Source of the DNA: Bacteroidota bacterium
Lineage (GTDB): Bacteria; Bacteroidota; Bacteroidia; Bacteroidales; VadinHA17
Assembly (NCBI GenBank): GCA_012729475.1
Contig: JAAYDB010000090.1
Location: 1-58,864, forward strand
Direction: 5' to 3'
DNA length: 58,864 nt
Below, in pieces: positions 1 through 58,864 of the stretch. Each line of letters opens with the position of its first letter. Within the stretch, counting starts at the first letter, position 1. The position numbers were made by a program, and so were the translations under genes. The notes beneath the pieces are model-generated. The model saw only the letters and a program-made list of their open reading frames with translations, was not told the origin of the DNA and ran no database searches.

Positions 1-2
1 AC

Positions 3-2366
3 GCTGGCAATAAAGTCAAAAGGGTGTACATACCTCCTCCGCATCAGTTTTTCAAAAATGCGACATATAAAAAAAGTTCATCTATCACTGTTCACTATGA
101 TGGATTCCCTGAAGTAGCGGAAGAAGCTTTTGATTACGCTGTTTCTATACTGGAATCATTATTACCTGAGGATACTTACATTACTATTAATGCTATATGG
201 GCAAATCTTGAATCATCACAGACTCTTGCAAACTCATCAGCAACATCTTATCTGGCCGGTTGGGGAATTAATGCCCTGAATCCTTATGCATATTATCCCA
301 TAACTCTCGGAGAAAAGATATCCGGAGAGAGTTTTAATAGTGAAGACGCTCCGGATATTGAAGTCAGATTTAACAATTCGGCGAACTGGTACTGCGGTAC
401 AGACGGCAAAACTCCGGATACTATGTACGACATGGTTACTGTTGTTCTTCATGAACTGATTCATGGACTGGGTTTTGCTGATAGTTTCAGATCAGAACGA
501 CGGACTGCCTCCTATGGTTTCTATTCTGTACCTGTGATATATGATACTTTCGTTGAAAGTGTTGACGGCAGGAAGCTTACTGATACATTGTTGTTCAATA
601 ATTCATCACCTGAGCTTAAAATGCAGCTGACGAGTAAAGACCTTTTTTTTAACAGTCCGCTTCTGAGCTCATATACTCTCGGAGAACGTGCCCGTCTATA
701 TGCTCCTTCAATATATGATGAGGGTTCGAGTGTTTCTCATCTGGATGAGACCACAACACCTGAGATTGATCAGTTAATGACTCCTGTAATAGACAGGGCA
801 GAGGCAATCCATGATCCAGGTGCCTTTACTATGTCAATGCTCGGTGATCTTGGATGGATAAATACAAGAATCATTCATGATGAACTTAAAGATACAGAGG
901 AAAATATTACAGATGTGACTATATCTGCAACAATTAAATCAGATACCCTTTATGATCATTCCAGTGTGGGACTTGTTTGGTCTTTTAAGGGTTTTGATGA
1001 TCCCCGAAATATTGATACAACTTTCCTTGTATCTTATCAGTCGGATGATAATTACACCACAACACTAACAATACCCTCTTATGGTTCAATGCTTGAATAT
1101 TACCTTTATGTCGAGGATAGCTTCTCCAGAACTTACAGATTACCTTCTTTCACGGATCAAACCCGTTATTCTGCGTATATAGGAACAGATACGGTGAAGC
1201 CTGAGATAACTTATACACATACGAAGTATTATCTGGAGACTATCGATACTATTTTTTTCAATGTGGCAGTTACAGATAATATTGGTATCGACACTGTTGT
1301 TATTGAATATATTATAAACGATGAAGAACCTGTCGTTGATGGGCTTGTCCATGGTAATGATGATGAGTATGGTTATTATCTGAATGCCGAAGATCTTTTT
1401 TTGCAACCAGGGGATAATATTAAGTACAGGATTACAGCTGTTGATAAGGCTAATAATCCAAACCTCAGAGTTATTCCATCAACAGAAGATTTTTATACAA
1501 CAAGAATAGAACATATTAATCTCCCTGATTTCGCATATACAACTGATTTTTCAGATGCATCCGGAGATTTTCTCGATGACGGGATCAGAATTTTAAAACC
1601 ATCAGGCTTTACTAACTATGGCCTTCATACTCCTCATCCATATATGAGTCCAGAAGAATCTGGTGACAGTATTGGTTACACAGCATTATTGAGAACGCCT
1701 GTAATTTATGATCCTAATGGCATGATAATCACTTATAAAGAACTTGTTTTGGTAGAGCCCGGTGACGAGGGCTATGAGTTTGGATCGACATATTTCTACG
1801 ATTATGTTATTGTGGAGGCTTCTGTTGATTTTGGAAGGTCATGGTTTCCCCTGACTGATGGCTATGACAGCAGGATTATAAAAACATGGGAAGAAGCATA
1901 TAACAGCAAGACAGAGGATAATAATTCAACCTTCATAGGGAAGGAATCAATGATGCTCAATCATACTATTTTCCCAAAAACATCTTCTTTTCTGACTCCC
2001 GGAGATACGATGATTGTTCGTTTCAGATTGTTTTCCGATCCATATGCTAACGGATGGGGATGGGTTATTCAGGATCTTCATATAGGTCCTCTTATTAATC
2101 ATGTAGAAGATATTTTATTTAGTGAGCCTACTGTTTATCCTAATCCCGGAAATGGTTTTGTAAATATAAGACAGAACGGAGAAGGCAATTTTCAGGCTCA
2201 GCAATACAGTATATATTCTTCATCAGGTGTTCATCTGTTGACCTCATTTACAGATGGAGGTGATGAAATATATATCGATTTGTCAGAATATCCTGATGGT
2301 TTGTATTTCATAGTTCTTCAGCATAAAAGCAGGATTACAACAATAAAATATATCCTAGCCAGATAA
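3..2366 (+). CDS. Secreted zinc metalloprotease-like protein with type IX sorting domain (5' partial)
   Basis: The frame is open to the left edge; the first start-like codon (GTG at 24) lies inside it, so the true start and signal peptide are outside the window. Counting from 24, HELIHGLGFAD (residues 143-153) matches HExxHxxGxxD, the metzincin-type zinc motif with Asp as third ligand, as known from snapalysin-like proteases. The middle is beta-rich, probably Ig-like or jelly-roll modules. The last ~75 residues start with EPTVYPNPGNG and end in a basic tail, the usual form of a T9SS type A sorting domain, so the protein should cross the outer membrane by the Por/Gld system and be released or anchored. 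Protease activity is inferred from the motif; the substrate is unknown. No operon partner is visible and secA follows after a 165-base gap. Confidence 0.8.
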   Translation, partial: AGNKVKRVYIPPPHQFFKNATYKKSSSITVHYDGFPEVAEEAFDYAVSILESLLPEDTYITINAIWANLESSQTLANSSATSYLAGWGINALNPYAYYPITLGEKISGESFNSEDAPDIEVRFNNSANWYCGTDGKTPDTMYDMVTVVLHELIHGLGFADSFRSERRTASYGFYSVPVIYDTFVESVDGRKLTDTLLFNNSSPELKMQLTSKDLFFNSPLLSSYTLGERARLYAPSIYDEGSSVSHLDETTTPEIDQLMTPVIDRAEAIHDPGAFTMSMLGDLGWINTRIIHDELKDTEENITDVTISATIKSDTLYDHSSVGLVWSFKGFDDPRNIDTTFLVSYQSDDNYTTTLTIPSYGSMLEYYLYVEDSFSRTYRLPSFTDQTRYSAYIGTDTVKPEITYTHTKYYLETIDTIFFNVAVTDNIGIDTVVIEYIINDEEPVVDGLVHGNDDEYGYYLNAEDLFLQPGDNIKYRITAVDKANNPNLRVIPSTEDFYTTRIEHINLPDFAYTTDFSDASGDFLDDGIRILKPSGFTNYGLHTPHPYMSPEESGDSIGYTALLRTPVIYDPNGMIITYKELVLVEPGDEGYEFGSTYFYDYVIVEASVDFGRSWFPLTDGYDSRIIKTWEEAYNSKTEDNNSTFIGKESMMLNHTIFPKTSSFLTPGDTMIVRFRLFSDPYANGWGWVIQDLHIGPLINHVEDILFSEPTVYPNPGNGFVNIRQNGEGNFQAQQYSIYSSSGVHLLTSFTDGGDEIYIDLSEYPDGLYFIVLQHKSRITTIKYILAR

Positions 2367-2489
2367 TATCGGAGAAAGTCATTTTAAGGGCTTTGAATCC
2401 TTTCCTATGTTACTGGGACTTCACAGGTCTGTAAGTATCGTACTCATAAACTTACCCTGATTTTCAATTCTATTGTCTGAAAAATAAAC

Positions 2490-2497
2490 TAATTTTG
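2490..2497 (+). promoter_or_regulatory. Putative -7 element of secA promoter
   Basis: TAATTTTG matches the Bacteroidota -7 consensus TAnnTTTG, 34 bases before the secA start codon. No convincing -33 element was identified. Confidence 0.45.
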
Positions 2498-2531
2498 TGT
2501 GATATTTTAAAAATCTGAAACAAATTTAACC

Positions 2532-5500
2532 ATGAGCGTTATAAATAAAGTTCTGGGTCTTTTTCTGGGAAATAAGTATGAGAGAGATATGAAGGAAATA
2601 AATCCTTATGTTGAAAAGATCCATAAAGAATATGTAAAACTGAAATCTTTGTCTAATGATGAGTTGCGGGATAAAACAGAAGAGTTAAAAAAAGAATTAC
2701 ACAGCAGGATAGAGGAAGATGAGAATCTGGTCAGGAAGTTAAAGGAACAGGCAGAATCGGAAGAGGATGTTTATAAGAAAGAGGATATTTACAATGAGAT
2801 TGACAAAATTGAGAAGAATATTGATGTAAAACTGGAAGATATTCTTGATGAGTTGCTGCCTGTAGGCTTTTCTATTGTTAAAGAAACTGCGAGGCGTTTA
2901 AAAGAGAACACTGAACTTGTTGTCACTGCCCGTCAATATGATCGTGATCTTGCTGCTACAAGGGAGAGTATTACCATAAAAGGGGATAAGGCTTACTGGA
3001 AAAACAGTTGGATAGCAGGAGGGAATGAGATTATATGGGATATGGTTCACTACGATGTCCAGCTTTTTGGAGGGGTTGCTCTCCATAAGGGTAAAATTGC
3101 TGAGATGGCTACCGGAGAAGGTAAAACAGTTGTGGCCACTCTTCCTGTTTTTCTTAATGCTCTTGCCGGACGGGGTGTTCATATAGTAACGGTCAATGAT
3201 TATCTTTCCAAAAGAGACTCTGAATGGATGGGTCCTATATATGAGTTTCACGGACTTACTGTGGATTGTATCGACAAGTACCAGCCTAACTCAGCTGAAC
3301 GCCGTAAAGCTTATCTTGCTGACATTACTTTTGGAACAAATAACGAATTCGGATTTGATTACCTGAGAGATAATATGGCAATTAATCCGGAAGACCTTGT
3401 TCAGAGGAAGCACCATTATGCTATTGTTGATGAGGTTGACTCTGTTCTCATTGATGATGCCAGAACACCTTTGATAATATCAGGTCCTACAGCTAAAAGT
3501 GATACTCAGCAGTTTGATGAATTAAAACCTAAGGTAGACAAACTCGTTAATGCACAGAAAAGGCTTGTTACTCAAATATTGGCTGATTCTAAAAAGCTTA
3601 TCAATGAAGGGAAAACAGAAGAAGGAGGGATGCTGTTACTCCGGGCTTTTAAAGGATTACCCAAAAATAATGCTCTTATCAAGTATCTGAGTGAAGAGGG
3701 TAACAAGACCCTGCTTCAGAAGACCGAGAATTTCTACATGCAGAATAACAATAAGGAAATGCCTAAGGTCACTGATGAGCTTTATTTTGTAATAGATGAA
3801 AAATCCAATTCAATTGAATTAACAGAAAAAGGTCTGGATCTTATTTCAACATCTGTGGAAGATGCAGCTTTCTTTATTCTGCCTGATGTGGGGTCCAAAA
3901 TCGCTGATCTTGAGAAATCGGATAAGAGTGATAAGGAAAAACTCAAATTGAAAGATGAACTCCTTGCCGATTTTTCCATTAAATCGGAACGGGTACATAC
4001 TATGACTCAATTGCTCAAAGCCTGGACTTTATTTGACAAAGATGTTGAGTATGTGGTAATGGATAATAAGGTTAAGATAGTAGATGAACAGACGGGAAGG
4101 ATACTGGAAGGAAGAAGATATTCCGACGGACTTCATCAGGCTATTGAGGCAAAAGAAAATGTTAAAGTTGAAGCAGCCACTCAGACCTATGCTACAATAA
4201 CCTTACAGAATTATTTCAGAATGTACCACAAGCTTGCAGGAATGACGGGTACTGCAGAGACTGAAGCCGGAGAATTATGGAATATATATAAGCTTGATGT
4301 AGTTGTTATTCCAACTAACAAACCCGTTGTCAGAGATGACAGAGAAGACATTATATATAAAACAAAGCGAGAGAAGTATAATGCTGTTATTTCTGAGATA
4401 GTTGAGTTGAACAGGGCAGGTAGACCAATTCTTGTTGGAACTACATCAGTTGAGATTTCTGAATTGCTGAGCAGGATGCTTAAAATGAAGGGCTTAAAGC
4501 ATAATGTATTAAATGCCAAATTACATCAGCGTGAAGCAGATATCGTTGCTGAGGCAGGAAAGCCAGGAACCATAACCATCGCTACAAATATGGCCGGTAG
4601 AGGAACTGACATTAAGCTCTCTGATGAGGTTAAAAAAGCAGGAGGTCTTGCAATTATAGGGACAGAAAGACATGAATCCAGAAGAGTTGACCGACAGCTG
4701 AGGGGACGTGCCGGAAGGCAGGGTGACCCCGGTTCTTCACAATTTTTCGTTTCTCTTGAAGATGAATTGATGAGACTCTTCGGTTCAGAAAGAATAGCCG
4801 GAATAATGGACAGGCTTGGGCTGAAAGAAGGGGAGATGATTCAACATCCTATGATCACAAAATCTATTGAAAGAGCGCAAAAGAAAGTAGAAGAGAACAA
4901 TTTTGGTATCCGAAAGAGACTGCTTGAATATGATGATGTTATGAATTCTCAGCGGGAAGTCATTTACAAGAAAAGAAAACATGCCCTTCTCGGTGAACGT
5001 CTTAGACTGGATGTTGCCAATTCTATGTATGATGTTGTTACATCAATGGTAAATAATTATCAGAAAGATGGTGATTATGAAGGTTTTGATTTTGATCTTA
5101 TACGTTCATTTTCAATTGATTCGCCAATTACTTCTGACGAATTTCTTAAAAGTTCTGCTGATCAGGTCATTGAAAAAGTATACGAAAAGGTAGTTGAGAC
5201 ATATAAAAGAAAAATAGATGCCATATCACAACAGGCTTATCCTGTACTGAAAGATGTATATGATAGAATGTCACATGCCTATGAAAATGTTGTTGTGCCT
5301 ATATCTGATGGGATAAAGGTCTTTCAGGTCATTACAAATCTCAAGGCTACAGCAGAATCGGAGGGAAAAGAACTGTCCAGATCTTATGAAAAAACAGTTG
5401 TGCTGTCTACTATTGATGATTCATGGAAAGAACATTTACGGGAGATGGATGAACTGAAACAATCTGTGCAAAACGCTACCTACGAGCAAAAGGATCCTTT

Positions 5501-5855
5501 ACTGATCTATAAGTTCGAATCATATGAACTCTTCCATTCAATGATTGAAAAGATCAACAAGGATGTGGTAAGTACCCTCATGAAGGGTTACATACCCACC
5601 CAGGATCCTGATCAGGTGAAGGAAGCACAGAGAAGACGTCAGATGGATAACCTGAAAACATCCAGATCAGATACTTCTCATTATGGTCCTACAGGAACAG
5701 GCCCCGACAAAGAGAGAAAAACTGAACCAGTCAGGGTCGAGAAAAAAGTTGGGAGGAATGATCCTTGTCCATGTGGAAGTGGTAAGAAATACAAACACTG
5801 TCATGGAGCTCAAAATCCTCCCCCGGGACCTGAAGGTGCGAGACCAAACATGTAA
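2532..5855 (+). CDS. secA: Protein translocase ATPase SecA
   Basis: Motor ATPase that drives preproteins through SecYEG at the inner membrane. At 1107 residues it is in the long Bacteroidota size class (about 900 in E. coli). Walker A MATGEGKT is at residues 192-199 and Walker B DEVD at 300-303; helicase motifs MAGRGTDI and [10 protein letters not shown] follow in the second nucleotide-binding fold. Roughly residues 320-450 hold an extended segment that explains part of the extra length. The C-terminus ends in [14 protein letters not shown], the zinc-binding SecB/ribosome contact motif. ATG start, with a -7 promoter match 34 bases upstream. It is monocistronic and converges with dapA after 6 bases. 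Identification is secure. Confidence 0.98.
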
Positions 5856-5861
5856 GGATAA

Positions 5862-6740
5862 TTATTTCAGTTCGGTGACAACCTTATTGATTTTAGAATA
5901 CACTGTCTTATTAACAGGGACTAGAGGTAGCCTTAAGTTATTTTGACATAGTCCCTTGACACTCAGAAAGGCTTTTATTCCTGAAGGATTGCCATCTTCA
6001 AACAACAAGTTAATCGGTTCCATGAAACGGAAAAGTATTTCACGGGCAATTTTCATATTGTTTTTTAAGGCATTACTTACCATTTCACTCCATTCAGCAG
6101 GATAAGCATTTGCCAGAACAGATATCACACCTGAACCTCCTGCACTTATTATTGGAAGTGTCAGCATATCATCTCCGGAGATGACCAGGAAATTATCAGG
6201 CTTCCTTTTCAGTATGTGCATTATTTGAGACATATCACCTGAAGCCTCTTTTATTCCAATAATGTTGTCACATTCATGTGCAAGTTCAAGACATGTGTCT
6301 GAGGAAATATTACTGCATGTCCTGCCTGGTACATTATAAATGATAACAGGAACAGGACTACAGGTGGCAATTGCCTTAAAATGCTGAAAGAGCCCCCTTT
6401 GATTTGGTTTATTATAATATGGGGCTACAGATAAAATACCATCAATTCCTTCAAAATCTATTTGCTTAATATTATTAATTACCTCCTGTGTATTATACCC
6501 CCCAATGCCAATGATCAGCGGTACCCTTTTATCAATAACCTCAACAATATAGGATGTCAAAGCCTGTTTCTCGTCTGGAGTAAGGGTTGCAGCTTCTCCT
6601 GTTGTGCCCATACCAACAACGTAATTGACTCCTCCTTCAATTACATGGTTGATAATGCGACCCAAAGCTGAAAAATCAATACTTGAATCATTTTTAAAAG
6701 GTGTAACGATAGCCACACCTGTGCCTTTGAATTTTTTCAT
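5862..6740 (-). CDS. dapA: 4-hydroxy-tetrahydrodipicolinate synthase
   Basis: Condenses pyruvate with aspartate semialdehyde in the lysine/diaminopimelate pathway (cytosol). At 292 residues it has the usual length. The key residues are visible: GTTGE around 45-49, the proton-relay Tyr135 in IIYNVPGR, and the Schiff-base Lys164 in IIGIKEASGD. Together these favour true DapA over related N-acetylneuraminate or KDG aldolases. It lies downstream of the DUF6913-like gene (21-base gap) and ligA on the same strand, so the three may form one leftward transcript with dapA last. Its 3' end converges with secA. Confidence 0.96.
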   Translation of the reverse strand: MKKFKGTGVAIVTPFKNDSSIDFSALGRIINHVIEGGVNYVVGMGTTGEAATLTPDEKQALTSYIVEVIDKRVPLIIGIGGYNTQEVINNIKQIDFEGIDGILSVAPYYNKPNQRGLFQHFKAIATCSPVPVIIYNVPGRTCSNISSDTCLELAHECDNIIGIKEASGDMSQIMHILKRKPDNFLVISGDDMLTLPIISAGGSGVISVLANAYPAEWSEMVSNALKNNMKIAREILFRFMEPINLLFEDGNPSGIKAFLSVKGLCQNNLRLPLVPVNKTVYSKINKVVTELK

Positions 6741-6761
6741 AATTAGATATAATTTTTCTTT

Positions 6762-7316
6762 TTATGATCCGGATTTTATCATTTCTAGATACCGTATAAC
6801 TTCATTAAGATATCCTTCAACAACATAAGGTTTCTTCAGTTCTATCATCAGATCAAAAATTGAATTGTCTCTTGTTGCGTCAAATAATCCCACTTTCAGT
6901 CCGGCTGAAGATAAGGAAGTAACATAGGTTAAGGGAAATACATTATTAAAATTTATATCAATAAGGACATCGAATGGTTTTTTTATGAAAAAGTCACTTT
7001 CAGTCGAAACAGGTATGTAAAACAGATTGATCTCATTTCTCCTGATACAGGACAGGTATCTAAGTGCTGTATATTGATCAGGAAGCTCTTTGCCCGGATA
7101 ATATCCTATTATTTTAACTTCAATCTGTCTCTCATGCATTTTCTGGTGAAACTTAGATAAAAAGCTGAATTCTTTAATGTTAGTTGCATCCCATACAATG
7201 CCAATATCTTTAACCTGGTCGATGTTTGTAAAAGACACTTTTCTTCTTGCCTTAGCTACTCTTCGTGACAGGATTGAATTACCAAATTTTATCCTGTTGT
7301 CTTGAAATAATTCCAT
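6762..7316 (-). CDS. DUF6913-like conserved protein
   Basis: A soluble 184-residue protein with no signal peptide or membrane helix. I recognise the pattern of a Bacteroidota-restricted family of unknown function: a basic N-terminus (SRRVAKARRKVSF), then alternating beta strands and helices with 'IGIVWDATN', 'IGYYPGKELP', 'FDVLIDINF', 'VGLFDA'. No catalytic motif is evident. It sits between ligA and dapA on the same strand (47 and 21 bases). A TAGGTTTG match to the -7 promoter element lies at 7321-7328, so close to the ATG that it would give a nearly leaderless transcript; this may be chance. Function unknown. Confidence 0.8.
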   Translation of the reverse strand: MELFQDNRIKFGNSILSRRVAKARRKVSFTNIDQVKDIGIVWDATNIKEFSFLSKFHQKMHERQIEVKIIGYYPGKELPDQYTALRYLSCIRRNEINLFYIPVSTESDFFIKKPFDVLIDINFNNVFPLTYVTSLSSAGLKVGLFDATRDNSIFDLMIELKKPYVVEGYLNEVIRYLEMIKSGS

Positions 7317-7363
7317 TTTGCAAACCTAATTGTTTTTTGCTTAAGTCAGCCATCTCATTAATA

Positions 7364-9412
<2,049 letters not shown>

Positions 9413-10546
9413 TCATTCCCATATTCCACTTACAGGAGCTCCGCATTTATTGCATTTCCCATTATTAATATTATTCAGGGTAACTGTAAAACCCTGCCGT
9501 TCAATAACTGTATTCCCACAGGAAGGACAGTTGGTGTTAGCCTTCTCATTACCCGGGACATTACCTATATATACATATTTAAGTCCTTCTGAGTGTGCAA
9601 TATCTGCAGCTTTTGTGAGTATTTCAAGTGGAGTAGGCGGAAGCTGTTCGAGCTTATAAGTGGGATAAAACCTGCTGAAATGAAGAGGAGTGTCTCTGAA
9701 TCCGTTTTCACTCAGCCATTTACACATTTCTCCTATCTCGTCTATGTTGTCAGTCCATGAGGGAACAATAAGATTTGTTATTTCAAGCCATACACCTGAT
9801 TCTTTGAATATCTTGAGTGAATCAAGTACAGGTTGAAGTTTCCCTCCGGAAAGTCTGATGTATGTATTATCATTAAAAGATTTGAGATCAATATTTGCTG
9901 CATCGATAACAGTGCACCATTTTTTTAACGGCTCAGCATTAATGTAGCCAGATGATTTTACAATGTTCTTAATACCAGCTCTTTTAGCCAGAACAGCACT
10001 TTCAAAAGTATATTCGTAAAATGTTACAGGTTCAGAATAGGTATAGGCTATAGACCTGCATTTATGTTTTTCTGCTTCTTTTACAACTGCATCAGGCATC
10101 AGATCATAATTCCTGGTATTTTCAGGTCCGGTCTGAGATATTGACCAATTCTGACAATTCAAACATGATAAGTTACACCCGGCTGTAGCAATGGAGAAAG
10201 CTCTTGATCCAGGGAAGAAATGGTAGAGAGGTTTTTTTTCAACAGGATCAATATTTACAGAACAGGGATTTCCAAATGCCAGTGTGTACAGCTTTGAATT
10301 AAGAACCCTCCTGTTATGGCACTCACTCAATTCTCCCTCTTTGAGGATGCATTCGTTTGGACAAATCCTGCACATAATTCCCCTGGGTGTTTCTTCCTGA
10401 AACATGGCAAGAACCTTGTTGTTTTGTCCTTCAGAAATGAAAGAATCTGACAGTAAGGGACTTTTAATGCAGACAACGCCTGCAGAAAGAGTCAGGATCC
10501 TTTTGAGAAAGTCACGTTTACTTTTGTCAAAATCATTATTTCCCAT
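9413..10546 (-). CDS. AmmeMemoRadiSam system radical SAM enzyme with Tat-like signal
   Basis: A 377-residue radical SAM protein of the AmmeMemoRadiSam type, related to pyruvate formate-lyase activating enzymes. The [4Fe-4S] motif CNLSCLNC (CxxxCxxC) lies near residue 133. It is preceded by a Cys pair (CRICPNEC) plus a further Cys-His, and followed at the C-terminus by a four-Cys zinc-ribbon-like segment (CPSCG...CNKCG). The N-terminus is unusual for this chemistry: SKRDFLKR followed by the hydrophobic stretch ILTLSAGVVCI resembles a twin-arginine signal with KR in place of RR. It is the last gene of the leftward locus, 19 bases after the membrane protein, with the Memo-AMMECR1 fusion beyond. 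Family assignment is firm; export is inferred; the reaction and substrate are not known to me. Confidence 0.9.
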   Translation of the reverse strand: MGNNDFDKSKRDFLKRILTLSAGVVCIKSPLLSDSFISEGQNNKVLAMFQEETPRGIMCRICPNECILKEGELSECHNRRVLNSKLYTLAFGNPCSVNIDPVEKKPLYHFFPGSRAFSIATAGCNLSCLNCQNWSISQTGPENTRNYDLMPDAVVKEAEKHKCRSIAYTYSEPVTFYEYTFESAVLAKRAGIKNIVKSSGYINAEPLKKWCTVIDAANIDLKSFNDNTYIRLSGGKLQPVLDSLKIFKESGVWLEITNLIVPSWTDNIDEIGEMCKWLSENGFRDTPLHFSRFYPTYKLEQLPPTPLEILTKAADIAHSEGLKYVYIGNVPGNEKANTNCPSCGNTVIERQGFTVTLNNINNGKCNKCGAPVSGIWE

Positions 10547-10565
10547 GGATGAAAAATGAATAAGA

Positions 10566-12998
10566 TTACTTTATGGTACCTGATTTACCAGGTAATATAC
10601 CTGCAAAAATAAGCAATGCAAGCGAGAAAACAGAGATTCTGATGCCGAAAGCAGGGACAAGGATGCCTGCCATAAGAATAAACCCTGCAGCAGATCCCGT
10701 AAGATCAGCACTGTAAGTTAACCCTGTAGCTAAACCTGATTCATGATTTCTGGTGATAATCATAAAAATATGACCCGTAATAAATGATGGGATAAGCATT
10801 GCTATCAGCAGGACAATAACAGGAATAAAGTCGTTGTTCAGATTGAGAATGGTATTATAGCTCAATGCGGCGAAAATGTAAAATAAGGATAATACCAGAG
10901 CTTTTATTTTTAATGAATAAAAGTCGAGAATTTTGTTTTTCATTCCTGCTCCGAGCGCCAGACCCGTCATCATGGCTGCAAGTATCAGCCCTGTCAGCTG
11001 ATACATGTTTCCTGCAGCCAGCTGGAGCAATAGCAGAATAATGATCTCAAAGCCGGCAAGGGCAGAAGCACAGAAGTACATTACCAAATTACTTCTTCTG
11101 ACAGTCAGAACGGGTAGGCCAAAAACTATCACAATCAGAATAATAGCAGGAAATTTTTCTTTAAGACTCTTACTGAAGCCCAGTGATTGGTAATGATAGC
11201 AGGCAATGGGAAATGCCGAACTGTTCTCTCTTATGTCAGAATCCAGTACTGACATTATATCATCCGATCTCATTTTTATCAGATCATCGGCCAGATAGTC
11301 AGAACTCACATAAATATTGTTTATACCACGCTCTTTAAGCAGGTGACAGAATGAAAGAGATAAAGCACTGTCGGATGCAATGAAATAGAGCTTGTTCCCG
11401 GCAACTGCCAGGACATTTTTAAATTTCCCCGACAGCGTATTGTAAATAGAAGAGTAGAGATTTACAGCTTCCTGGTTTAGATATGTATCAGCTGTTCCGG
11501 GAGAACACATAAAGACACCTCCTTCAGTAAGTCTCTCTTTAATATCATTAAAAAAACCGGCAGTATAAAACCTGTTGAGCGATAATGTTGAAGGAGGAGG
11601 CAGAAGCATAATAATCACATTTGCTGTATCACCTTTTTCTCTTATAAAACGGTAGGCATCTTTGTTCTCAACAATAAAACCGATGTTTTCCGGTACTGTA
11701 ATTAATTTTGACTTCTCTGCCAGAACAGGATCCCGTTCTATATAATGAATTTCTTTCACTGGATATTTAAGTAATTCAGCCAGGCGTGATTCTGCAAAAC
11801 CTGAGATTAGAAAAACCTTCTCAGGTTTTTTTACCTGGAGTAATGCATAGTGAATATCTTCTTCCCTTTCTATTACGTCATCATTGTAGGAGAGTAGCCT
11901 GTGGTTGTAATATACACTTTCCTCTCCGGAGTACTCACCCCTGGTTATGTTGCCATAAGGGGTGTCTTTTGTTTCGGTAACATTTATCCCGGGCAGGAGA
12001 ACCTGTCTGAAAAAGACATCAGGATCAGTCAGAATAGTAACAGACAATAATACTGTGAATAATAATTTAATATATAATGATTTGGAAGGATTAGTCTGGG
12101 AAAAATTTAAAATAACCCAGGCCAGTGTTAAGAGAATTATAATCATTAACAACTTGTATGTGTTGAAAAGACCTGATGTAAGAATTGAAATCAGAATACC
12201 AGCCATTATTCCTCCGGTTGTTTCAATAGAAAATGATTTACCGGGTAAGTAATTATTATTGTCACGTGCTACAGCTATCAGTCTCACAAATGTAAAGCCG
12301 GAGATGAGACAAAAAGGTAAAAGGGAAAAGAGATTGAAAATTAAACTTAATAAAAACGAAGGTATTTCTCCCGGCTCAAGAAGAATCCCTGACAAGAGGA
12401 AAAGAAACAAAAGAGAGAGAAGGGGGGTGAGAGAGAAAGCAAGATTTATTTTAGCAATATCATTCAGGGTTGATTTTCCTGCAAGTGCCGCTCCGGCAGC
12501 AGATGTTATGAGCCATGAACCCAGATATAATCCTGAAATTAGTTCATAGCCTCCTGAAATATTGAGTACCTCCCTTAAGAGTAATAATTGTATTGAGGTA
12601 CTGGTGAAGCCAATTACAAAAAGATTGACTGTTATGGACGGTGAATTATTCTTCCTGGTGTTCCCTTCTGTTTTAAGTTTATTATTACCGGATTTTTTAA
12701 ATAATGTCCGGTAATAAGATAAGTGCCAGCCGAAATGAAAAATACCTGTTACCGCCAAACATATTCCTGTTTCGACATGCCAACTGAGTAAAAGATCAAT
12801 AACAGGAACATCCCATTTATAGTTTATCTGAAGAGCAAGAACCACTCCGGCAAGAGCAGTGAAAAGGAATGCAGTGGCAAGTATTGTATTCCATATCTTT
12901 CTGTGTGTGTTGAGTGAAAATATACCGAGTCTGTAAAGCCCAAAGCTTGTCAGATATAAAAAGGAGACTATAATAACTGTTCCTGTAACATGGTACAT
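10566..12998 (-). CDS. Polytopic membrane protein with b-type-cytochrome-like N-terminus and degenerate spermidine synthase-like domain
   Basis: About 810 residues from the ATG at 12998; an in-frame TTG at 13004 would add two residues and overlap the upstream stop codon. Regions: residues 1-105, three or four helices with His3, His32, His74, His88 and His92, where the WH-x13-H-x3-H spacing resembles heme-ligating helices of DUF4405/cytochrome b561-like proteins; about 125-325, six or seven further helices; about 345-560, a soluble Rossmann-like domain with YIERDP and LNRFYT as in spermidine synthases; about 595-810, six more helices. The usual glycine-rich SAM loop is degenerate (SGFAESRLAE) and the catalytic acidic motif reads MLLPPPST, so normal aminopropyl transfer is unlikely. 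It is tightly coupled to the Memo-AMMECR1 gene upstream. Heme binding and function are inference. Confidence 0.75.
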   Translation of the reverse strand: MYHVTGTVIIVSFLYLTSFGLYRLGIFSLNTHRKIWNTILATAFLFTALAGVVLALQINYKWDVPVIDLLLSWHVETGICLAVTGIFHFGWHLSYYRTLFKKSGNNKLKTEGNTRKNNSPSITVNLFVIGFTSTSIQLLLLREVLNISGGYELISGLYLGSWLITSAAGAALAGKSTLNDIAKINLAFSLTPLLSLLFLFLLSGILLEPGEIPSFLLSLIFNLFSLLPFCLISGFTFVRLIAVARDNNNYLPGKSFSIETTGGIMAGILISILTSGLFNTYKLLMIIILLTLAWVILNFSQTNPSKSLYIKLLFTVLLSVTILTDPDVFFRQVLLPGINVTETKDTPYGNITRGEYSGEESVYYNHRLLSYNDDVIEREEDIHYALLQVKKPEKVFLISGFAESRLAELLKYPVKEIHYIERDPVLAEKSKLITVPENIGFIVENKDAYRFIREKGDTANVIIMLLPPPSTLSLNRFYTAGFFNDIKERLTEGGVFMCSPGTADTYLNQEAVNLYSSIYNTLSGKFKNVLAVAGNKLYFIASDSALSLSFCHLLKERGINNIYVSSDYLADDLIKMRSDDIMSVLDSDIRENSSAFPIACYHYQSLGFSKSLKEKFPAIILIVIVFGLPVLTVRRSNLVMYFCASALAGFEIIILLLLQLAAGNMYQLTGLILAAMMTGLALGAGMKNKILDFYSLKIKALVLSLFYIFAALSYNTILNLNNDFIPVIVLLIAMLIPSFITGHIFMIITRNHESGLATGLTYSADLTGSAAGFILMAGILVPAFGIRISVFSLALLIFAGILPGKSGTIK

Positions 12999-13000
12999 AA

Positions 13001-14512
13001 TCAATTCCTGTTTTCTTCAAGAACGAGTCCCTCATAGATGTATAATTCAGCGCTTTTCCATCCGTCCCATCCAATACCGGCCTTATCTCTCGATGTATAG
13101 CCAAGAAACTCTTCCACAGTCCATCCGTTTTCTATTGCTACCTGTGGCAGCATTGTGCCTGAGCGCACGCCTTTCTTTATGTAGATACCATGTTTGCCAA
13201 GAATAATTTCCCGGGGATTATGGATCCTCTTAAGAGGGCCCAGTATAGTAATTTCAATATCGGTTTTTTCGAATTCTGTTTTTGTAAGCGGATTAAAACG
13301 CGGATCTTCAAAAGCAGATGACAGAGCAGATACCCGTATCACTTCATTAAGAGGATCAGTTGAGATAAATCTTCCTATACAACCCCTGAGATTGCCATTG
13401 ATTTTTAATGTTACAAAAGCACCATATTGCTTTTTTAAGGCTTCAGGGATATGAATATCGTTCAACGGGCTTGTCTTGTTTTTATCGAGCATTGATCTTA
13501 TGCTGTTTCTTGCAATAGAAAAGATAATATCTTTCTCTTCTTTTGTAAAAGAAAATTCTTCAGAAGATTCTGTTTCTAAATGTTTGGTTTTATTTTTTTC
13601 AACAAGAGAAATTGCATGATACCCGACTACTTCATTTTTTTCCCCATATTCTGAATCGCCGGAATTGCAATAGTCTATTCTTATAAATTCCAAATCTTTA
13701 TCGCTTTCTGCGAGGTAAAGAAGAGTCAAACCTGATGTCCAGCCACACATACTGGTTGCAAGTCCTGGAATATTACGGGAAGAATTTTCTTCAAGCATGG
13801 TCAGGAATTTTTCAGGATTTCCGGAAGTCAGGGCTTCAGCTGTTATATTATCTATTTCAACAGCATCATTGTAATGAGGATAGTGTGAGAAATCACTGCT
13901 TATAACAAAAAGGTTGTCAGGGGTGAACCAGGGGCGTAATGCTTCGGCTATATCCCTGATCAGTTTGGTGCTGTTTGTTCCTATCATGATTGGAACAATT
14001 TCAGGTTCTCTGGTATAATAATATTGAAATAAAGGAATTTGTAATTCCAGATTATGATCATTCAGGTGGACATCAACAGGAAATCTGAATACCTTGTTCT
14101 CAGTTTTAAGTTTATTGGCAATATTAAGGTTTACTTTTGCTCTGCCAAGAGGTGTTATAAAGTCACCTGTGTTGTATACTGATGCACCATTAAAGGCACG
14201 GACATGGCTGGAGCCTATTATGAAAATATTTTTGTAAGGTGTTTCTTTTGGAGTTGCAGAAAAGGCAGCTGCGGCTATTTTACCTGAATAAACATATCCT
14301 GCATGAGGTACAATTAATGCTCTGACATGGTTTTCCTGAGGGGTCTTTTTACAATTATTAAATAATACTGCGATATCCCTGGTAAGTGTCTCTTTATCTG
14401 CAGAGTAAAATCTTCCTGCAGCATAAGGTTTTCTGTCGGTTGATTTATCCTGGGAAAATACTTCCATTATGCTAATAGTTAATAACAATGATACAACAAA
14501 AAAAATCCGCAT
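13001..14512 (-). CDS. AmmeMemoRadiSam system protein B-protein A fusion (Memo-AMMECR1)
   Basis: A 503-residue fusion of two proteins that are separate genes in many organisms. Residues 1-20 are a Sec-type signal sequence (MRIFFVVSLLLTISIMEVFSQ, probable cleavage after FSQ). About 27-290 form the Memo domain: candidate metal ligands are His in VPHAGYVYSGK, His in IGSSHVRAF and Cys in TSMCGWTSG, matching the positions known to bind metal in Memo-type dioxygenase-fold proteins, plus SSDFSHYPHY. About 315-500 form an AMMECR1 domain with its LRGCIG signature. It is the first gene of the three-gene locus, and its stop abuts the start of the membrane protein. A periplasmic location follows from the signal peptide but is inferred. 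Substrate unknown. Confidence 0.92.
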   Translation of the reverse strand: MRIFFVVSLLLTISIMEVFSQDKSTDRKPYAAGRFYSADKETLTRDIAVLFNNCKKTPQENHVRALIVPHAGYVYSGKIAAAAFSATPKETPYKNIFIIGSSHVRAFNGASVYNTGDFITPLGRAKVNLNIANKLKTENKVFRFPVDVHLNDHNLELQIPLFQYYYTREPEIVPIMIGTNSTKLIRDIAEALRPWFTPDNLFVISSDFSHYPHYNDAVEIDNITAEALTSGNPEKFLTMLEENSSRNIPGLATSMCGWTSGLTLLYLAESDKDLEFIRIDYCNSGDSEYGEKNEVVGYHAISLVEKNKTKHLETESSEEFSFTKEEKDIIFSIARNSIRSMLDKNKTSPLNDIHIPEALKKQYGAFVTLKINGNLRGCIGRFISTDPLNEVIRVSALSSAFEDPRFNPLTKTEFEKTDIEITILGPLKRIHNPREIILGKHGIYIKKGVRSGTMLPQVAIENGWTVEEFLGYTSRDKAGIGWDGWKSAELYIYEGLVLEENRN

Positions 14513-14591
14513 AATATTTCTATTGTTACGGGAAATAAAGTTATAGCAAAAAAATCAGAAAAGGAATTATAAGTAAAAAAGTCAGGGATTA

Positions 14592-15047
14592 TTATACAAG
14601 AACCATGGATTCTTTGAGAATATTTCCATTTTCATCTGTTCCGTATACTTTTATTCCCATGCTTATTGTCGGAGTGCCAACCATATCGAGTACAGGACTT
14701 AAAGCTTCTTTCAAATCCTCTGTCTCCATACTGTCAAATTCTTCTATATCAAAATACAGATGAATAATAAGTGTATTATCGGGTTGTTTCATTCCGCAAA
14801 GGGCTTTGACAATTTTCGCAAGCCATATTACGGAGGCAGTGTTAAAATATTCAATATTCAGACGCAGGTTTGTGGTTTGTCTGGGAGTATTGATATACTC
14901 CTGAACCCATTCAAGAATTCCTTCATATAGTTTTGCGGGATTTTCCAGTATCGATTTTCCTGAAAAAATAAGTTCTCCGGTCAAATGGTTAAGATCAATT
15001 TGCGGGGTCTTTTGTCCTGACTCGATATATATGGTTTTTAAATCCAC
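14592..15047 (-). CDS. SiaC-family regulatory phosphoprotein (DUF1987)
   Basis: 151 residues, GTG start, with no signal or membrane segment. The sequence fits the DUF1987/SiaC family: an N-terminal TPQI followed by a beta strand with LTGELIFSGKS, a central NTASVIWLAKI segment and the acidic LYFDIEEFDSMETEDLKE. In Pseudomonas, SiaC is phosphorylated by SiaB and dephosphorylated by SiaA and acts as an on/off partner of a diguanylate cyclase. None of those partners is encoded in the window, so the output here is unknown. It lies 79 bases upstream of the Memo-AMMECR1 gene on the same strand and could be co-transcribed; a -7 match is 48 bases before its start. Confidence 0.85.
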   Translation of the reverse strand: MDLKTIYIESGQKTPQIDLNHLTGELIFSGKSILENPAKLYEGILEWVQEYINTPRQTTNLRLNIEYFNTASVIWLAKIVKALCGMKQPDNTLIIHLYFDIEEFDSMETEDLKEALSPVLDMVGTPTISMGIKVYGTDENGNILKESMVLV

Positions 15048-15095
15048 CTGAAGATATTGAATTAGATTATAATACTCCCTTTAATGATTATATAC

Positions 15096-15103
15096 CAAAT
15101 GTA
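15096..15103 (-). promoter_or_regulatory. Putative -7 element for the SiaC-like gene / AmmeMemoRadiSam locus
   Basis: On the minus strand this reads TACATTTG (TAnnTTTG), 48 bases before the GTG start. It could drive the SiaC-like gene and, by readthrough, the three genes after it. Confidence 0.45.
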
Positions 15104-15272
15104 TAATAACTTTTCTTTTTTTTTAACATTTTTTATCAAAAAGAAATCCCCAATAGTCAAAAAAAAATGTTAATTAGTAGAAAGAAGGTGCCTGAAAACT
15201 AATATCTGTAACTGATCAATGCAATTATAAATATTCTAATAAAGGTTTCTTATAGGCCAATCTTTAAAATAT

Positions 15273-15280
15273 TATCTTTG
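15273..15280 (+). promoter_or_regulatory. Putative -7 element of argS promoter
   Basis: TATCTTTG fits TAnnTTTG exactly, 22 bases before the argS ATG, in an AT-rich divergent intergenic region (15048-15302). Confidence 0.5.
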
Positions 15281-15302
15281 TGACCTGTAATATTTTTAAG
15301 GA

Positions 15303-17090
15303 ATGGAGATTTTTTTAAAGGAAAATATACGTAGAGTTATTAAGGAACTTTACAATGCCGAGGTCAATGATGATCTTATCCAGATTCAGGAAACCCGTAA
15401 AGATTTTAAAGGAGATTTTACCCTGATAGTGTTTCCGCTGTTAAAGTTTTCCAAGAATACTCCGGAAAAGACGGGAGAGATGATAGGCAGTCAGCTAATG
15501 GATTCTTCACCTGAAATATCAGGATACAATGTTATCAAAGGGTTCCTGAACATAGAGATATCTGATAAGTGGTGGATCTCATATTTTGCCGGAATGATGG
15601 CTGAAACTGATTTGTTGAAGAATTGTCGTGTTAAAAATCCTGAAGTCATACTTGTTGAGTATTCTTCTCCAAATACAAATAAGCCTCTTCATCTGGGGCA
15701 TATCCGGAATAATCTTCTGGGCTTTTCGCTTTACAGGTTATTGTCTGCCTGCGGACATAAAGTAATAAAGACAAATATTGTCAATGACAGGGGTATACAT
15801 ATATGTAAGTCTATGCTGGCATGGCAGAAATATGGAAATGGAGAGACTCCTGAATCTTCAGGAATCAAGGGAGATCATCTTGTAGGAAAGTACTATGTTC
15901 TTTTTGAAAAAATGTATAAGTTTCAGGCAGAAGAACTTATGTCGAAGGGAGTAGAACCGGGCGAGGCAAAAAATTCTGCTCCTCTGTTAATGGAAGCAAG
16001 GGAGATGCTTTTGAAATGGGAAGCAGGAGATAAAGAAATAATAGAATTGTGGAAAAAAATGAACTCATGGGTGTATGACGGTTTTAATAAAACATATGAG
16101 GCACTGGGAGTTAATTTTGATAAAATCTATTATGAATCTGATACATATAAGATTGGAAAGGATTTAGTGCAGGCTGCCTTAAAAGATGGGATAATGTATC
16201 AGATGGAAGATAAATCTATCTGGGTGGACCTTACCAGCGAGGGGCTTGATCAAAAACTTCTTCTCAGGTCTGACGGGACTGCAGTGTATATGACCCAGGA
16301 TCTTGGAACAGCTGTATTAAGACAGCAGGAATACAAATTTGACAAATGTCTGTATGTTGTTGGTAATGAGCAAAATTATCATTTTCAGGTTCTTAAGGCA
16401 GTGCTTGCCAGAATGGGCTATAAATGGGCAGGGGGATTGCACCACTTCTCTTACGGTATGGTTGAACTGCCTGAAGGTAGAATGAAATCGCGCGAAGGTA
16501 CAATTGTTGATGCAGACGACCTGATAAAAGAAATGAAAGAAACGGCACGGGAAGTGTCTTTACAGCTTGGGAAACTGGGTGATTATAATGACGAAGAGAA
16601 AGAAGAGATATTCAGAAAAATTGGTTTAGGAGCGCTGAAATACTTTATTCTGAAAATAGATCCCCGTAAAAATATGACCTTCAACCCAACTGAATCAATT
16701 GATTTTAACGGTAATACAGGTCCTTTTATACAATATACCTATGCCAGAATAATGTCAGTATTCAGAAAAGGTGAGCAAATGGGCATTAAATTCAACAATA
16801 CAATCCTTTCAGAAATGAAAGGAGGAGAGAAGGAAATAGACCTGGTCAGGCAGCTTCGCAGATTTCAGGCTATTGTATCAGAAGCAGCAGCAGTTTATTC
16901 TCCTGCTTTATTAGCAAATTATTGTTACGATCTGGCAAAAGAGTTTAACCAGTTTTATCATGATTATTCAATATTAAGTGAAACGGATGTACGGGTACGT
17001 AATTTCCGTCTTGCAATCTCAAAGTATACCAGTGAAGTGTTGAATACTGCCATGTGGTTATTGGGTATAGAGATGCCTGAACGTATGTAA
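15303..17090 (+). CDS. argS: Arginyl-tRNA synthetase
   Basis: Class Ia synthetase, 595 residues, attaching arginine to tRNA-Arg. The HIGH signature is HLGH at 130-133, inside SSPNTNKPLHLGH, characteristic of ArgS. The KMSKS loop is represented by MKSREGT, as is usual for many ArgS. An N-terminal Arg-tRNA additional domain (about 1-110) and a C-terminal DALR anticodon-binding domain (about 475-595) are present. ATG start, 22 bases after a clear -7 element. ffh follows 40 bases downstream on the same strand, so argS-ffh-folD is a plausible transcript. Confidence 0.98.
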   Translation: MEIFLKENIRRVIKELYNAEVNDDLIQIQETRKDFKGDFTLIVFPLLKFSKNTPEKTGEMIGSQLMDSSPEISGYNVIKGFLNIEISDKWWISYFAGMMAETDLLKNCRVKNPEVILVEYSSPNTNKPLHLGHIRNNLLGFSLYRLLSACGHKVIKTNIVNDRGIHICKSMLAWQKYGNGETPESSGIKGDHLVGKYYVLFEKMYKFQAEELMSKGVEPGEAKNSAPLLMEAREMLLKWEAGDKEIIELWKKMNSWVYDGFNKTYEALGVNFDKIYYESDTYKIGKDLVQAALKDGIMYQMEDKSIWVDLTSEGLDQKLLLRSDGTAVYMTQDLGTAVLRQQEYKFDKCLYVVGNEQNYHFQVLKAVLARMGYKWAGGLHHFSYGMVELPEGRMKSREGTIVDADDLIKEMKETAREVSLQLGKLGDYNDEEKEEIFRKIGLGALKYFILKIDPRKNMTFNPTESIDFNGNTGPFIQYTYARIMSVFRKGEQMGIKFNNTILSEMKGGEKEIDLVRQLRRFQAIVSEAAAVYSPALLANYCYDLAKEFNQFYHDYSILSETDVRVRNFRLAISKYTSEVLNTAMWLLGIEMPERM

Positions 17091-17130
17091 AATATATTTT
17101 TATTGTTTAATCAAGACCAAATAATACAAC

Positions 17131-18453
17131 ATGTTTGAAAGTTTAAGTGAACGTCTGGAGAAGTCCTTTAAAATTCTAAAAGGTGAGGGTAGGATATCTG
17201 AAATAAATATAGCAGAGACTCTTAAGGATGTACGCAGGGCACTTCTTGATGCGGATGTTAATTTTAAAATAGCCAAGCAATTCACAGATACAGTTAAAGC
17301 CAAAGCACTGGGTCAGGAGGTTCTCAATTCGGTTAACCCTTCACAGATGATGGTGAAGATCGTTCATGATGAACTGGCACAGCTCATGGGAGGCGACCAG
17401 ACCGATATTAATATTAAAATCAATCCTGCAATTATTCTTATAGCCGGCTTACAGGGTTCAGGAAAAACAACCTTTAGCGGGAAGCTTGCAAAATGGGTTA
17501 AAAGCAAAAGGAGTAAAAACCCTCTGCTTGCTGCCTGTGATATATATCGACCAGCAGCTATTGAACAGCTTAAAATAATCGGAGAACAAACAGAAATACC
17601 TGTTTACATTGAGGACGGTAATAAAAATCCTGTTCAGATAGCAAAGAATGCAGTCAGGGAAGCGAGGAAAAACGGCAATGATGTGATAATTATTGATACA
17701 GCCGGACGTCTGGCCGTTGATGAGGAAATGATGAGGGAAATATCTTCCATTAAAGACGCTGTTAATCCGCATGAAATACTTTTTGTGGTTGATTCCATGA
17801 CAGGACAGGATGCAGTAAATACAGCAAAAGAGTTCAATGACAGGCTTGATTTTGATGGTGTTGTGCTGACTAAGCTGGATGGTGATACTCGTGGTGGGGC
17901 AGCTCTCTCCATAAGATCAGTAGTGAACAAACCCATCAAATTTGTGAGTTCTGGAGAAAAGATGGACGCAATTGATCTCTTTTATCCGGTAAGAATGGCC
18001 GACAGGATATTGGGGATGGGAGATATTGTCACTCTTGTTGAAAAAGCGCAGGAACAATATAATATAGAAGAAGCACGAAAGCTTCAGAAAAAAATTGCTA
18101 AGGATCAGTTTGACTTCAATGATTTTATTAACCAGATTCAGCAAATAAAGAAAATGGGGAATGTTAAGGATCTCATGGCTATGATCCCCGGTGTAGGGAA
18201 AACAGTAAAAGACCTCGATATTGATGATAATGCATTTAAGGGAATAGAGGCTATTATCAGAAGCATGACACCCGATGAGAGGTCCATGCCTGCATTATTA
18301 AACGGAAGCAGGAGAAAAAGGATTGCGTCAGGAAGCGGGACATCTGTTCAGGAAGTAAATAAACTGGTGAAACAGTTTGATGAAACCCGTAAAATGATGA
18401 AGATGGTCACTAAATCAGGAGGGAATGCCTCAAAATTACTGGGTAGAAAATAA
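17131..18453 (+). CDS. ffh: Signal recognition particle protein Ffh
   Basis: SRP54-type GTPase that targets nascent membrane proteins to FtsY/SecYEG. 440 residues: N domain (1-95), G domain with G1 GLQGSGKTT (106-114), DTAGRL and TKLDGDTRGGA, then the M domain from about 300 with 'MGNVKDLMAMIPG' and 'MTPDERSMPALLNGSRRKRIASGSG'. The C-terminal methionine-rich tail is short, as in other Bacteroidota. It lies 8 bases upstream of folD, suggesting one transcript. Confidence 0.98.
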   Translation: MFESLSERLEKSFKILKGEGRISEINIAETLKDVRRALLDADVNFKIAKQFTDTVKAKALGQEVLNSVNPSQMMVKIVHDELAQLMGGDQTDINIKINPAIILIAGLQGSGKTTFSGKLAKWVKSKRSKNPLLAACDIYRPAAIEQLKIIGEQTEIPVYIEDGNKNPVQIAKNAVREARKNGNDVIIIDTAGRLAVDEEMMREISSIKDAVNPHEILFVVDSMTGQDAVNTAKEFNDRLDFDGVVLTKLDGDTRGGAALSIRSVVNKPIKFVSSGEKMDAIDLFYPVRMADRILGMGDIVTLVEKAQEQYNIEEARKLQKKIAKDQFDFNDFINQIQQIKKMGNVKDLMAMIPGVGKTVKDLDIDDNAFKGIEAIIRSMTPDERSMPALLNGSRRKRIASGSGTSVQEVNKLVKQFDETRKMMKMVTKSGGNASKLLGRK

Positions 18454-18460
18454 ATAAATC

Positions 18461-19336
18461 ATGTACACACTTATTAACGGTAAAGAAGTTGCAGCCTCAA
18501 TAAAAAAAGAAATTGCTTCAGAGGTTGAAATAATTAAACGGAACGGAAAAAAGATCCCTCATCTTGCTGCAATACTGGTTGGTGATGACCCCTCGAGCCA
18601 GACCTATGTGAAAAATAAAGTGAAAGATTGCCATGAAGTAGGCTTTGATTCAACATTACTGACATATAAGAATAGTGTTGAAGAATCACTGATTATTTCT
18701 AAAATAGAAGAACTGAACACAGACTCCGGTTTAGATGGTTTTATTGTACAACTACCATTACCTGATCATATATCTGAAAATAAAATAATTCAGGCAATTA
18801 ATCCAGATAAGGATGCGGACGGTTTTCATCCTGTTAATCTGGGAAGAATGGTACTCGGGCTTCCGGGTTTCCTGCCTGCCACTCCCTATGGGATTATGGA
18901 ATTAATTAAACGGTATAAGATTGAGACATCAGGTAAAAACTGTGTGGTTATAGGACGGAGTAATATTGTCGGGCGGCCTGTTAGTATTTTAATGTCACAA
19001 AAAGGTATCGATGCTACTGTGACTGTTGTTCACAGCCGTACAACTGATATTGGTAATATAGTCAGAAAAGCTGATATTATAATTGCCGCACTCGGATCAC
19101 CAGGTTTTGTAACAGAGAATATGGTGAAGGAAGGAGCTGTGGTTATAGACGTTGGTACAACACGAATCAGAGATGAAAAAATGCGTTCCGGATGGAGACT
19201 GGCTGGAGATGTTGATTTTGAAAATGTAGCACCTAAATGCTCTTTTATAACCCCTGTGCCGGGAGGAGTGGGGCCCATGACGAGAGTCTCACTCCTGAGA
19301 AATACTTTGTTAGCTGCAAAACAAAATAAAATCTGA
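18461..19336 (+). CDS. folD: Bifunctional methylenetetrahydrofolate dehydrogenase/cyclohydrolase
   Basis: Interconverts methylene-, methenyl- and formyl-tetrahydrofolate using NADP(H). 291 residues with standard motifs: Tyr49 and Lys53 of YVKNKVK (catalytic pair), [10 protein letters not shown], the Rossmann segment [14 protein letters not shown] and the terminal [11 protein letters not shown]. It is the last gene of argS-ffh-folD and converges with the PD40-type lipoprotein gene after 16 bases. Confidence 0.97.
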
Positions 19337-19352
19337 TAAATTTCAGGGAGTA

Positions 19353-20387
19353 TTAAATATCAATGCCGGCAAAATACAGGTTGAAGGAATCGGAATTCCC
19401 CGGCCTGTTGGAAGAGAAAATGATAAAATGGTTTGAAAAATCTGCATGAGTACCGATAACAGGACGGAACTCATCATGTGAGGTGTTAATGCCGGGTCCG
19501 AAGTTAACAGGCGAGTTCCATTTTCCGTTCTCAAATTTTGAGTAATAGAGATCATAACCTCCCATTCCTCCTTCTCTGTTGGAAGCAAAGACCATAAGCC
19601 TTTTGTATACCATAGGACAATTATCCTCTGCATTGCTGTTTAAGCTGTCAACTTTCTGTGCTGCTTCAAAATCACTGTCAAACCAGGTATTAGGGGCTGT
19701 TCCTGGAGGCCTGATATTCAGGTATATGTCATAATTGCCTTCTCTGTCGGATGAGAAATAAGCACTGTCAAGACTGGTGTCAAAACAAAAATAGCTGTCA
19801 TTATATACAGTATTAATGAGATTGACAGGATAAGGCCCCATTACAGATGCAGGGAATGACCCTGTGACCGGCATGTTCATTAAATAGAAAATATCAAGAT
19901 TGCCACTGGTATTTTCTGAGCTAAGGATCAAGTATTCATAACCATCAAATGAGCTGAAACGGCGATATGGACCCAGATCATCCATTGGTGTATTTGCAGT
20001 TCCTGTTAGTTCCTCAATGAATGTATTATTCCCAGTGTTGGTGTTCAGTGTAAAGGTCCCGTCAGTCTGATCCCATTCAAATGTGATCATGCACTGAATA
20101 AGGTCAAACTGTTCCCCTGAATTCTCCCTGTTAGTTGATAAAAGAGCAAATATATCACCATGAAGCAGATATGATTCCTCATCAGTTTCATCAAGTACCA
20201 GATCAATATTAGTCAGGTCAAGGTCATCAAAACCGGAATTGATACTATTAAGAGCAATAGTTGAATCAGGAAAAGTGCCTTGTGGAAATTTTATGGGGTC
20301 TTCAGTCTTTTTGCAGGATGCGAAACAAAACAAAACAAGAAAGAATAATTTATATATCAGGAGGAAAGATGCTAAAAGCTTTTTCAT
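19353..20387 (-). CDS. Lipoprotein with PD40/WD40-like beta-propeller repeats
   Basis: 344 residues with a lipoprotein signal: hydrophobic 'FLVLFCF' then ASCKK, where the Cys near residue 25 would be lipidated. The rest has PD40-type blades, recognisable as 'YFSSDREGNYDIY', 'VFASNREGGMGGYDLYYS' and 'IFSSNRPGNSDSFNLYFA'. Such repeats are common in Bacteroidota envelope proteins, often with an OmpA domain, which is absent here. Probably an outer-membrane-anchored propeller of unknown ligand. A -7 match (TATATTTG) lies 19 bases upstream. Its 3' end converges with folD. Confidence 0.82.
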   Translation of the reverse strand: MKKLLASFLLIYKLFFLVLFCFASCKKTEDPIKFPQGTFPDSTIALNSINSGFDDLDLTNIDLVLDETDEESYLLHGDIFALLSTNRENSGEQFDLIQCMITFEWDQTDGTFTLNTNTGNNTFIEELTGTANTPMDDLGPYRRFSSFDGYEYLILSSENTSGNLDIFYLMNMPVTGSFPASVMGPYPVNLINTVYNDSYFCFDTSLDSAYFSSDREGNYDIYLNIRPPGTAPNTWFDSDFEAAQKVDSLNSNAEDNCPMVYKRLMVFASNREGGMGGYDLYYSKFENGKWNSPVNFGPGINTSHDEFRPVIGTHADFSNHFIIFSSNRPGNSDSFNLYFAGIDI

Positions 20388-20406
20388 AAGGAATTGTTAA
20401 GCTATA

Positions 20407-20414
20407 CAAATATA
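20407..20414 (-). promoter_or_regulatory. Putative -7 element of the PD40 lipoprotein gene
   Basis: TATATTTG on the minus strand, 19 bases before the lipoprotein ATG; an exact TAnnTTTG match. Confidence 0.5.
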
Positions 20415-20434
20415 TTAAAAAAGCGTAAAATGAA

Positions 20435-20457
20435 AAACCGGGCAAATCGTCCGGTTT
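20435..20457 (-). terminator. Terminator-like hairpin upstream of the lipoprotein gene
   Basis: AAACCGG, a 9-base loop, then CCGGTTT. Read leftward the stem is followed by TTCATTTT, a U-rich tail, so it acts like a minus-strand terminator. It lies between two divergent genes and upstream of the lipoprotein's own promoter match, so it would end some leftward transcript starting within 20460-20690. The rest of the 311-base gap (20388-20698) holds the palindrome GGGTAATTACCC at 20501-20512, A-runs and the TPR gene promoter, with no ORF. Confidence 0.4.
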
Positions 20458-20671
20458 CTCTGAGGTAGAATTTAGGTTATTCTAGGGTATATAGGGTATT
20501 GGGTAATTACCCTTTGTTCCTATGTCAAAGATGAATTTTCTAAGCCTAAGGTTGCGTAAAAAATGTAAAAAAAAAAATAATAATGTACCAAATTGACTGT
20601 TAGGGGTTTAAAAAAATGTTAAATTGTTAATAACTGGATATTTACGATATAAGGTGTCTGGAAATTAATAT

Positions 20672-20679
20672 TAATTTTG
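20672..20679 (+). promoter_or_regulatory. Putative -7 element of the TPR gene
   Basis: TAATTTTG matches TAnnTTTG, 19 bases before the ATG at 20699. Confidence 0.45.
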
Positions 20680-20698
20680 TATCGTAATCAAGATTGTT

Positions 20699-22111
20699 AT
20701 GGAAGAGGACAAGTTTGGATATCATTGGGAAGAAGAAGTCAGAGAGGCAGTCCTTAAATTTGAGAGGATGAAAAGAAATAACGAAAAGTATTTCTTTGAT
20801 GTCATTGAATTTGAGTCAATTATTGATTATTATATTGACAATAATAATGCAGGAAAAGCTTATGAAGCAGCTGCACTTGCTTCACAGCAACATCCCAATT
20901 CTGTTTCTATCCAGTTGAGAAAAGCAAGAGTTCTTCTTGATAAAGGTCGCGCTGTTGAAACTCTTAAAATACTAAAACGGCTTGAAAACATTGAACCGGG
21001 TAATCACGAGATATATATAGCAAAGGGCACAGCTCTGGGGATTTTAGGAGATGTTCAGGGTGCAAAAAAAATGTTCGATTTTGCACTAAACCTTGATTCA
21101 GAAGAAATTGAAAATATTCTGTTTTCTATTGTTACAGTCCTGCAAAACCTTAATTATTATGAGCAACTTATACCATATATGCTCAGACTGATTGAGCTTG
21201 AACCTGATTTCAAGGCTCATTTGTATGACCTGGCTTATGCATATGAGAAAGTTGAAAATTATGAATACAGTATTGTTTATTATCTGAAATACCTTGAAGA
21301 AGAACCTTTCTCCGATAGTGCGTGGTATAACCTGGGTATAATTTATAATAAAACAGAAAGAGAGGAGAAGGCTCTTGAAGCCTATGATTTTGCACTTGCT
21401 ATCAATGCGCAGAATTCCTTTGCACTTTTTAATAAAGGTAATATCCTGAGTAATCTCGGACGGTATAAAGAAGCTATTGAGGTCTATCATGAATATCTTG
21501 AGAATGAGCCTGACAGCTTCGAAGCTATGACCTATCTGGGTGAGTGCTACGAAAAAGCAAAAGACTATGTTCTCGCAAGAAAATACTACCAGGATGCTAT
21601 TGAATTAGCTCCTGAATTTGCTGATCCATGGTTCGGACTGGGTATTATTGAAATGAATTCAGGCAATGTTTCTGACAGTCTTATTTTCTTCAGAAAAGCT
21701 GTGAAATTAGATGATGAGAATCCGGAATATTGGTATCTGCTTGGTAAATCACATTATATACAGGGTGAACTTAAAACCGCAATGAGCTGTTTCAGAGAAG
21801 CATTGAAAATAGACATATATTGTGATGAGGTGTGGTCAGTTTTGGGAGGTATAATACTTAAGGAGAATCTGGCTTCCAAGGCTATCCCTTATCTTGAACA
21901 TGCTTATCAGATAACAGGCAATATACCCGGTATAAACTATTTGCTCGCTTCTTTTTATCTCCATGGCAAAAATACAGAAAAAGTTTCCAGACATCTTGTC
22001 CTGGCCCTCGAAGCAGGAAGAGATCTGTTTTCAGAATATTCTGATCTGTTTCCAGAGAAACTGAAAACAAAACCCATAAAGAAACTCCTCTCAAATTACG
22101 GATTGATTTAA
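20699..22111 (+). CDS. Tetratricopeptide repeat protein
   Basis: 470 residues with at least nine TPR-like helical hairpins through the length, such as 'AWYNLGIIYNKTEREEKALEAYDFALAIN' and 'PWFGLGIIEMNSGNVSDSLIFFRKAVKL' in part. It starts with an acidic segment (MEEDKFGYHWEEE) and has no signal peptide or membrane helix, so it is probably a cytosolic scaffold. It is followed by the phosphosulfolactate synthase-like gene after 28 bases and then aroE, so these may be co-transcribed. The partner protein is unknown. Confidence 0.88.
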   Translation: MEEDKFGYHWEEEVREAVLKFERMKRNNEKYFFDVIEFESIIDYYIDNNNAGKAYEAAALASQQHPNSVSIQLRKARVLLDKGRAVETLKILKRLENIEPGNHEIYIAKGTALGILGDVQGAKKMFDFALNLDSEEIENILFSIVTVLQNLNYYEQLIPYMLRLIELEPDFKAHLYDLAYAYEKVENYEYSIVYYLKYLEEEPFSDSAWYNLGIIYNKTEREEKALEAYDFALAINAQNSFALFNKGNILSNLGRYKEAIEVYHEYLENEPDSFEAMTYLGECYEKAKDYVLARKYYQDAIELAPEFADPWFGLGIIEMNSGNVSDSLIFFRKAVKLDDENPEYWYLLGKSHYIQGELKTAMSCFREALKIDIYCDEVWSVLGGIILKENLASKAIPYLEHAYQITGNIPGINYLLASFYLHGKNTEKVSRHLVLALEAGRDLFSEYSDLFPEKLKTKPIKKLLSNYGLI

Positions 22112-22139
22112 ATACTAAAGCCGGAAACTAAATTGAAAC

Positions 22140-22916
22140 ATGAAAAAAATACTTGATTTTCTGCCTGAGCGTCCTGTAAAACCCAGGAATACAGGTATAA
22201 CTATGGTTATGGATAAAGGTCTCAGTTTAAGAGAAGCTGAAGATTTTATATCAATAGGTAGTGAATACACCGATTTTGTAAAACTGGGCTTTGGGACAGC
22301 ATTAATTACACCCGGATTACCCGAAAAAATACGTCTATATAAAAAAGCAGGAGTGATGCCTTATTTCGGAGGAACTCTGTTTGAAGCTTTTTTAGTTCGT
22401 GATATGTTCAGGGATTTTCTGAAATTTATTGATGATAATGAAATAGAGTACGTGGAAGTATCAGATGGTTCTTACGACATTGATCATGCCCGTAAACTTG
22501 AATATATCAGTGAACTGGCTAAAAGAGGCTCAGTTATCTCTGAAGTTGGCTCCAAAAAAAAGGAAATCATTTATACACCTGAAGAATGGGTTTCAATGAT
22601 GAAAGCCGAACTAGAGGCAGGTTCGGTAAAAGTAATTGCCGAAGCACGGGAATCAGGGACGACTGGAATATATAATGCAGACGGATCAGCAAATATGACA
22701 ATCATAAATGCTATATCAGATAATGTTAAACTTGATAATGTTATCTGGGAAGCTCCTTTGAAATCACAACAGGTATGGTTTATAAAGAATTTTGGCCCTA
22801 ATGTTAACCTTGGTAATATTCCACCAACAGAGATAATACCTCTGGAATCACTCAGACTGGGATTGCGTGGTGACACATTTTTTGATTTTCTTCCGGAAAA
22901 CCTCAGGAATAAATAA
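22140..22916 (+). CDS. comA: Phosphosulfolactate synthase-like protein (ComA family)
   Basis: 258 residues. The family enzyme adds sulfite to phosphoenolpyruvate to form phosphosulfolactate, first step of coenzyme M synthesis in methanogens; bacterial homologues occur without methanogenesis. Motifs seen: RPVKPRNTGITMVMDKG at the N-terminus, VKLGFGTA, GGTLFEAF, EVSDGS, SEVGSK, VIAEARESGT, IWEAPLKSQQ and LGLRGDTFF, consistent with the TIM-barrel family across full length. In Bacteroidota a route towards sulfolactate, cysteate or sulfonolipids is possible, but no ComB, ComC or cysteate-handling gene is visible nearby. It lies between the TPR gene and aroE, 53 bases before the latter. Family assignment is firm; the physiological product is not. 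Confidence 0.88.
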   Translation: MKKILDFLPERPVKPRNTGITMVMDKGLSLREAEDFISIGSEYTDFVKLGFGTALITPGLPEKIRLYKKAGVMPYFGGTLFEAFLVRDMFRDFLKFIDDNEIEYVEVSDGSYDIDHARKLEYISELAKRGSVISEVGSKKKEIIYTPEEWVSMMKAELEAGSVKVIAEARESGTTGIYNADGSANMTIINAISDNVKLDNVIWEAPLKSQQVWFIKNFGPNVNLGNIPPTEIIPLESLRLGLRGDTFFDFLPENLRNK

Positions 22917-22969
22917 TAATATAATTTTTGTTATTCATATTTCATTCAATCTCCACCAATGATGTTGAT

Positions 22970-23722
22970 ATGAGAAAATATGGTCTGATAGGTTACCCCC
23001 TCGGTCATTCGTTTTCAAAAAAATATTTCACTGAAAAATTCAGGAGAGAAAATATAAGCGATTGTTCTTATGATAATTATCCTGTTGAGTCAATTGACAT
23101 CTTACCGGTTATCCTTGAAAATGATCCCGAAATATCCGGTCTGAATGTTACAATACCCTGGAAAACTGACGTCCTTAAATATCTTAATGTAAAAGAACCT
23201 TGTCTTGATGAGATTGGAGCTGCTAATGTATTGAAAATAAGCAGAAAAGATAGTTCTGTGATTATATCTGGATTTAATAGTGATGTATATGGTATAAGGG
23301 AGTCATTATTGCCCTTTATAAATGCAGAACTGAAAGGTGCTCTTGTGCTCGGAACAGGAGGTGCAGCAAAAGCTGTTATTTATGTATTGAAAAGTCTTGG
23401 TTTGAATGTAATAAATGTTTCGCGAACGCGAAAAACAGGGATATTACAGTATGAAGATGTGGATAAGGAGCTTATTGAAAAAACCAGTATCATAGTTAAT
23501 ACTACTCCTTTGGGTATGTATCCGGATATCTCATCACTGCCTGCTATTAACTATGGATTGTTGAATGAAAACCATATTCTTTTTGATCTGGTATACAATC
23601 CTGAAATGACCTTGTTTTTAAAACGGGGAGAGGAGAGGGGCTGTAAAATAATTACCGGGTTGAAAATGTTATTTCTACAGGCTGAACGTTCATGGGAGAT
23701 ATGGAATGATCCGGATATTTAA
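22970..23722 (+). CDS. aroE: Shikimate dehydrogenase
   Basis: Reduces 3-dehydroshikimate to shikimate with NADPH in aromatic amino acid synthesis. ATG at 22970 is chosen over a TTG at 22928 because it gives the canonical MRKYGLIGYPLGHSFSK opening and 250 residues. Shikimate-binding Ser14 and Ser16 are in GHSFS; the catalytic Lys is in NVTIPWKTDV; the Asp is in NSDVYG; the NADP loop is LGTGGAAKAV. It converges with truA after a few bases. Confidence 0.95.
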   Translation: MRKYGLIGYPLGHSFSKKYFTEKFRRENISDCSYDNYPVESIDILPVILENDPEISGLNVTIPWKTDVLKYLNVKEPCLDEIGAANVLKISRKDSSVIISGFNSDVYGIRESLLPFINAELKGALVLGTGGAAKAVIYVLKSLGLNVINVSRTRKTGILQYEDVDKELIEKTSIIVNTTPLGMYPDISSLPAINYGLLNENHILFDLVYNPEMTLFLKRGEERGCKIITGLKMLFLQAERSWEIWNDPDI

Positions 23723-23736
23723 AAGTTTTTTTTCAC

Positions 23737-24540
23737 CTACTCAATGATAATCTCTTCTGTTGCATCTTCCGGCAGATCATTGTCGATAAATATTTCAGAG
23801 GGGTATTCTATTTCTTCAAGAAATAACCCTTGGGCAGGAGCTGACATGCCAGCCTTTGAACGTTCTTTGGCCAGAATGATTCTTTCAAACTCCATAATAT
23901 CTGTTTTCCCCTTCCCAACCTGTATCATTGTGCCTACAATTGCCCTTACCATATTTCTGAGAAATCTGTCAGCTTTAATTGTGAAAATCAATTTCCCTGA
24001 ATGTTGTTCCCAAAAAGCCTGAGATATTATGCATTCATTGGTTTTTACATCTGTATGAAGCCTGCTGAAACTGGTAAAATCTGTATATTTCATCAAAACA
24101 ACACATGCCCTGTTCATCAGATCCAGGTCGGCATCATTTTGTAAAAACCATGAAAAATCTTCACTAAAAGGATCCTTTGTTCTTGTTATATAGTATTTGT
24201 ATGTTCTGGAAAGAGCACTGAACCTTGCATGGGCATCGGGATACACTCTTGATAACCGTAGTACAGAAATATCCTTTGGGAGATAAGAGTTAAGTCTGTA
24301 TATAAGTGACATGTTTTCTGAAAGATGTGGTGATTCAGAATTAAAATGTGCACAGAAGATACGGGCATGCACTCCTGAATCAGTTCTGCCTGCTCCTGTA
24401 ATAGCAGTTTTTTTACCAAGAATTGTACTGAGGGCATTTTCAACAACTCCCTGAACAGTTACAGCATTGGGTTGCATCTGCCATCCATGATAGTCACTTC
24501 CCTTGAACGAGATATAAATAAAATAACGTGTTGTCTGCAT
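23737..24540 (-). CDS. truA: tRNA pseudouridine(38-40) synthase
   Basis: Isomerises uridines 38-40 in the anticodon arm of many tRNAs. The ATG at 24540 gives 267 residues starting MQTTRYFIYISFKGSDYHGWQ, and a -7 promoter match (TATCTTTG) lies just 10 bases upstream; the longer open frame to 24606 would start upstream of that promoter, so it is rejected. Catalytic Asp54 lies in GAGRTDSGVHA. The C-terminus has an acidic extension (DNDLPEDATEEIIIE). It converges with aroE. Confidence 0.95.
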   Translation of the reverse strand: MQTTRYFIYISFKGSDYHGWQMQPNAVTVQGVVENALSTILGKKTAITGAGRTDSGVHARIFCAHFNSESPHLSENMSLIYRLNSYLPKDISVLRLSRVYPDAHARFSALSRTYKYYITRTKDPFSEDFSWFLQNDADLDLMNRACVVLMKYTDFTSFSRLHTDVKTNECIISQAFWEQHSGKLIFTIKADRFLRNMVRAIVGTMIQVGKGKTDIMEFERIILAKERSKAGMSAPAQGLFLEEIEYPSEIFIDNDLPEDATEEIIIE

Positions 24541-24550
24541 ATTCTGTATG

Positions 24551-24558
24551 CAAAGATA
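24551..24558 (-). promoter_or_regulatory. Putative -7 element of truA promoter
   Basis: TATCTTTG on the minus strand, 10 bases before the chosen truA ATG; it implies a very short leader and decides the start codon. Confidence 0.5.
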
Positions 24559-24731
24559 AGTATTAACAGAATATGTGCAGAGACTGATCCCGGGGGAAAC
24601 TAACAAGGTAAATATTTTTATTCTTTTATTTAAAAATCAATCTTAAAATGTATTTTTACTGATATCTTGATGATGATAAATTATTTGATGTGATTTCTAA
24701 ACTCTGGTATTGTAATTAAAATCCACTGATT

Positions 24732-26456
24732 ATGAAAGTTGAACTTAGCTGGATAGATTATTCAATAATAATGATCTATTTTATTTTCGTACTTGCCATT
24801 GGTTGGTTTTTGCGCAAATACATGAAGAACGCCAATGCCTTTCTTGAGGCCGGAAGATCAATCCCTGCCTGGGTTGCCGGATTGGCTTTCATCTCCACTA
24901 ATCTGGGTGCTCTGGAAGTTATGGGGATGGCGGGATCAGGAATGAAATATGGGATGTTGCAAACACATTTTTACTGGATTGGAGCAATCCCGGCAATGAT
25001 TTTTCTGGCTCTCTTTATGATGCCTTTTTATTACGGATCAAAAGCAAGATCTGTTCCTGAGTTTTTAAAACTCCGTTTTGATGAGAAGACAAGGGGACTG
25101 AATGCGATTCTCTTTGCAGTCATGACAATCCTGGCATCCGGAATATCGATGTATGCACTCGCAATACTGATGGAAAATGTATTGGGTTGGGATTATAATT
25201 TAAGCTTGTGGTTGTCAGCTATCATAGTGCTGGTATATACATATCTGGGAGGGTTATCATCGGCGATTTATAATGAAGTACTTCAATTCTTTATAATAAT
25301 TATCGGTTTATTGCCCCTTGTATTCCTTAGCCTTATGGATGTTGGAGGATGGGGAGGATTGAAAGAAGGGCTGGAACCCATAGCAGCAGCCGGTGGTTAT
25401 GCTCCTGATGCATGGACAACTACATGGAAATATACTTCAAATATTCATCAGAATCCTATGGGAGTGGAATGGTTCGGAATACTGTTTGGTCTTGGTTTCG
25501 TCCTTTCGTTCGGCTATTGGTGTACAAATTTTCTTATTGTTCAAAGAGCTTTTGCTGCAGAATCCAAGATAGCTGCTAGAAAGGTTCCATTGATTGGAGC
25601 TTTTCCAAAAATGTTTCTGCCATTCCTGATTATTGTCCCCGGAATAATAGCACTGGTCCTCTTTAATGATCCTTCAAAAAACTTTATTTTACCACTGGAT
25701 ACGGCAGGCAATCCCATTTATGACTATACTATAATAATGCTGTTAAAGCAATATCTGCCTGCAGGAGTACTGGGTCTTGGCATTACGGCATTACTGGCTT
25801 CTTTTATGTCGGGTATGGCAGGGAATGTTTCTGCGTTTAATACCGTATGGACTTATGATATTTATCAGAGTTATATACGGAAGAGAACTGACAATGCTGA
25901 AGCTGATGATAAACATTATCTGAATGTCGGAAAGATAACCACAATTGCAGGTGTTTTATTGAGTATAGCTGCAGCTTATATCGCAAGCAAATTTGGGAAT
26001 ATCATGGATTTCCTCCAGACAATTTTCAGTATGATCAACGCTCCTCTTTTTGCTGTGATCTTCCTGGGAATGTTCTGGAAAAGAACAACGGGTCATGCTG
26101 CATTCACGGGTCTTCTTACAGGTTTCCTGATTGCACTGGCCCATCATGGACTGACAGCCCCGGAAGGAGCAAACACCTTGTTTAAAGGTGGATGGCTGGG
26201 GCATATTCATACATATCCGGTTGAGATGGCTCAGAATTTCTGGACAGCAATAATAGCATTTTCAGTAAGTGCAATCCTGACTGTAGGATTATCGTTAATG
26301 ACTAAAAAGACGAAATCTGATGATGAGCTGAAAGGTCTGGTATATTCTCTTACGCCTCATGAGGTTGATAAAGACTTGCCCTGGCATAAAAGACCTGCCA
26401 GCCTGGCAATTATAGTAGGAATTATCTGTATTGTATTAAGCATAATATTCTGGTAG
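24732..26456 (+). CDS. Sodium:solute symporter family transporter
   Basis: 574 residues with about 13-14 hydrophobic helices, inner membrane. The N-terminus (WIDYSIIMIYFIFVLAIGW, then FLEAGRSIPAWVAGLAFISTNLGALEVMG) and 'TYLGGLSSAIYNEVLQF' are typical of the SSS/SLC5 family of sodium-coupled sugar, solute or inositol symporters. The solute cannot be read from sequence; resemblance to Bacteroidota sodium/sugar symporters is my best guess. It overlaps functionally with the next gene, a 69-residue membrane protein starting 11 bases after the stop with a strong Shine-Dalgarno. No catabolic genes adjoin that would name a substrate. Confidence 0.92.
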   Translation: MKVELSWIDYSIIMIYFIFVLAIGWFLRKYMKNANAFLEAGRSIPAWVAGLAFISTNLGALEVMGMAGSGMKYGMLQTHFYWIGAIPAMIFLALFMMPFYYGSKARSVPEFLKLRFDEKTRGLNAILFAVMTILASGISMYALAILMENVLGWDYNLSLWLSAIIVLVYTYLGGLSSAIYNEVLQFFIIIIGLLPLVFLSLMDVGGWGGLKEGLEPIAAAGGYAPDAWTTTWKYTSNIHQNPMGVEWFGILFGLGFVLSFGYWCTNFLIVQRAFAAESKIAARKVPLIGAFPKMFLPFLIIVPGIIALVLFNDPSKNFILPLDTAGNPIYDYTIIMLLKQYLPAGVLGLGITALLASFMSGMAGNVSAFNTVWTYDIYQSYIRKRTDNAEADDKHYLNVGKITTIAGVLLSIAAAYIASKFGNIMDFLQTIFSMINAPLFAVIFLGMFWKRTTGHAAFTGLLTGFLIALAHHGLTAPEGANTLFKGGWLGHIHTYPVEMAQNFWTAIIAFSVSAILTVGLSLMTKKTKSDDELKGLVYSLTPHEVDKDLPWHKRPASLAIIVGIICIVLSIIFW

Positions 26457-26460
26457 GAGG
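26455..26460 (+). promoter_or_regulatory. Strong Shine-Dalgarno of the small membrane protein gene
   Basis: AGGAGG overlaps the symporter stop codon and lies 7 bases before the ATG at 26468. Consensus sites like this are rare elsewhere in the window, so it supports the small gene as real and translationally linked. Confidence 0.6.
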
Positions 26461-26467
26461 AAAAAAA

Positions 26468-26677
26468 ATGGTAGATATTAGAATACCTATAGGTTTGATG
26501 TTTTCAATACTTGGCGTATTGATTACAACTTATGGCATCTTCACTGTCTCAGATGCTGGAATGTATCAGAAATCCCTTGGCATAAACGTCAACATCATAA
26601 TGGGACTGATAATGCTGATATTTGGTATACTGATGCTCTTATCTTCAAAAAAGAAGAAAAAATACAATAATAAATAG
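26468..26677 (+). CDS. Small two-helix membrane protein paired with the symporter
   Basis: 69 residues: helix one about 7-27 (IGLMFSILGVLITTYGIF), helix two about 41-60 (NVNIIMGLIMLIFGILMLL), then a lysine-rich cytosolic tail (SSKKKKKYNNK). It directly follows the symporter with its own near-perfect ribosome-binding site, which argues for a real gene. Position and size suggest an accessory subunit of the symporter, but no function is established. No catalytic motif. Confidence 0.72.
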   Translation: MVDIRIPIGLMFSILGVLITTYGIFTVSDAGMYQKSLGINVNIIMGLIMLIFGILMLLSSKKKKKYNNK

Positions 26678-26744
26678 TTATTTAACTGCCCTCAGATCTG
26701 AAATGTTCTTCATTTTGCTTCATGTAGGGTTATATATTAAGAGA

Positions 26745-27794
26745 ATGAACTATAGTGAAAGCAGAAAAGGATTTGCAAGTGATAATAATTCCGGGGTTCA
26801 TCCTGAAATTCTTAAAGAAATTGAGTTGTGTAATAAGGGTCATGCAATAGGTTACGGGGCTGATAAATTCACTGAAAAAGCTTTAGGGTTGTTCAGGGAA
26901 AAGCTTGGACCTGAGACGGAAACTTATTTTGTACTTACCGGCACAGCGGCCAATGTATTGGGCATAACTGCTGTAACCCGGTCCTGGTATTCCGTTATTA
27001 CTGCCAATACAGCTCATCTTGAGCAGGATGAATGTGGTGCACCTGAAAAGTTCACAGGTTGTAAGGTCTTAACAGTTGATACCAGTAATGGTAAAATTTC
27101 TCCAGGTATGATAGAAAAACATATGCATGGATTTGATTTTGAACACCACTCGCAACCAAAAATTATTTCAATTACCCAGTCTACTGAGATGGGGACTGTC
27201 TACACTGTTGGGGAGATAACTGAATTAGCCGGGTATGCCCATTCCCGAGGAATGCTGTTGCATATGGATGGTGCCAGACTGGCAAATGCTGCAGTAAGTC
27301 TGAATCTGTCTTTTAGAGAGATTACAACTGATGCAGGTGTTGATTTATTATCATTTGGTGGAACAAAAAATGGAATGATGGCAGGCGAGGCAGTTTGTTT
27401 CTTACGAAAAGGCTTAAGCAGGGATTTCAAATACATTAGAAAACAAGGTATGCATCTGGCTTCAAAGATGAGATATATATCAGCTCAGTATATTGCCTAT
27501 TTCAGAGATGATTTATGGAAGTCATTAGCTTCTCATGCAAACAGAATGGCACAAGTATTTGCCCAAAAATTATCTGTTATCAGTAATTTACGTATTACTC
27601 AGGAGGTTCAGTCAAATGGTGTATTTGTAATAATTCCACCTGAAGTTGCAGAAAAGCTACAGAAGAAGTATTTTTTCTATCCATGGGATGAGGCCATTTC
27701 TGAATACAGACTTATGGCCAGTTGGGACACAACTGAAAAAGAGATTGATGATTTTGTGTCTTTGCTGGGAAAAGAGATGATTGATTATCAATAG
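26745..27794 (+). CDS. Low-specificity L-threonine aldolase-like PLP enzyme
   Basis: 349 residues from the ATG at 26745; an upstream ATG at 26703 adds a hydrophobic 14-residue stretch that the family lacks. Beta-eliminating lyase/threonine aldolase fold type I: opening FASDNNSGVHPEI, GTAANVLG, HLEQDECGAPE, the loop HMDGARLANA and the PLP-binding Lys in SFGGTKNGMM. The family cleaves threonine or allo-threonine to glycine and acetaldehyde; exact stereopreference is not readable. It stands alone, 67 bases after the small membrane protein, and ends at a bidirectional terminator. Confidence 0.9.
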   Translation: MNYSESRKGFASDNNSGVHPEILKEIELCNKGHAIGYGADKFTEKALGLFREKLGPETETYFVLTGTAANVLGITAVTRSWYSVITANTAHLEQDECGAPEKFTGCKVLTVDTSNGKISPGMIEKHMHGFDFEHHSQPKIISITQSTEMGTVYTVGEITELAGYAHSRGMLLHMDGARLANAAVSLNLSFREITTDAGVDLLSFGGTKNGMMAGEAVCFLRKGLSRDFKYIRKQGMHLASKMRYISAQYIAYFRDDLWKSLASHANRMAQVFAQKLSVISNLRITQEVQSNGVFVIIPPEVAEKLQKKYFFYPWDEAISEYRLMASWDTTEKEIDDFVSLLGKEMIDYQ

Positions 27795-27810
27795 TATCAT
27801 ATAATCGGAT

Positions 27811-27845
27811 AAAAAAAGACCGGGTAAGCTTCCCGGTCTTTTTTT
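27811..27845. terminator. Bidirectional intrinsic terminator
   Basis: AAAAAAAGACCGGG, loop TAAGCTT, then CCCGGTCTTTTTTT. A perfect 14-base stem with A-run and T-run on either side serves the threonine aldolase-like gene (+) and tonB (-), which converge here. Confidence 0.9.
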
Positions 27846-27863
27846 ATGATCAATAAGGAGTTC

Positions 27864-28667
27864 TTACTGAAGTCTGAATGTTATAGGTACGGTGTACCAT
27901 ACAGGTACAGGTTTTCCACCCTGTCTGCCTGGTCTGAATTCAGGAAGTGAACTTACTACTCTTACAGCTTCGGCATCAAGATCAGCATCCACACCACTAA
28001 CAACGCTTACCTGATTAACTGTGCCCTTTGAGGTTACACAGAATCTGACAATTACTCTACCCTGGATATTATTTTCCTTAGCGGATTCAGGATAGTCAAT
28101 ATGCGAACTAAGCCATGAAAGGAGTTCTATTTCACCACCTGGGAACATAGGCATTTCCTCAACAACTACAAAAGGTTCAGGCTCAGCTTCTTCTTCCTGT
28201 ATTTCTTCCTGTACTTCTTCAATTACTGTGAAATCAAGATCTGAAACATCACCATCCTGAACTGTAGCTATAGCCTGATCGGCAGTCATAAGCTGAACTT
28301 CTTCTTCAGGTTTAACGGAGTCAACTACGACAGGAGGCACATATCTTGTAGTCGTCACTGTCTCTGTTGGAGGAGGTGGAGGAGGCGGTGGAGGAGCAAC
28401 CGTTTCAGTTGGTTGATCAAGGTTTTCCATTACTATTTCAACCTGGGTCTCTTCACGTTTTACCTGACTACCTGCTGCAGATTTTGCGTTAAGATATGGT
28501 GTAATAACTGCAGTAGCAAAAATAATAGTTGCAGCAAAAATTGCAATTATTACATTGCGATTGTATTTTTTACGTAATCTGTAAGCTCCGTACTCCTTAT
28601 TCCTCAACTCAAACACAATGTCGTCAAAGCTTGGGGCTTTTATTTTTTCTTTTGCCATCTTCTTCAT
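27864..28667 (-). CDS. tonB: Energy transducer TonB
   Basis: 267 residues. A cytosolic segment with RNKEYGAYRLRKKY, one transmembrane helix at about 31-50, a proline-rich spacer (nine consecutive prolines, then PEEEV and acidic repeats) and a C-terminal TonB domain (about 165-267) ending in VWYTVPITFRLQ. It transmits proton-motive energy from ExbB/ExbD to outer-membrane TonB-dependent receptors. ATG at 28667; MAKEK at 28658 is an alternative start. It is the last gene of exbB-exbD-exbD-tonB and ends at the bidirectional terminator. Confidence 0.95.
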   Translation of the reverse strand: MKKMAKEKIKAPSFDDIVFELRNKEYGAYRLRKKYNRNVIIAIFAATIIFATAVITPYLNAKSAAGSQVKREETQVEIVMENLDQPTETVAPPPPPPPPPTETVTTTRYVPPVVVDSVKPEEEVQLMTADQAIATVQDGDVSDLDFTVIEEVQEEIQEEEAEPEPFVVVEEMPMFPGGEIELLSWLSSHIDYPESAKENNIQGRVIVRFCVTSKGTVNQVSVVSGVDADLDAEAVRVVSSLPEFRPGRQGGKPVPVWYTVPITFRLQ

Positions 28668-28681
28668 TAAGGTTTACGGGT

Positions 28682-29341
28682 TTAATTGGCAGAGGCTGTG
28701 GTTGTTCTTCCAACAGCATTATTTACCATCTGTGTTTCGTACCATGCGATATCCATGAATGTGTAGCGGGCAATCCCACAAATATTCATTTCATCAAGAA
28801 TATCAACAAAGTTACCATAGTTAGCTTCGTCATGAGCTTTAATCAGAACAATAGGTCCGGTGTCATCATCTGTTTTCATTTGGCTTGTAGCCTTTTGAAG
28901 CGAATCCCGGGATATTCTTATTTTCCCTTCAAGTACCTGTTGTTCGAATTCGTTTATCTTCCTGGCAAGAAACCTGTTCCTGTCGAGTAGAAGAGCCCTG
29001 ATACCTTCAGCACTATAGTCTGTTTCAGTTACAGGGGGCAGGTTATCATAATCTTCTGCATCCACACCGCCGGGGTACCAGAATATTCTGTCATCGGGTC
29101 CGAGAAGAATATTTAGGGTACGGCTGGCAGATATCTTAGGTGGTGCAGCAGATTCATCTTTAAGTTTTTCAGGAAGAGTGATTTCCATAACCTTAGATTT
29201 ACTAAGGGAGGTGGTAAGCATAAAGAATGTTATCAATAACATCATAAGGTCCACCATAGGGGTCATATCCATATGAGGGAGGATCTTCTTAGCCCTTTTC
29301 TTATTTCCTCCTCCTTTTTCCGCTTGAACTATTTCTGCCAT
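28682..29341 (-). CDS. exbD: ExbD/TolR family biopolymer transport protein (second copy)
   Basis: 219 residues with the family's single N-terminal helix preceded by the polar HMDMTPMVDLMMLLITFFM, where Asp of the VDLMM segment is the proton-relay residue of ExbD. A long periplasmic domain follows, with a helical insert around 120-160 (LARKINEFEQQVL). It lies 1 base from the other exbD and 14 bases before tonB. The two ExbD copies differ greatly outside the membrane anchor, so they probably have distinct roles or form a mixed assembly. Confidence 0.93.
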   Translation of the reverse strand: MAEIVQAEKGGGNKKRAKKILPHMDMTPMVDLMMLLITFFMLTTSLSKSKVMEITLPEKLKDESAAPPKISASRTLNILLGPDDRIFWYPGGVDAEDYDNLPPVTETDYSAEGIRALLLDRNRFLARKINEFEQQVLEGKIRISRDSLQKATSQMKTDDDTGPIVLIKAHDEANYGNFVDILDEMNICGIARYTFMDIAWYETQMVNNAVGRTTTASAN

Positions 29342-29342
29342 A

Positions 29343-29978
29343 TCACTGTTGTATTTCGTCTAGGTTAATTCTTACTGCTTCAAGGCTTGTTACCAGGTTA
29401 AACCTATTTACACGGTTGTCCTGGAGTATTTCAAGAACCTTTTTTATAGCAGGAAATTCAGTATTGGAATCGGCTTTGATGGTTGCTCTGACATTGGGAT
29501 TTTCCTGCCGTGAAAATAAGATCCACATTGCAAGTTGATTGTCAGTAGAATCCAACGGAATACCAGTTTCCATACCTTTCCTTGCCGAGGCATCAGCATT
29601 CAGAAAATCTTTCAATTGTTGTATTGGAACACCAATAGGGGAAGGATATCTCTCAAATAAGTCCTTTTCCTGATTGTTAAATTCAATTTCATATTGTTCT
29701 GCCATGGCATCAAGGATCTTTCTTCTGAACTGGAAAGCAGTATCTTCTCCGTTATCAACATTGAAGAATACTTCGCCCTCGTCACCAATAAGGAATGTCA
29801 TGGAATTGAAATCAGGAATAGGAGTTTCTGATATTGAAAAAGGCATATCAACATTTACCGGTTCCGGTTGTCGCATCTGTGATGTTAATAACAAGAATAT
29901 AAGAATTACACAGAAAGTATCAACCATCGGCGTCATGTCGATTCTGGGTGATTTTGTCGGTAATTTAATCTTTGGCAT
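29343..29978 (-). CDS. exbD: ExbD/TolR family biopolymer transport protein (first copy)
   Basis: 211 residues. RIDMTPMVDTFCVILIFLLLTSQM is the anchor helix, with the conserved Asp in MVDTF. The periplasmic part ends in a ExbD-like beta-alpha fold (VRATIKADSNTEFPAIKKVLEILQDNRVNRFNLVT). It follows exbB by 44 bases and precedes the second exbD by a single base, indicating one transcript. Confidence 0.93.
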   Translation of the reverse strand: MPKIKLPTKSPRIDMTPMVDTFCVILIFLLLTSQMRQPEPVNVDMPFSISETPIPDFNSMTFLIGDEGEVFFNVDNGEDTAFQFRRKILDAMAEQYEIEFNNQEKDLFERYPSPIGVPIQQLKDFLNADASARKGMETGIPLDSTDNQLAMWILFSRQENPNVRATIKADSNTEFPAIKKVLEILQDNRVNRFNLVTSLEAVRINLDEIQQ

Positions 29979-30022
29979 TACTGTTTTTGATTAAATGATT
30001 AATCCTTGAGGATAAATCAAAG

Positions 30023-30841
30023 TTACGCATTTTTTAAGGATGCAGCAAAATTTTGTGTCAGGCTGAAACCAGCTTCATCAATCTTGAATGTGTAGGCGTC
30101 AATGTAAGACGAGAAATAGTTAAATGCAAGAATTGCGAGGGTTGAACCTGTGATCCCGAATGCGGTGTTAACAAGTGCTTCAGATATACCTTGTGAAAGA
30201 GCAAGAGCATCAGGTGCACCTGATTGGGCAAGAGCGGCAAAAGCACGGATCATACCGAGAACAGTTCCGATCAATCCGATCAACACTGATACAGATGCAA
30301 GGGTTGAGAAAATAACCATGTTTCTTGATAGCATAGGCAGCTCAAGAGCAGTTGCTTCCTCGAATGATTTCTGGATTGAAAGTATTTTTTGGTCTTTTTC
30401 CAGTTCTTTGTCCTGCTGAAGATCACGGTAACGGACTAAACCTGCTTTCATAACATTTGCAAGGGATCCTTTTTGCTTGTCACATGCTTCAACAGCTTCT
30501 TCAATTCTGTCTTCTTCAAGAAGAATCTGAAGTTGTTTTACGAATGAATTCAGTCTGCCTTTACCTTTTGCTCTTGATAAGGTAATAAGCCTTTCAATTA
30601 CAAAAATGAAAAGTGTAAGAACACAGGTCATCAGAACCGGAACAATAGCTCCACCTTTGTAAACTATTCCAAGATAGTTTCCCTGAAGAGCATGGCCCTG
30701 AGGATTACCACCTTCAAAATTAACTGGATTACCCATTACATTGACGAACAATAAATAGGATATCACAAAAGCTATTAAAATAGCACTTACTGCAAAAATA
30801 TTCTGCAGTGCTTCTTTGAACGAACTTCCTTGTTTACTCAT
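30023..30841 (-). CDS. exbB: ExbB/MotA/TolQ-type proton channel protein
   Basis: 272 residues with an N-terminal helix (about 12-32), a second near 65-85 and the characteristic C-terminal pair around 165-245 (TLASVSVLIGLIGTVLGMIRAF, LVNTAFGITGSTLAILAFN). The extra N-terminal helix fits ExbB of the Bacteroidota type. With ExbD it forms the proton-driven motor for TonB. First gene of the leftward exbB-exbD-exbD-tonB cluster; a -7 element (TATATTTG at 30881-30888) lies 39 bases upstream. Confidence 0.94.
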   Translation of the reverse strand: MSKQGSSFKEALQNIFAVSAILIAFVISYLLFVNVMGNPVNFEGGNPQGHALQGNYLGIVYKGGAIVPVLMTCVLTLFIFVIERLITLSRAKGKGRLNSFVKQLQILLEEDRIEEAVEACDKQKGSLANVMKAGLVRYRDLQQDKELEKDQKILSIQKSFEEATALELPMLSRNMVIFSTLASVSVLIGLIGTVLGMIRAFAALAQSGAPDALALSQGISEALVNTAFGITGSTLAILAFNYFSSYIDAYTFKIDEAGFSLTQNFAASLKNA

Positions 30842-30880
30842 TTTTATCGATTTTGTTTAGGTTTAAGATTTAACAATCCG

Positions 30881-30888
30881 CAAATATA
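30881..30888 (-). promoter_or_regulatory. Putative -7 element of the exbB-exbD-exbD-tonB unit
   Basis: TATATTTG on the minus strand, 39 bases before the exbB ATG. It gives the Ton motor genes a promoter separate from the upstream TPR gene. Confidence 0.5.
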
Positions 30889-31027
30889 TATTATCATTTT
30901 TTTTTTTCCAACTTGAAAAAAATATTATTGAACATTTTTGAAAGTTTATAATATAATTATACTGATGAAAAATTTATTTACAGTGATTATTCGCTTTAAA
31001 TCCAAATACTTTATTTTCAGATAATTT

Positions 31028-31077
31028 ATTACAGACTGCATCCTGCAATGATGGTCCGGCAGGATGCAAGCTGTAAT
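31028..31077. repeat. Long imperfect inverted repeat between TPR gene and exbB
   Basis: Arms 31028-31046 and 31059-31077: a 7-base outer and 10-base inner perfect pairing (TGCATCCTGC / GCAGGATGCA) separated by a 2-base mismatch, loop of 12 bases. It lies 39 bases past the TPR stop codon. No clear U-run follows on either strand, so it may be a weak terminator, an mRNA 3'-end stabiliser or a protein site. Confidence 0.6.
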
Positions 31078-31115
31078 TATGAAATTAAACGATTAAAGAC
31101 TTCTTCGTATGTTTA

Positions 31116-33257
31116 CTATTTTGACAAAGAAGCATTATATGTTCTGTTTTTTGTAACCGGCACCTCAATATTCTGATATCCTTTGGCACTGAATATAAGA
31201 ATTTCTGAACTCTGTGGGATCTCAAACTTATATTCTCCTCTGGTATTTGTAAGACATTCCACAGCAGTATCCTTTATTCTAACCGATGCGAATGGTATGG
31301 GCTGTCCTGTGGCTGCATCCTTTACAACACCTTTAATTTCGTTGGGATTGATGCCTTTTCTTACCTGTGCTTCATAATCACGGACATATTCTATTTGTCT
31401 TTTTGCAGAAGCATTGTTAGGATCGAATGCCAGAATCTGCTGATATGCTTCTCTTGATCTGGCCAGGGCAGCAAGACGCCCTTCTATTGTTTTCTGGTTA
31501 CTTACAGACATCATTTCAATTGCTCCAAGTCCATTGTATGCACTTATTTTGTTATTCTTATCATTAGGATCAAGATTGAGCAATCTGTTGTAGAAGTCCC
31601 TGGCTATGCTATGATTGTTTGTATTAAGATAATAAGATCCAAGGAATCTCAGGGCTTCTGCTATTTCAGCTTTATTTCCTATAGAATCGGATTCAGCTGC
31701 GTGGATCAGATTCATAAACATCGTCCTGGCATTATCTGTCTTGTTTTCAGGATCCATACCTGCATCAGTACGTGCTAACCATAAATGAGCAGGAATATAA
31801 TCCGGTGATTTTTGCAGAACTACCCTGAAGATCGAATCTGCTTTTTCATAGTCTTGTCCTGTATAGTAGGCTCTTCCGACCTGCATGTAACTATCGAGGT
31901 TATCGCCTTGAGGATCAATGAGTTTGGTCCATGTTTCAGCGGCTTTATTGTAAAATCTGAAATTATAATAATAAGTAGCCATTTCATTGAGGACAGCTCT
32001 GTCCTGAGGTCTCATTTCTGATACTTTTTCATATTCACTAAAGGCCCTGTCGAGTTCGGCTTCAGCTTTTGCTATGTCTTCTTCTGATCCTTGTTCTTTC
32101 AACTGTAGATAATTCTGGTTTTTTCTGATAAGAATTCTGGCCATATACAAATGGTCTTTCCACAATATTCTGTCTTCTGAAAGAGAATTAAAGAGTTCAT
32201 CCATGTATGAAAATGCCTGATCATAATTGCCGTTTTTATTCTTTGCAGCAAGTTCAAAACTTGAATAACCTGCCAGACGATTCATGTAGGTTCTTGATTT
32301 ATCAACTTTGAAGATCTCTTCAACGTTTTTGATTACTTCTTCATAGTCATTGGCATAAAAGAGTGATGTGACATATCTTGTCTGGGCAGGAATATTGCCT
32401 TGGTTCAGATCAAGATACTTCTGATAATACTCTTTCGATTGTTCGTGACGGCCCGCAAGGGAATAAAGCTGACCCAGTTCCCTGTATGCAGGAGCAAATT
32501 CAGGGTCTATTTCAATTGCCCTTTCAAGATGAGGCATGGCGGCAGTCAGACTTTTACCTCTTATATATATATTACCTATCTTCATTTCAGCGGTGGGAGA
32601 CTCCGGATCATAGTATTGTGCCATATTATAATTTTTTATGGCATTGGAACCATCACCTCCTGCAATATAAATATCACCTGCAATAAGATAAATTTCCGGG
32701 TTTTTAGCATCTATTTTCAGTGCTTCCCTGATATGAGGCAGAGCAGCAGCCGTATCGACTTTCCCGTTTATCAGATGGGATTCGGCAATTTTTGCAAGTG
32801 CAAATGCATACTGATCAGCAGGTGGATCGATCCTCCTCAGGTTTCTAAAGGGAAGAAGAAGACTCCTTGCCTTTGTCCGCATTTCCTGTGCAGTATTATT
32901 ATCTCCAAGATATGCAGCTACTTTTGCAAGTCCTACATAGTTTAACGGATCATTGGGATTTGCTTCCACTCCTTTCTGGAATGCTTCTTTTGCCTGCTGA
33001 GTAAATTCAGCAAGTGAGTTTGAAATAGTATCGGAGAAATAACTAAGCAGGTAGTTTTCTCCAAGAAAGAAGTGATATTTACTGTTTGAAGGTTCTTTCT
33101 GTATAAGTTGCTGTAACATATCTGCAGCCTGATTATAATTTTCGCTGTTTGTCAGTGCTTTTGCAGATTCAATATCCTGTGCAAAAACATTGCCTGCAAC
33201 TAATCCTGCAACAGCAACCATCAGAATAAACCTCTTTTTTAAATTTATACGTTTCAT
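31116..33257 (-). CDS. TPR protein with C-terminal carboxypeptidase-like regulatory domain
   Basis: 713 residues: a Sec signal (about 1-26, VAGLVAGNVFAQ), about twelve TPR hairpins, then a C-terminal beta sandwich (about 640-713) starting IKGVVKDAATGQPIPFASVRIKDT, the carboxypeptidase regulatory-like fold typical of Bacteroidota surface proteins. Predicted to be periplasmic, possibly outer-membrane-associated. It lies between the PstS-like gene (118 bases upstream) and the exbB-tonB unit on the same strand, a neighbourhood I associate with Bacteroidota, suggesting a role alongside Ton-driven uptake. Function unproven. Confidence 0.88.
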   Translation of the reverse strand: MKRINLKKRFILMVAVAGLVAGNVFAQDIESAKALTNSENYNQAADMLQQLIQKEPSNSKYHFFLGENYLLSYFSDTISNSLAEFTQQAKEAFQKGVEANPNDPLNYVGLAKVAAYLGDNNTAQEMRTKARSLLLPFRNLRRIDPPADQYAFALAKIAESHLINGKVDTAAALPHIREALKIDAKNPEIYLIAGDIYIAGGDGSNAIKNYNMAQYYDPESPTAEMKIGNIYIRGKSLTAAMPHLERAIEIDPEFAPAYRELGQLYSLAGRHEQSKEYYQKYLDLNQGNIPAQTRYVTSLFYANDYEEVIKNVEEIFKVDKSRTYMNRLAGYSSFELAAKNKNGNYDQAFSYMDELFNSLSEDRILWKDHLYMARILIRKNQNYLQLKEQGSEEDIAKAEAELDRAFSEYEKVSEMRPQDRAVLNEMATYYYNFRFYNKAAETWTKLIDPQGDNLDSYMQVGRAYYTGQDYEKADSIFRVVLQKSPDYIPAHLWLARTDAGMDPENKTDNARTMFMNLIHAAESDSIGNKAEIAEALRFLGSYYLNTNNHSIARDFYNRLLNLDPNDKNNKISAYNGLGAIEMMSVSNQKTIEGRLAALARSREAYQQILAFDPNNASAKRQIEYVRDYEAQVRKGINPNEIKGVVKDAATGQPIPFASVRIKDTAVECLTNTRGEYKFEIPQSSEILIFSAKGYQNIEVPVTKNRTYNASLSK

Positions 33258-33375
33258 GGTTCCAAATTATTTTGATGTCAATTATACTAATTATTCTTAT
33301 TTATCTGATAACTGTTATTAATTTTATTTTATTCTTTTATATTTTATTAAGATTTTTATTTAATCAGTTAACTAT

Positions 33376-34332
33376 TTAATTCCTTATCTGAACAAGCCTT
33401 ACAGGCATTGTCGCCGGTACAAGTCCTGATTTCAGTACAATCCTTTGTCCCTGTTCGGCAGTTGCCCACTGAATAAAGCCTGAACCCAGTCCGGTAAAAG
33501 TTTCTCTGGATATAAAATAGACCTCTCTTACAAAAGGATAGGACCTGTCGTATATCCAACCCTGATCAGGACGATAGTAAGAATTATCATTAAAAAAAGG
33601 TCTTGAAATACCGGTTATTGTGATCTGTTCAGCGAGATTCCTTGCTTTGGGATCATCTTGGTCACTTATCCAGTTAACACTGATGATACCAAGTGCATCA
33701 TGGTTTCTCTCAACAAAACTAATCACTTCTTCATTATTGTTAACAGCAAAAAAATTATCCGGGAGGCTTCCCTCAATTTCAAACAGCTCTTTAAAATACC
33801 TGACGTTTGCTGATTTTGTATTATCGAAAATCACTCTTATATCTCCCAGATCAGATCCGGAATCCAACTCTTTCCAGGTTTTCTTTTTCCCCAGAAAGAT
33901 GTCCCTTATGTCTTCATATTTAAGCAAAGTGTCTTTGTTTGCCTTATTTACGACAAGAGCCAGTGCATCATATGCAAAGGTAACAGTTCTTGCAATAACA
34001 AGACCTTCCCTGAGGTATTCTATTTGATCGTCTGACAGTTTTTTGCTCGTTACAATCACTTTTACCGAATCATTCATAAAATCGTTTATGACATCATATT
34101 CCGGTTTATATTGTGCTTTAATAGCGGCATTGGTATAGAGATGTGTAAAAGAAAAAACTTCAGCATCAATAAGAGGTTGGAAGGATTCATCTGAAGTTAT
34201 TGTAATATTGCCACGTGTCGGTGATTCTGCCGGTGCCTGAAAAGAACCTCCGCAAGAGGATAAGCTTAACAGAAAACATGTAATCAGAACTCCGTAAAAG
34301 GTATTTTGTATATATTTTTTGTTTCTGCCCAC
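33376..34332 (-). CDS. PstS-like phosphate-binding lipoprotein
   Basis: About 318 residues from a GTG at 34332, which leaves a normal lipoprotein signal (basic GRNKKYIQN, hydrophobic VLITCFLLSL, lipobox SSC). The frame continues to an ATG at 34413, but that adds 27 residues ahead of the signal; the start is uncertain. The body fits the PBP-like/PstS family: GNITITSDESFQPLI, VNKANKDTLLKYEDIRDIFLGKKKTWKEL, and a RSYPFVREVYFISRE segment. No PstC, PstA or PstB is nearby, so it is probably not an ordinary ABC-transporter subunit. It lies upstream of the TPR gene in the same leftward run. Ligand identity is inferred from family only. Confidence 0.8.
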   Translation of the reverse strand: MGRNKKYIQNTFYGVLITCFLLSLSSCGGSFQAPAESPTRGNITITSDESFQPLIDAEVFSFTHLYTNAAIKAQYKPEYDVINDFMNDSVKVIVTSKKLSDDQIEYLREGLVIARTVTFAYDALALVVNKANKDTLLKYEDIRDIFLGKKKTWKELDSGSDLGDIRVIFDNTKSANVRYFKELFEIEGSLPDNFFAVNNNEEVISFVERNHDALGIISVNWISDQDDPKARNLAEQITITGISRPFFNDNSYYRPDQGWIYDRSYPFVREVYFISRETFTGLGSGFIQWATAEQGQRIVLKSGLVPATMPVRLVQIRN

Positions 34333-34501
34333 CTGAAAATTATGGATGAATAACTGATTCTGGTTTGCAAAGCTAATAATTTTTTGATAATATCTCACTA
34401 TACTCATAGTCATAATGCTAAATCAAAGTTGATCATTCTTTCTGAATACTATACTGCAAAGCTTATGCCAAGATGTATTTGTTTGATTATTATACATATA
34501 G

Positions 34502-34741
34502 TTAGTCGTTATTATTATTTTTACCTGAAAAAAAAGCTTCAGATATCTGTCTATAGGTTACGAATATCCTGTATATGCCGTATAATAATAAGGTAACACC
34601 CATTATATTTTTTATTGCCTTATCCATATTAAACATCTTATCGGCATAAAAGAGGAGAAAAATTCCCAGGCCAATGTAGAATAACACCATGAAAACACTG
34701 AATATGGAATTAAACTGCTTTAGTATATTGTTGTTATTCAT
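34502..34741 (-). CDS. Small two-helix membrane protein
   Basis: 79 residues: helices about 13-32 (FSVFMVLFYIGLGIFLLFY) and 43-62 (IKNIMGVTLLLYGIYRIFV), an asparagine-rich start and end (MNNNN; GKNNNND). Its position just upstream of the PstS-like and TPR genes on the same strand suggests it belongs to that group. I recognise no named family. Believed real because of its membrane pattern, spacing and matching codon use. Confidence 0.65.
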   Translation of the reverse strand: MNNNNILKQFNSIFSVFMVLFYIGLGIFLLFYADKMFNMDKAIKNIMGVTLLLYGIYRIFVTYRQISEAFFSGKNNNND

Positions 34742-34835
34742 TTATTAAAATTTTTACGAATAAAGGTAAAATCGTTTTAATATCAAAGGATTATTTTATC
34801 TTATTGACAAATTGTCATAAATATATGATTAACAC

Positions 34836-36062
34836 CTATTTCATTAGTAGTGAACCGTCTCCGTAACTGAGGAAACGATAATTATTTTCCAGTGCAAATT
34901 TGTAGATCTTTTTCCATTCAGGTCCGGTCCATGCAGATAAAAGCAGAAGGAGAGTGCTTTTAGGCAGATGGAAATTTGTAATCATTCCTGTGATCATCCT
35001 GAATTCATAACCAGGTATTATCATCAGTTTAGTGGAAGCATTAATTTCCTGGCAATTTTTTTCATGGAATAACCTGAGCACTGTTTTTAAAGATTCTTCA
35101 ACTGTAATATCCGAATTATTACCATAGGGTTCCCATTGGTCTGTAAAAAGTGGCAGCCCGGACGAGCCGGGATCAGATAGCAATTTTATTCCCAGCCAGT
35201 ATATGCTTTCCAGTGTTCTGACACTTGTTGTACCACAGGCAATGACTTTATTCCTGTTCTCAAGAAGCAATTCAATCAGTTTTCGCGTAATAATATAATG
35301 TTCGCAGTGCATTTCATGAAGAGACAGATCATTTGTTTTAACCGGCCGGAATGTTCCTGCTCCTGTGTGAAGAGTAAGTTCAGTGCAGAGTATGCCTTTA
35401 CTGACAATTTTATCCAGCAGATCTTTTGTGAAATGCAATCCTGCTGTTGGTGCAGCAACCGAACCATCAATTGCAGAAAATACTGTCTGGTATCTTAAAT
35501 AATCATGTTCATCATCATCTCTTTTAACATAAGGTGGAAGAGGGATGTGGCCAACAGATTCAATAACCCGTCCAAAACTTGTTTCTTCCGGTTCCCATGA
35601 GAACCGTATGATCATTGCCTGGCCTGATGGCCTTATTTTTTCAGCATTTAGTTTGAATTCCTTATTGTTGAAAAAAAAACTGGTACTTAGCGTGCCTGTT
35701 TTCCATTTCTTTAAATTTCCGACAAGACATTTCCATTCCACAGCTGTATGTGATCCGAGTGACTGGTCATAAGTAGCTGGCAATATTGGTTCAAGGCAGA
35801 ATATTTCTATGCTGGATCCGGTTTTTTTCCGGAACAAGATACGGGCCCGTATTACTCGTGTATTATTAAAAACCAGCATAGTATCCGGAGGAAGATACTT
35901 ATATATATTGGTGAACTTATCACTCCTGATTTTGCCGTTTTTATGCACAAGTAACATTGAATGATCCCTTTTTTCAGCCGGATATTGTGCTATTCTGTCT
36001 TCTGGCAGATTATATTCATATTCATTAATGTCAATATTTCTTGCTAACTCTTTTGGATCCAT
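34836..36062 (-). CDS. queA: S-adenosylmethionine:tRNA ribosyltransferase-isomerase
   Basis: Transfers the ribosyl of SAM to preQ1 at position 34 of tRNA, making epoxyqueuosine. 408 residues, somewhat longer than the common ~350. Conserved segments: YNLPEDRIAQYPAEKRDHSMLL, VFNNTRVIRAR, VAAPTAGLHFT, HTGAGTFRPV and GMITNFHLPKSTLL. The insertion that lengthens it lies in the 90-140 region (TYDQSLGSHTAVEW). ATG start; a TATTTTTG -7 match lies 55 bases upstream. It is divergent from rnpB, whose promoter lies within 100 bases. Confidence 0.96.
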   Translation of the reverse strand: MDPKELARNIDINEYEYNLPEDRIAQYPAEKRDHSMLLVHKNGKIRSDKFTNIYKYLPPDTMLVFNNTRVIRARILFRKKTGSSIEIFCLEPILPATYDQSLGSHTAVEWKCLVGNLKKWKTGTLSTSFFFNNKEFKLNAEKIRPSGQAMIIRFSWEPEETSFGRVIESVGHIPLPPYVKRDDDEHDYLRYQTVFSAIDGSVAAPTAGLHFTKDLLDKIVSKGILCTELTLHTGAGTFRPVKTNDLSLHEMHCEHYIITRKLIELLLENRNKVIACGTTSVRTLESIYWLGIKLLSDPGSSGLPLFTDQWEPYGNNSDITVEESLKTVLRLFHEKNCQEINASTKLMIIPGYEFRMITGMITNFHLPKSTLLLLLSAWTGPEWKKIYKFALENNYRFLSYGDGSLLMK

Positions 36063-36117
36063 TTATATGCAGATGAAATAAAAAAATAATCCCATTGTTC
36101 TTCTCAATTTTCAGTGG

Positions 36118-36125
36118 CAAAAATA
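36118..36125 (-). promoter_or_regulatory. Putative -7 element of queA
   Basis: TATTTTTG on the minus strand, 55 bases before the queA ATG, in the short divergent region shared with rnpB. Confidence 0.35.
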
Positions 36126-36154
36126 GTTCATTTTAAAAAACTGTTGTAATATAT

Positions 36155-36162
36155 TATCTTTG
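36155..36162 (+). promoter_or_regulatory. Putative -7 element of rnpB
   Basis: TATCTTTG is an exact TAnnTTTG match a few bases before the predicted 5' end of RNase P RNA, so transcription would start near 36168. Confidence 0.6.
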
Positions 36163-36166
36163 TATG

Positions 36167-36538
36167 GCAGCAGGTTGTTCCATCGCCCCGCATGCTGGCG
36201 GGGAGGAAAGTCCGGGCAACAAAGAGCACCATGCTTCCTAACGGGAAGATATCTGTGAGGATATAGTAGTGTAACAGAAAATAACCGTCCGCCACCAGGC
36301 GGGAAGGGTGAAAAGGTGAGGTAAGAGCTCACCGGTTCTGTTGGTGACAACAGGAGCCGTACACCTCATGGGTTGAAAGACCATGTATACCGGCGTCAGA
36401 GGACTGCTCGTTCAATGCCGGGGGGTAGGTCGTAGGATCCTGTCAGCAATGATGGGACAAGATAAATGATGGAAAACGGTTCTATATCCTTTCGCAGGAG
36501 ACTGAACCGTACAGAACCCGGCTTACAGACCGGCTGCA
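36167..36538 (+). ncRNA. rnpB: RNase P RNA (bacterial class A)
   Basis: Catalytic RNA that matures tRNA 5' ends. The universal core is present: GAGGAAAGTCCGGGC at 36203-36217 (P4 5' side/CR I) and ACAGAACCCGGCTTA beginning at 36511 (CR V/P4 3' side). GGCAGCAGG at the 5' end pairs with CCGGCTGC near 36530-36537 to form P1. Length, about 370 bases, fits class A. A TATCTTTG -7 element lies just upstream and a strong palindromic terminator directly downstream. It overlaps no real gene. Confidence 0.96.
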
Positions 36539-36540
36539 TA

Positions 36541-36590
36541 AAAAAAAGAGACAGCCTGAAATTTTAAAATTTCAGGCTGTCTCTTTTTTT
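36541..36590. terminator. Perfect 50-base palindromic terminator after rnpB
   Basis: Two 25-base arms, exact reverse complements with no loop bases: A-run, GAGACAGCCTGAAATTTT and its mirror, T-run. It ends rnpB (+) and serves the outer-membrane-sorting gene (-) in the other direction. Confidence 0.92.
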
Positions 36591-36615
36591 TAGACTATAA
36601 TATAAAATATAATAC

Positions 36616-37317
36616 CTATTTAATACTGAAAACACTGTCATCAATAGGTATATCTACTTCTACACTTGTGTAAGAAGTGATGACATCCATGCCACTCATT
36701 GAAGTACTTGTCTTCATAGGTAATACTATGCCACTAATATTTTTGTAGTCAGACGGATACGATTCTACGGACATATTAACTCCTCCCTGATTGATATCAG
36801 CAATTTGTTTGATCAGGTAAAAAGACGATTTGTCTATGAATAAAGTGGCACTTAAACCTCCTTCAAGAGATGCTTTGACTTTATATGCCGGTTTCCCGTT
36901 AACATTTTCTTCTCCCAACAGAGATAATTGTCCGTTTTTCAAATATTTATCCAGAGTGTTTTGAAAAACATTACTGTTCTGAAGCTGTGCTACCTGATCA
37001 GGACTGAGCTCAACAGGTTCTGATGAACCCATCATTGAATTAACAATATATCCTTTTTTCCCGTCAAAAACCTGGATATTTTCCTGTCCATCCATACTGG
37101 TGACTGTCTTGATCTTATTAGGGTTTTTCATCCACATTTCGACCGGAAGATCCATTCCCATAATAGACACCTTCCCGGTTATTTTAATGGTCTTGAATGA
37201 GGATATTTTATCAAGTTTATTTGCTACAGTATATTTTACCACAATTTCTTCAATTGTCTGGGCATAGGCTGTAGTAATGGCAATGAGTGCCACAAGTGTC
37301 ATAATCAGCTTTTTCAT
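36616..37317 (-). CDS. LolA-like outer-membrane lipoprotein-sorting family protein
   Basis: 233 residues with a Sec signal (MKKLIMTLVALIAITTAYAQ, cut after AYA). A beta-rich body with GKVSIMGMDLPVEMWMKNPNK, DGKKGYIVN, LLGEENVNGKPAYKV, LFIDKSSFYLIKQ and a final 'GIVLPMKTSTSMSG', fitting the LolA/LolB-like family of Bacteroidota. It may carry lipids or lipoproteins across the periplasm; a true LolA function is not shown. It follows kdsA by 19 bases on the same strand, which suggests cell-envelope co-expression. Confidence 0.85.
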   Translation of the reverse strand: MKKLIMTLVALIAITTAYAQTIEEIVVKYTVANKLDKISSFKTIKITGKVSIMGMDLPVEMWMKNPNKIKTVTSMDGQENIQVFDGKKGYIVNSMMGSSEPVELSPDQVAQLQNSNVFQNTLDKYLKNGQLSLLGEENVNGKPAYKVKASLEGGLSATLFIDKSSFYLIKQIADINQGGVNMSVESYPSDYKNISGIVLPMKTSTSMSGMDVITSYTSVEVDIPIDDSVFSIK

Positions 37318-37336
37318 TGATTTTCAGATTGTGATT

Positions 37337-38170
37337 TTAAATACTAAAATTATTTATGGTTGTTCTTAATGCAACGAGTTTTTTTAAAAGATTCTCTGTC
37401 TCCGAGAGCTTAAGCATGTTTGCTCCATCCGATTTTGCTGTGGAAGGATCAGGATGTGTTTCCATAAAAATACCATCTGCTCCGACACTGATAGCCGCTT
37501 TCCCGATCGTTTCAATCATGGCCGGGATTCCTCCGGAAACTCCTGTGTCCTGATTGGGTTGTTGCAGGGAATGAGTAATATCCATTATGACCGGAACTCC
37601 TGTTTCCTGCATTAAAGGAATATTCCGGAAATCTACAACAATATCCTGGTATCCAAACATATTACCTCTGTCCGTCAGCAGTATGTTATTGTTTCCTGAA
37701 TCCCTTACTTTTTCAACTGCAAATCTCATGGACGGCCCTGAGACAAACTGCCCCTTTTTTATATTTATCCATTTACCTGTTTTGGCTGCTGCAACAAGCA
37801 GGTCTGTTTGTCTGCAAAGAAAGGCAGGTATCTGAAGAACGTCAGTATAACGTGCTGCTGTTATAGCTTCTTCCGGGCTATGAATATCGGTAATGACAGG
37901 AACAGAAAAATGTTCCCTTACCAATGACAGTATTTCAAGGGCTTGGATATCACCTATGCCAGAAAAAGAATCAAGCCGCGACCTGTTTGCCTTTCTGTAA
38001 GATGATTTGAAAATGAAGGGTATTTTGTATTTATCTGTTATTTTTTTGAGATGATCAGCTGTCTCAAATACAATATCCTTACTTTCTACAACGCACGGGC
38101 CTGCTATCAGTAGAAAATTATTACTTTTTCTGTGCTGTAAACCGGGAATATTTATTTCTGTCCTTTCCAT
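37337..38170 (-). CDS. kdsA: 3-deoxy-8-phosphooctulonate synthase
   Basis: Condenses PEP with arabinose 5-phosphate to Kdo-8-phosphate for LPS core. 277 residues with LLIAGPCVVES, FIFKSSYRKANRSR, VPVITDIHSPEE, QIPAFLCRQTDL, NIKKGQF and LTDRGNMFGY, the classic KdsA signatures rather than DAHP synthase. The presence of Kdo synthesis supports a Gram-negative LPS-bearing host. It is followed by the LolA-like gene 19 bases downstream. Confidence 0.96.
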   Translation of the reverse strand: MERTEINIPGLQHRKSNNFLLIAGPCVVESKDIVFETADHLKKITDKYKIPFIFKSSYRKANRSRLDSFSGIGDIQALEILSLVREHFSVPVITDIHSPEEAITAARYTDVLQIPAFLCRQTDLLVAAAKTGKWINIKKGQFVSGPSMRFAVEKVRDSGNNNILLTDRGNMFGYQDIVVDFRNIPLMQETGVPVIMDITHSLQQPNQDTGVSGGIPAMIETIGKAAISVGADGIFMETHPDPSTAKSDGANMLKLSETENLLKKLVALRTTINNFSI

Positions 38171-38347
38171 TTGAACGTAAATATAAAAATAAAATTCATT
38201 GATTAATAAAATCTATTGTATCATAATAATTTTGTCAGTAATCGCAATCTTGTTAAGCCGCTTCCCATACAAAAAATAATTCAGGGAGTGGGCCTGAAAA
38301 CAGTTTCTGATATTATCCTCTTCGATAATAATTTAATGTGTATTATA

Positions 38348-39646
38348 TTAAAGGTAATTATAAAAATCAGTCCATATTTTCCCTAGCCTTTTTTTTATCT
38401 CTTCTTCTTTTTGATTTTTCCCGGGCTCGTAAAAGATTGTACCCTTTATCTCATCCGGCAGATAATTATCCTGAATAAAATTTCCGGAGTAGTCATGTGC
38501 ATATTTATATCCTTTACTGTATCCCAGTTCTTTCATAAGTGAAGTTGGGGCATTTCTCAGGTGAAGAGGCACCGGCAGGTCACCTTTTTCCCTGACAGCA
38601 CCGGAAGCAGCTTCAATAGCTGTGTATGCTGTATTACTCTTAGGCGATGAGGCTAGATATATCGTCGCTTCAGAGAGAATTATGCGTGATTCCGGCCAGC
38701 CAATCATATTAACGGACTGGAAACATGTCTGGGCCATCAGCAGAGCGTTAGGATTGGCAAGACCAATATCTTCTGCAGCCAGTATAACCATTCTTCTGGC
38801 AATAAATTTCGGATCTTCTCCTGCTTCCGTCATACGAGCCAGCCAGTAAAGGGCAGCATTTGGGTCACTTCCCCTGACTGATTTGATAAACGCAGAAATA
38901 ATATCATGATGCTGCTCACCCTTTTTATCATACATTGAAATGTTTTTCTGTACATGGGCCAGAACCTTTTCATTTGTAATAACAATTTCTTCCTCTTTGC
39001 CATACAAATCAGCTTCCGATACTACAACAAGTTCAAGTGCATTGTACATTTTTCTGGCATCTCCTCCTGACACCCTGATTAAAGCTTCATAATCTTCAAT
39101 TTTGATATTGTATTCAGCAAGGTATGTATCTTTTTTCAGAGCTCTGTTGAGCAATTCCACCAGTTCTGATTTGCCGAGAGGATTGAGGGTATAAACCTGG
39201 CAACGTGACAGGAGAGGGGATATTACCTCAAATGAGGGATTCTCAGTTGTTGCCCCGATAAGTGTGATGATGCCTTTTTCAACAGCACTCAGAAGCGAGT
39301 CCTGCTGAGATTTATTAAAGCGATGTATCTCATCAATGAATAACACCGGATTAGGCATATTGAAATATTGCTGTTTCTTTGCTTTTTCAATAGTCTCCCG
39401 TACTTCCCTTACTCCAGAATGAACTGCACTGAGATGAAAAAAAGGCCTTTTGAGCGTGTTAGAAACAATATAAGCCAGAGTCGTTTTCCCCACTCCGGGA
39501 GGCCCCCACAGAATAAAAGAAGGTATATTACCTGACTCCAGCGATTTCCTCAGTATACCATTCCTGCCCACAAGATGATCCTGTCCACAGTATTCATCAA
39601 GATCTTTTGGCCTCAGCCTGTCAGCCAGTGGTTGGTTGGTTAGCAT
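38348..39646 (-). CDS. rarA: Replication-associated recombination protein A (RarA/MgsA)
   Basis: 432-residue AAA+ ATPase related to clamp loaders, acting at stalled forks. Walker A GPPGVGKTTLA near residue 48, Walker B VLFIDEIHRF near 102, sensor 1 in GATTENPSFEV, and the C-terminal tetramerisation domain with YWLARMTEAGEDPKFIARR and AYTAIEAA. It ends with the typical KGYKYAHDY segment. Monocistronic, with 177 bases before kdsA. The 348-base gap upstream (39647-39994) is AT-rich, without an ORF or a clear TAnnTTTG element. Confidence 0.96.
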   Translation of the reverse strand: MLTNQPLADRLRPKDLDEYCGQDHLVGRNGILRKSLESGNIPSFILWGPPGVGKTTLAYIVSNTLKRPFFHLSAVHSGVREVRETIEKAKKQQYFNMPNPVLFIDEIHRFNKSQQDSLLSAVEKGIITLIGATTENPSFEVISPLLSRCQVYTLNPLGKSELVELLNRALKKDTYLAEYNIKIEDYEALIRVSGGDARKMYNALELVVVSEADLYGKEEEIVITNEKVLAHVQKNISMYDKKGEQHHDIISAFIKSVRGSDPNAALYWLARMTEAGEDPKFIARRMVILAAEDIGLANPNALLMAQTCFQSVNMIGWPESRIILSEATIYLASSPKSNTAYTAIEAASGAVREKGDLPVPLHLRNAPTSLMKELGYSKGYKYAHDYSGNFIQDNYLPDEIKGTIFYEPGKNQKEEEIKKRLGKIWTDFYNYL

Positions 39647-39994
39647 ATTTTATGATATGTAACGGTAAAAATAATAAAATAAATGTTGTGAGACCGGCTT
39701 TTATATCCAACTGAAGCCAGTACATGTTTTATCCTGTAATAGCAATATCAAGTTTTTTCCTGTTTAACCGATCTGATAATCAGGTTTGTAAATGCACAAC
39801 CCCATTGTGTTTAAGTGAGCCTGCATTAACTCATTGTGGCTAGTTGATATTTTTTGTTGTTAAATAATTTTTACTAAATTGCTTCCAATTTATTTCACTT
39901 AAAGAAATAAATTAATACTTTTATCACTTGAATAAGAGTTATTAAGGAATTTTTACAAATTCTGATATTTGAATATTCAGATAGTAATTCAGTT

Positions 39995-41146
39995 ATGAAA
40001 AAACCTCTGCTTATCGTAGTTATTATTCTGGCAGTGCTTCTTGCACTACCGGTAATCAATCTTCTCCGCTGGACTTTTCAGACAAAAAAGCCTATGGGCA
40101 TAATAATTGTTGATAAGACAGTTCCGACACTTGAACGTGAAAAACACAAATCTTTCAACTGGATTATAACAAATGACCGTTTTGTGAAAAAAGAAAATGG
40201 TAAATCCTTTTCTTATAAAAAGGATTATTACGGATTTGTCCCGACCAGGCCTTTGAAAGAGCGAAAATGGGATAGGAATGAATACAGACTTGCAGACCTT
40301 GCTGTTCTGCCGGAAGAAGCCGATGCATTATATATTACAGATACATACGGAGTCTTTTTTAATGACTGGTATCAGGGGATAAATAAAAGTCGCAGAACAA
40401 GAAAACTGTATGGTGGCCTAAATAACAATGATAACTTGTTGATAAAAGAAATGAAGGACAGAAATAAACTGGTAGTCCTCGAATATAATTGTTTCGATTA
40501 TCCAACAGCAGAATATGAATCCTTCCGTATCCAGGAAAGACTCAATATTAAATTTTCAGGCTGGACAGGAAAATATTTCAGTTCTCTTGATACCACAGGC
40601 CCTGATTTTCCTATTTGGATGACAGCCATGTACCGACAGCAATATAAAAAACAATGGGACTATTCTAAAGCAGGAATTGTAATCCTGAATGAGAAGAATA
40701 TTATAGTTCTGGAAGAAGGTACACAACTGGACAAGCCACTACCAATGATAGTTACTGATTCCTCATACTGTTCAAGATGGAATCTTCCGGCTTCAGTTTC
40801 TTTTGATCAGTGGTTTGACATCATCGATCCTTACGATAATACTGTTATATCCGATTTCGTGATTGAAACAAATAGTTCAGGAAATGAATTACTTAATGAA
40901 TTCGGTCTTGATAATACATTTCCAGCAGTAATCAGAGAACCAGTTGAAGGTAAAACATATTATTTTTCAGGTGATTTTGCCAGTACAAATATACCTGTCT
41001 GGACATCAAGATTTGTGGGAATAGAAAAAATAAAGGGACTTTTCTATTCTAAGGATACTGAAGCTACAGGAAGATTCTTCTGGCTTTATTACAAACCATT
41101 GATAAAAGGTATCTTTAATGATTATTATGAAACACTCAATATCTAG
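39995..41146 (+). CDS. Unknown single-helix membrane-anchored protein
   Basis: 383 residues that I do not recognise. The N-terminus is a signal anchor (MKKPLLIVVIILAVLLALPV, then an INLLRWTF basic-aromatic region), so the body is extracytoplasmic. It is rich in Trp, Tyr and Lys, with segments such as 'FNWIITNDRF', 'ADALYITDTYGVFF', 'NLLIKEMKDRNKLVVLEYNCFDYP' and 'YYFSGDFASTNIPVW'. The alternating strand/helix pattern around 105-185, with a conserved-looking DTYG, recalls class I glutamine amidotransferase-like folds, a weak guess. It stands alone and ends in a good terminator. Confidence 0.7.
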   Translation: MKKPLLIVVIILAVLLALPVINLLRWTFQTKKPMGIIIVDKTVPTLEREKHKSFNWIITNDRFVKKENGKSFSYKKDYYGFVPTRPLKERKWDRNEYRLADLAVLPEEADALYITDTYGVFFNDWYQGINKSRRTRKLYGGLNNNDNLLIKEMKDRNKLVVLEYNCFDYPTAEYESFRIQERLNIKFSGWTGKYFSSLDTTGPDFPIWMTAMYRQQYKKQWDYSKAGIVILNEKNIIVLEEGTQLDKPLPMIVTDSSYCSRWNLPASVSFDQWFDIIDPYDNTVISDFVIETNSSGNELLNEFGLDNTFPAVIREPVEGKTYYFSGDFASTNIPVWTSRFVGIEKIKGLFYSKDTEATGRFFWLYYKPLIKGIFNDYYETLNI

Positions 41147-41171
41147 TTTTCTTCATAATACCTAAAAAAGG

Positions 41172-41207
41172 AAGTACAGATAATTATTGCTATCTGTACT
41201 TTTTTTT
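41172..41207 (+). terminator. Intrinsic terminator of the unknown anchored-protein gene
   Basis: AAGTACAGATA, 8-base loop, TATCTGTACTT then a run of eight T. A perfect 11-base stem 25 bases after the stop codon. Confidence 0.88.
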
Positions 41208-41250
41208 ATTCTATTAAATAGTATTGTTCAAATAATATTTAAATAATCGT

Positions 41251-42021
41251 ATGAAAATATCAATCGTCCAGCCTGATACTGTTTGGGAATCGAAGCAAAA
41301 AAATTTCAAACGTTTGGAACACTTAATTGATAGACTTGATACGGATACCCAAATAATTATCCTCCCTGAAATGTTCAGTACAGGATTCTCAATGAATGCC
41401 AGAGCATTAAGCGAATCTCCCGGTGGAGAAACATCAGAATGGATGACTCATATAGCCGTAAAAAGAAAGGCAGGAATATGTGGTAGTTATATCGTTTCTC
41501 ATGACGGCCTTTACTATAACAGATGGGTATTCATTTCACCTGAAAAACAATTATGGTACTATGATAAACGACACCTGTTTTCTCCTGCAGGCGAGAATGA
41601 TTTTTTCAATCCGGGTAATAGTCGTATTACATTCAAATTCAGAGATGTAAAAATATTTCCATCTGTTTGCTATGATCTGAGGTTCCCTGTATGGAGCAGA
41701 AATACAGACAGCTACGATTTGCTAATTAATTCAGCTAACTGGCCGGCTGCCAGAAGAGATGTATGGATGACCTTGCTCAGAGCCAGAGCTATGGAAAACC
41801 AGTGTTATGTGGCTGGTGCAAACAGAACAGGAGTGGATGGTAATGGTTACATATACTCCGGAGAATCGTTAATAGTAAATCCTTATGGAAATATTACTGC
41901 TCTGGCTCCTGCCGAAAGTGAAACTTCAATATCTGCTGATATATCAAAAGAAGAACTTCTTTTATTCCGTAAAAAATTCCCCGTCTTAAAAGATGTTGAC
42001 AGCTTTACTTTGAATACCTGA
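41251..42021 (+). CDS. Nitrilase-superfamily omega-amidase-like hydrolase
   Basis: 256 residues, cytosolic. The catalytic triad is Glu40 (IILPEMFSTGFS), Lys106 (WYYDKRHLF) and Cys140 (FPSVCYDLRFPVW), in the YafV/Nit2-like subgroup. The family hydrolyses alpha-ketoglutaramate or alpha-ketosuccinamate, a metabolite-repair role. GNGYIYSGESLIVNPYG near the C-terminus is also typical. It lies alone between the unknown anchored-protein gene and a convergent dehydrogenase gene. Confidence 0.9.
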   Translation: MKISIVQPDTVWESKQKNFKRLEHLIDRLDTDTQIIILPEMFSTGFSMNARALSESPGGETSEWMTHIAVKRKAGICGSYIVSHDGLYYNRWVFISPEKQLWYYDKRHLFSPAGENDFFNPGNSRITFKFRDVKIFPSVCYDLRFPVWSRNTDSYDLLINSANWPAARRDVWMTLLRARAMENQCYVAGANRTGVDGNGYIYSGESLIVNPYGNITALAPAESETSISADISKEELLLFRKKFPVLKDVDSFTLNT

Positions 42022-42174
42022 AAATTGTATCAATCCTTTGTACCTTATTCCTGTATTAAAAAACTATGTTTGTCTTCAAAATGTTTTGTCATCTGACATA
42101 AACGATACAAAGTTAAGAATACTTTGCCTGGACATATAATGGGTTACATATCATGACTATATAGTAATTATTGT

Positions 42175-45111
42175 TTATTTTAATGCCTTGTAGAGTATTT
42201 CAACCGGATGTAATGGATCTCTTCCTGTACCTTCTTTAATATGATGTCGGCAACTGGTTCCCGGTGCAGCTATTATAACGTTATCTTCAGAAGCTCTTAC
42301 TTCCGGAAACAATATTAACTCCCCGATTTTATTTGAAAGTTCATAATGTTCTTTTTCATACCCAAACGAACCAGCCATTCCGCAACAACCTGAAGCTATT
42401 TCTCTAACCCTGTAGTTACGGGGTATCGACAGCATTTCAATAGTGCTTTTTGATGAGGCAACTGCTTTTTGCTGACAATGAGCATGAAGGAGAATGTCAG
42501 CTTCAGTTTCAACAAACAGATTCCTGTCTATTCTTCCGGCTTTGTATTCGTTGCTAATAAACTCATCTATTAAATAAGAATTTTTAGCAATAGTAACTGC
42601 TTCATTTTTGAGATCAGAGCCTGCAAGATCAGGATATTCATCCCTGAATCCCAGGATTGCAGATGGTTCGATGCCCAGAAGGGGGCTTTTTTCATTAATA
42701 ATAGGAGCAAGTGCTTTGATATTCTTACGAATAATTTTTGAAGCTCTTCTGATAAGACCTTTTGAAAGATAAGTTCTGGCACTTTCTCCATGCTTAACTG
42801 TAATGATCTTATAGCCTATTGAGGTTAAAAGCTTTACAGCAGCTATTCCTGTTTCCGTATCGTTATAATCGGTAAATTCATCAATAAAAAGACAAATAGT
42901 GCCAACTGGTGTATCAGGATTTAGAGAACTCAGATTATTTCTAAGCCATTTTTTAAATGTTATCTTATATAATAATGGTATTCCTCTTTGGGGAGCAAAT
43001 CCAATAATTCTCTTAATACATCCTGAAATTGTTTTATTTCTGACAAAGAAATTGAAAACTGCCGGGGCAAGAGAACCAATTTTGTTAATCTTTGATATGT
43101 AGGCAATAAGAAGTGTCCTTAAAGGTATACCATGTTTATCATACCAGTGCTGTAAAAATTCCCCCTTCATTTTTGCAATATCCACACCTGATGGACATTC
43201 AGCCTTACAGCCTTTACAAGAAAGACAAAGATCCAGTATGTCATAAATTTCCCGGTGGTTCCAGGGGTTTTCTGCTTCAGAGCTCATAAATTCCCTTAAG
43301 ATATTGGCTCTGGCCCTGGTACAATTTGACTCATCTCCTGTTGCCATAAAAGAGGGACACATTGTTCCCCCAATGATTAAGTTTTTTCTGCAATCGGCTG
43401 ATCCGTTACATCTTTCTGCAGCTCTGATAATACCACCTAATGACGAAAAATCATAAATAGTTTCAGGTTCAGGAGTTTTCATACCGGGTATGTACCTGAG
43501 AGAAGTATTCATTCTGGGAGTGTCGGTTATTTTACCCGGATTAAGCAAATTATCCGGATCCCATGTTTTTTTTATCTCTTTCAGGAAAGAATAATTCTTT
43601 TCACCGAGTATAACTGGAATAAATTCACCTCTTAGTCTTCCATCTCCGTGTTCTCCACTCATCGATCCCCTGTATTTTTTTACCAGCCTGGCCGTTTCCA
43701 TACCAATAGTGCGGAATAGTTCTGCGTCAGCCGGATCTTTTAAGTTAAGGACAGGCCTAATGTGTAATTCACCAGTTCCAATATGTGCATGATACACTAC
43801 TTCTTTTCCGTACCGGGAGAGCATTTCCTCAAAATCTGCAATATAATCAGGTAACTGCTCCACATTGACTGCAGTGTCTTCAATTAGAGAAACAGGTTTG
43901 GAATCGCCGTTCATGTTAGTTAAAACACCCAGGCCTGCTTTTCTGAGAGCCCATACCTTACTGATATCCGTGCCTTTTACTGTGGGGTAGGCATAACCAT
44001 AACCTGAAGCTTTGAGATCGTGGATGAGTTCAGATATGCTTTGATCAAGTTTATCTGGATGCTCCCGCACAAATTCCACTATGACTATTGATCCGGGATT
44101 ACCTTTCAGGAAGAACCTGTTGTTTCTCTGACTGAGATTGTTTTCTGTGAGCTTAAGGATTCTGTCATCCATCATTTCCACAGCAGATGGTTTGTGCCTT
44201 AATGCTATAAGATTTACAAGAAAAGCATCATTTCTTTTTCTAAGATGAATACATACAAGAGCTTTGTGAGGAGAAGGCAATCTGACAAGATTAAGCTTAA
44301 TTTCTGTTATTATGGCCAATGTTCCTTCAGAGCCTGCAAGCATTTTACAGAAATTGAAAGGAACTCCGCTTTTTCCGGCAAAAACCTCATTATCCATCAA
44401 AAGGTCAAGTGCATACCCGGTATTTCTCCTGGGTATTTTTTTATCGGGAAATCCTTTGCTGATGATATCCCGATTGGCAGAATCTCCCAGTATATCTTTA
44501 ATTTGGCTGTATAATGATCCTTCCAGGCCGGGCAAACGGCACTTTTCTTCAAATGTGTTTTTGTTGAGCGGGCCAAATGTTACTTCACTGCCATCACTCA
44601 GGATTGTCTTCAATTCAAGGGTATGATCTCTTGTTGAACCATAGATTAATGAGTGAGAACCACAAGCATTATTCCCAACCATACCAGCTAGGTTACATCT
44701 GCTTGCAGTAGAGGTCTCCGGGCCAAAAAACAGTCCCTTATCACGAAGAAAAAGATTAAGCTCATCAAGAACAACTCCTGGTTCAACCTTTACCCACATC
44801 TCTTTTTCGTTCAGCTCTTTAATCTTGTTCATATGCCTCGATATGTCAACAATTATTCCTGAACCGACAACCTGTCCTGCCAGTGATGTTCCTCCGGCTC
44901 TCATGGTTATTCCAAGTTTATTAAGAGAAGCAAAAGCTAAGATTTTTTTTATGTCAGATACTGATTTGGGCCATGTCACAACTAAAGGCATTTCTTTATA
45001 GACAGATGCATCCGTAGCATACATAGTCCTGGTAACAAGGTCATATTTAAGATCGCCCTCCAGACTATTGCGGAGTGATTCAAATTTCATTGTATTATAA
45101 TCAGATTTCAT
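42175..45111 (-). CDS. FAD/Fe-S D-lactate dehydrogenase-type oxidoreductase
   Basis: 978-residue fusion of an FAD-linked oxidase and a GlpC-like Fe-S protein. Residues ~25-260 form the PCMH-type FAD-binding domain (MRAGGTSLAGQVVGSGIIVD, CGSHSLIYG); ~270-540 the oxidase C-terminal domain ending 'DPDNLLNPGKI' with GEHGDGRLRGE; ~575-680 a ferredoxin-like domain with CLSCKGCKAECPSG; the C-terminus has paired cysteine-rich CCG motifs (HAHCQQK; SGCCGMAGSFG). Family members oxidise D-lactate or related 2-hydroxy acids to feed quinone or flavoprotein pools. It is divergent from the acyl-phosphate cluster, with a TAAATTTG -7 match 17 bases upstream. Substrate is inferred from family. Confidence 0.88.
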   Translation of the reverse strand: MKSDYNTMKFESLRNSLEGDLKYDLVTRTMYATDASVYKEMPLVVTWPKSVSDIKKILAFASLNKLGITMRAGGTSLAGQVVGSGIIVDISRHMNKIKELNEKEMWVKVEPGVVLDELNLFLRDKGLFFGPETSTASRCNLAGMVGNNACGSHSLIYGSTRDHTLELKTILSDGSEVTFGPLNKNTFEEKCRLPGLEGSLYSQIKDILGDSANRDIISKGFPDKKIPRRNTGYALDLLMDNEVFAGKSGVPFNFCKMLAGSEGTLAIITEIKLNLVRLPSPHKALVCIHLRKRNDAFLVNLIALRHKPSAVEMMDDRILKLTENNLSQRNNRFFLKGNPGSIVIVEFVREHPDKLDQSISELIHDLKASGYGYAYPTVKGTDISKVWALRKAGLGVLTNMNGDSKPVSLIEDTAVNVEQLPDYIADFEEMLSRYGKEVVYHAHIGTGELHIRPVLNLKDPADAELFRTIGMETARLVKKYRGSMSGEHGDGRLRGEFIPVILGEKNYSFLKEIKKTWDPDNLLNPGKITDTPRMNTSLRYIPGMKTPEPETIYDFSSLGGIIRAAERCNGSADCRKNLIIGGTMCPSFMATGDESNCTRARANILREFMSSEAENPWNHREIYDILDLCLSCKGCKAECPSGVDIAKMKGEFLQHWYDKHGIPLRTLLIAYISKINKIGSLAPAVFNFFVRNKTISGCIKRIIGFAPQRGIPLLYKITFKKWLRNNLSSLNPDTPVGTICLFIDEFTDYNDTETGIAAVKLLTSIGYKIITVKHGESARTYLSKGLIRRASKIIRKNIKALAPIINEKSPLLGIEPSAILGFRDEYPDLAGSDLKNEAVTIAKNSYLIDEFISNEYKAGRIDRNLFVETEADILLHAHCQQKAVASSKSTIEMLSIPRNYRVREIASGCCGMAGSFGYEKEHYELSNKIGELILFPEVRASEDNVIIAAPGTSCRHHIKEGTGRDPLHPVEILYKALK

Positions 45112-45128
45112 AATTGAATTAAGAGCTC

Positions 45129-45136
45129 CAAATTTA
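45129..45136 (-). promoter_or_regulatory. Putative -7 element of the D-lactate dehydrogenase-type gene
   Basis: TAAATTTG on the minus strand, 17 bases before the ATG at 45111. No equally good match was seen for pta on the other side of the 170-base divergent gap. Confidence 0.45.
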
Positions 45137-45281
45137 GAAAAATGTTGGGAGCTTCGATAAAGGTTTTATGGCTTTTATCAGCAAAATCTGATAATTATCA
45201 TATTAGTGTTAATTGCTAATTAGAACTTTTTTTTCGTACATTTAACAAATTTAATTTACTATTTTAATTTATTGATATACA

Positions 45282-46301
45282 ATGGAATTATCAGATATTC
45301 TTAAAGAAAAGGCTAAAAAATTTTACAAGAAGATTGTTCTGCCTGAAAGTTATGATGAGAGAACCCTGATAGCAGCAGACACTGCAATTGCAGAGAAGAT
45401 GGCTCAGATTTTTTTAATTGGAAATGCTGAAGCTATTAAGTCTCATGCCAAGAAGTTAGGATTGAAAAATATTGATAAAGCATCAATAGTGGATCCCTCA
45501 TCAAATCCCAAAAAAGAGCATTATATTGATATGATGGTTGAACTTAGAAAAGATAAAGGATTGACCAGGCAAGAAGCAATGAAATTAATTGAAGATCCTT
45601 TGTATCTAGGTGTAATGATGATTAAGAACGGAGATGCTGATGGGGAAGTAGCAGGTGCCGACAATGCAACGAGTGATGTTTTAAGACCGGCTTTCCAGTT
45701 CATTAAGACTGCACCGGGAGTATCAGTGGTATCGGGAGCTTTTCTTATGGTTTTAAAAAACAAAAATATCGGGAAAGACGGGGTTTTATTATTTGCTGAT
45801 GGTGGCGTTCATCCCGATCCTACTGACAGAGAATTGGCCGAAATAGCTATTGTTTCAGCCCGTTCAGCCCAGCTTTTGGCAGATATGGAGCCCTGTGTAG
45901 CTCTTCTCAGTTTCTCCACAAAAGGTAGTGCAAAGCATCCTCTGGTTGATAAAGTGATCCGTGCTACCAGAATAGCTCAGGAGTTGGCTCCTGATCTTTG
46001 TATCGACGGAGAATTACAAGGTGATGCAGCGCTGGTTGAATCAGTCAGTCAGAAAAAATCACCAGGTAGTAAGGTGGCAGGAAAAGCCAATGTTCTTATA
46101 TTCCCGGACCTGAATTGTGGAAATATTGCTTATAAGCTTGTTCAGCGTCTGGCTGAAGCTGAAGCTTACGGACCAATTCTTCAGGGAATAGCAGCACCTA
46201 TCAATGATCTTTCAAGAGGGTGCACTGCAAGTGATATTGTAAGTATGATTGGTGTTACTGCTGTACAGGCATCTGACACAAAAAGAAAAATGGTTCAATA
46301 A
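45282..46301 (+). CDS. pta: Phosphate acetyltransferase
   Basis: 339-residue short-form Pta: acetyl-CoA + phosphate to acetyl phosphate. Landmarks: KIVLPESYDERTLIAA, DGEVAGADNATSDVLRPAFQ, FADGGVHPDPTDRELAEIA, LLSFSTKGSA, GELQGDAAL and ANVLIFPDLNCGNIAYK. It starts the five-gene run pta-ackA-ptb-ptb-buk (18-base gap to ackA). Paired with AckA it makes ATP by substrate-level phosphorylation, expected in fermentation. Confidence 0.96.
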   Translation: MELSDILKEKAKKFYKKIVLPESYDERTLIAADTAIAEKMAQIFLIGNAEAIKSHAKKLGLKNIDKASIVDPSSNPKKEHYIDMMVELRKDKGLTRQEAMKLIEDPLYLGVMMIKNGDADGEVAGADNATSDVLRPAFQFIKTAPGVSVVSGAFLMVLKNKNIGKDGVLLFADGGVHPDPTDRELAEIAIVSARSAQLLADMEPCVALLSFSTKGSAKHPLVDKVIRATRIAQELAPDLCIDGELQGDAALVESVSQKKSPGSKVAGKANVLIFPDLNCGNIAYKLVQRLAEAEAYGPILQGIAAPINDLSRGCTASDIVSMIGVTAVQASDTKRKMVQ

Positions 46302-46319
46302 TTAAGATAATTCATAAAA

Positions 46320-47531
46320 ATGATCATTCTAGTTTTAAATTGCGGAAGCTCGTCTATCAAATACCAACTTTTTGAAATGTCTGACGGAAACAGGATGCTT
46401 GCTAAAGGTGTTCTGGAACGTATTGGATTGAACGAGAGCATTGTTACACATAAACCTACAGGGAAGGATGACTATAAAGTAATAACTGATATCCCTGATC
46501 ATACAACAGGAATAAATATAGTGATGGATATTCTTTGTCATCCTAAGCATGGTGTTATTCGGAATATTAATGAGATAAAAGCTGTTGGACACAGAGTTGT
46601 TAACGGTGGAGAAGCATATAAGGAGAGTGTCCTGGTTGACAATGACGTCAAAAAAGTGATTGAAGAATGTATTGAACTTGCCCCTCTTCATAATCCGGCA
46701 AATCTGAAAGGAATATTGTCAGTTGAAAAACTCATACCCGGTGTTCCACAGGTTGCCGTTTTCGATACATCTTTTCATCAGACAATGCCTGATTATGCCT
46801 ATATGTATGCCTTACCTTACGAATACTATGAGAAATATAAGATCAGAAAATACGGATATCATGGGACAAGCCATAAGTTTGTAGCATCCAAAGCAGCAAG
46901 GCTTATTGGGAAAGATATAAAAGACCTTAAAATTATTACCTGCCATCTTGGCAACGGAGCATCTATAACTGCTGTCAATAAAGGAGAGTCAATAGATACA
47001 TCAATGGGATTTACTCCTGTTGATGGCCTGATAATGGGTACACGAACCGGAGAAGTTGATCCTGGTGTATTGGTTTATATTGCAGATAAAGAGAGCCTTA
47101 ATCTGACTGGTGTTAATAATATGATCAATAAGAAAAGCGGGGTATTTGGTATATCACAAATATCTTCTGATATGCGTGACCTCGAAACTGCTGCTGATGC
47201 AGGCAATAATAAAGCAATTCTGGCTCTTAAAATGTATGCTTATAAAGTTAAAAAGTTTATTGGCTCATATATGGCTGCACTGAATGGATGCGATTTGTTG
47301 GTTTTTACCGGAGGGATAGGGGAGAACGATTTCAGTATGAGAAAGATGATATGTTCAGATATGGAAAATCTGGGAATAATTTTCAATGATTCAGTAAATG
47401 ACGGATCAAGAGGTGTCGACATTATCATTTCGAAACCTGGTTCACCGGTAATTATTGCCGCAGTCACAACTGATGAGGAATTCGTAATAGCTTCTGATAC
47501 TCGGTCTATTGTCGAAAAATATACTCATTAA
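46320..47531 (+). CDS. ackA: Acetate kinase
   Basis: 403 residues. Converts acetyl phosphate + ADP to acetate + ATP. ASKHA-fold motifs: LVLNCGSSSIKYQLF, GHRVVNGGEAY, DTSFHQTMPDYAYMYALPYEYYEKY, YGYHGTSHKFV, CHLGNGASITAV, and FTGGIGENDFSMR. Full length, ATG start, 18 bases after pta and 14 before the first ptb. Confidence 0.97.
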   Translation: MIILVLNCGSSSIKYQLFEMSDGNRMLAKGVLERIGLNESIVTHKPTGKDDYKVITDIPDHTTGINIVMDILCHPKHGVIRNINEIKAVGHRVVNGGEAYKESVLVDNDVKKVIEECIELAPLHNPANLKGILSVEKLIPGVPQVAVFDTSFHQTMPDYAYMYALPYEYYEKYKIRKYGYHGTSHKFVASKAARLIGKDIKDLKIITCHLGNGASITAVNKGESIDTSMGFTPVDGLIMGTRTGEVDPGVLVYIADKESLNLTGVNNMINKKSGVFGISQISSDMRDLETAADAGNNKAILALKMYAYKVKKFIGSYMAALNGCDLLVFTGGIGENDFSMRKMICSDMENLGIIFNDSVNDGSRGVDIIISKPGSPVIIAAVTTDEEFVIASDTRSIVEKYTH

Positions 47532-47545
47532 TCAAAAAACTAAGC

Positions 47546-48448
47546 ATGGTTTTAAAAAATCTGTCTGATCTTAAAAATATTGCGGTAAATGGCCCCAAAA
47601 GAAAACTTATCCTTGCAGCCGCCCAGGATAAGGATTGTCTTGCTGCAGTAATAAAAGCATGGCAAGATGGTGTTATAGAACCTGTGCTTGTAGGTGATGA
47701 AAGTAACATCAGGGAAATTTGTGATGCCAATCATTTTAATATTGATGGTATTTCCGTTGTCAATGAACCGGACATTGAAACAGCTGTTCAGACATCAGTA
47801 AGATTAGTCCATAACAAAGAAGGTGATATCCTTATGAAAGGCAAAGCAGGTACCTCAACAATCCTTAAGAGTGTGCTTGATAAGCAGTGGGGACTGAGAT
47901 CAGGCAGGTTATTATCACATATTGCACTTTTTGAGGTTGAAGCATACTCAAAAGTTTTTGCTGTTACAGATGTTGCCATGAATATTGCCCCAAAACTTAA
48001 GGAGAAAATAGCAATTCTTAATAATTCTGTTTCCTGCCTCAATGCTCTTGGTTATAAATGTCCGAAAGTAGCTATTCTGGGAGCAGTGGAAATGGTTAAC
48101 GAAAATATGGAAGCTACCCTGGATGCTGCTCTTCTTTCCAAAATGAATCAGCGAGAACAAATAAAAAACTGTATCATTGATGGACCTCTTGCCTTTGATA
48201 ATGCTGTCAGTTATGAAAGTGCAATCCAAAAGGGGATAAAAAGTGAAGTCGCCGGAGATACTGACCTGTTGCTGATGCCTGATATTGAAGTGGGGAATGT
48301 CTTATATAAATCGCTTGTTTTCTTTGCAAAAGCAAAAGTGGCATCCATGATTCTCGGGGCAATTGTACCTATTGTTCTTACTTCAAGATCTGATTCGGAA
48401 CAATCAAAATACTTCAGTGTCCTGCTTGCAGCCGGAGCCACTAAATAA
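47546..48448 (+). CDS. ptb: Phosphate butyryltransferase (first copy)
   Basis: 300-residue phosphate acyltransferase, shorter than Pta and of the Ptb type: KLILAAAQDKDCLAAVIKA, DILMKGKAGTSTILKSVLDKQWGLR, SHIALFEVEAYSKVFAVTD, AVEMVNENMEATLDAA, IIDGPLAFDNAVS and 'AGDTDLLLMPDIEVGNVLYKSL'. Makes butyryl phosphate from butyryl-CoA, though branched-chain acyl-CoAs are also possible. Third gene of the cluster; the second copy starts 7 bases after its stop. Confidence 0.93.
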   Translation: MVLKNLSDLKNIAVNGPKRKLILAAAQDKDCLAAVIKAWQDGVIEPVLVGDESNIREICDANHFNIDGISVVNEPDIETAVQTSVRLVHNKEGDILMKGKAGTSTILKSVLDKQWGLRSGRLLSHIALFEVEAYSKVFAVTDVAMNIAPKLKEKIAILNNSVSCLNALGYKCPKVAILGAVEMVNENMEATLDAALLSKMNQREQIKNCIIDGPLAFDNAVSYESAIQKGIKSEVAGDTDLLLMPDIEVGNVLYKSLVFFAKAKVASMILGAIVPIVLTSRSDSEQSKYFSVLLAAGATK

Positions 48449-48455
48449 TGTAGAA

Positions 48456-49358
48456 ATGATCACCTCTCTCGATCAAATGGTAAAATGTGTCCTTGAGTCA
48501 GGCAGGAAACACCGTATAGCTCTTGCCTGGGCACATAATTCAAACTCAATAAGATCACTGATGCAGGCTGTTAAGGATGGATTTGCAGAAGCACTCTTGA
48601 TAGGTCAGCCTGAAATAATTCTGGATGTTTGTAAAAAGACAGCTGTGAATCCCGGATTACTGAAAATTATTCCCGGTTATGACGAAGATAGTGCGATAAA
48701 ACTGGCAGTAAAACTTGCAAAAAATGGAGAAGCTGATGTTGTGATGAAAGGGATGGTCAGCACAGACAAATATCTGAAAGCAGTAATGGACAAAGAAAAT
48801 GGCTTGATGCTGCCTGATGCTGTTCTGAGTTACGTGTGTGCCCTTGAATTACCAGCTTATCACAAGTTACTTTTTATAACCGATCCGGCTGTACTTCCCT
48901 ATCCAAACCTCATGCAGAAAGTAATAATAACAAAATATGCAAGTGATATGGCCGGAAAGTTTGGTGTCAACAAACCTAAAATAGCATTGATAGGGGCTTC
49001 CGAGAAAGCTTCACCAAATTTTCATTATTCAGCCGATTATATTCAAATGTGCCAGATGGCTAAAGCTGGAGAATTTGGTGATTGTATCATGGATGGTCCA
49101 CTTGATATATTTCTTGCATGTGATAACAAAAGTCAACAGAATAAAGGTCTTACAACACCTGTAGATGGAGACGCTGATATCCTTATTTTTCCTTCTCTGG
49201 AATCCTGTAACCCTTTTTATAAGTCATTAATGCTCTTTGCAAACGGGAAACTGGCCGGCCTGCTCAGAGGTACGACAAAACCTGTTATCCTTATGTCGCG
49301 TAACGAAACAGAGAAATCCAAATATTATTGTATAGCACTCTCATGTCTTATGGTATGA
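48456..49358 (+). CDS. ptb: Phosphate butyryltransferase-like protein (second copy)
   Basis: 300 residues from the ATG at 48456, chosen because it aligns with the first copy; a longer frame from 48363 would overlap that gene. Same landmarks: KHRIALAWAHNSNSIRSLM, DVVMKGMVSTDKYLKAVMDKENGL, SYVCALELPAYHKLLFITD, SEKASPNFHYSADYIQM, IMDGPLDIFLA and 'DGDADILIFPSLESCNPFYKSL'. It has diverged strongly from the first copy, so it may act on another acyl-CoA or be a heteromeric partner. Followed 18 bases later by buk. Confidence 0.9.
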   Translation: MITSLDQMVKCVLESGRKHRIALAWAHNSNSIRSLMQAVKDGFAEALLIGQPEIILDVCKKTAVNPGLLKIIPGYDEDSAIKLAVKLAKNGEADVVMKGMVSTDKYLKAVMDKENGLMLPDAVLSYVCALELPAYHKLLFITDPAVLPYPNLMQKVIITKYASDMAGKFGVNKPKIALIGASEKASPNFHYSADYIQMCQMAKAGEFGDCIMDGPLDIFLACDNKSQQNKGLTTPVDGDADILIFPSLESCNPFYKSLMLFANGKLAGLLRGTTKPVILMSRNETEKSKYYCIALSCLMV

Positions 49359-49376
49359 GAAAATGGGCATCCGGTT

Positions 49377-50480
49377 ATGAAACCTTATCCACAAACCAGG
49401 AAAAGAACAAGACGACTGCTTCTGGTAATTAATCCCGGTTCCACATCAACAAAACATGCACTTTTTGAGGAAGATGAAGCCCTCTTTGAAGTGACTCTCT
49501 CTCATTCAGCACAGAAATTATCAGGTTTTAATGAAATCACTGAACAGTTTCATTTCCGGAAAGATCTGATATTATCAGATCTTGTTTCCCGTAAAGTTGA
49601 CCTTAACCGTATCTCTGCTGTTATAGGCAGAGGTGGACTTGTTAAGCCAATTGAATCAGGGATTTATGAAGTTAACGATAAAATGCTTGCGGATCTTCGA
49701 AAAGGTTTGCTGGGTCAGCATGCAAGTAATCTTGGGGGACTTATTGCCTACGATATTGCTCGTTCATTGCCAGCCGCTAAAGCATATATAGTTGATCCCG
49801 TTGTTGTTGATGAGTTGGAGCCAGTAGCCAGATTGTCGGGACATCCTGCAATTGAAAGGATTTCGGTTTTTCATGCTCTTAACCAAAAGGCAGTTGCTCG
49901 CATCCATGCAGAAAAGTCAGGGAAAAAATATGAAGAAATGAACCTGATTATAGCACATCTGGGTGGAGGAATAAGTGTTGGAGCACACAGGAAAGGAAGA
50001 GTAATTGATGTAAATAATGCTTTGAACGGAGATGGCCCCTTTTCTCCGGAACGATCAGGAGGACTGCCTGCCGGACAGCTGGTTGATCTGTGTTTTAATG
50101 GCAGGTATACACATAATCAGATAAAATCAATGATAACAGGAAAAGGAGGCATTGTGGCTTATCTTGGAACAAACGATTTCAAAAAAGTGTATGAAAGAGC
50201 CAGTGAGGGAGAAGAAAAAGCATCTCAAGTAATAGAAGCTGCTGTTTATCAGATATGTAAGGAAATAGGAGCTATGGCTGCTGTTCTTGAAGGAAAAGTT
50301 GACGCGATTATCCTGACCGGTGGCATGGCATACGAGAAAGATTTTACGAAAAGGATAAGCCTGAAGGTTAGTTTTATCTCTGATGTATATGTCTATCCGG
50401 GCGAAGACGAGATAAAATCACTCGCATTCAATGGTCTGCTTGCTCTTGACGATAAGATAAAGATAGGAACTTACAGCTGA
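49377..50480 (+). CDS. buk: Butyrate kinase
   Basis: 367-residue ASKHA-fold acyl kinase: RLLLVINPGSTSTKHALFE, AVIGRGGLVKPIESGIYEVN, GQHASNLGGLIAYDIA, YIVDPVVVDEL, NLIIAHLGGGISVGAHRKGRVIDVNNALNGDG (read in parts), and ILTGGMAYEK. Converts butyryl phosphate + ADP to butyrate + ATP; branched-chain acids also possible. Last gene of the five-gene cluster; its end converges with the SDR gene after 10 bases. No butyryl-CoA synthesis genes are present in the window, so whether butyrate is made or taken up is open. Confidence 0.94.
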   Translation: MKPYPQTRKRTRRLLLVINPGSTSTKHALFEEDEALFEVTLSHSAQKLSGFNEITEQFHFRKDLILSDLVSRKVDLNRISAVIGRGGLVKPIESGIYEVNDKMLADLRKGLLGQHASNLGGLIAYDIARSLPAAKAYIVDPVVVDELEPVARLSGHPAIERISVFHALNQKAVARIHAEKSGKKYEEMNLIIAHLGGGISVGAHRKGRVIDVNNALNGDGPFSPERSGGLPAGQLVDLCFNGRYTHNQIKSMITGKGGIVAYLGTNDFKKVYERASEGEEKASQVIEAAVYQICKEIGAMAAVLEGKVDAIILTGGMAYEKDFTKRISLKVSFISDVYVYPGEDEIKSLAFNGLLALDDKIKIGTYS

Positions 50481-50490
50481 AACAATGGTC

Positions 50491-51180
50491 TTATGGGCTC
50501 TCCAGAGCTACAGGTATAACTTTCCCATTGAAATATTTACTTCCATTCATGGCAAAATGTATGATTAATTCTGCCATTTCGGCCGCAGTGACGGATGCTT
50601 TGAGACTAGGGAATGCTTCTGAAAACATTTCTGTCTCTGCTGATCCCAGAGCCAGACAGTTTACTTTAATGCCTGCTTCCCTGAATTCAATGGCAAGACA
50701 CTCCGAGAGACAGGATAAAGCTGCTTTTGAAGCACTGTAACATGATAGTCCCCTGAATTTTGAACTGCCCTGAAAACCTCCCATACTGGATATATTAACA
50801 ATATGTGCTCTGTATGACATCAGTGGAAATAATGCTCTGATGACTGCAGAAGGTCCAAAAAAATTCGTTTCCATCATCTTCCTTGTTTCTTCAAGAGTCA
50901 GATTGGAAAAATCCTTCTTGATGAGCAGCCCTGCCATGTTTATCAGTATGTCGACTTTTTGCAGTTGAGAACTGACCATCGCTGTGAAAGCAGATAATTG
51001 ATTATCTATAACCGATAAATCAATATTGTAAGCGATAATATTTTCGTATCTGCCGGAGATGCTTTTTAATTCCGGAATACTTCGCCCTGTTACAACAATA
51101 GTATTCTCTGACGATTCAGCCAGCTTTATGGCTACTTCTTTCCCAATACCTTTTGTTCCTCCGTTAACTATAATTTTCAT
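50491..51180 (-). CDS. Short-chain dehydrogenase/reductase
   Basis: About 229 residues from the ATG at 51180 (MKIIVNGGTKGIGKEVA). A longer frame to 51318 adds an unrelated 46-residue leader that the family lacks and crosses the gene's own promoter match at 51234. Cofactor loop NGGTKGIG; NMAG replaces the usual NNAG; the Ser in NISSMGG and YSASK (Tyr and Lys) complete the catalytic set. Substrate unknown. It converges with buk. Its 5' end and leader are copied in decayed form at 52552-52690. Confidence 0.9.
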   Translation of the reverse strand: MKIIVNGGTKGIGKEVAIKLAESSENTIVVTGRSIPELKSISGRYENIIAYNIDLSVIDNQLSAFTAMVSSQLQKVDILINMAGLLIKKDFSNLTLEETRKMMETNFFGPSAVIRALFPLMSYRAHIVNISSMGGFQGSSKFRGLSCYSASKAALSCLSECLAIEFREAGIKVNCLALGSAETEMFSEAFPSLKASVTAAEMAELIIHFAMNGSKYFNGKVIPVALESP

Positions 51181-51300
51181 AGTACAGTGCTTATTAAGGA
51201 ATTCAAGAACTTCTTTTATTTGAATTTCTTCTTCAAAGTTAATAAAAATGTTCCTGTGCTTAATCTTACAGATATTACTGATAAGAATAGTTCGGATATA
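51151..51300. repeat. Direct repeat R, copy A (SDR 5' end and leader)
   Basis: Covers the first ~10 SDR codons and ~120 bases upstream. Its decayed copy is at 52552-52690 in the same orientation, with about 80% identity by eye over ~130 bases, including TTTTGTTCCTCC and AAGTTAATAAAAAT blocks. Confidence 0.8.
51234..51241 (-). promoter_or_regulatory. Putative -7 element of the SDR gene
   Basis: TAACTTTG on the minus strand, 53 bases before the chosen SDR ATG. The same place in the duplicate copy reads TAACTTAT, so only the functional gene keeps the element. Confidence 0.45.
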
Positions 51301-51303
51301 ATG

Positions 51304-51355
51304 TTCTGACTTGTCCACCCTGTTAAGACAAAAAATAAAAATATTGTATATCAGG
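51304..51355. repeat. Direct repeat S, copy 1 (upstream of the SDR gene)
   Basis: A 52-base block that recurs at 52419-52469; both end in ATATTGTATATCAGG and carry TTAAGACAAAAA. About 80% identical by eye with a one-base gap. Confidence 0.75.
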
Positions 51356-51449
51356 TGAAATTACCACAACAAAGTGGAAACATCAGGTAGCAAAATCAAT
51401 CGAACCGGTAAATAATTTACCAGAATATGCCTTAAAATTACCTGTTCAA

Positions 51450-52346
51450 TTATTGATTAACCTTCTTTTCAGCGAGATTATATGCAACAAGTGAATTCCT
51501 GTAGAATGTGGGCACAAGAAGGAGGTTCATATCCCTAAGATATTCTATATCTGCACTGTTTATTCCCTGGTCTTTGGTCCTGAGTAAAGAAACAGCTGTA
51601 GAGTCGGGATTGATCATAAATATTTCACCCTCCCAGTCGGTTACGATATAATAACCTGGGATTCCTGTCCAGGCAATTCCATCGCCATGATTTATGCCGT
51701 CTGTAATGAGTTGCCGGTTTTTGGACTTTAAGTCAATTGCTGCAAAGTCGTTACTCCCCTGGGAAGCCACCAGGAGACGGTCATTATCCCATAAAAGACC
51801 GTTCAGACCATTAAGCTGTTCATCAAACCATACAGATATTACTCCTTTATCATAAACATAAATCCTGTTAGCATCAGTATCTGATATATACAGGATACCA
51901 TCAGGATTGGTAGTGATATCGTTAAGCAAAGCGGCTCCCTGAACAGAGATCTTTTTGATTATTCTGCCGCTGTTAATATCCATAGCTACCACTTCGTCGA
52001 TATCTGCAGCGAAGAGAGTGTCTCCTGAAATTGCAAGTCCTTTGGGAGAACTAAGGCCCTCGATCCATCGGAGATCAACAATTTTGCCGTTTTTATCAAC
52101 CCTGGAGATAAATCCGTTTCCATCTTTTAACCTGGGTTCATTATTCAGGTTTGAGACATAAAAAATATCCCGTTTATTATCAAATATAACCGACTCAGGT
52201 GTCAGAAGCAATGTATCTGTCCTCCATGCTTCAGTTATTTCAAAATGTTTGACTTGCAAAACCTCATTAGCTGTTTTTTTTGTTCCGCTTTTACAGGAAG
52301 CAATAATAATACCTGTTAGTAAAAAGATAATAGTAATTCTTTTCAT
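51450..52346 (-). CDS. SMP-30/NHL-like beta-propeller lipoprotein
   Basis: 298 residues from the ATG at 52346; the frame runs further upstream to 52436 but lacks a signal there. Lipoprotein signal MKRITIIFLLTGIIIASCKSG with Cys18 as lipid site. The body has propeller blades such as 'SPKGLAISGDTLFAADIDEVVAMD', 'NPDGILYISDTDANRIYVY' and 'GINHGDGIAWTGIPGYYIVTDWEGEIF', as in SMP-30/gluconolactonase-like and NHL proteins. No catalytic metal set can be assigned with confidence, so an envelope binding role is as likely as lactonase activity. It has a TATATTTG -7 match 18 bases upstream. The gene is bracketed by the two S repeats. Confidence 0.82.
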   Translation of the reverse strand: MKRITIIFLLTGIIIASCKSGTKKTANEVLQVKHFEITEAWRTDTLLLTPESVIFDNKRDIFYVSNLNNEPRLKDGNGFISRVDKNGKIVDLRWIEGLSSPKGLAISGDTLFAADIDEVVAMDINSGRIIKKISVQGAALLNDITTNPDGILYISDTDANRIYVYDKGVISVWFDEQLNGLNGLLWDNDRLLVASQGSNDFAAIDLKSKNRQLITDGINHGDGIAWTGIPGYYIVTDWEGEIFMINPDSTAVSLLRTKDQGINSADIEYLRDMNLLLVPTFYRNSLVAYNLAEKKVNQ

Positions 52347-52364
52347 ATTCTTCTGATATTTTTT

Positions 52365-52372
52365 CAAATATA
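52365..52372 (-). promoter_or_regulatory. Putative -7 element of the propeller lipoprotein gene
   Basis: TATATTTG on the minus strand, 18 bases before the ATG at 52346, supporting that start over the longer frame. Confidence 0.5.
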
Positions 52373-52418
52373 AATAAATCTCCCGGAATATATAATAAGA
52401 CGTTTGACATACTTGCTG

Positions 52419-52469
52419 TCCTGACATGTCCATCATTTTAAGACAAAAATGTCAATATTGTATATCAGG
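52419..52469. repeat. Direct repeat S, copy 2 (upstream of the lipoprotein gene)
   Basis: Second copy of the S block at 51304-51355, same orientation, located on the other side of the lipoprotein gene. Confidence 0.75.
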
Positions 52470-52551
52470 CGATTACGCTAAAAATGTTTTAAATTTACCA
52501 AACTAAGGTAAATTTATGCTAAGGATAAGAGATGTTTAAATGAATTGGAGC

Positions 52552-52690
52552 TTTTGTTCCTCCATTAACTATATTTTCATTGTGCAGTGTTCGTTAAGAA
52601 ATTCAAAAATTTCGTTTATTTGCATTACTTCTTATAAGTTAATAAAAATATTCCTGTGCTTTTTCTGACAAGAATAGTAGGGATTTATTG
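52552..52690 (-). pseudogene. Decayed duplicate of the SDR 5' end and leader (repeat R, copy B)
   Basis: Matches 51151-51300. A one-base deletion in the ATGAAAATTATAGTTAACG segment breaks the frame after three codons, the -7 element is lost, and a ~15-base stretch is missing near 52660. It ends next to the start of the outer-membrane-type gene at 52699. Confidence 0.7.
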
Positions 52691-52698
52691 TTTCAGAT

Positions 52699-53313
52699 AT
52701 GACTGATTATAAAAAAATATATAGCACTTTATACAAATTGACCATTATTTCTCTGGTGATGTTAATCTTTTGTTTTATTACAACAGATGAGATTTATTCA
52801 CAGGGAAGAGCTGAAAGGGATAATCCTCCCATAAAGGAGAGATTATTTTATGGTGGTAATTTCGGTTTGCAATTCGGGTCAGTCACAGATATAGATATTT
52901 CTCCTGTTATAGGAATATGGTTGTTGCCCAGAGTTAATGTGGCAGCAGGACCTAAGTACAGGTACTACAAAGATCCATATAGTGATGGCACAGGAATTTT
53001 TGGTGGGAGAGCCTATACTGAATTTATGGTTCTGCAGGATCTGAATAACATCATACCCCTGGGTCTCAATTTTGGTTTTTTTCTGCATGCCGAGTATGAG
53101 ATACTTAGTCTTGAATCATCGTTCTGGAAATATAATCATGAATCAGGCCGCATTCTCAGGAATACAGGTCTGGCCGGTATAGGCATGAGTCAGCCTATTG
53201 GTAGACGTTCTTCCATTAATATAATGATTTTGTGGACTCTGAATGATTCTTTCAATGACTTGATGTATGATCTGTATGGTAGTCCGGAGGTACGTTTCAG
53301 TGTGATTTTTTAA
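52699..53313 (+). CDS. Putative outer-membrane beta-barrel-like protein
   Basis: 204 residues. Hydrophobic helix about 13-30 (ISLVMLIFCFITTDEIYSQ), a plausible Sec signal with cleavage after YSQ. The rest has alternating aromatic and polar residues (FYGGNFGLQFGSVTDIDISPVIGIWLL, 'VNVAAGPKYRYYKDP', 'PLGLNFGFFLHAEYEIL') and ends in RFSVIF, with a terminal Phe as in outer-membrane barrels. Family and function unknown. It begins just after the decayed SDR duplicate. The 171 bases to the next gene hold weak inverted repeats but no clear terminator. Confidence 0.7.
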   Translation: MTDYKKIYSTLYKLTIISLVMLIFCFITTDEIYSQGRAERDNPPIKERLFYGGNFGLQFGSVTDIDISPVIGIWLLPRVNVAAGPKYRYYKDPYSDGTGIFGGRAYTEFMVLQDLNNIIPLGLNFGFFLHAEYEILSLESSFWKYNHESGRILRNTGLAGIGMSQPIGRRSSINIMILWTLNDSFNDLMYDLYGSPEVRFSVIF

Positions 53314-53484
53314 TCCTCCCTGGCATTCGCTCCGGCGGGCGAGAAGGATTTGGTTTAATTCTTCGGAGTTTTATTCCGACAGGATGAGTACGTGTTCCTC
53401 TCTGGAGTTTAATCCTGTTTATTTCAGACCTGTCATACTATAAATATATTCGGTAATAATTCTCTTACACAAAATTACCGGATA

Positions 53485-54723
53485 TTAAATTCTTAGAATT
53501 TCACCTTCCGACCGTGCAATTACGACTGCAGCACAAGTGTCACCGTATACATTTACAGCTGTTCTGAACATATCCAGTATCCTGTCTACTGCAAGAATCA
53601 GCCCTATTCCTTCGAGGGGTAAACCAACAGCCCTGAGAACAACAGCCATCATAACAAGTCCGGCCATTGGAATACCTGCAGCACCTATTGCTGCAAGAAG
53701 TGCAGTTAAAACAATAATAAGATGCTGAGTGAAGCTAAGGTCAAAACCATAAGCCTGTGCTATGAAAATCACTGCTACACATTCATATAACGCTGTTCCG
53801 TCCATATTGATAGTGGCTCCAAGCGGAAGGGTGAAACTGGCTATTTTGTTCGATACCCCGTCCCTGTATTCAACAGCTTCCATGGATAACGGTAATGTAG
53901 CATTGGAAGATGATGTTGAAAAAGCGGTAAGTAAAGGTGTTGCCATGTTCCGGAAATGTTTCACAGGATTAGCTCGCCCTAATAATTTAACAGATAAGGA
54001 TAAGGTAATAAATGCATGAATCAACAGTCCTGCGAAAACAGTAACTGTATAAAGCCCAAGCCGACTAATAATTTCACTAAGATCGTTTCCCATCTGAATC
54101 TGCTGTGAAATAACCTTTGCTGTGATACTGAAAATACCAATAGGCGTAAACTTTATAACAAACATAGTGATCTTCATTACCACATCCAGAATAGCCTGGA
54201 TAACATCCATGAGCATCAATCTCGGCTTGTCTTCAATCCTGGTGATGAAGAAACCAAATAATACAGCAAAGAAAATGATTGAAAGCATATTTCCCTCAAC
54301 AAGCGATTCAAAAATATTCGTAGGAACAATCTCTATAAGAGTTGACCCGAAACTATCTGAAGCAACAGAGATATCATCAGTAGGAATTGTTAATCCAAGA
54401 TCAGCACCCACGCCTGGTTTTATAATACTTACAAGAAGAAAACCTGTGATTATTGCAGCTATCGATGAAAGAATATAATAACCAATTGTCTTTAAACCCA
54501 GTCTTCCCAGATTTCCCTTACTGCCTACACTGGCAACTCCCGTTATCACAGATGTGAGTATAAGAGGTATTATGATCATGTTAAGAGCTCTTAGGAAAAT
54601 ATCACCTATCCAGTTAGTGTAAGATGTGGCTGAAGAGAAAAAATAACCAAAGAATCCTCCCGCAATTAGCGTTATCAGGATCTGGTAGTGCAGGGGGATG
54701 TATAACCCGAGTTTTTTCATCAT
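53485..54723 (-). CDS. Dicarboxylate/amino acid:cation symporter (DAACS family)
   Basis: 412 residues, about eight helices plus re-entrant loops, inner membrane. The first hairpin signature SSSNATLPLSMEAVE and the motif NMDGTALYE near the substrate site mark the GltP/DctA family, importing glutamate, aspartate or C4-dicarboxylates with H+ or Na+. The solute cannot be fixed by eye. It starts at 54723; a -7 element inside an XRE operator at 55017-55028 points towards it, ~290 bases away, which suggests control by the XRE regulator at 55450. Confidence 0.93.
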   Translation of the reverse strand: MMKKLGLYIPLHYQILITLIAGGFFGYFFSSATSYTNWIGDIFLRALNMIIIPLILTSVITGVASVGSKGNLGRLGLKTIGYYILSSIAAIITGFLLVSIIKPGVGADLGLTIPTDDISVASDSFGSTLIEIVPTNIFESLVEGNMLSIIFFAVLFGFFITRIEDKPRLMLMDVIQAILDVVMKITMFVIKFTPIGIFSITAKVISQQIQMGNDLSEIISRLGLYTVTVFAGLLIHAFITLSLSVKLLGRANPVKHFRNMATPLLTAFSTSSSNATLPLSMEAVEYRDGVSNKIASFTLPLGATINMDGTALYECVAVIFIAQAYGFDLSFTQHLIIVLTALLAAIGAAGIPMAGLVMMAVVLRAVGLPLEGIGLILAVDRILDMFRTAVNVYGDTCAAVVIARSEGEILRI

Positions 54724-55016
54724 CTATATTTTAATTTTAAAGAAAGAAAATCCTTCTTGATAATTCAACTTAACAGATAAATTTTTACCTGCTGAGAATC
54801 GAGTATTTGAAAACAAGGCAGGAGTGTTACTCAAATAAGTAATCTATGAAAATTGTACCAGAGCATTATTGAGAGATTAAGAACAGATTAAATACTAATA
54901 CACATACTAATACAAATGGACATAAGTCATTTTGTATTGTTCTGTTTACATGGATAGTCAGACAGATATATATCCAGATTTAAGAATCCGGATATATATT
55001 TTAAAATCACATGAAA

Positions 55017-55028
55017 TTACAAATGTAA
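55017..55028. promoter_or_regulatory. TTACAAATGTAA operator overlapping a leftward -7 element
   Basis: A 5-2-5 palindrome. The minus strand of 55020-55027 reads TACATTTG, a -7 element pointing to the symporter at 54723. Confidence 0.6.
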
Positions 55029-55086
55029 AGACACCAACTACAACAATATATTTACAGGAGTAACACATATTGTGAGCACACAAAAG

Positions 55087-55098
55087 TTACACATGTAA
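55087..55098. promoter_or_regulatory. TTACACATGTAA operator
   Basis: Same palindrome core as the other sites in this gap; central dinucleotide CA. Confidence 0.55.
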
Positions 55099-55391
55099 TG
55101 AATTTATGATTCAAATACTCTGGATATATAATTGATTATAATTCAGATAAATAAAGCATATTATCTTATGTTATAATTTTGGTATATGATTATAATCGCA
55201 AGAGTTGATCACAATCCAGTTTAGAAATCTAGGATAACATACTAATTACCAATACTATAAACATCTAAACTAAAGTAATGGTTTTCAGAATAGCATTTAT
55301 TTACTTATTATGAATCAATGAAATGTAAATACTGATAGATTTGTATGGTTTAAGGAATTTTCCATAGTATACAGATGTAAATATATAAATA

Positions 55392-55403
55392 TTACACATG
55401 TAA
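55392..55403. promoter_or_regulatory. TTACACATGTAA operator, -33 region of the XRE gene
   Basis: Extended palindrome ATTACACATGTAAT at 55391-55404, 24 bases centre-to-centre from the next site, i.e. on nearly the same face of the helix. It falls where the -33 element would be. Confidence 0.6.
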
Positions 55404-55415
55404 TGCTCAGATTGA

Positions 55416-55427
55416 TTACATTTGTAA
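55416..55427. promoter_or_regulatory. TTACATTTGTAA operator overlapping the XRE -7 element
   Basis: The extended palindrome ATTACATTTGTAAT contains TACATTTG (55417-55424), a TAnnTTTG -7 element 25 bases before the XRE ATG. Binding here would block the gene's own promoter. Confidence 0.65.
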
Positions 55428-55449
55428 TTAGAAATAATATACAATAGTA

Positions 55450-55875
55450 ATGAGGGATAGGATAATTAAATTTTTACAAGCTGAAAATAAAACTTCTTCA
55501 CAGTTGGCAGAAGACATAGGGGTTCAGCCTTCCGGGATATCTCATATAATTTCAGGAAGAAATAAACCCAGCCTGGATTTTATTCTCAAAATGCTTGAAA
55601 GATATAAGCATTTATCTACAGAGTGGTTGCTTTTCGGGAAAGGCAATATGTATAAAGATGATGCTATGCAAGAATTATTTGATACTTCAGCATATGAAGA
55701 AACTCCGGAGAAGAATGATTCTGCAGAAAAGATGAATGCCTCAAAAGAGTCAGATAAATCTGAAGAAGAAAATACTTCTCATTCGCTTAGGAAAAATGCG
55801 GTTCTGGAAAAAATCATATTATTTTATTCTGACAATAGTTTTTCCGAGTTTATCCCTCAAAAAAATAATGCATAA
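55450..55875 (+). CDS. XRE-family helix-turn-helix regulator
   Basis: 141 residues. The N-terminal ~65 residues form a Cro/CI-type HTH (NKTSSQLAEDIGVQPSGISHIISGRNKPSLDFILKMLERY), ending in LSTEWLLFGKGNMY, a pattern common in Bacteroidota XRE proteins. The C-terminal half is acidic and low in hydrophobics, probably flexible, with a short terminal helix (VLEKIILFYSDNSFSEF). The start at 55450 follows a -7 element embedded in a TTACAnnTGTAA operator, suggesting autoregulation; more operators lie further upstream towards the symporter gene. Signal and targets unknown. Confidence 0.87.
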   Translation: MRDRIIKFLQAENKTSSQLAEDIGVQPSGISHIISGRNKPSLDFILKMLERYKHLSTEWLLFGKGNMYKDDAMQELFDTSAYEETPEKNDSAEKMNASKESDKSEEENTSHSLRKNAVLEKIILFYSDNSFSEFIPQKNNA

Positions 55876-55942
55876 AATAGGATAAAGAATTATGACTTCT
55901 TAACTTTTGTTGAAGTTTTCACTGTAAAATAAGCAATAAAAG

Positions 55943-55950
55943 TATCTTTG
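55943..55950 (+). promoter_or_regulatory. Putative -7 element of pyrK-pyrD
   Basis: TATCTTTG, exact TAnnTTTG, 17 bases before the pyrK ATG. Confidence 0.5.
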
Positions 55951-55967
55951 TATTAGAAAATTTAAAG

Positions 55968-56738
55968 ATGGTTAAAAGGATTGAAAATCTGGTAGTTGTT
56001 GAAAATAAGAGTCTTACGAAGGATTATTTTATACTGGTTCTGTCTTGCGCAAACAAAGATATATCAGATATTAAACCCGGACAATTTGTTCAGGTTAAGG
56101 TTGACAAAAGTCATTCTACTTTTCTTAGACGTCCTTTTTCTGTACATGATGTTGATTTTTCAAAAAACACTATTTCTCTCCTTATAAAAATAGTTGGTAA
56201 TGGTACACTGGCTCTTTCAGGACTGAAGAAAAATGACACATTAAATGTAATTTACCCGCTGGGGAATTCATTTTCCATACCTCAACCTGGAAAAAGGATC
56301 CTTTTAGCCGGAGGCGGATGTGGAATAGCGCCATTACTTTTTCTTGGCAAAAAATTGAGATCACATGGATTTATTCCGGATTTATTATTAGGATTTAAAG
56401 ATGTAGAACAAGGACTGGAGATTGATGAATACAATAAGATAGGCAGAGTATATTTAGCTACTGAAGATGGATCGGTGGGCCAGAAAGGTTACCTTACAGA
56501 TCATTCCATATTGAAATCTGAAAAATATGATTACGTGTATTCCTGTGGGCCGGAGCCGATGTTAAAAAATATTGCCCGTTATTGTAAGGACAGAAAAATA
56601 TTTTGTGAAGTATCTCTTGAGAATCTAATGGCTTGTGGTATAGGTGCCTGTCTTTGTTGTGTTGTTGATACCGTAAAAGGTAACCTTTGTACCTGTACTG
56701 AAGGACCAGTATTTAATATTAATGATTTAAAATGGTGA
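55968..56738 (+). CDS. pyrK: Dihydroorotate dehydrogenase B electron transfer subunit
   Basis: 256-residue FAD and [2Fe-2S] subunit that passes electrons from dihydroorotate to NAD+. FAD motif [11 protein letters not shown]-binding [12 protein letters not shown], and C-terminal cluster cysteines in CGIGACLCC and CTC. It overlaps pyrD by 7 bases (pyrD ATG at 56732), ensuring coupled expression. The NAD-linked 1B form is suited to anaerobic growth. Confidence 0.96.
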
Positions 56739-57652
56739 ATATCGGTTTTAATATAGGTGATCTGCATTTTAAAACTCCTGTATTGACAGCCTCAGGAACA
56801 TTTGGATATGGTTCCGAATTTGATGATTTTTTTGATGTTTCTATTTTAGGTGGTATTATTCTTAAGGGGATAACCCTGGAACCCAGGGAGGGTAATCCTT
56901 ATCCCCGTATGGTAGAAACACCATCCGGAATGCTAAATTCTGTAGGCCTGCAAAACAAAGGTTTGGAGTATTTTGAAAAAGATATATATCCTCAGGTATC
57001 CGCATATAATACAAATGTTTTATTAAATATTAATGGCAGCACTGTTGATGATTATATAGCTCTGGCTTACAGGATAAACAAACTTGAGAAAATTCCTGCA
57101 GTTGAGTTGAATATTTCCTGTCCAAACGTAAAAATGGGTGGAATGGCTTTTGGAACCAATACCGAAACAGCCAGAACTGTTATTAAGAAGGTAAGGGCAG
57201 TCTACAAAAAGAAACTCATAGTAAAATTATCTCCGAATGTTACAGATATAGTTGATTTTGCTTGTATAGCCCAGGAGGAAGGCGCTGATGCCGTTTCTCT
57301 CATCAATACCATTCTTGGTATGGCTATTGATACAAAGTCAATGAAACCGTTTCTTTCCACTATAACCGGCGGACTTTCTGGTCCGGCCGTAAAACCTGCT
57401 GCACTAAGAATGGTATGGCAGGTAGCTAAAGCAGTCTCTATCCCAGTTATCGGTATAGGCGGTATCATGAATACCAGCGATGCTCTTGAATTTTTTCTGG
57501 CAGGAGCTTCTGCCGTGCAGATAGGAACAGCATCCTTTATCGATCCCAAAGCTTCTGTCAGAATCATTGAGGGTCTCGAACAGTATCTTGGCGAAAAAGG
57601 TTTTTCCAATATTAAAGAAATCGTCGGATATATCAATAAACCCAATATTTAG
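56732..57652 (+). CDS. pyrD: Dihydroorotate dehydrogenase, class 1B catalytic subunit
   Basis: 306 residues, cytosolic TIM barrel with [14 protein letters not shown] near the N-terminus, [10 protein letters not shown], and the catalytic Cys in [11 protein letters not shown], the mark of class 1 enzymes (class 2 uses Ser). [13 protein letters not shown] and [27 protein letters not shown] bind FMN phosphate (read in parts). Works with the overlapping pyrK. The next gene is an Lrp-type regulator after 119 bases. Confidence 0.97.
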
Positions 57653-57771
57653 TCTTGCTTTTTCTTTTTATTCTTTTAATAATTTGTATTTCCAGATTAT
57701 TTTTTCTATCTTTTGCTTGAATATTTTAAACAAAACAGCAATTCTATTTATTATATTAAAACAAGATACTA

Positions 57772-58254
57772 ATGACAGATACGTTACAAATCGATGATCT
57801 CGACAGGAAAATTCTGGATATAATTACAAAAAATGCCCGTATACCCTATCTGGAAGTTGCAAGAGAATGTGGTGTTTCAGGAGCTGCAATTCACCAAAGA
57901 GTACAGAGACTTATCCGCCTTGGAGTAATTAGAGGTTCTGAATTTAAGGTTGATCCGGTTCTCGTTGGTTTTAAAACATGCGCATACGTGGGAATATTTC
58001 TTGAACACCCCGGACATTTCCGTGAAGTTGTAGAACAATTCAGAGATATTCCGGAAATAATCGAATGCCATTATACTACCGGAAATTATTCCTTGTTCAT
58101 TAAAGTATATACAAAAGATAATGAACATCTTAGAACAATACTGACTGATAAGATCCAGAATATCCCAGGTATAGTACGAACAGAAACATTAATATCTTTG
58201 GAAGAGTCAATTAACCGTCAAATACCGGTACTTTCCAGAAACCCGAAAAAATAA
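57772..58254 (+). CDS. Lrp/AsnC-family transcriptional regulator
   Basis: 160 residues: N-terminal winged HTH (DDLDRKILDIITKNARIPYLEVARECGVSGAAIHQRVQRLIRLGVI, in parts) and a C-terminal RAM ligand-binding domain (VGFKTCAYVGIFLEHPG ... HYTTGNYSLFIKVYTKDNEHL). Such proteins sense amino acids or similar small molecules as octamers. No clear target beside it; the window's pyrimidine genes lie upstream on the same strand. Ligand unknown. Confidence 0.93.
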   Translation: MTDTLQIDDLDRKILDIITKNARIPYLEVARECGVSGAAIHQRVQRLIRLGVIRGSEFKVDPVLVGFKTCAYVGIFLEHPGHFREVVEQFRDIPEIIECHYTTGNYSLFIKVYTKDNEHLRTILTDKIQNIPGIVRTETLISLEESINRQIPVLSRNPKK

Positions 58255-58330
58255 TTGTTCTCAGGGTCTTATAAATCATTTCCTGTACTAAAAAAGAGAC
58301 GATTGGTTTCTTGGATTTACAATTGTGAAG

Positions 58331-58342
58331 TTACATATGTGA
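58331..58342. promoter_or_regulatory. Near-match XRE-type palindrome TTACATATGTGA
   Basis: One mismatch from TTACAnnTGTAA, in the 190-base gap after the Lrp gene and before the GIY-YIG gene. That gap otherwise shows no ORF. Possibly a further target site of the XRE protein, or chance. Confidence 0.3.
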
Positions 58343-58413
58343 ATCATATTTAAGTGTTCCTGTGATGTAAATAAGTGTCATCCTAAATAGTTGTATTTCT
58401 GTACAATGTAGTT

Positions 58414-58454
58414 AACCCAAAACCCTTCCGTAAAGCGGAATGCTCTACCTCGCA
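58414..58454 (-). repeat. tRNA-like repeat, copy 1 (truncated)
   Basis: 58421-58450 is identical to 58771-58800. On the minus strand it reads GGTAGAGCA (D-arm consensus), then TTCCGCTTTACGGAA hairpin, then GGGTT. The T-arm part is lost after GGGTT. The GIY-YIG stop codon TAG is the TAG of GGTAGAGCA. Confidence 0.75.
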
Positions 58455-58693
58455 GATGAAATAAGTTCCGAAATAAAATGTTTTGATTTTCTGCTTTTAA
58501 TAAATCTTTCCCTGTCCATAGCCTCTTTTTTGCTGTTGTAATTTTCAGAATAGACGAGGCTCCAGGGTATACCCTGATCGGTAAATTTTCCCTTTACTCT
58601 GTTATGTTCAGAAATACGTCTAGTCAGATCATTTGTATATCCGACATAATATCTTCCCGTTTTTTCACTAAACAAAATGTAAACAGTAAACAT
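58445..58693 (-). CDS. Small GIY-YIG nuclease
   Basis: 82 residues from the ATG at 58693 (a TTG at 58708 would add five). UvrC-type GIY-YIG fold: MFTVYILFSEKTGRYYVGYT holds the VYI...YVG version of the motif, followed by the conserved Arg in TRRISEHN, and the metal-binding Glu probably in KEAMDRERFIKSRKS. Stand-alone proteins of this kind are widespread in Bacteroidota and poorly characterised. Its C-terminus (ISSAR) and stop codon run into a tRNA-like repeat, and two more copies lie upstream, so gene and repeats look like one unit. No DNA-target domain is present. Confidence 0.88.
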   Translation of the reverse strand: MFTVYILFSEKTGRYYVGYTNDLTRRISEHNRVKGKFTDQGIPWSLVYSENYNSKKEAMDRERFIKSRKSKHFISELISSAR

Positions 58694-58740
58694 ATAAATG
58701 CGAGACAAATAAAAAGGGATAATAAAGATTATCCCGTATA

Positions 58741-58834
58741 CTTAGTGATCCAGCTGGGTCTCAAACCCAGAACCCTTCCGTAAAGCGGAATGCTCTACCT
58801 TGCATCTTTCCGCAAAGTACTGCTTAAGACCAAT
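58741..58834 (-). repeat. tRNA-like repeat, copy 2 (94-base unit)
   Basis: Minus strand order: GGTAGAGCA, a 15-base hairpin TTCCGCTTTACGGAA, GGGTT, T-arm CTGGGTTTGAGACCCAG (58754-58770 on the plus strand), then CTGGATCA as an acceptor-like 3' end. It lacks the 5' acceptor and D-stem partner, and the anticodon arm is two bases short, so it is not a working tRNA. Confidence 0.75.
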
Positions 58835-58864
58835 CTTAGTGATCCAGCTGGGTCTCGAACCCAG
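58835..58864 (-). repeat. tRNA-like repeat, copy 3 (cut by window end)
   Basis: Repeats CTTAGTGATCCAG and the T-arm exactly 94 bases after copy 2. Here the T-arm is CTGGGTTCGAGACCCAG, a perfect GGTTCGAnnCC box. It could be a truncated repeat like copy 2 or the 3' end of a genuine tRNA gene beyond the edge. Confidence 0.6.

Follow-up and report, generated by a model that had tools for sequence, protein, structure and literature searches.

A putative extracytoplasmic AmmeMemoRadiSam system with an MFS/spermidine-synthase-fold membrane protein in a Bacteroidota bacterium

Radical SAM enzymes require SAM and low-potential electrons, and are therefore expected inside the cell; to our knowledge, neither SAM nor a strong reductant is known in the periplasm. 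In the AmmeMemoRadiSam system, reportedly tied by Burroughs et al. (2019, JBC) to nucleotide base and isoprenoid modification, such an enzyme accompanies Memo and AMMECR1 proteins, both of which have human relatives. An operon of a Bacteroidota bacterium whose two soluble products bear putative export signals raises the question of whether the system can operate outside the cytoplasm. The question is approached here by computation, through signals, gene order, the predicted fold and sidedness of the membrane protein, and the co-occurrence of signals with its gene. A phrase search of mainly open-access literature found no radical SAM enzyme described as exported, periplasmic, secreted, extracytoplasmic, extracellular or Tat-dependent.

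The operon and its soluble products

The window (the whole stretch of 58,864 nucleotides that was analysed) contains the AmmeMemoRadiSam operon at 9413–14512, with three genes all on the minus strand:

13001–14512, minus strand: Memo-AMMECR1 fusion gene (503 aa; one chain combining AmmeMemoRadiSam proteins B and A)
10566–12998, minus strand: membrane protein gene (810 aa from ATG; three-helix module, then two MFS halves with the outer domain between them)
9413–10546, minus strand: radical SAM gene (AmmeMemoSam_rS; 377 aa)

The coordinates and the common strand give the transcription order Memo-AMMECR1, membrane protein, radical SAM. Proteins A and B and the radical SAM enzyme each exceed the NCBIfam cut-off within this interval (fusion: TIGR04336, 206.8 bits, cut-off 26, and TIGR04335, 152.2 bits, cut-off 99; enzyme: TIGR04337, 351.3 bits, cut-off 220), which confirms the three components named for this place in the preliminary description. 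The tight spacing noted there is also found: the membrane protein ATG at 12998 lies 2 bases past the Memo stop (an alternative TTG at 13004 would overlap), and the radical SAM gene starts 19 bases past the end of the membrane protein gene at 10566.

Three features are recognized in the Memo-AMMECR1 fusion:

14450–14512, minus strand: Sec-type signal (residues 1–21, ending FSQ; from sequence)
13613–14428, minus strand: Memo domain (motifs PHAGY at 69, GSSH at 100 and MCG at 255)
13028–13519, minus strand: AMMECR1 domain (LRGCIG motif; PF01871)

Its Pfam matches are PF01875 and PF01871. PHAGY and GSSH align with MEMO1, the ligands of which are given as H49, H81 and C244 (PMC11081632), and the Cys of MCG is assigned by motif only. 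The fusion begins MRIFFVVSLLLTISIMEVFSQ, in which a basic n-region, a strongly hydrophobic core and a putative cleavage region can be made out by eye. Relatives adjoining the membrane gene retain this Sec-type signal, which had earlier been read as ending FSQ.

The radical SAM enzyme contains the following features, in which the counts refer to the homologue survey described below:

10427–10546, minus strand: Tat-like N-terminus (residues 1–40; KRDFLKR and a weakly hydrophobic stretch)
10319–10372, minus strand: N-terminal four-Cys motif (C59, C62, C66, C76; invariant in 15 aligned)
10154–10177, minus strand: radical SAM CX3CX2C (C124, C128, C131; invariant in 15 aligned and in 177/177 counted)
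9443–9529, minus strand: C-terminal C2C2 (zinc-ribbon-like) motif (in 171/177 counted)

CX3CX2C and a PF04055 match of 60.5 bits place the enzyme in the radical SAM superfamily. The four-Cys motif is present in 177/177 counted enzymes, the same motif having served to locate the core start.

Export signals and the neighboring membrane gene

The N-terminus of the radical SAM enzyme, MGNNDFDKSKRDFLKRILTLSAGVVC, is Tat-like in that KRDFL is followed by a weakly hydrophobic stretch and TatC is encoded in its own genome; its motif is KR, hence not the twin-arginine (RR) motif of a Tat substrate. In an alignment of the enzyme with 13 homologues that are 46–73% identical, R11 and F13 are invariant, and [KR]RxF is kept among homologues while the remaining extension varies. 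The Tat-like signal proposed earlier is thus upheld as a conserved motif on an extension that homologues keep, but with KR instead of RR. The enzyme is absent from the 27 matches to TIGR01409 (the NCBI Tat model) listed for the genome with E up to 10. Tat-like relatives (n = 102) comprise 71 with KR, 28 with RR and 3 with RK. TtrB is named in one review as the only native KR Tat cargo known (PMC6708511), and a further paper states that changes to lysine are poorly tolerated (PMC5539426). The occurrence of KR rather than RR, in the window and in 71/102 Tat-like relatives, is a weakness of the Tat assignment.

The survey counted 177 of 182 rows, because L128 and L144 (no signal; N-terminal region interrupted by runs of N from assembly gaps) and L121, L160 and L162 (core shorter than 280 aa) were excluded. 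The homologue loci are part of the matches listed; 80 of them are the best 80 of 579 from a scan with the radical SAM alignment and are biased towards exported forms, this alignment having been used because that of the membrane protein had no stretch conserved enough. Some contigs are duplicates (L133 and L165, L132 and L167), and clustering at 85% removes such repeats. A first signal rule failed on 6 borderline cases next to the membrane gene (L037, L173, L175, L193, L228, L239) in which a signal can be recognized by eye, so the second rule was loosened post hoc. Its Tat rate in 1051 unrelated ORFs of at least 250 aa from the same loci rose from 45 to 84, whereas it is positive in 87/92 radical SAM enzymes adjoining the membrane gene. 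The second rule calls L240 Tat, by eye Sec; L196 'none', with a RREFVKK stretch lacking a usual start codon just upstream; and L244 'none' despite a hydrophobic stretch.

Among the 177 homologues, an export or anchor N-terminus is present on 90/92 radical SAM enzymes adjoining the membrane gene versus 25/85 without it, and on 48/49 versus 2/48 in the subset of loci not picked with the exported query. The Memo partner has a signal in 73/74 cases where the radical SAM enzyme has one and in 7/23 where it has not. The co-occurrence of export signals and membrane protein for which a survey of homologous loci had been suggested is therefore supported by these counts. Also, export had been made to hinge on homologues sharing the extension: they keep it, and the second radical SAM copy of the genome has neither an extension nor a membrane gene in its fetched locus.

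Several loci depart from this pattern. The membrane gene is present with no recognized signal on the radical SAM enzyme in L143 and L218, and an exported Memo stands beside an enzyme on which no signal was found in L188, L195 and L199. The short radical SAM enzymes next to the membrane gene in L213, L219 and L230 were considered as counterexamples and rejected, the anchor being found in an overlapping upstream ORF, as likewise in L231, L232 and L237. Such split-anchor rows were counted as signal, which favors the export reading; counted as 'none', they change the adjacent-gene figure to 87/92. No upstream split anchor was found in L217, L223 and L226, which have no adjacent membrane gene and no signal. 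For signal-bearing enzymes without the adjacent gene, a genome-wide search took 22 of 25 rows (L177, L043 and L201 were left out), and 16/22 genomes have a match above 400 bits elsewhere, a line chosen after the scores were seen; the genomes of L176, L182 and L224 have only weak or partial matches, and none was found in those of L191, L202 and L208. Of 32 genomes from which all the copies collected lack a signal, 1 has a strong match and 8 have weak ones.

Relatives differ in route, with Tat, Sec/anchor and split anchor ORF types, and part of them have the full RR motif. One of the relatives, Mangrovibacterium marinum DSM 28823 (L175), is a cultured bacterium that has genes for the radical SAM enzyme, the membrane protein and Memo/AMMECR1. 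TatC is present in 24/27 genomes with Tat-type versus 2/7 with Sec/anchor-type N-termini (p = 0.0035), in a test of 40 genomes that were chosen from the 80 radical-SAM-scan loci and grouped by eye; L043 and L201, the hydrophobic N-termini of which look like start artefacts, were left out. The Tat-type genomes in which TatC was not found are those of L174, L214 and L228 (of 27). TatC is present in 5/6 split-type genomes, and the split type therefore departs from the Sec/anchor pattern. In a tree made with FastTree only, 54/158 inner branches of which are weak, one 122-row clade contains all exported forms but L043, together with 20 rows without a recognized signal. An independent-pairs test with very few pairs gave a median p of 0.5, and the co-occurrence counts are not phylogenetically independent.

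Predicted fold, sidedness and ligand site of the membrane protein

The preliminary description had rightly called the third protein polytopic, but this was incomplete, as neither the modelled MFS fold nor the spermidine-synthase-fold domain inserted into it had been noticed. The AlphaFold model (mean pLDDT 87.9, pTM 0.89) is a 14-helix MFS transporter with that domain between its halves and an N-terminal three-helix module:

12702–12998, minus strand: N-terminal three-helix module (H32, H74 and H88 conserved in 41 sequences; putative b-heme ligands)
12030–12644, minus strand: first MFS half and linker helix (helices 4–10; model and fold matches)
11247–11984, minus strand: spermidine-synthase-fold domain (in a predicted extracytoplasmic loop; model and fold matches)
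10587–11165, minus strand: linker helix and second MFS half (helices 11–17; model and fold matches)

The two six-helix halves of an MFS fold are found in the model and in structure matches, although the fold alone is no proof of transport. The positive-inside count (K+R 23 versus 3 in the window, with the same orientation in 38/38 aligned sequences) predicts that the spermidine-synthase-fold domain faces outside. No description of a fused MFS and spermidine synthase was found in a search of mainly open-access literature, and the passages of PMC11107197 consulted describe no comparable membrane-fused form. Viral contigs yielded no confirmed relative of the membrane protein.

Structure matches support the spermidine-synthase fold, and the catalytic Asp and the aminopropyl-amine residues are missing: the window has L465, A402 and R378 at these positions, the roles of which are taken from PMC6514230, and Asp occurs at the catalytic position in only 7/38 aligned sequences. 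The adenosine-site acids are kept (E421 in 38/38, D447 in 37/38), and this retention of ribose- and adenine-binding residues fits an adenosyl ligand. As the catalytic Asp is rare and the aminopropyl-amine residues are changed in the window, the ligand cannot be assumed.

No significant Pfam match was obtained for the three-helix module of the window; its relatives are weakly DUF4405- or cytochrome b561-like, and it is fused in only 38/85 complete membrane proteins. CxxCH, the c-heme motif, occurs in the radical SAM extension of 4 relatives, and a protein with FMN_bind, Fer4_5 and Fer4, a domain order that we take to be NosR-type, lies upstream of the radical SAM gene in 3 loci (L213, L219, L230). 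The conserved module His residues, the c-heme relatives and the NosR-like partners may provide an anatomical basis for electron supply by the membrane protein, as the outer-face spermidine-synthase fold with its adenosine-site acids may for SAM handling.

Location of the system and comparison with known systems

The signals, their co-occurrence with the membrane gene, the sidedness of the outer domain and the variation of route among relatives make an extracytoplasmic location of the AmmeMemoRadiSam components highly probable. The earlier proposal of chemistry on the outer face is thus supported in part, by sequence evidence for export of the soluble proteins and for the tie between signals and membrane gene. 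It is also fairly probable that the exported enzyme and fusion work beside an MFS/spermidine-synthase-fold protein handling an adenosyl compound. The fusion would exit via Sec, and the radical SAM enzyme, with its Fe-S clusters, would most likely fold inside and be exported by Tat, perhaps remaining anchored by an uncleaved signal. Both would act on the outer face of the inner membrane, where the outside domain of the MFS-type protein would bind an adenosyl compound for the enzyme (SAM inbound, or 5'-deoxyadenosine/MTA-type products outbound) and the MFS part would carry it across. Electrons would arrive via membrane redox modules, here the putatively cytochrome-b-like three-helix module and in some relatives c-heme or NosR-like FMN/ferredoxin proteins. 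The substrate would be reachable from outside; a lipid, an envelope protein and the Memo-AMMECR1 site itself would be examples.

If all three products are outside, the membrane protein might still move a substrate or product instead of SAM, its domain binding or processing another ligand, and SAM might be loaded into the enzyme prior to Tat export, for a single turnover or in a regulatory use. An MFS fold by structure would suit this, as would the scarcity of the catalytic Asp and the altered aminopropyl-amine residues, yet E421 and D447 remain as expected for an adenosyl ligand, and we consider this reading rather unlikely.

An N-terminus that tethers the radical SAM enzyme on the cytoplasmic side, leaving only Memo-AMMECR1 outside, would account for the KR motif missed by TIGR01409, the lack of a clear cleavage site in the window enzyme and the loci with a signal found on Memo only. 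However, an N-terminal positive stretch followed by a single hydrophobic segment, as seen here, gives an N-in/C-out orientation; the N-termini of relatives are of RR, Sec or anchor type; c-heme attachment, for which 4 relatives carry CxxCH, is extracytoplasmic; and 3 have a NosR-like upstream partner. Such a tether is accordingly improbable. That the extensions are start-site artefacts of wholly cytosolic proteins can be entertained because ORFs were called from the longest start, which made a few of them (L042, L181) too long. This idea was rejected because the Tat-like motif, in contrast to the remaining extension, is conserved and goes together with the membrane gene; signals also follow the Memo signal, and the TatC distribution speaks against it, so that it is hardly credible.

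Returning to the extracytoplasmic system, a broader proposal is tentative: a radical SAM clade recorded in several bacterial phyla would work outside the cytoplasm, with a dedicated MFS protein that has an outer SAM-type binding domain and moves SAM out or adenosyl products back, interchangeable membrane electron modules (cytochrome-b-like, c-heme, NosR-like) and KR as the normal Tat motif. If true, this would be a first case of radical SAM chemistry outside the cytoplasm with dedicated routes for SAM and electrons, in a family for which KR is the rule. An exported conserved clade would raise the question of how SAM and electrons get outside, and would make the Memo/AMMECR1 substrate an envelope-accessible, testable target. 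The window membrane protein would be a candidate MFS mover of adenosyl compounds, and the Tat-like relatives would provide many naturally occurring Tat-like signals with KR.

Like AmmeMemoRadiSam systems in general (TIGR04335, TIGR04336, TIGR04337), the window has adjacent components with all radical SAM, Memo and AMMECR1 motifs, but its two soluble proteins bear export signals and the operon adds a dedicated MFS/spermidine-synthase-fold protein, features mostly missing from those copies in the phylum survey that look cytosolic. The membrane protein matches MFS transporters (6zgs, FLVCR1, SV2A) by structure at about 10% identity, and differs in two extra central helices that hold the enzyme-fold domain. 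Compared with membrane-bound polyamine aminopropyltransferases (PRK03612/Spermine_synth PF01564), it reaches 53 bits to PRK03612 (cut-off 472), its domain has lost the catalytic and aminopropyl-binding residues, and this domain is predicted to lie outside, between both MFS halves. The domain set of NosR/RnfG-type FMN-ferredoxin carriers recurs upstream of the radical SAM gene in L213, L219 and L230 but is not seen in the window operon, in which the three-helix His module would substitute. As in Tat-exported Fe-S redox enzymes, [KR]RxF, a weakly hydrophobic stretch, a cofactor-bearing cargo and TatC in the genome come together; the cargo here, however, is a radical SAM enzyme, and the signals of its relatives are mostly KR.

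The operon and its genome

The operon comprises three genes in the following order:

14512–13001, minus strand, Memo-AMMECR1 fusion
12998 (ATG)–10566, minus strand, membrane protein
10546–9413, minus strand, radical SAM enzyme

The gap between the Memo-AMMECR1 and membrane genes is 2 bases (if the ATG start is used) and that between the membrane and radical SAM genes 19 bases, bearing out the tight spacing noted in the preliminary description. All three AmmeMemoRadiSam models of NCBIfam score above cut-off in the operon. The Memo-AMMECR1 protein begins with a hydrophobic Sec-type signal whose last residues are FSQ, and the radical SAM enzyme begins with MGNNDFDKSKRDFLKRILTLSAGVVC. The same genome contains TatC and 18 Tat-signal matches above cut-off at other places, with RR in all five readable of eight fetched loci. 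It also carries a second TIGR04337 gene, above cut-off (L035; L-numbers denote surveyed loci with radical SAM homologues), with the N-terminus MEALLYQKKDNKKVI immediately ahead of the first Cys; membrane, Memo and AMMECR1 genes were not found near it, over ~12 kb on one side and the 1.8 kb that remain before the contig ends on the other. Genome-wide, there is a single Memo match and, apart from that in the operon, one weak Spermine_synth match.

A SiaC-family gene (14592–15047, minus strand; PF09345, 73.9 bits) lies 79 bases upstream of the operon and scores under the cut-off of the NCBIfam SiaC equivalog. Small genes of similar look occupy this place in L131, L138, L143 and L145.

Export signals and the membrane gene

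The survey combined 20 stretches (one of them a TatC locus) and 80 more, taken from matches of relatives and a phylum draw, with 80 named loci (the best 80 of 579) from a genome-collection scan. Of 182 radical SAM rows including the window, 177 were counted, and "beside" means within 7 kb. The Tat-like rule fires in 84 of 1051 unrelated ORFs. Radical SAM enzymes encoded beside the membrane gene comprise 87 with a Tat-like signal, three with an anchor in an overlapping ORF and two without signal, versus 15 Tat-like, seven Sec/anchor, three split and 60 without signal where the membrane gene is not adjacent. After removal of near-duplicates (85% identity), a signal is present in 78/80 versus 25/81, supporting the co-occurrence of export signals with the membrane gene, for which the preliminary description had proposed a survey. 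Over all 177 counted rows, near-duplicates included, the values are 48/49 versus 2/48 for unnamed loci, and 42/43 versus 23/37 for the named loci, which are biased towards exported forms by the use of exported homologues as query. The Memo partner bears a signal in 73/74 loci with a radical SAM signal versus 7/23 without (four loci lacking the Memo N-terminus excluded).

Twenty-five rows have a signal without the neighbour; in the 22 genomes searched for these, a membrane-gene match exceeds 400 bits elsewhere in 16, is weak or partial in three and was not found in three. Among 32 genomes known from the survey through no-signal forms only, a match exceeds 400 bits in one (G194) and is weak in eight, and four positive-control genomes with exported copies all gave strong matches. 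Exceptions to the pattern remain at L143, L218, L188, L195 and L199.

In L135 and L148, a 798-aa opposite-strand gene lies between the membrane and radical SAM genes, and the Tat-like N-terminus is retained. L049 has three tandem Tat-type radical SAM genes and a membrane-gene homolog (7949–11766); a Memo or AMMECR1 gene was not found in the fetched 17 kb.

In a FastTree tree of 161 rows, the exported forms, except the doubtful L043, all sit within a single 122-row clade (support 98), which includes Bacteroidales, Ignavibacteria, Desulfobacterales, Omnitrophota, Elusimicrobia and Chloroflexi records, these names being record titles subject to possible MAG misbinning (e.g., archaeal-labelled records). 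The 39 rows outside are no-signal forms, L043 excepted. Twenty rows inside have no recognised signal, 11 of which fall in one 14-row group (support 85) that lacks the neighbouring membrane gene; of this group, L202 and L208 retain a Tat-like signal, with L201 a doubtful case. Because of this clade structure and the placement of the no-signal rows, the association mainly reflects a single old coupling and what looks like a correlated loss rather than many separate gains; an independent-pairs test of the association is not significant.

Export routes and putative electron modules of relatives

Within the exported clade, RR Tat signals occur in Desulfobacterales and other named relatives and KR signals in further ones, and Sec-type or anchor N-termini in L206, L212, L215, L224, L235, L240 and L244; in L213, L219, L230, L231, L232 and L237, the anchor lies in an upstream ORF that overlaps the radical SAM gene. 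TatC is present in 24/27 chosen Tat-type, 2/7 Sec/anchor-type and 5/6 split-type genomes, the classes being assigned by eye and the MAGs possibly incomplete. At the six split loci, the upstream ORF holds the anchor and the N-terminal strand of the radical SAM protein and overlaps the core ORF by 4–65 bases in a different frame, for example:

L213, 6287–8038 and 7974, anchor ORF overlapping core ORF
L219, 428–2029 and 2026, anchor ORF overlapping core ORF
L230, 7693–7989 and 7974, anchor ORF overlapping core ORF

Coupled translation of a split gene, programmed frameshifting or an assembly error could each account for this arrangement; as six loci show it, assembly error alone is less likely.

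Four relatives forming one supported tree group (L098, L100, L227 and L243) have CxxCH between the Tat signal and the radical SAM core. As c-type heme attachment takes place outside the cytoplasm, their enzyme would be extracytoplasmic and heme-fed, if the motif binds heme. Bacteroidota-side and Chloroflexi-side records of this group are sister groups on the tree, which may reflect inter-phylum transfer.

The N-terminal three-helix module of the membrane protein has H32 in 39/41 sequences and H74 and H88 in 41/41. Under the script criterion, 38 of 85 complete membrane proteins have it as a fused part, and L054 is one more; in L184 it is a separate 109-aa gene adjoining the membrane gene, with a weak Pfam match to DUF4405/cytochrome b561, a match not found in Pfam for the window module. 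Separate neighbor genes in L204 and L227 have weak b561/DUF4405 matches under cut-off. In L213, L219 and L230, an upstream gene encodes an FMN_bind, Fer4_5 and Fer4 protein, a domain order which we take to be NosR-like, and in L213 and L219 this ORF continues into the anchor overlapping the radical SAM gene. Operons with neither of these putative electron modules are also present, e.g., L189, L190 and L192, whose membrane proteins begin after the three-helix module. Where present, these modules suggest that interchangeable parts might bring electrons across the membrane.

In L227, the product of a gene at 6119–7246, which separates Memo-AMMECR1 from the membrane protein, combines a nitroreductase domain with a weakly DUF4405-like membrane part. 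In L240, a second, different radical SAM protein (860–1807) is encoded immediately upstream of the exported one.

Comparison with known Tat cargo and AmmeMemoRadiSam systems

One review states that a single Arg-to-Lys change merely slows transport in most bacteria (PMC6708511), and another paper that lysine changes are poorly tolerated, yet rescued by greater hydrophobicity (PMC5539426). Whereas the review describes TtrB as the sole known native KR Tat cargo (PMC6708511), KR is the commonest pair in the survey, with 71 KR, 28 RR and 3 RK among 102 Tat-like N-termini. Either KR is normal for the exported radical SAM family or the signal is weak. We know of no SAM source outside the cytoplasm.

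The AmmeMemoRadiSam trio, reportedly known from Burroughs et al. in 2019, is a known system in NCBIfam, and Memo-Ammecr1 systems are referred to in PMC7159879. No report of an exported radical SAM enzyme was found in searches of open-licence PMC papers. From its sequence, the window operon is filed here as a putative new extracytoplasmic variant of AmmeMemoRadiSam, occurring in records of several phyla.
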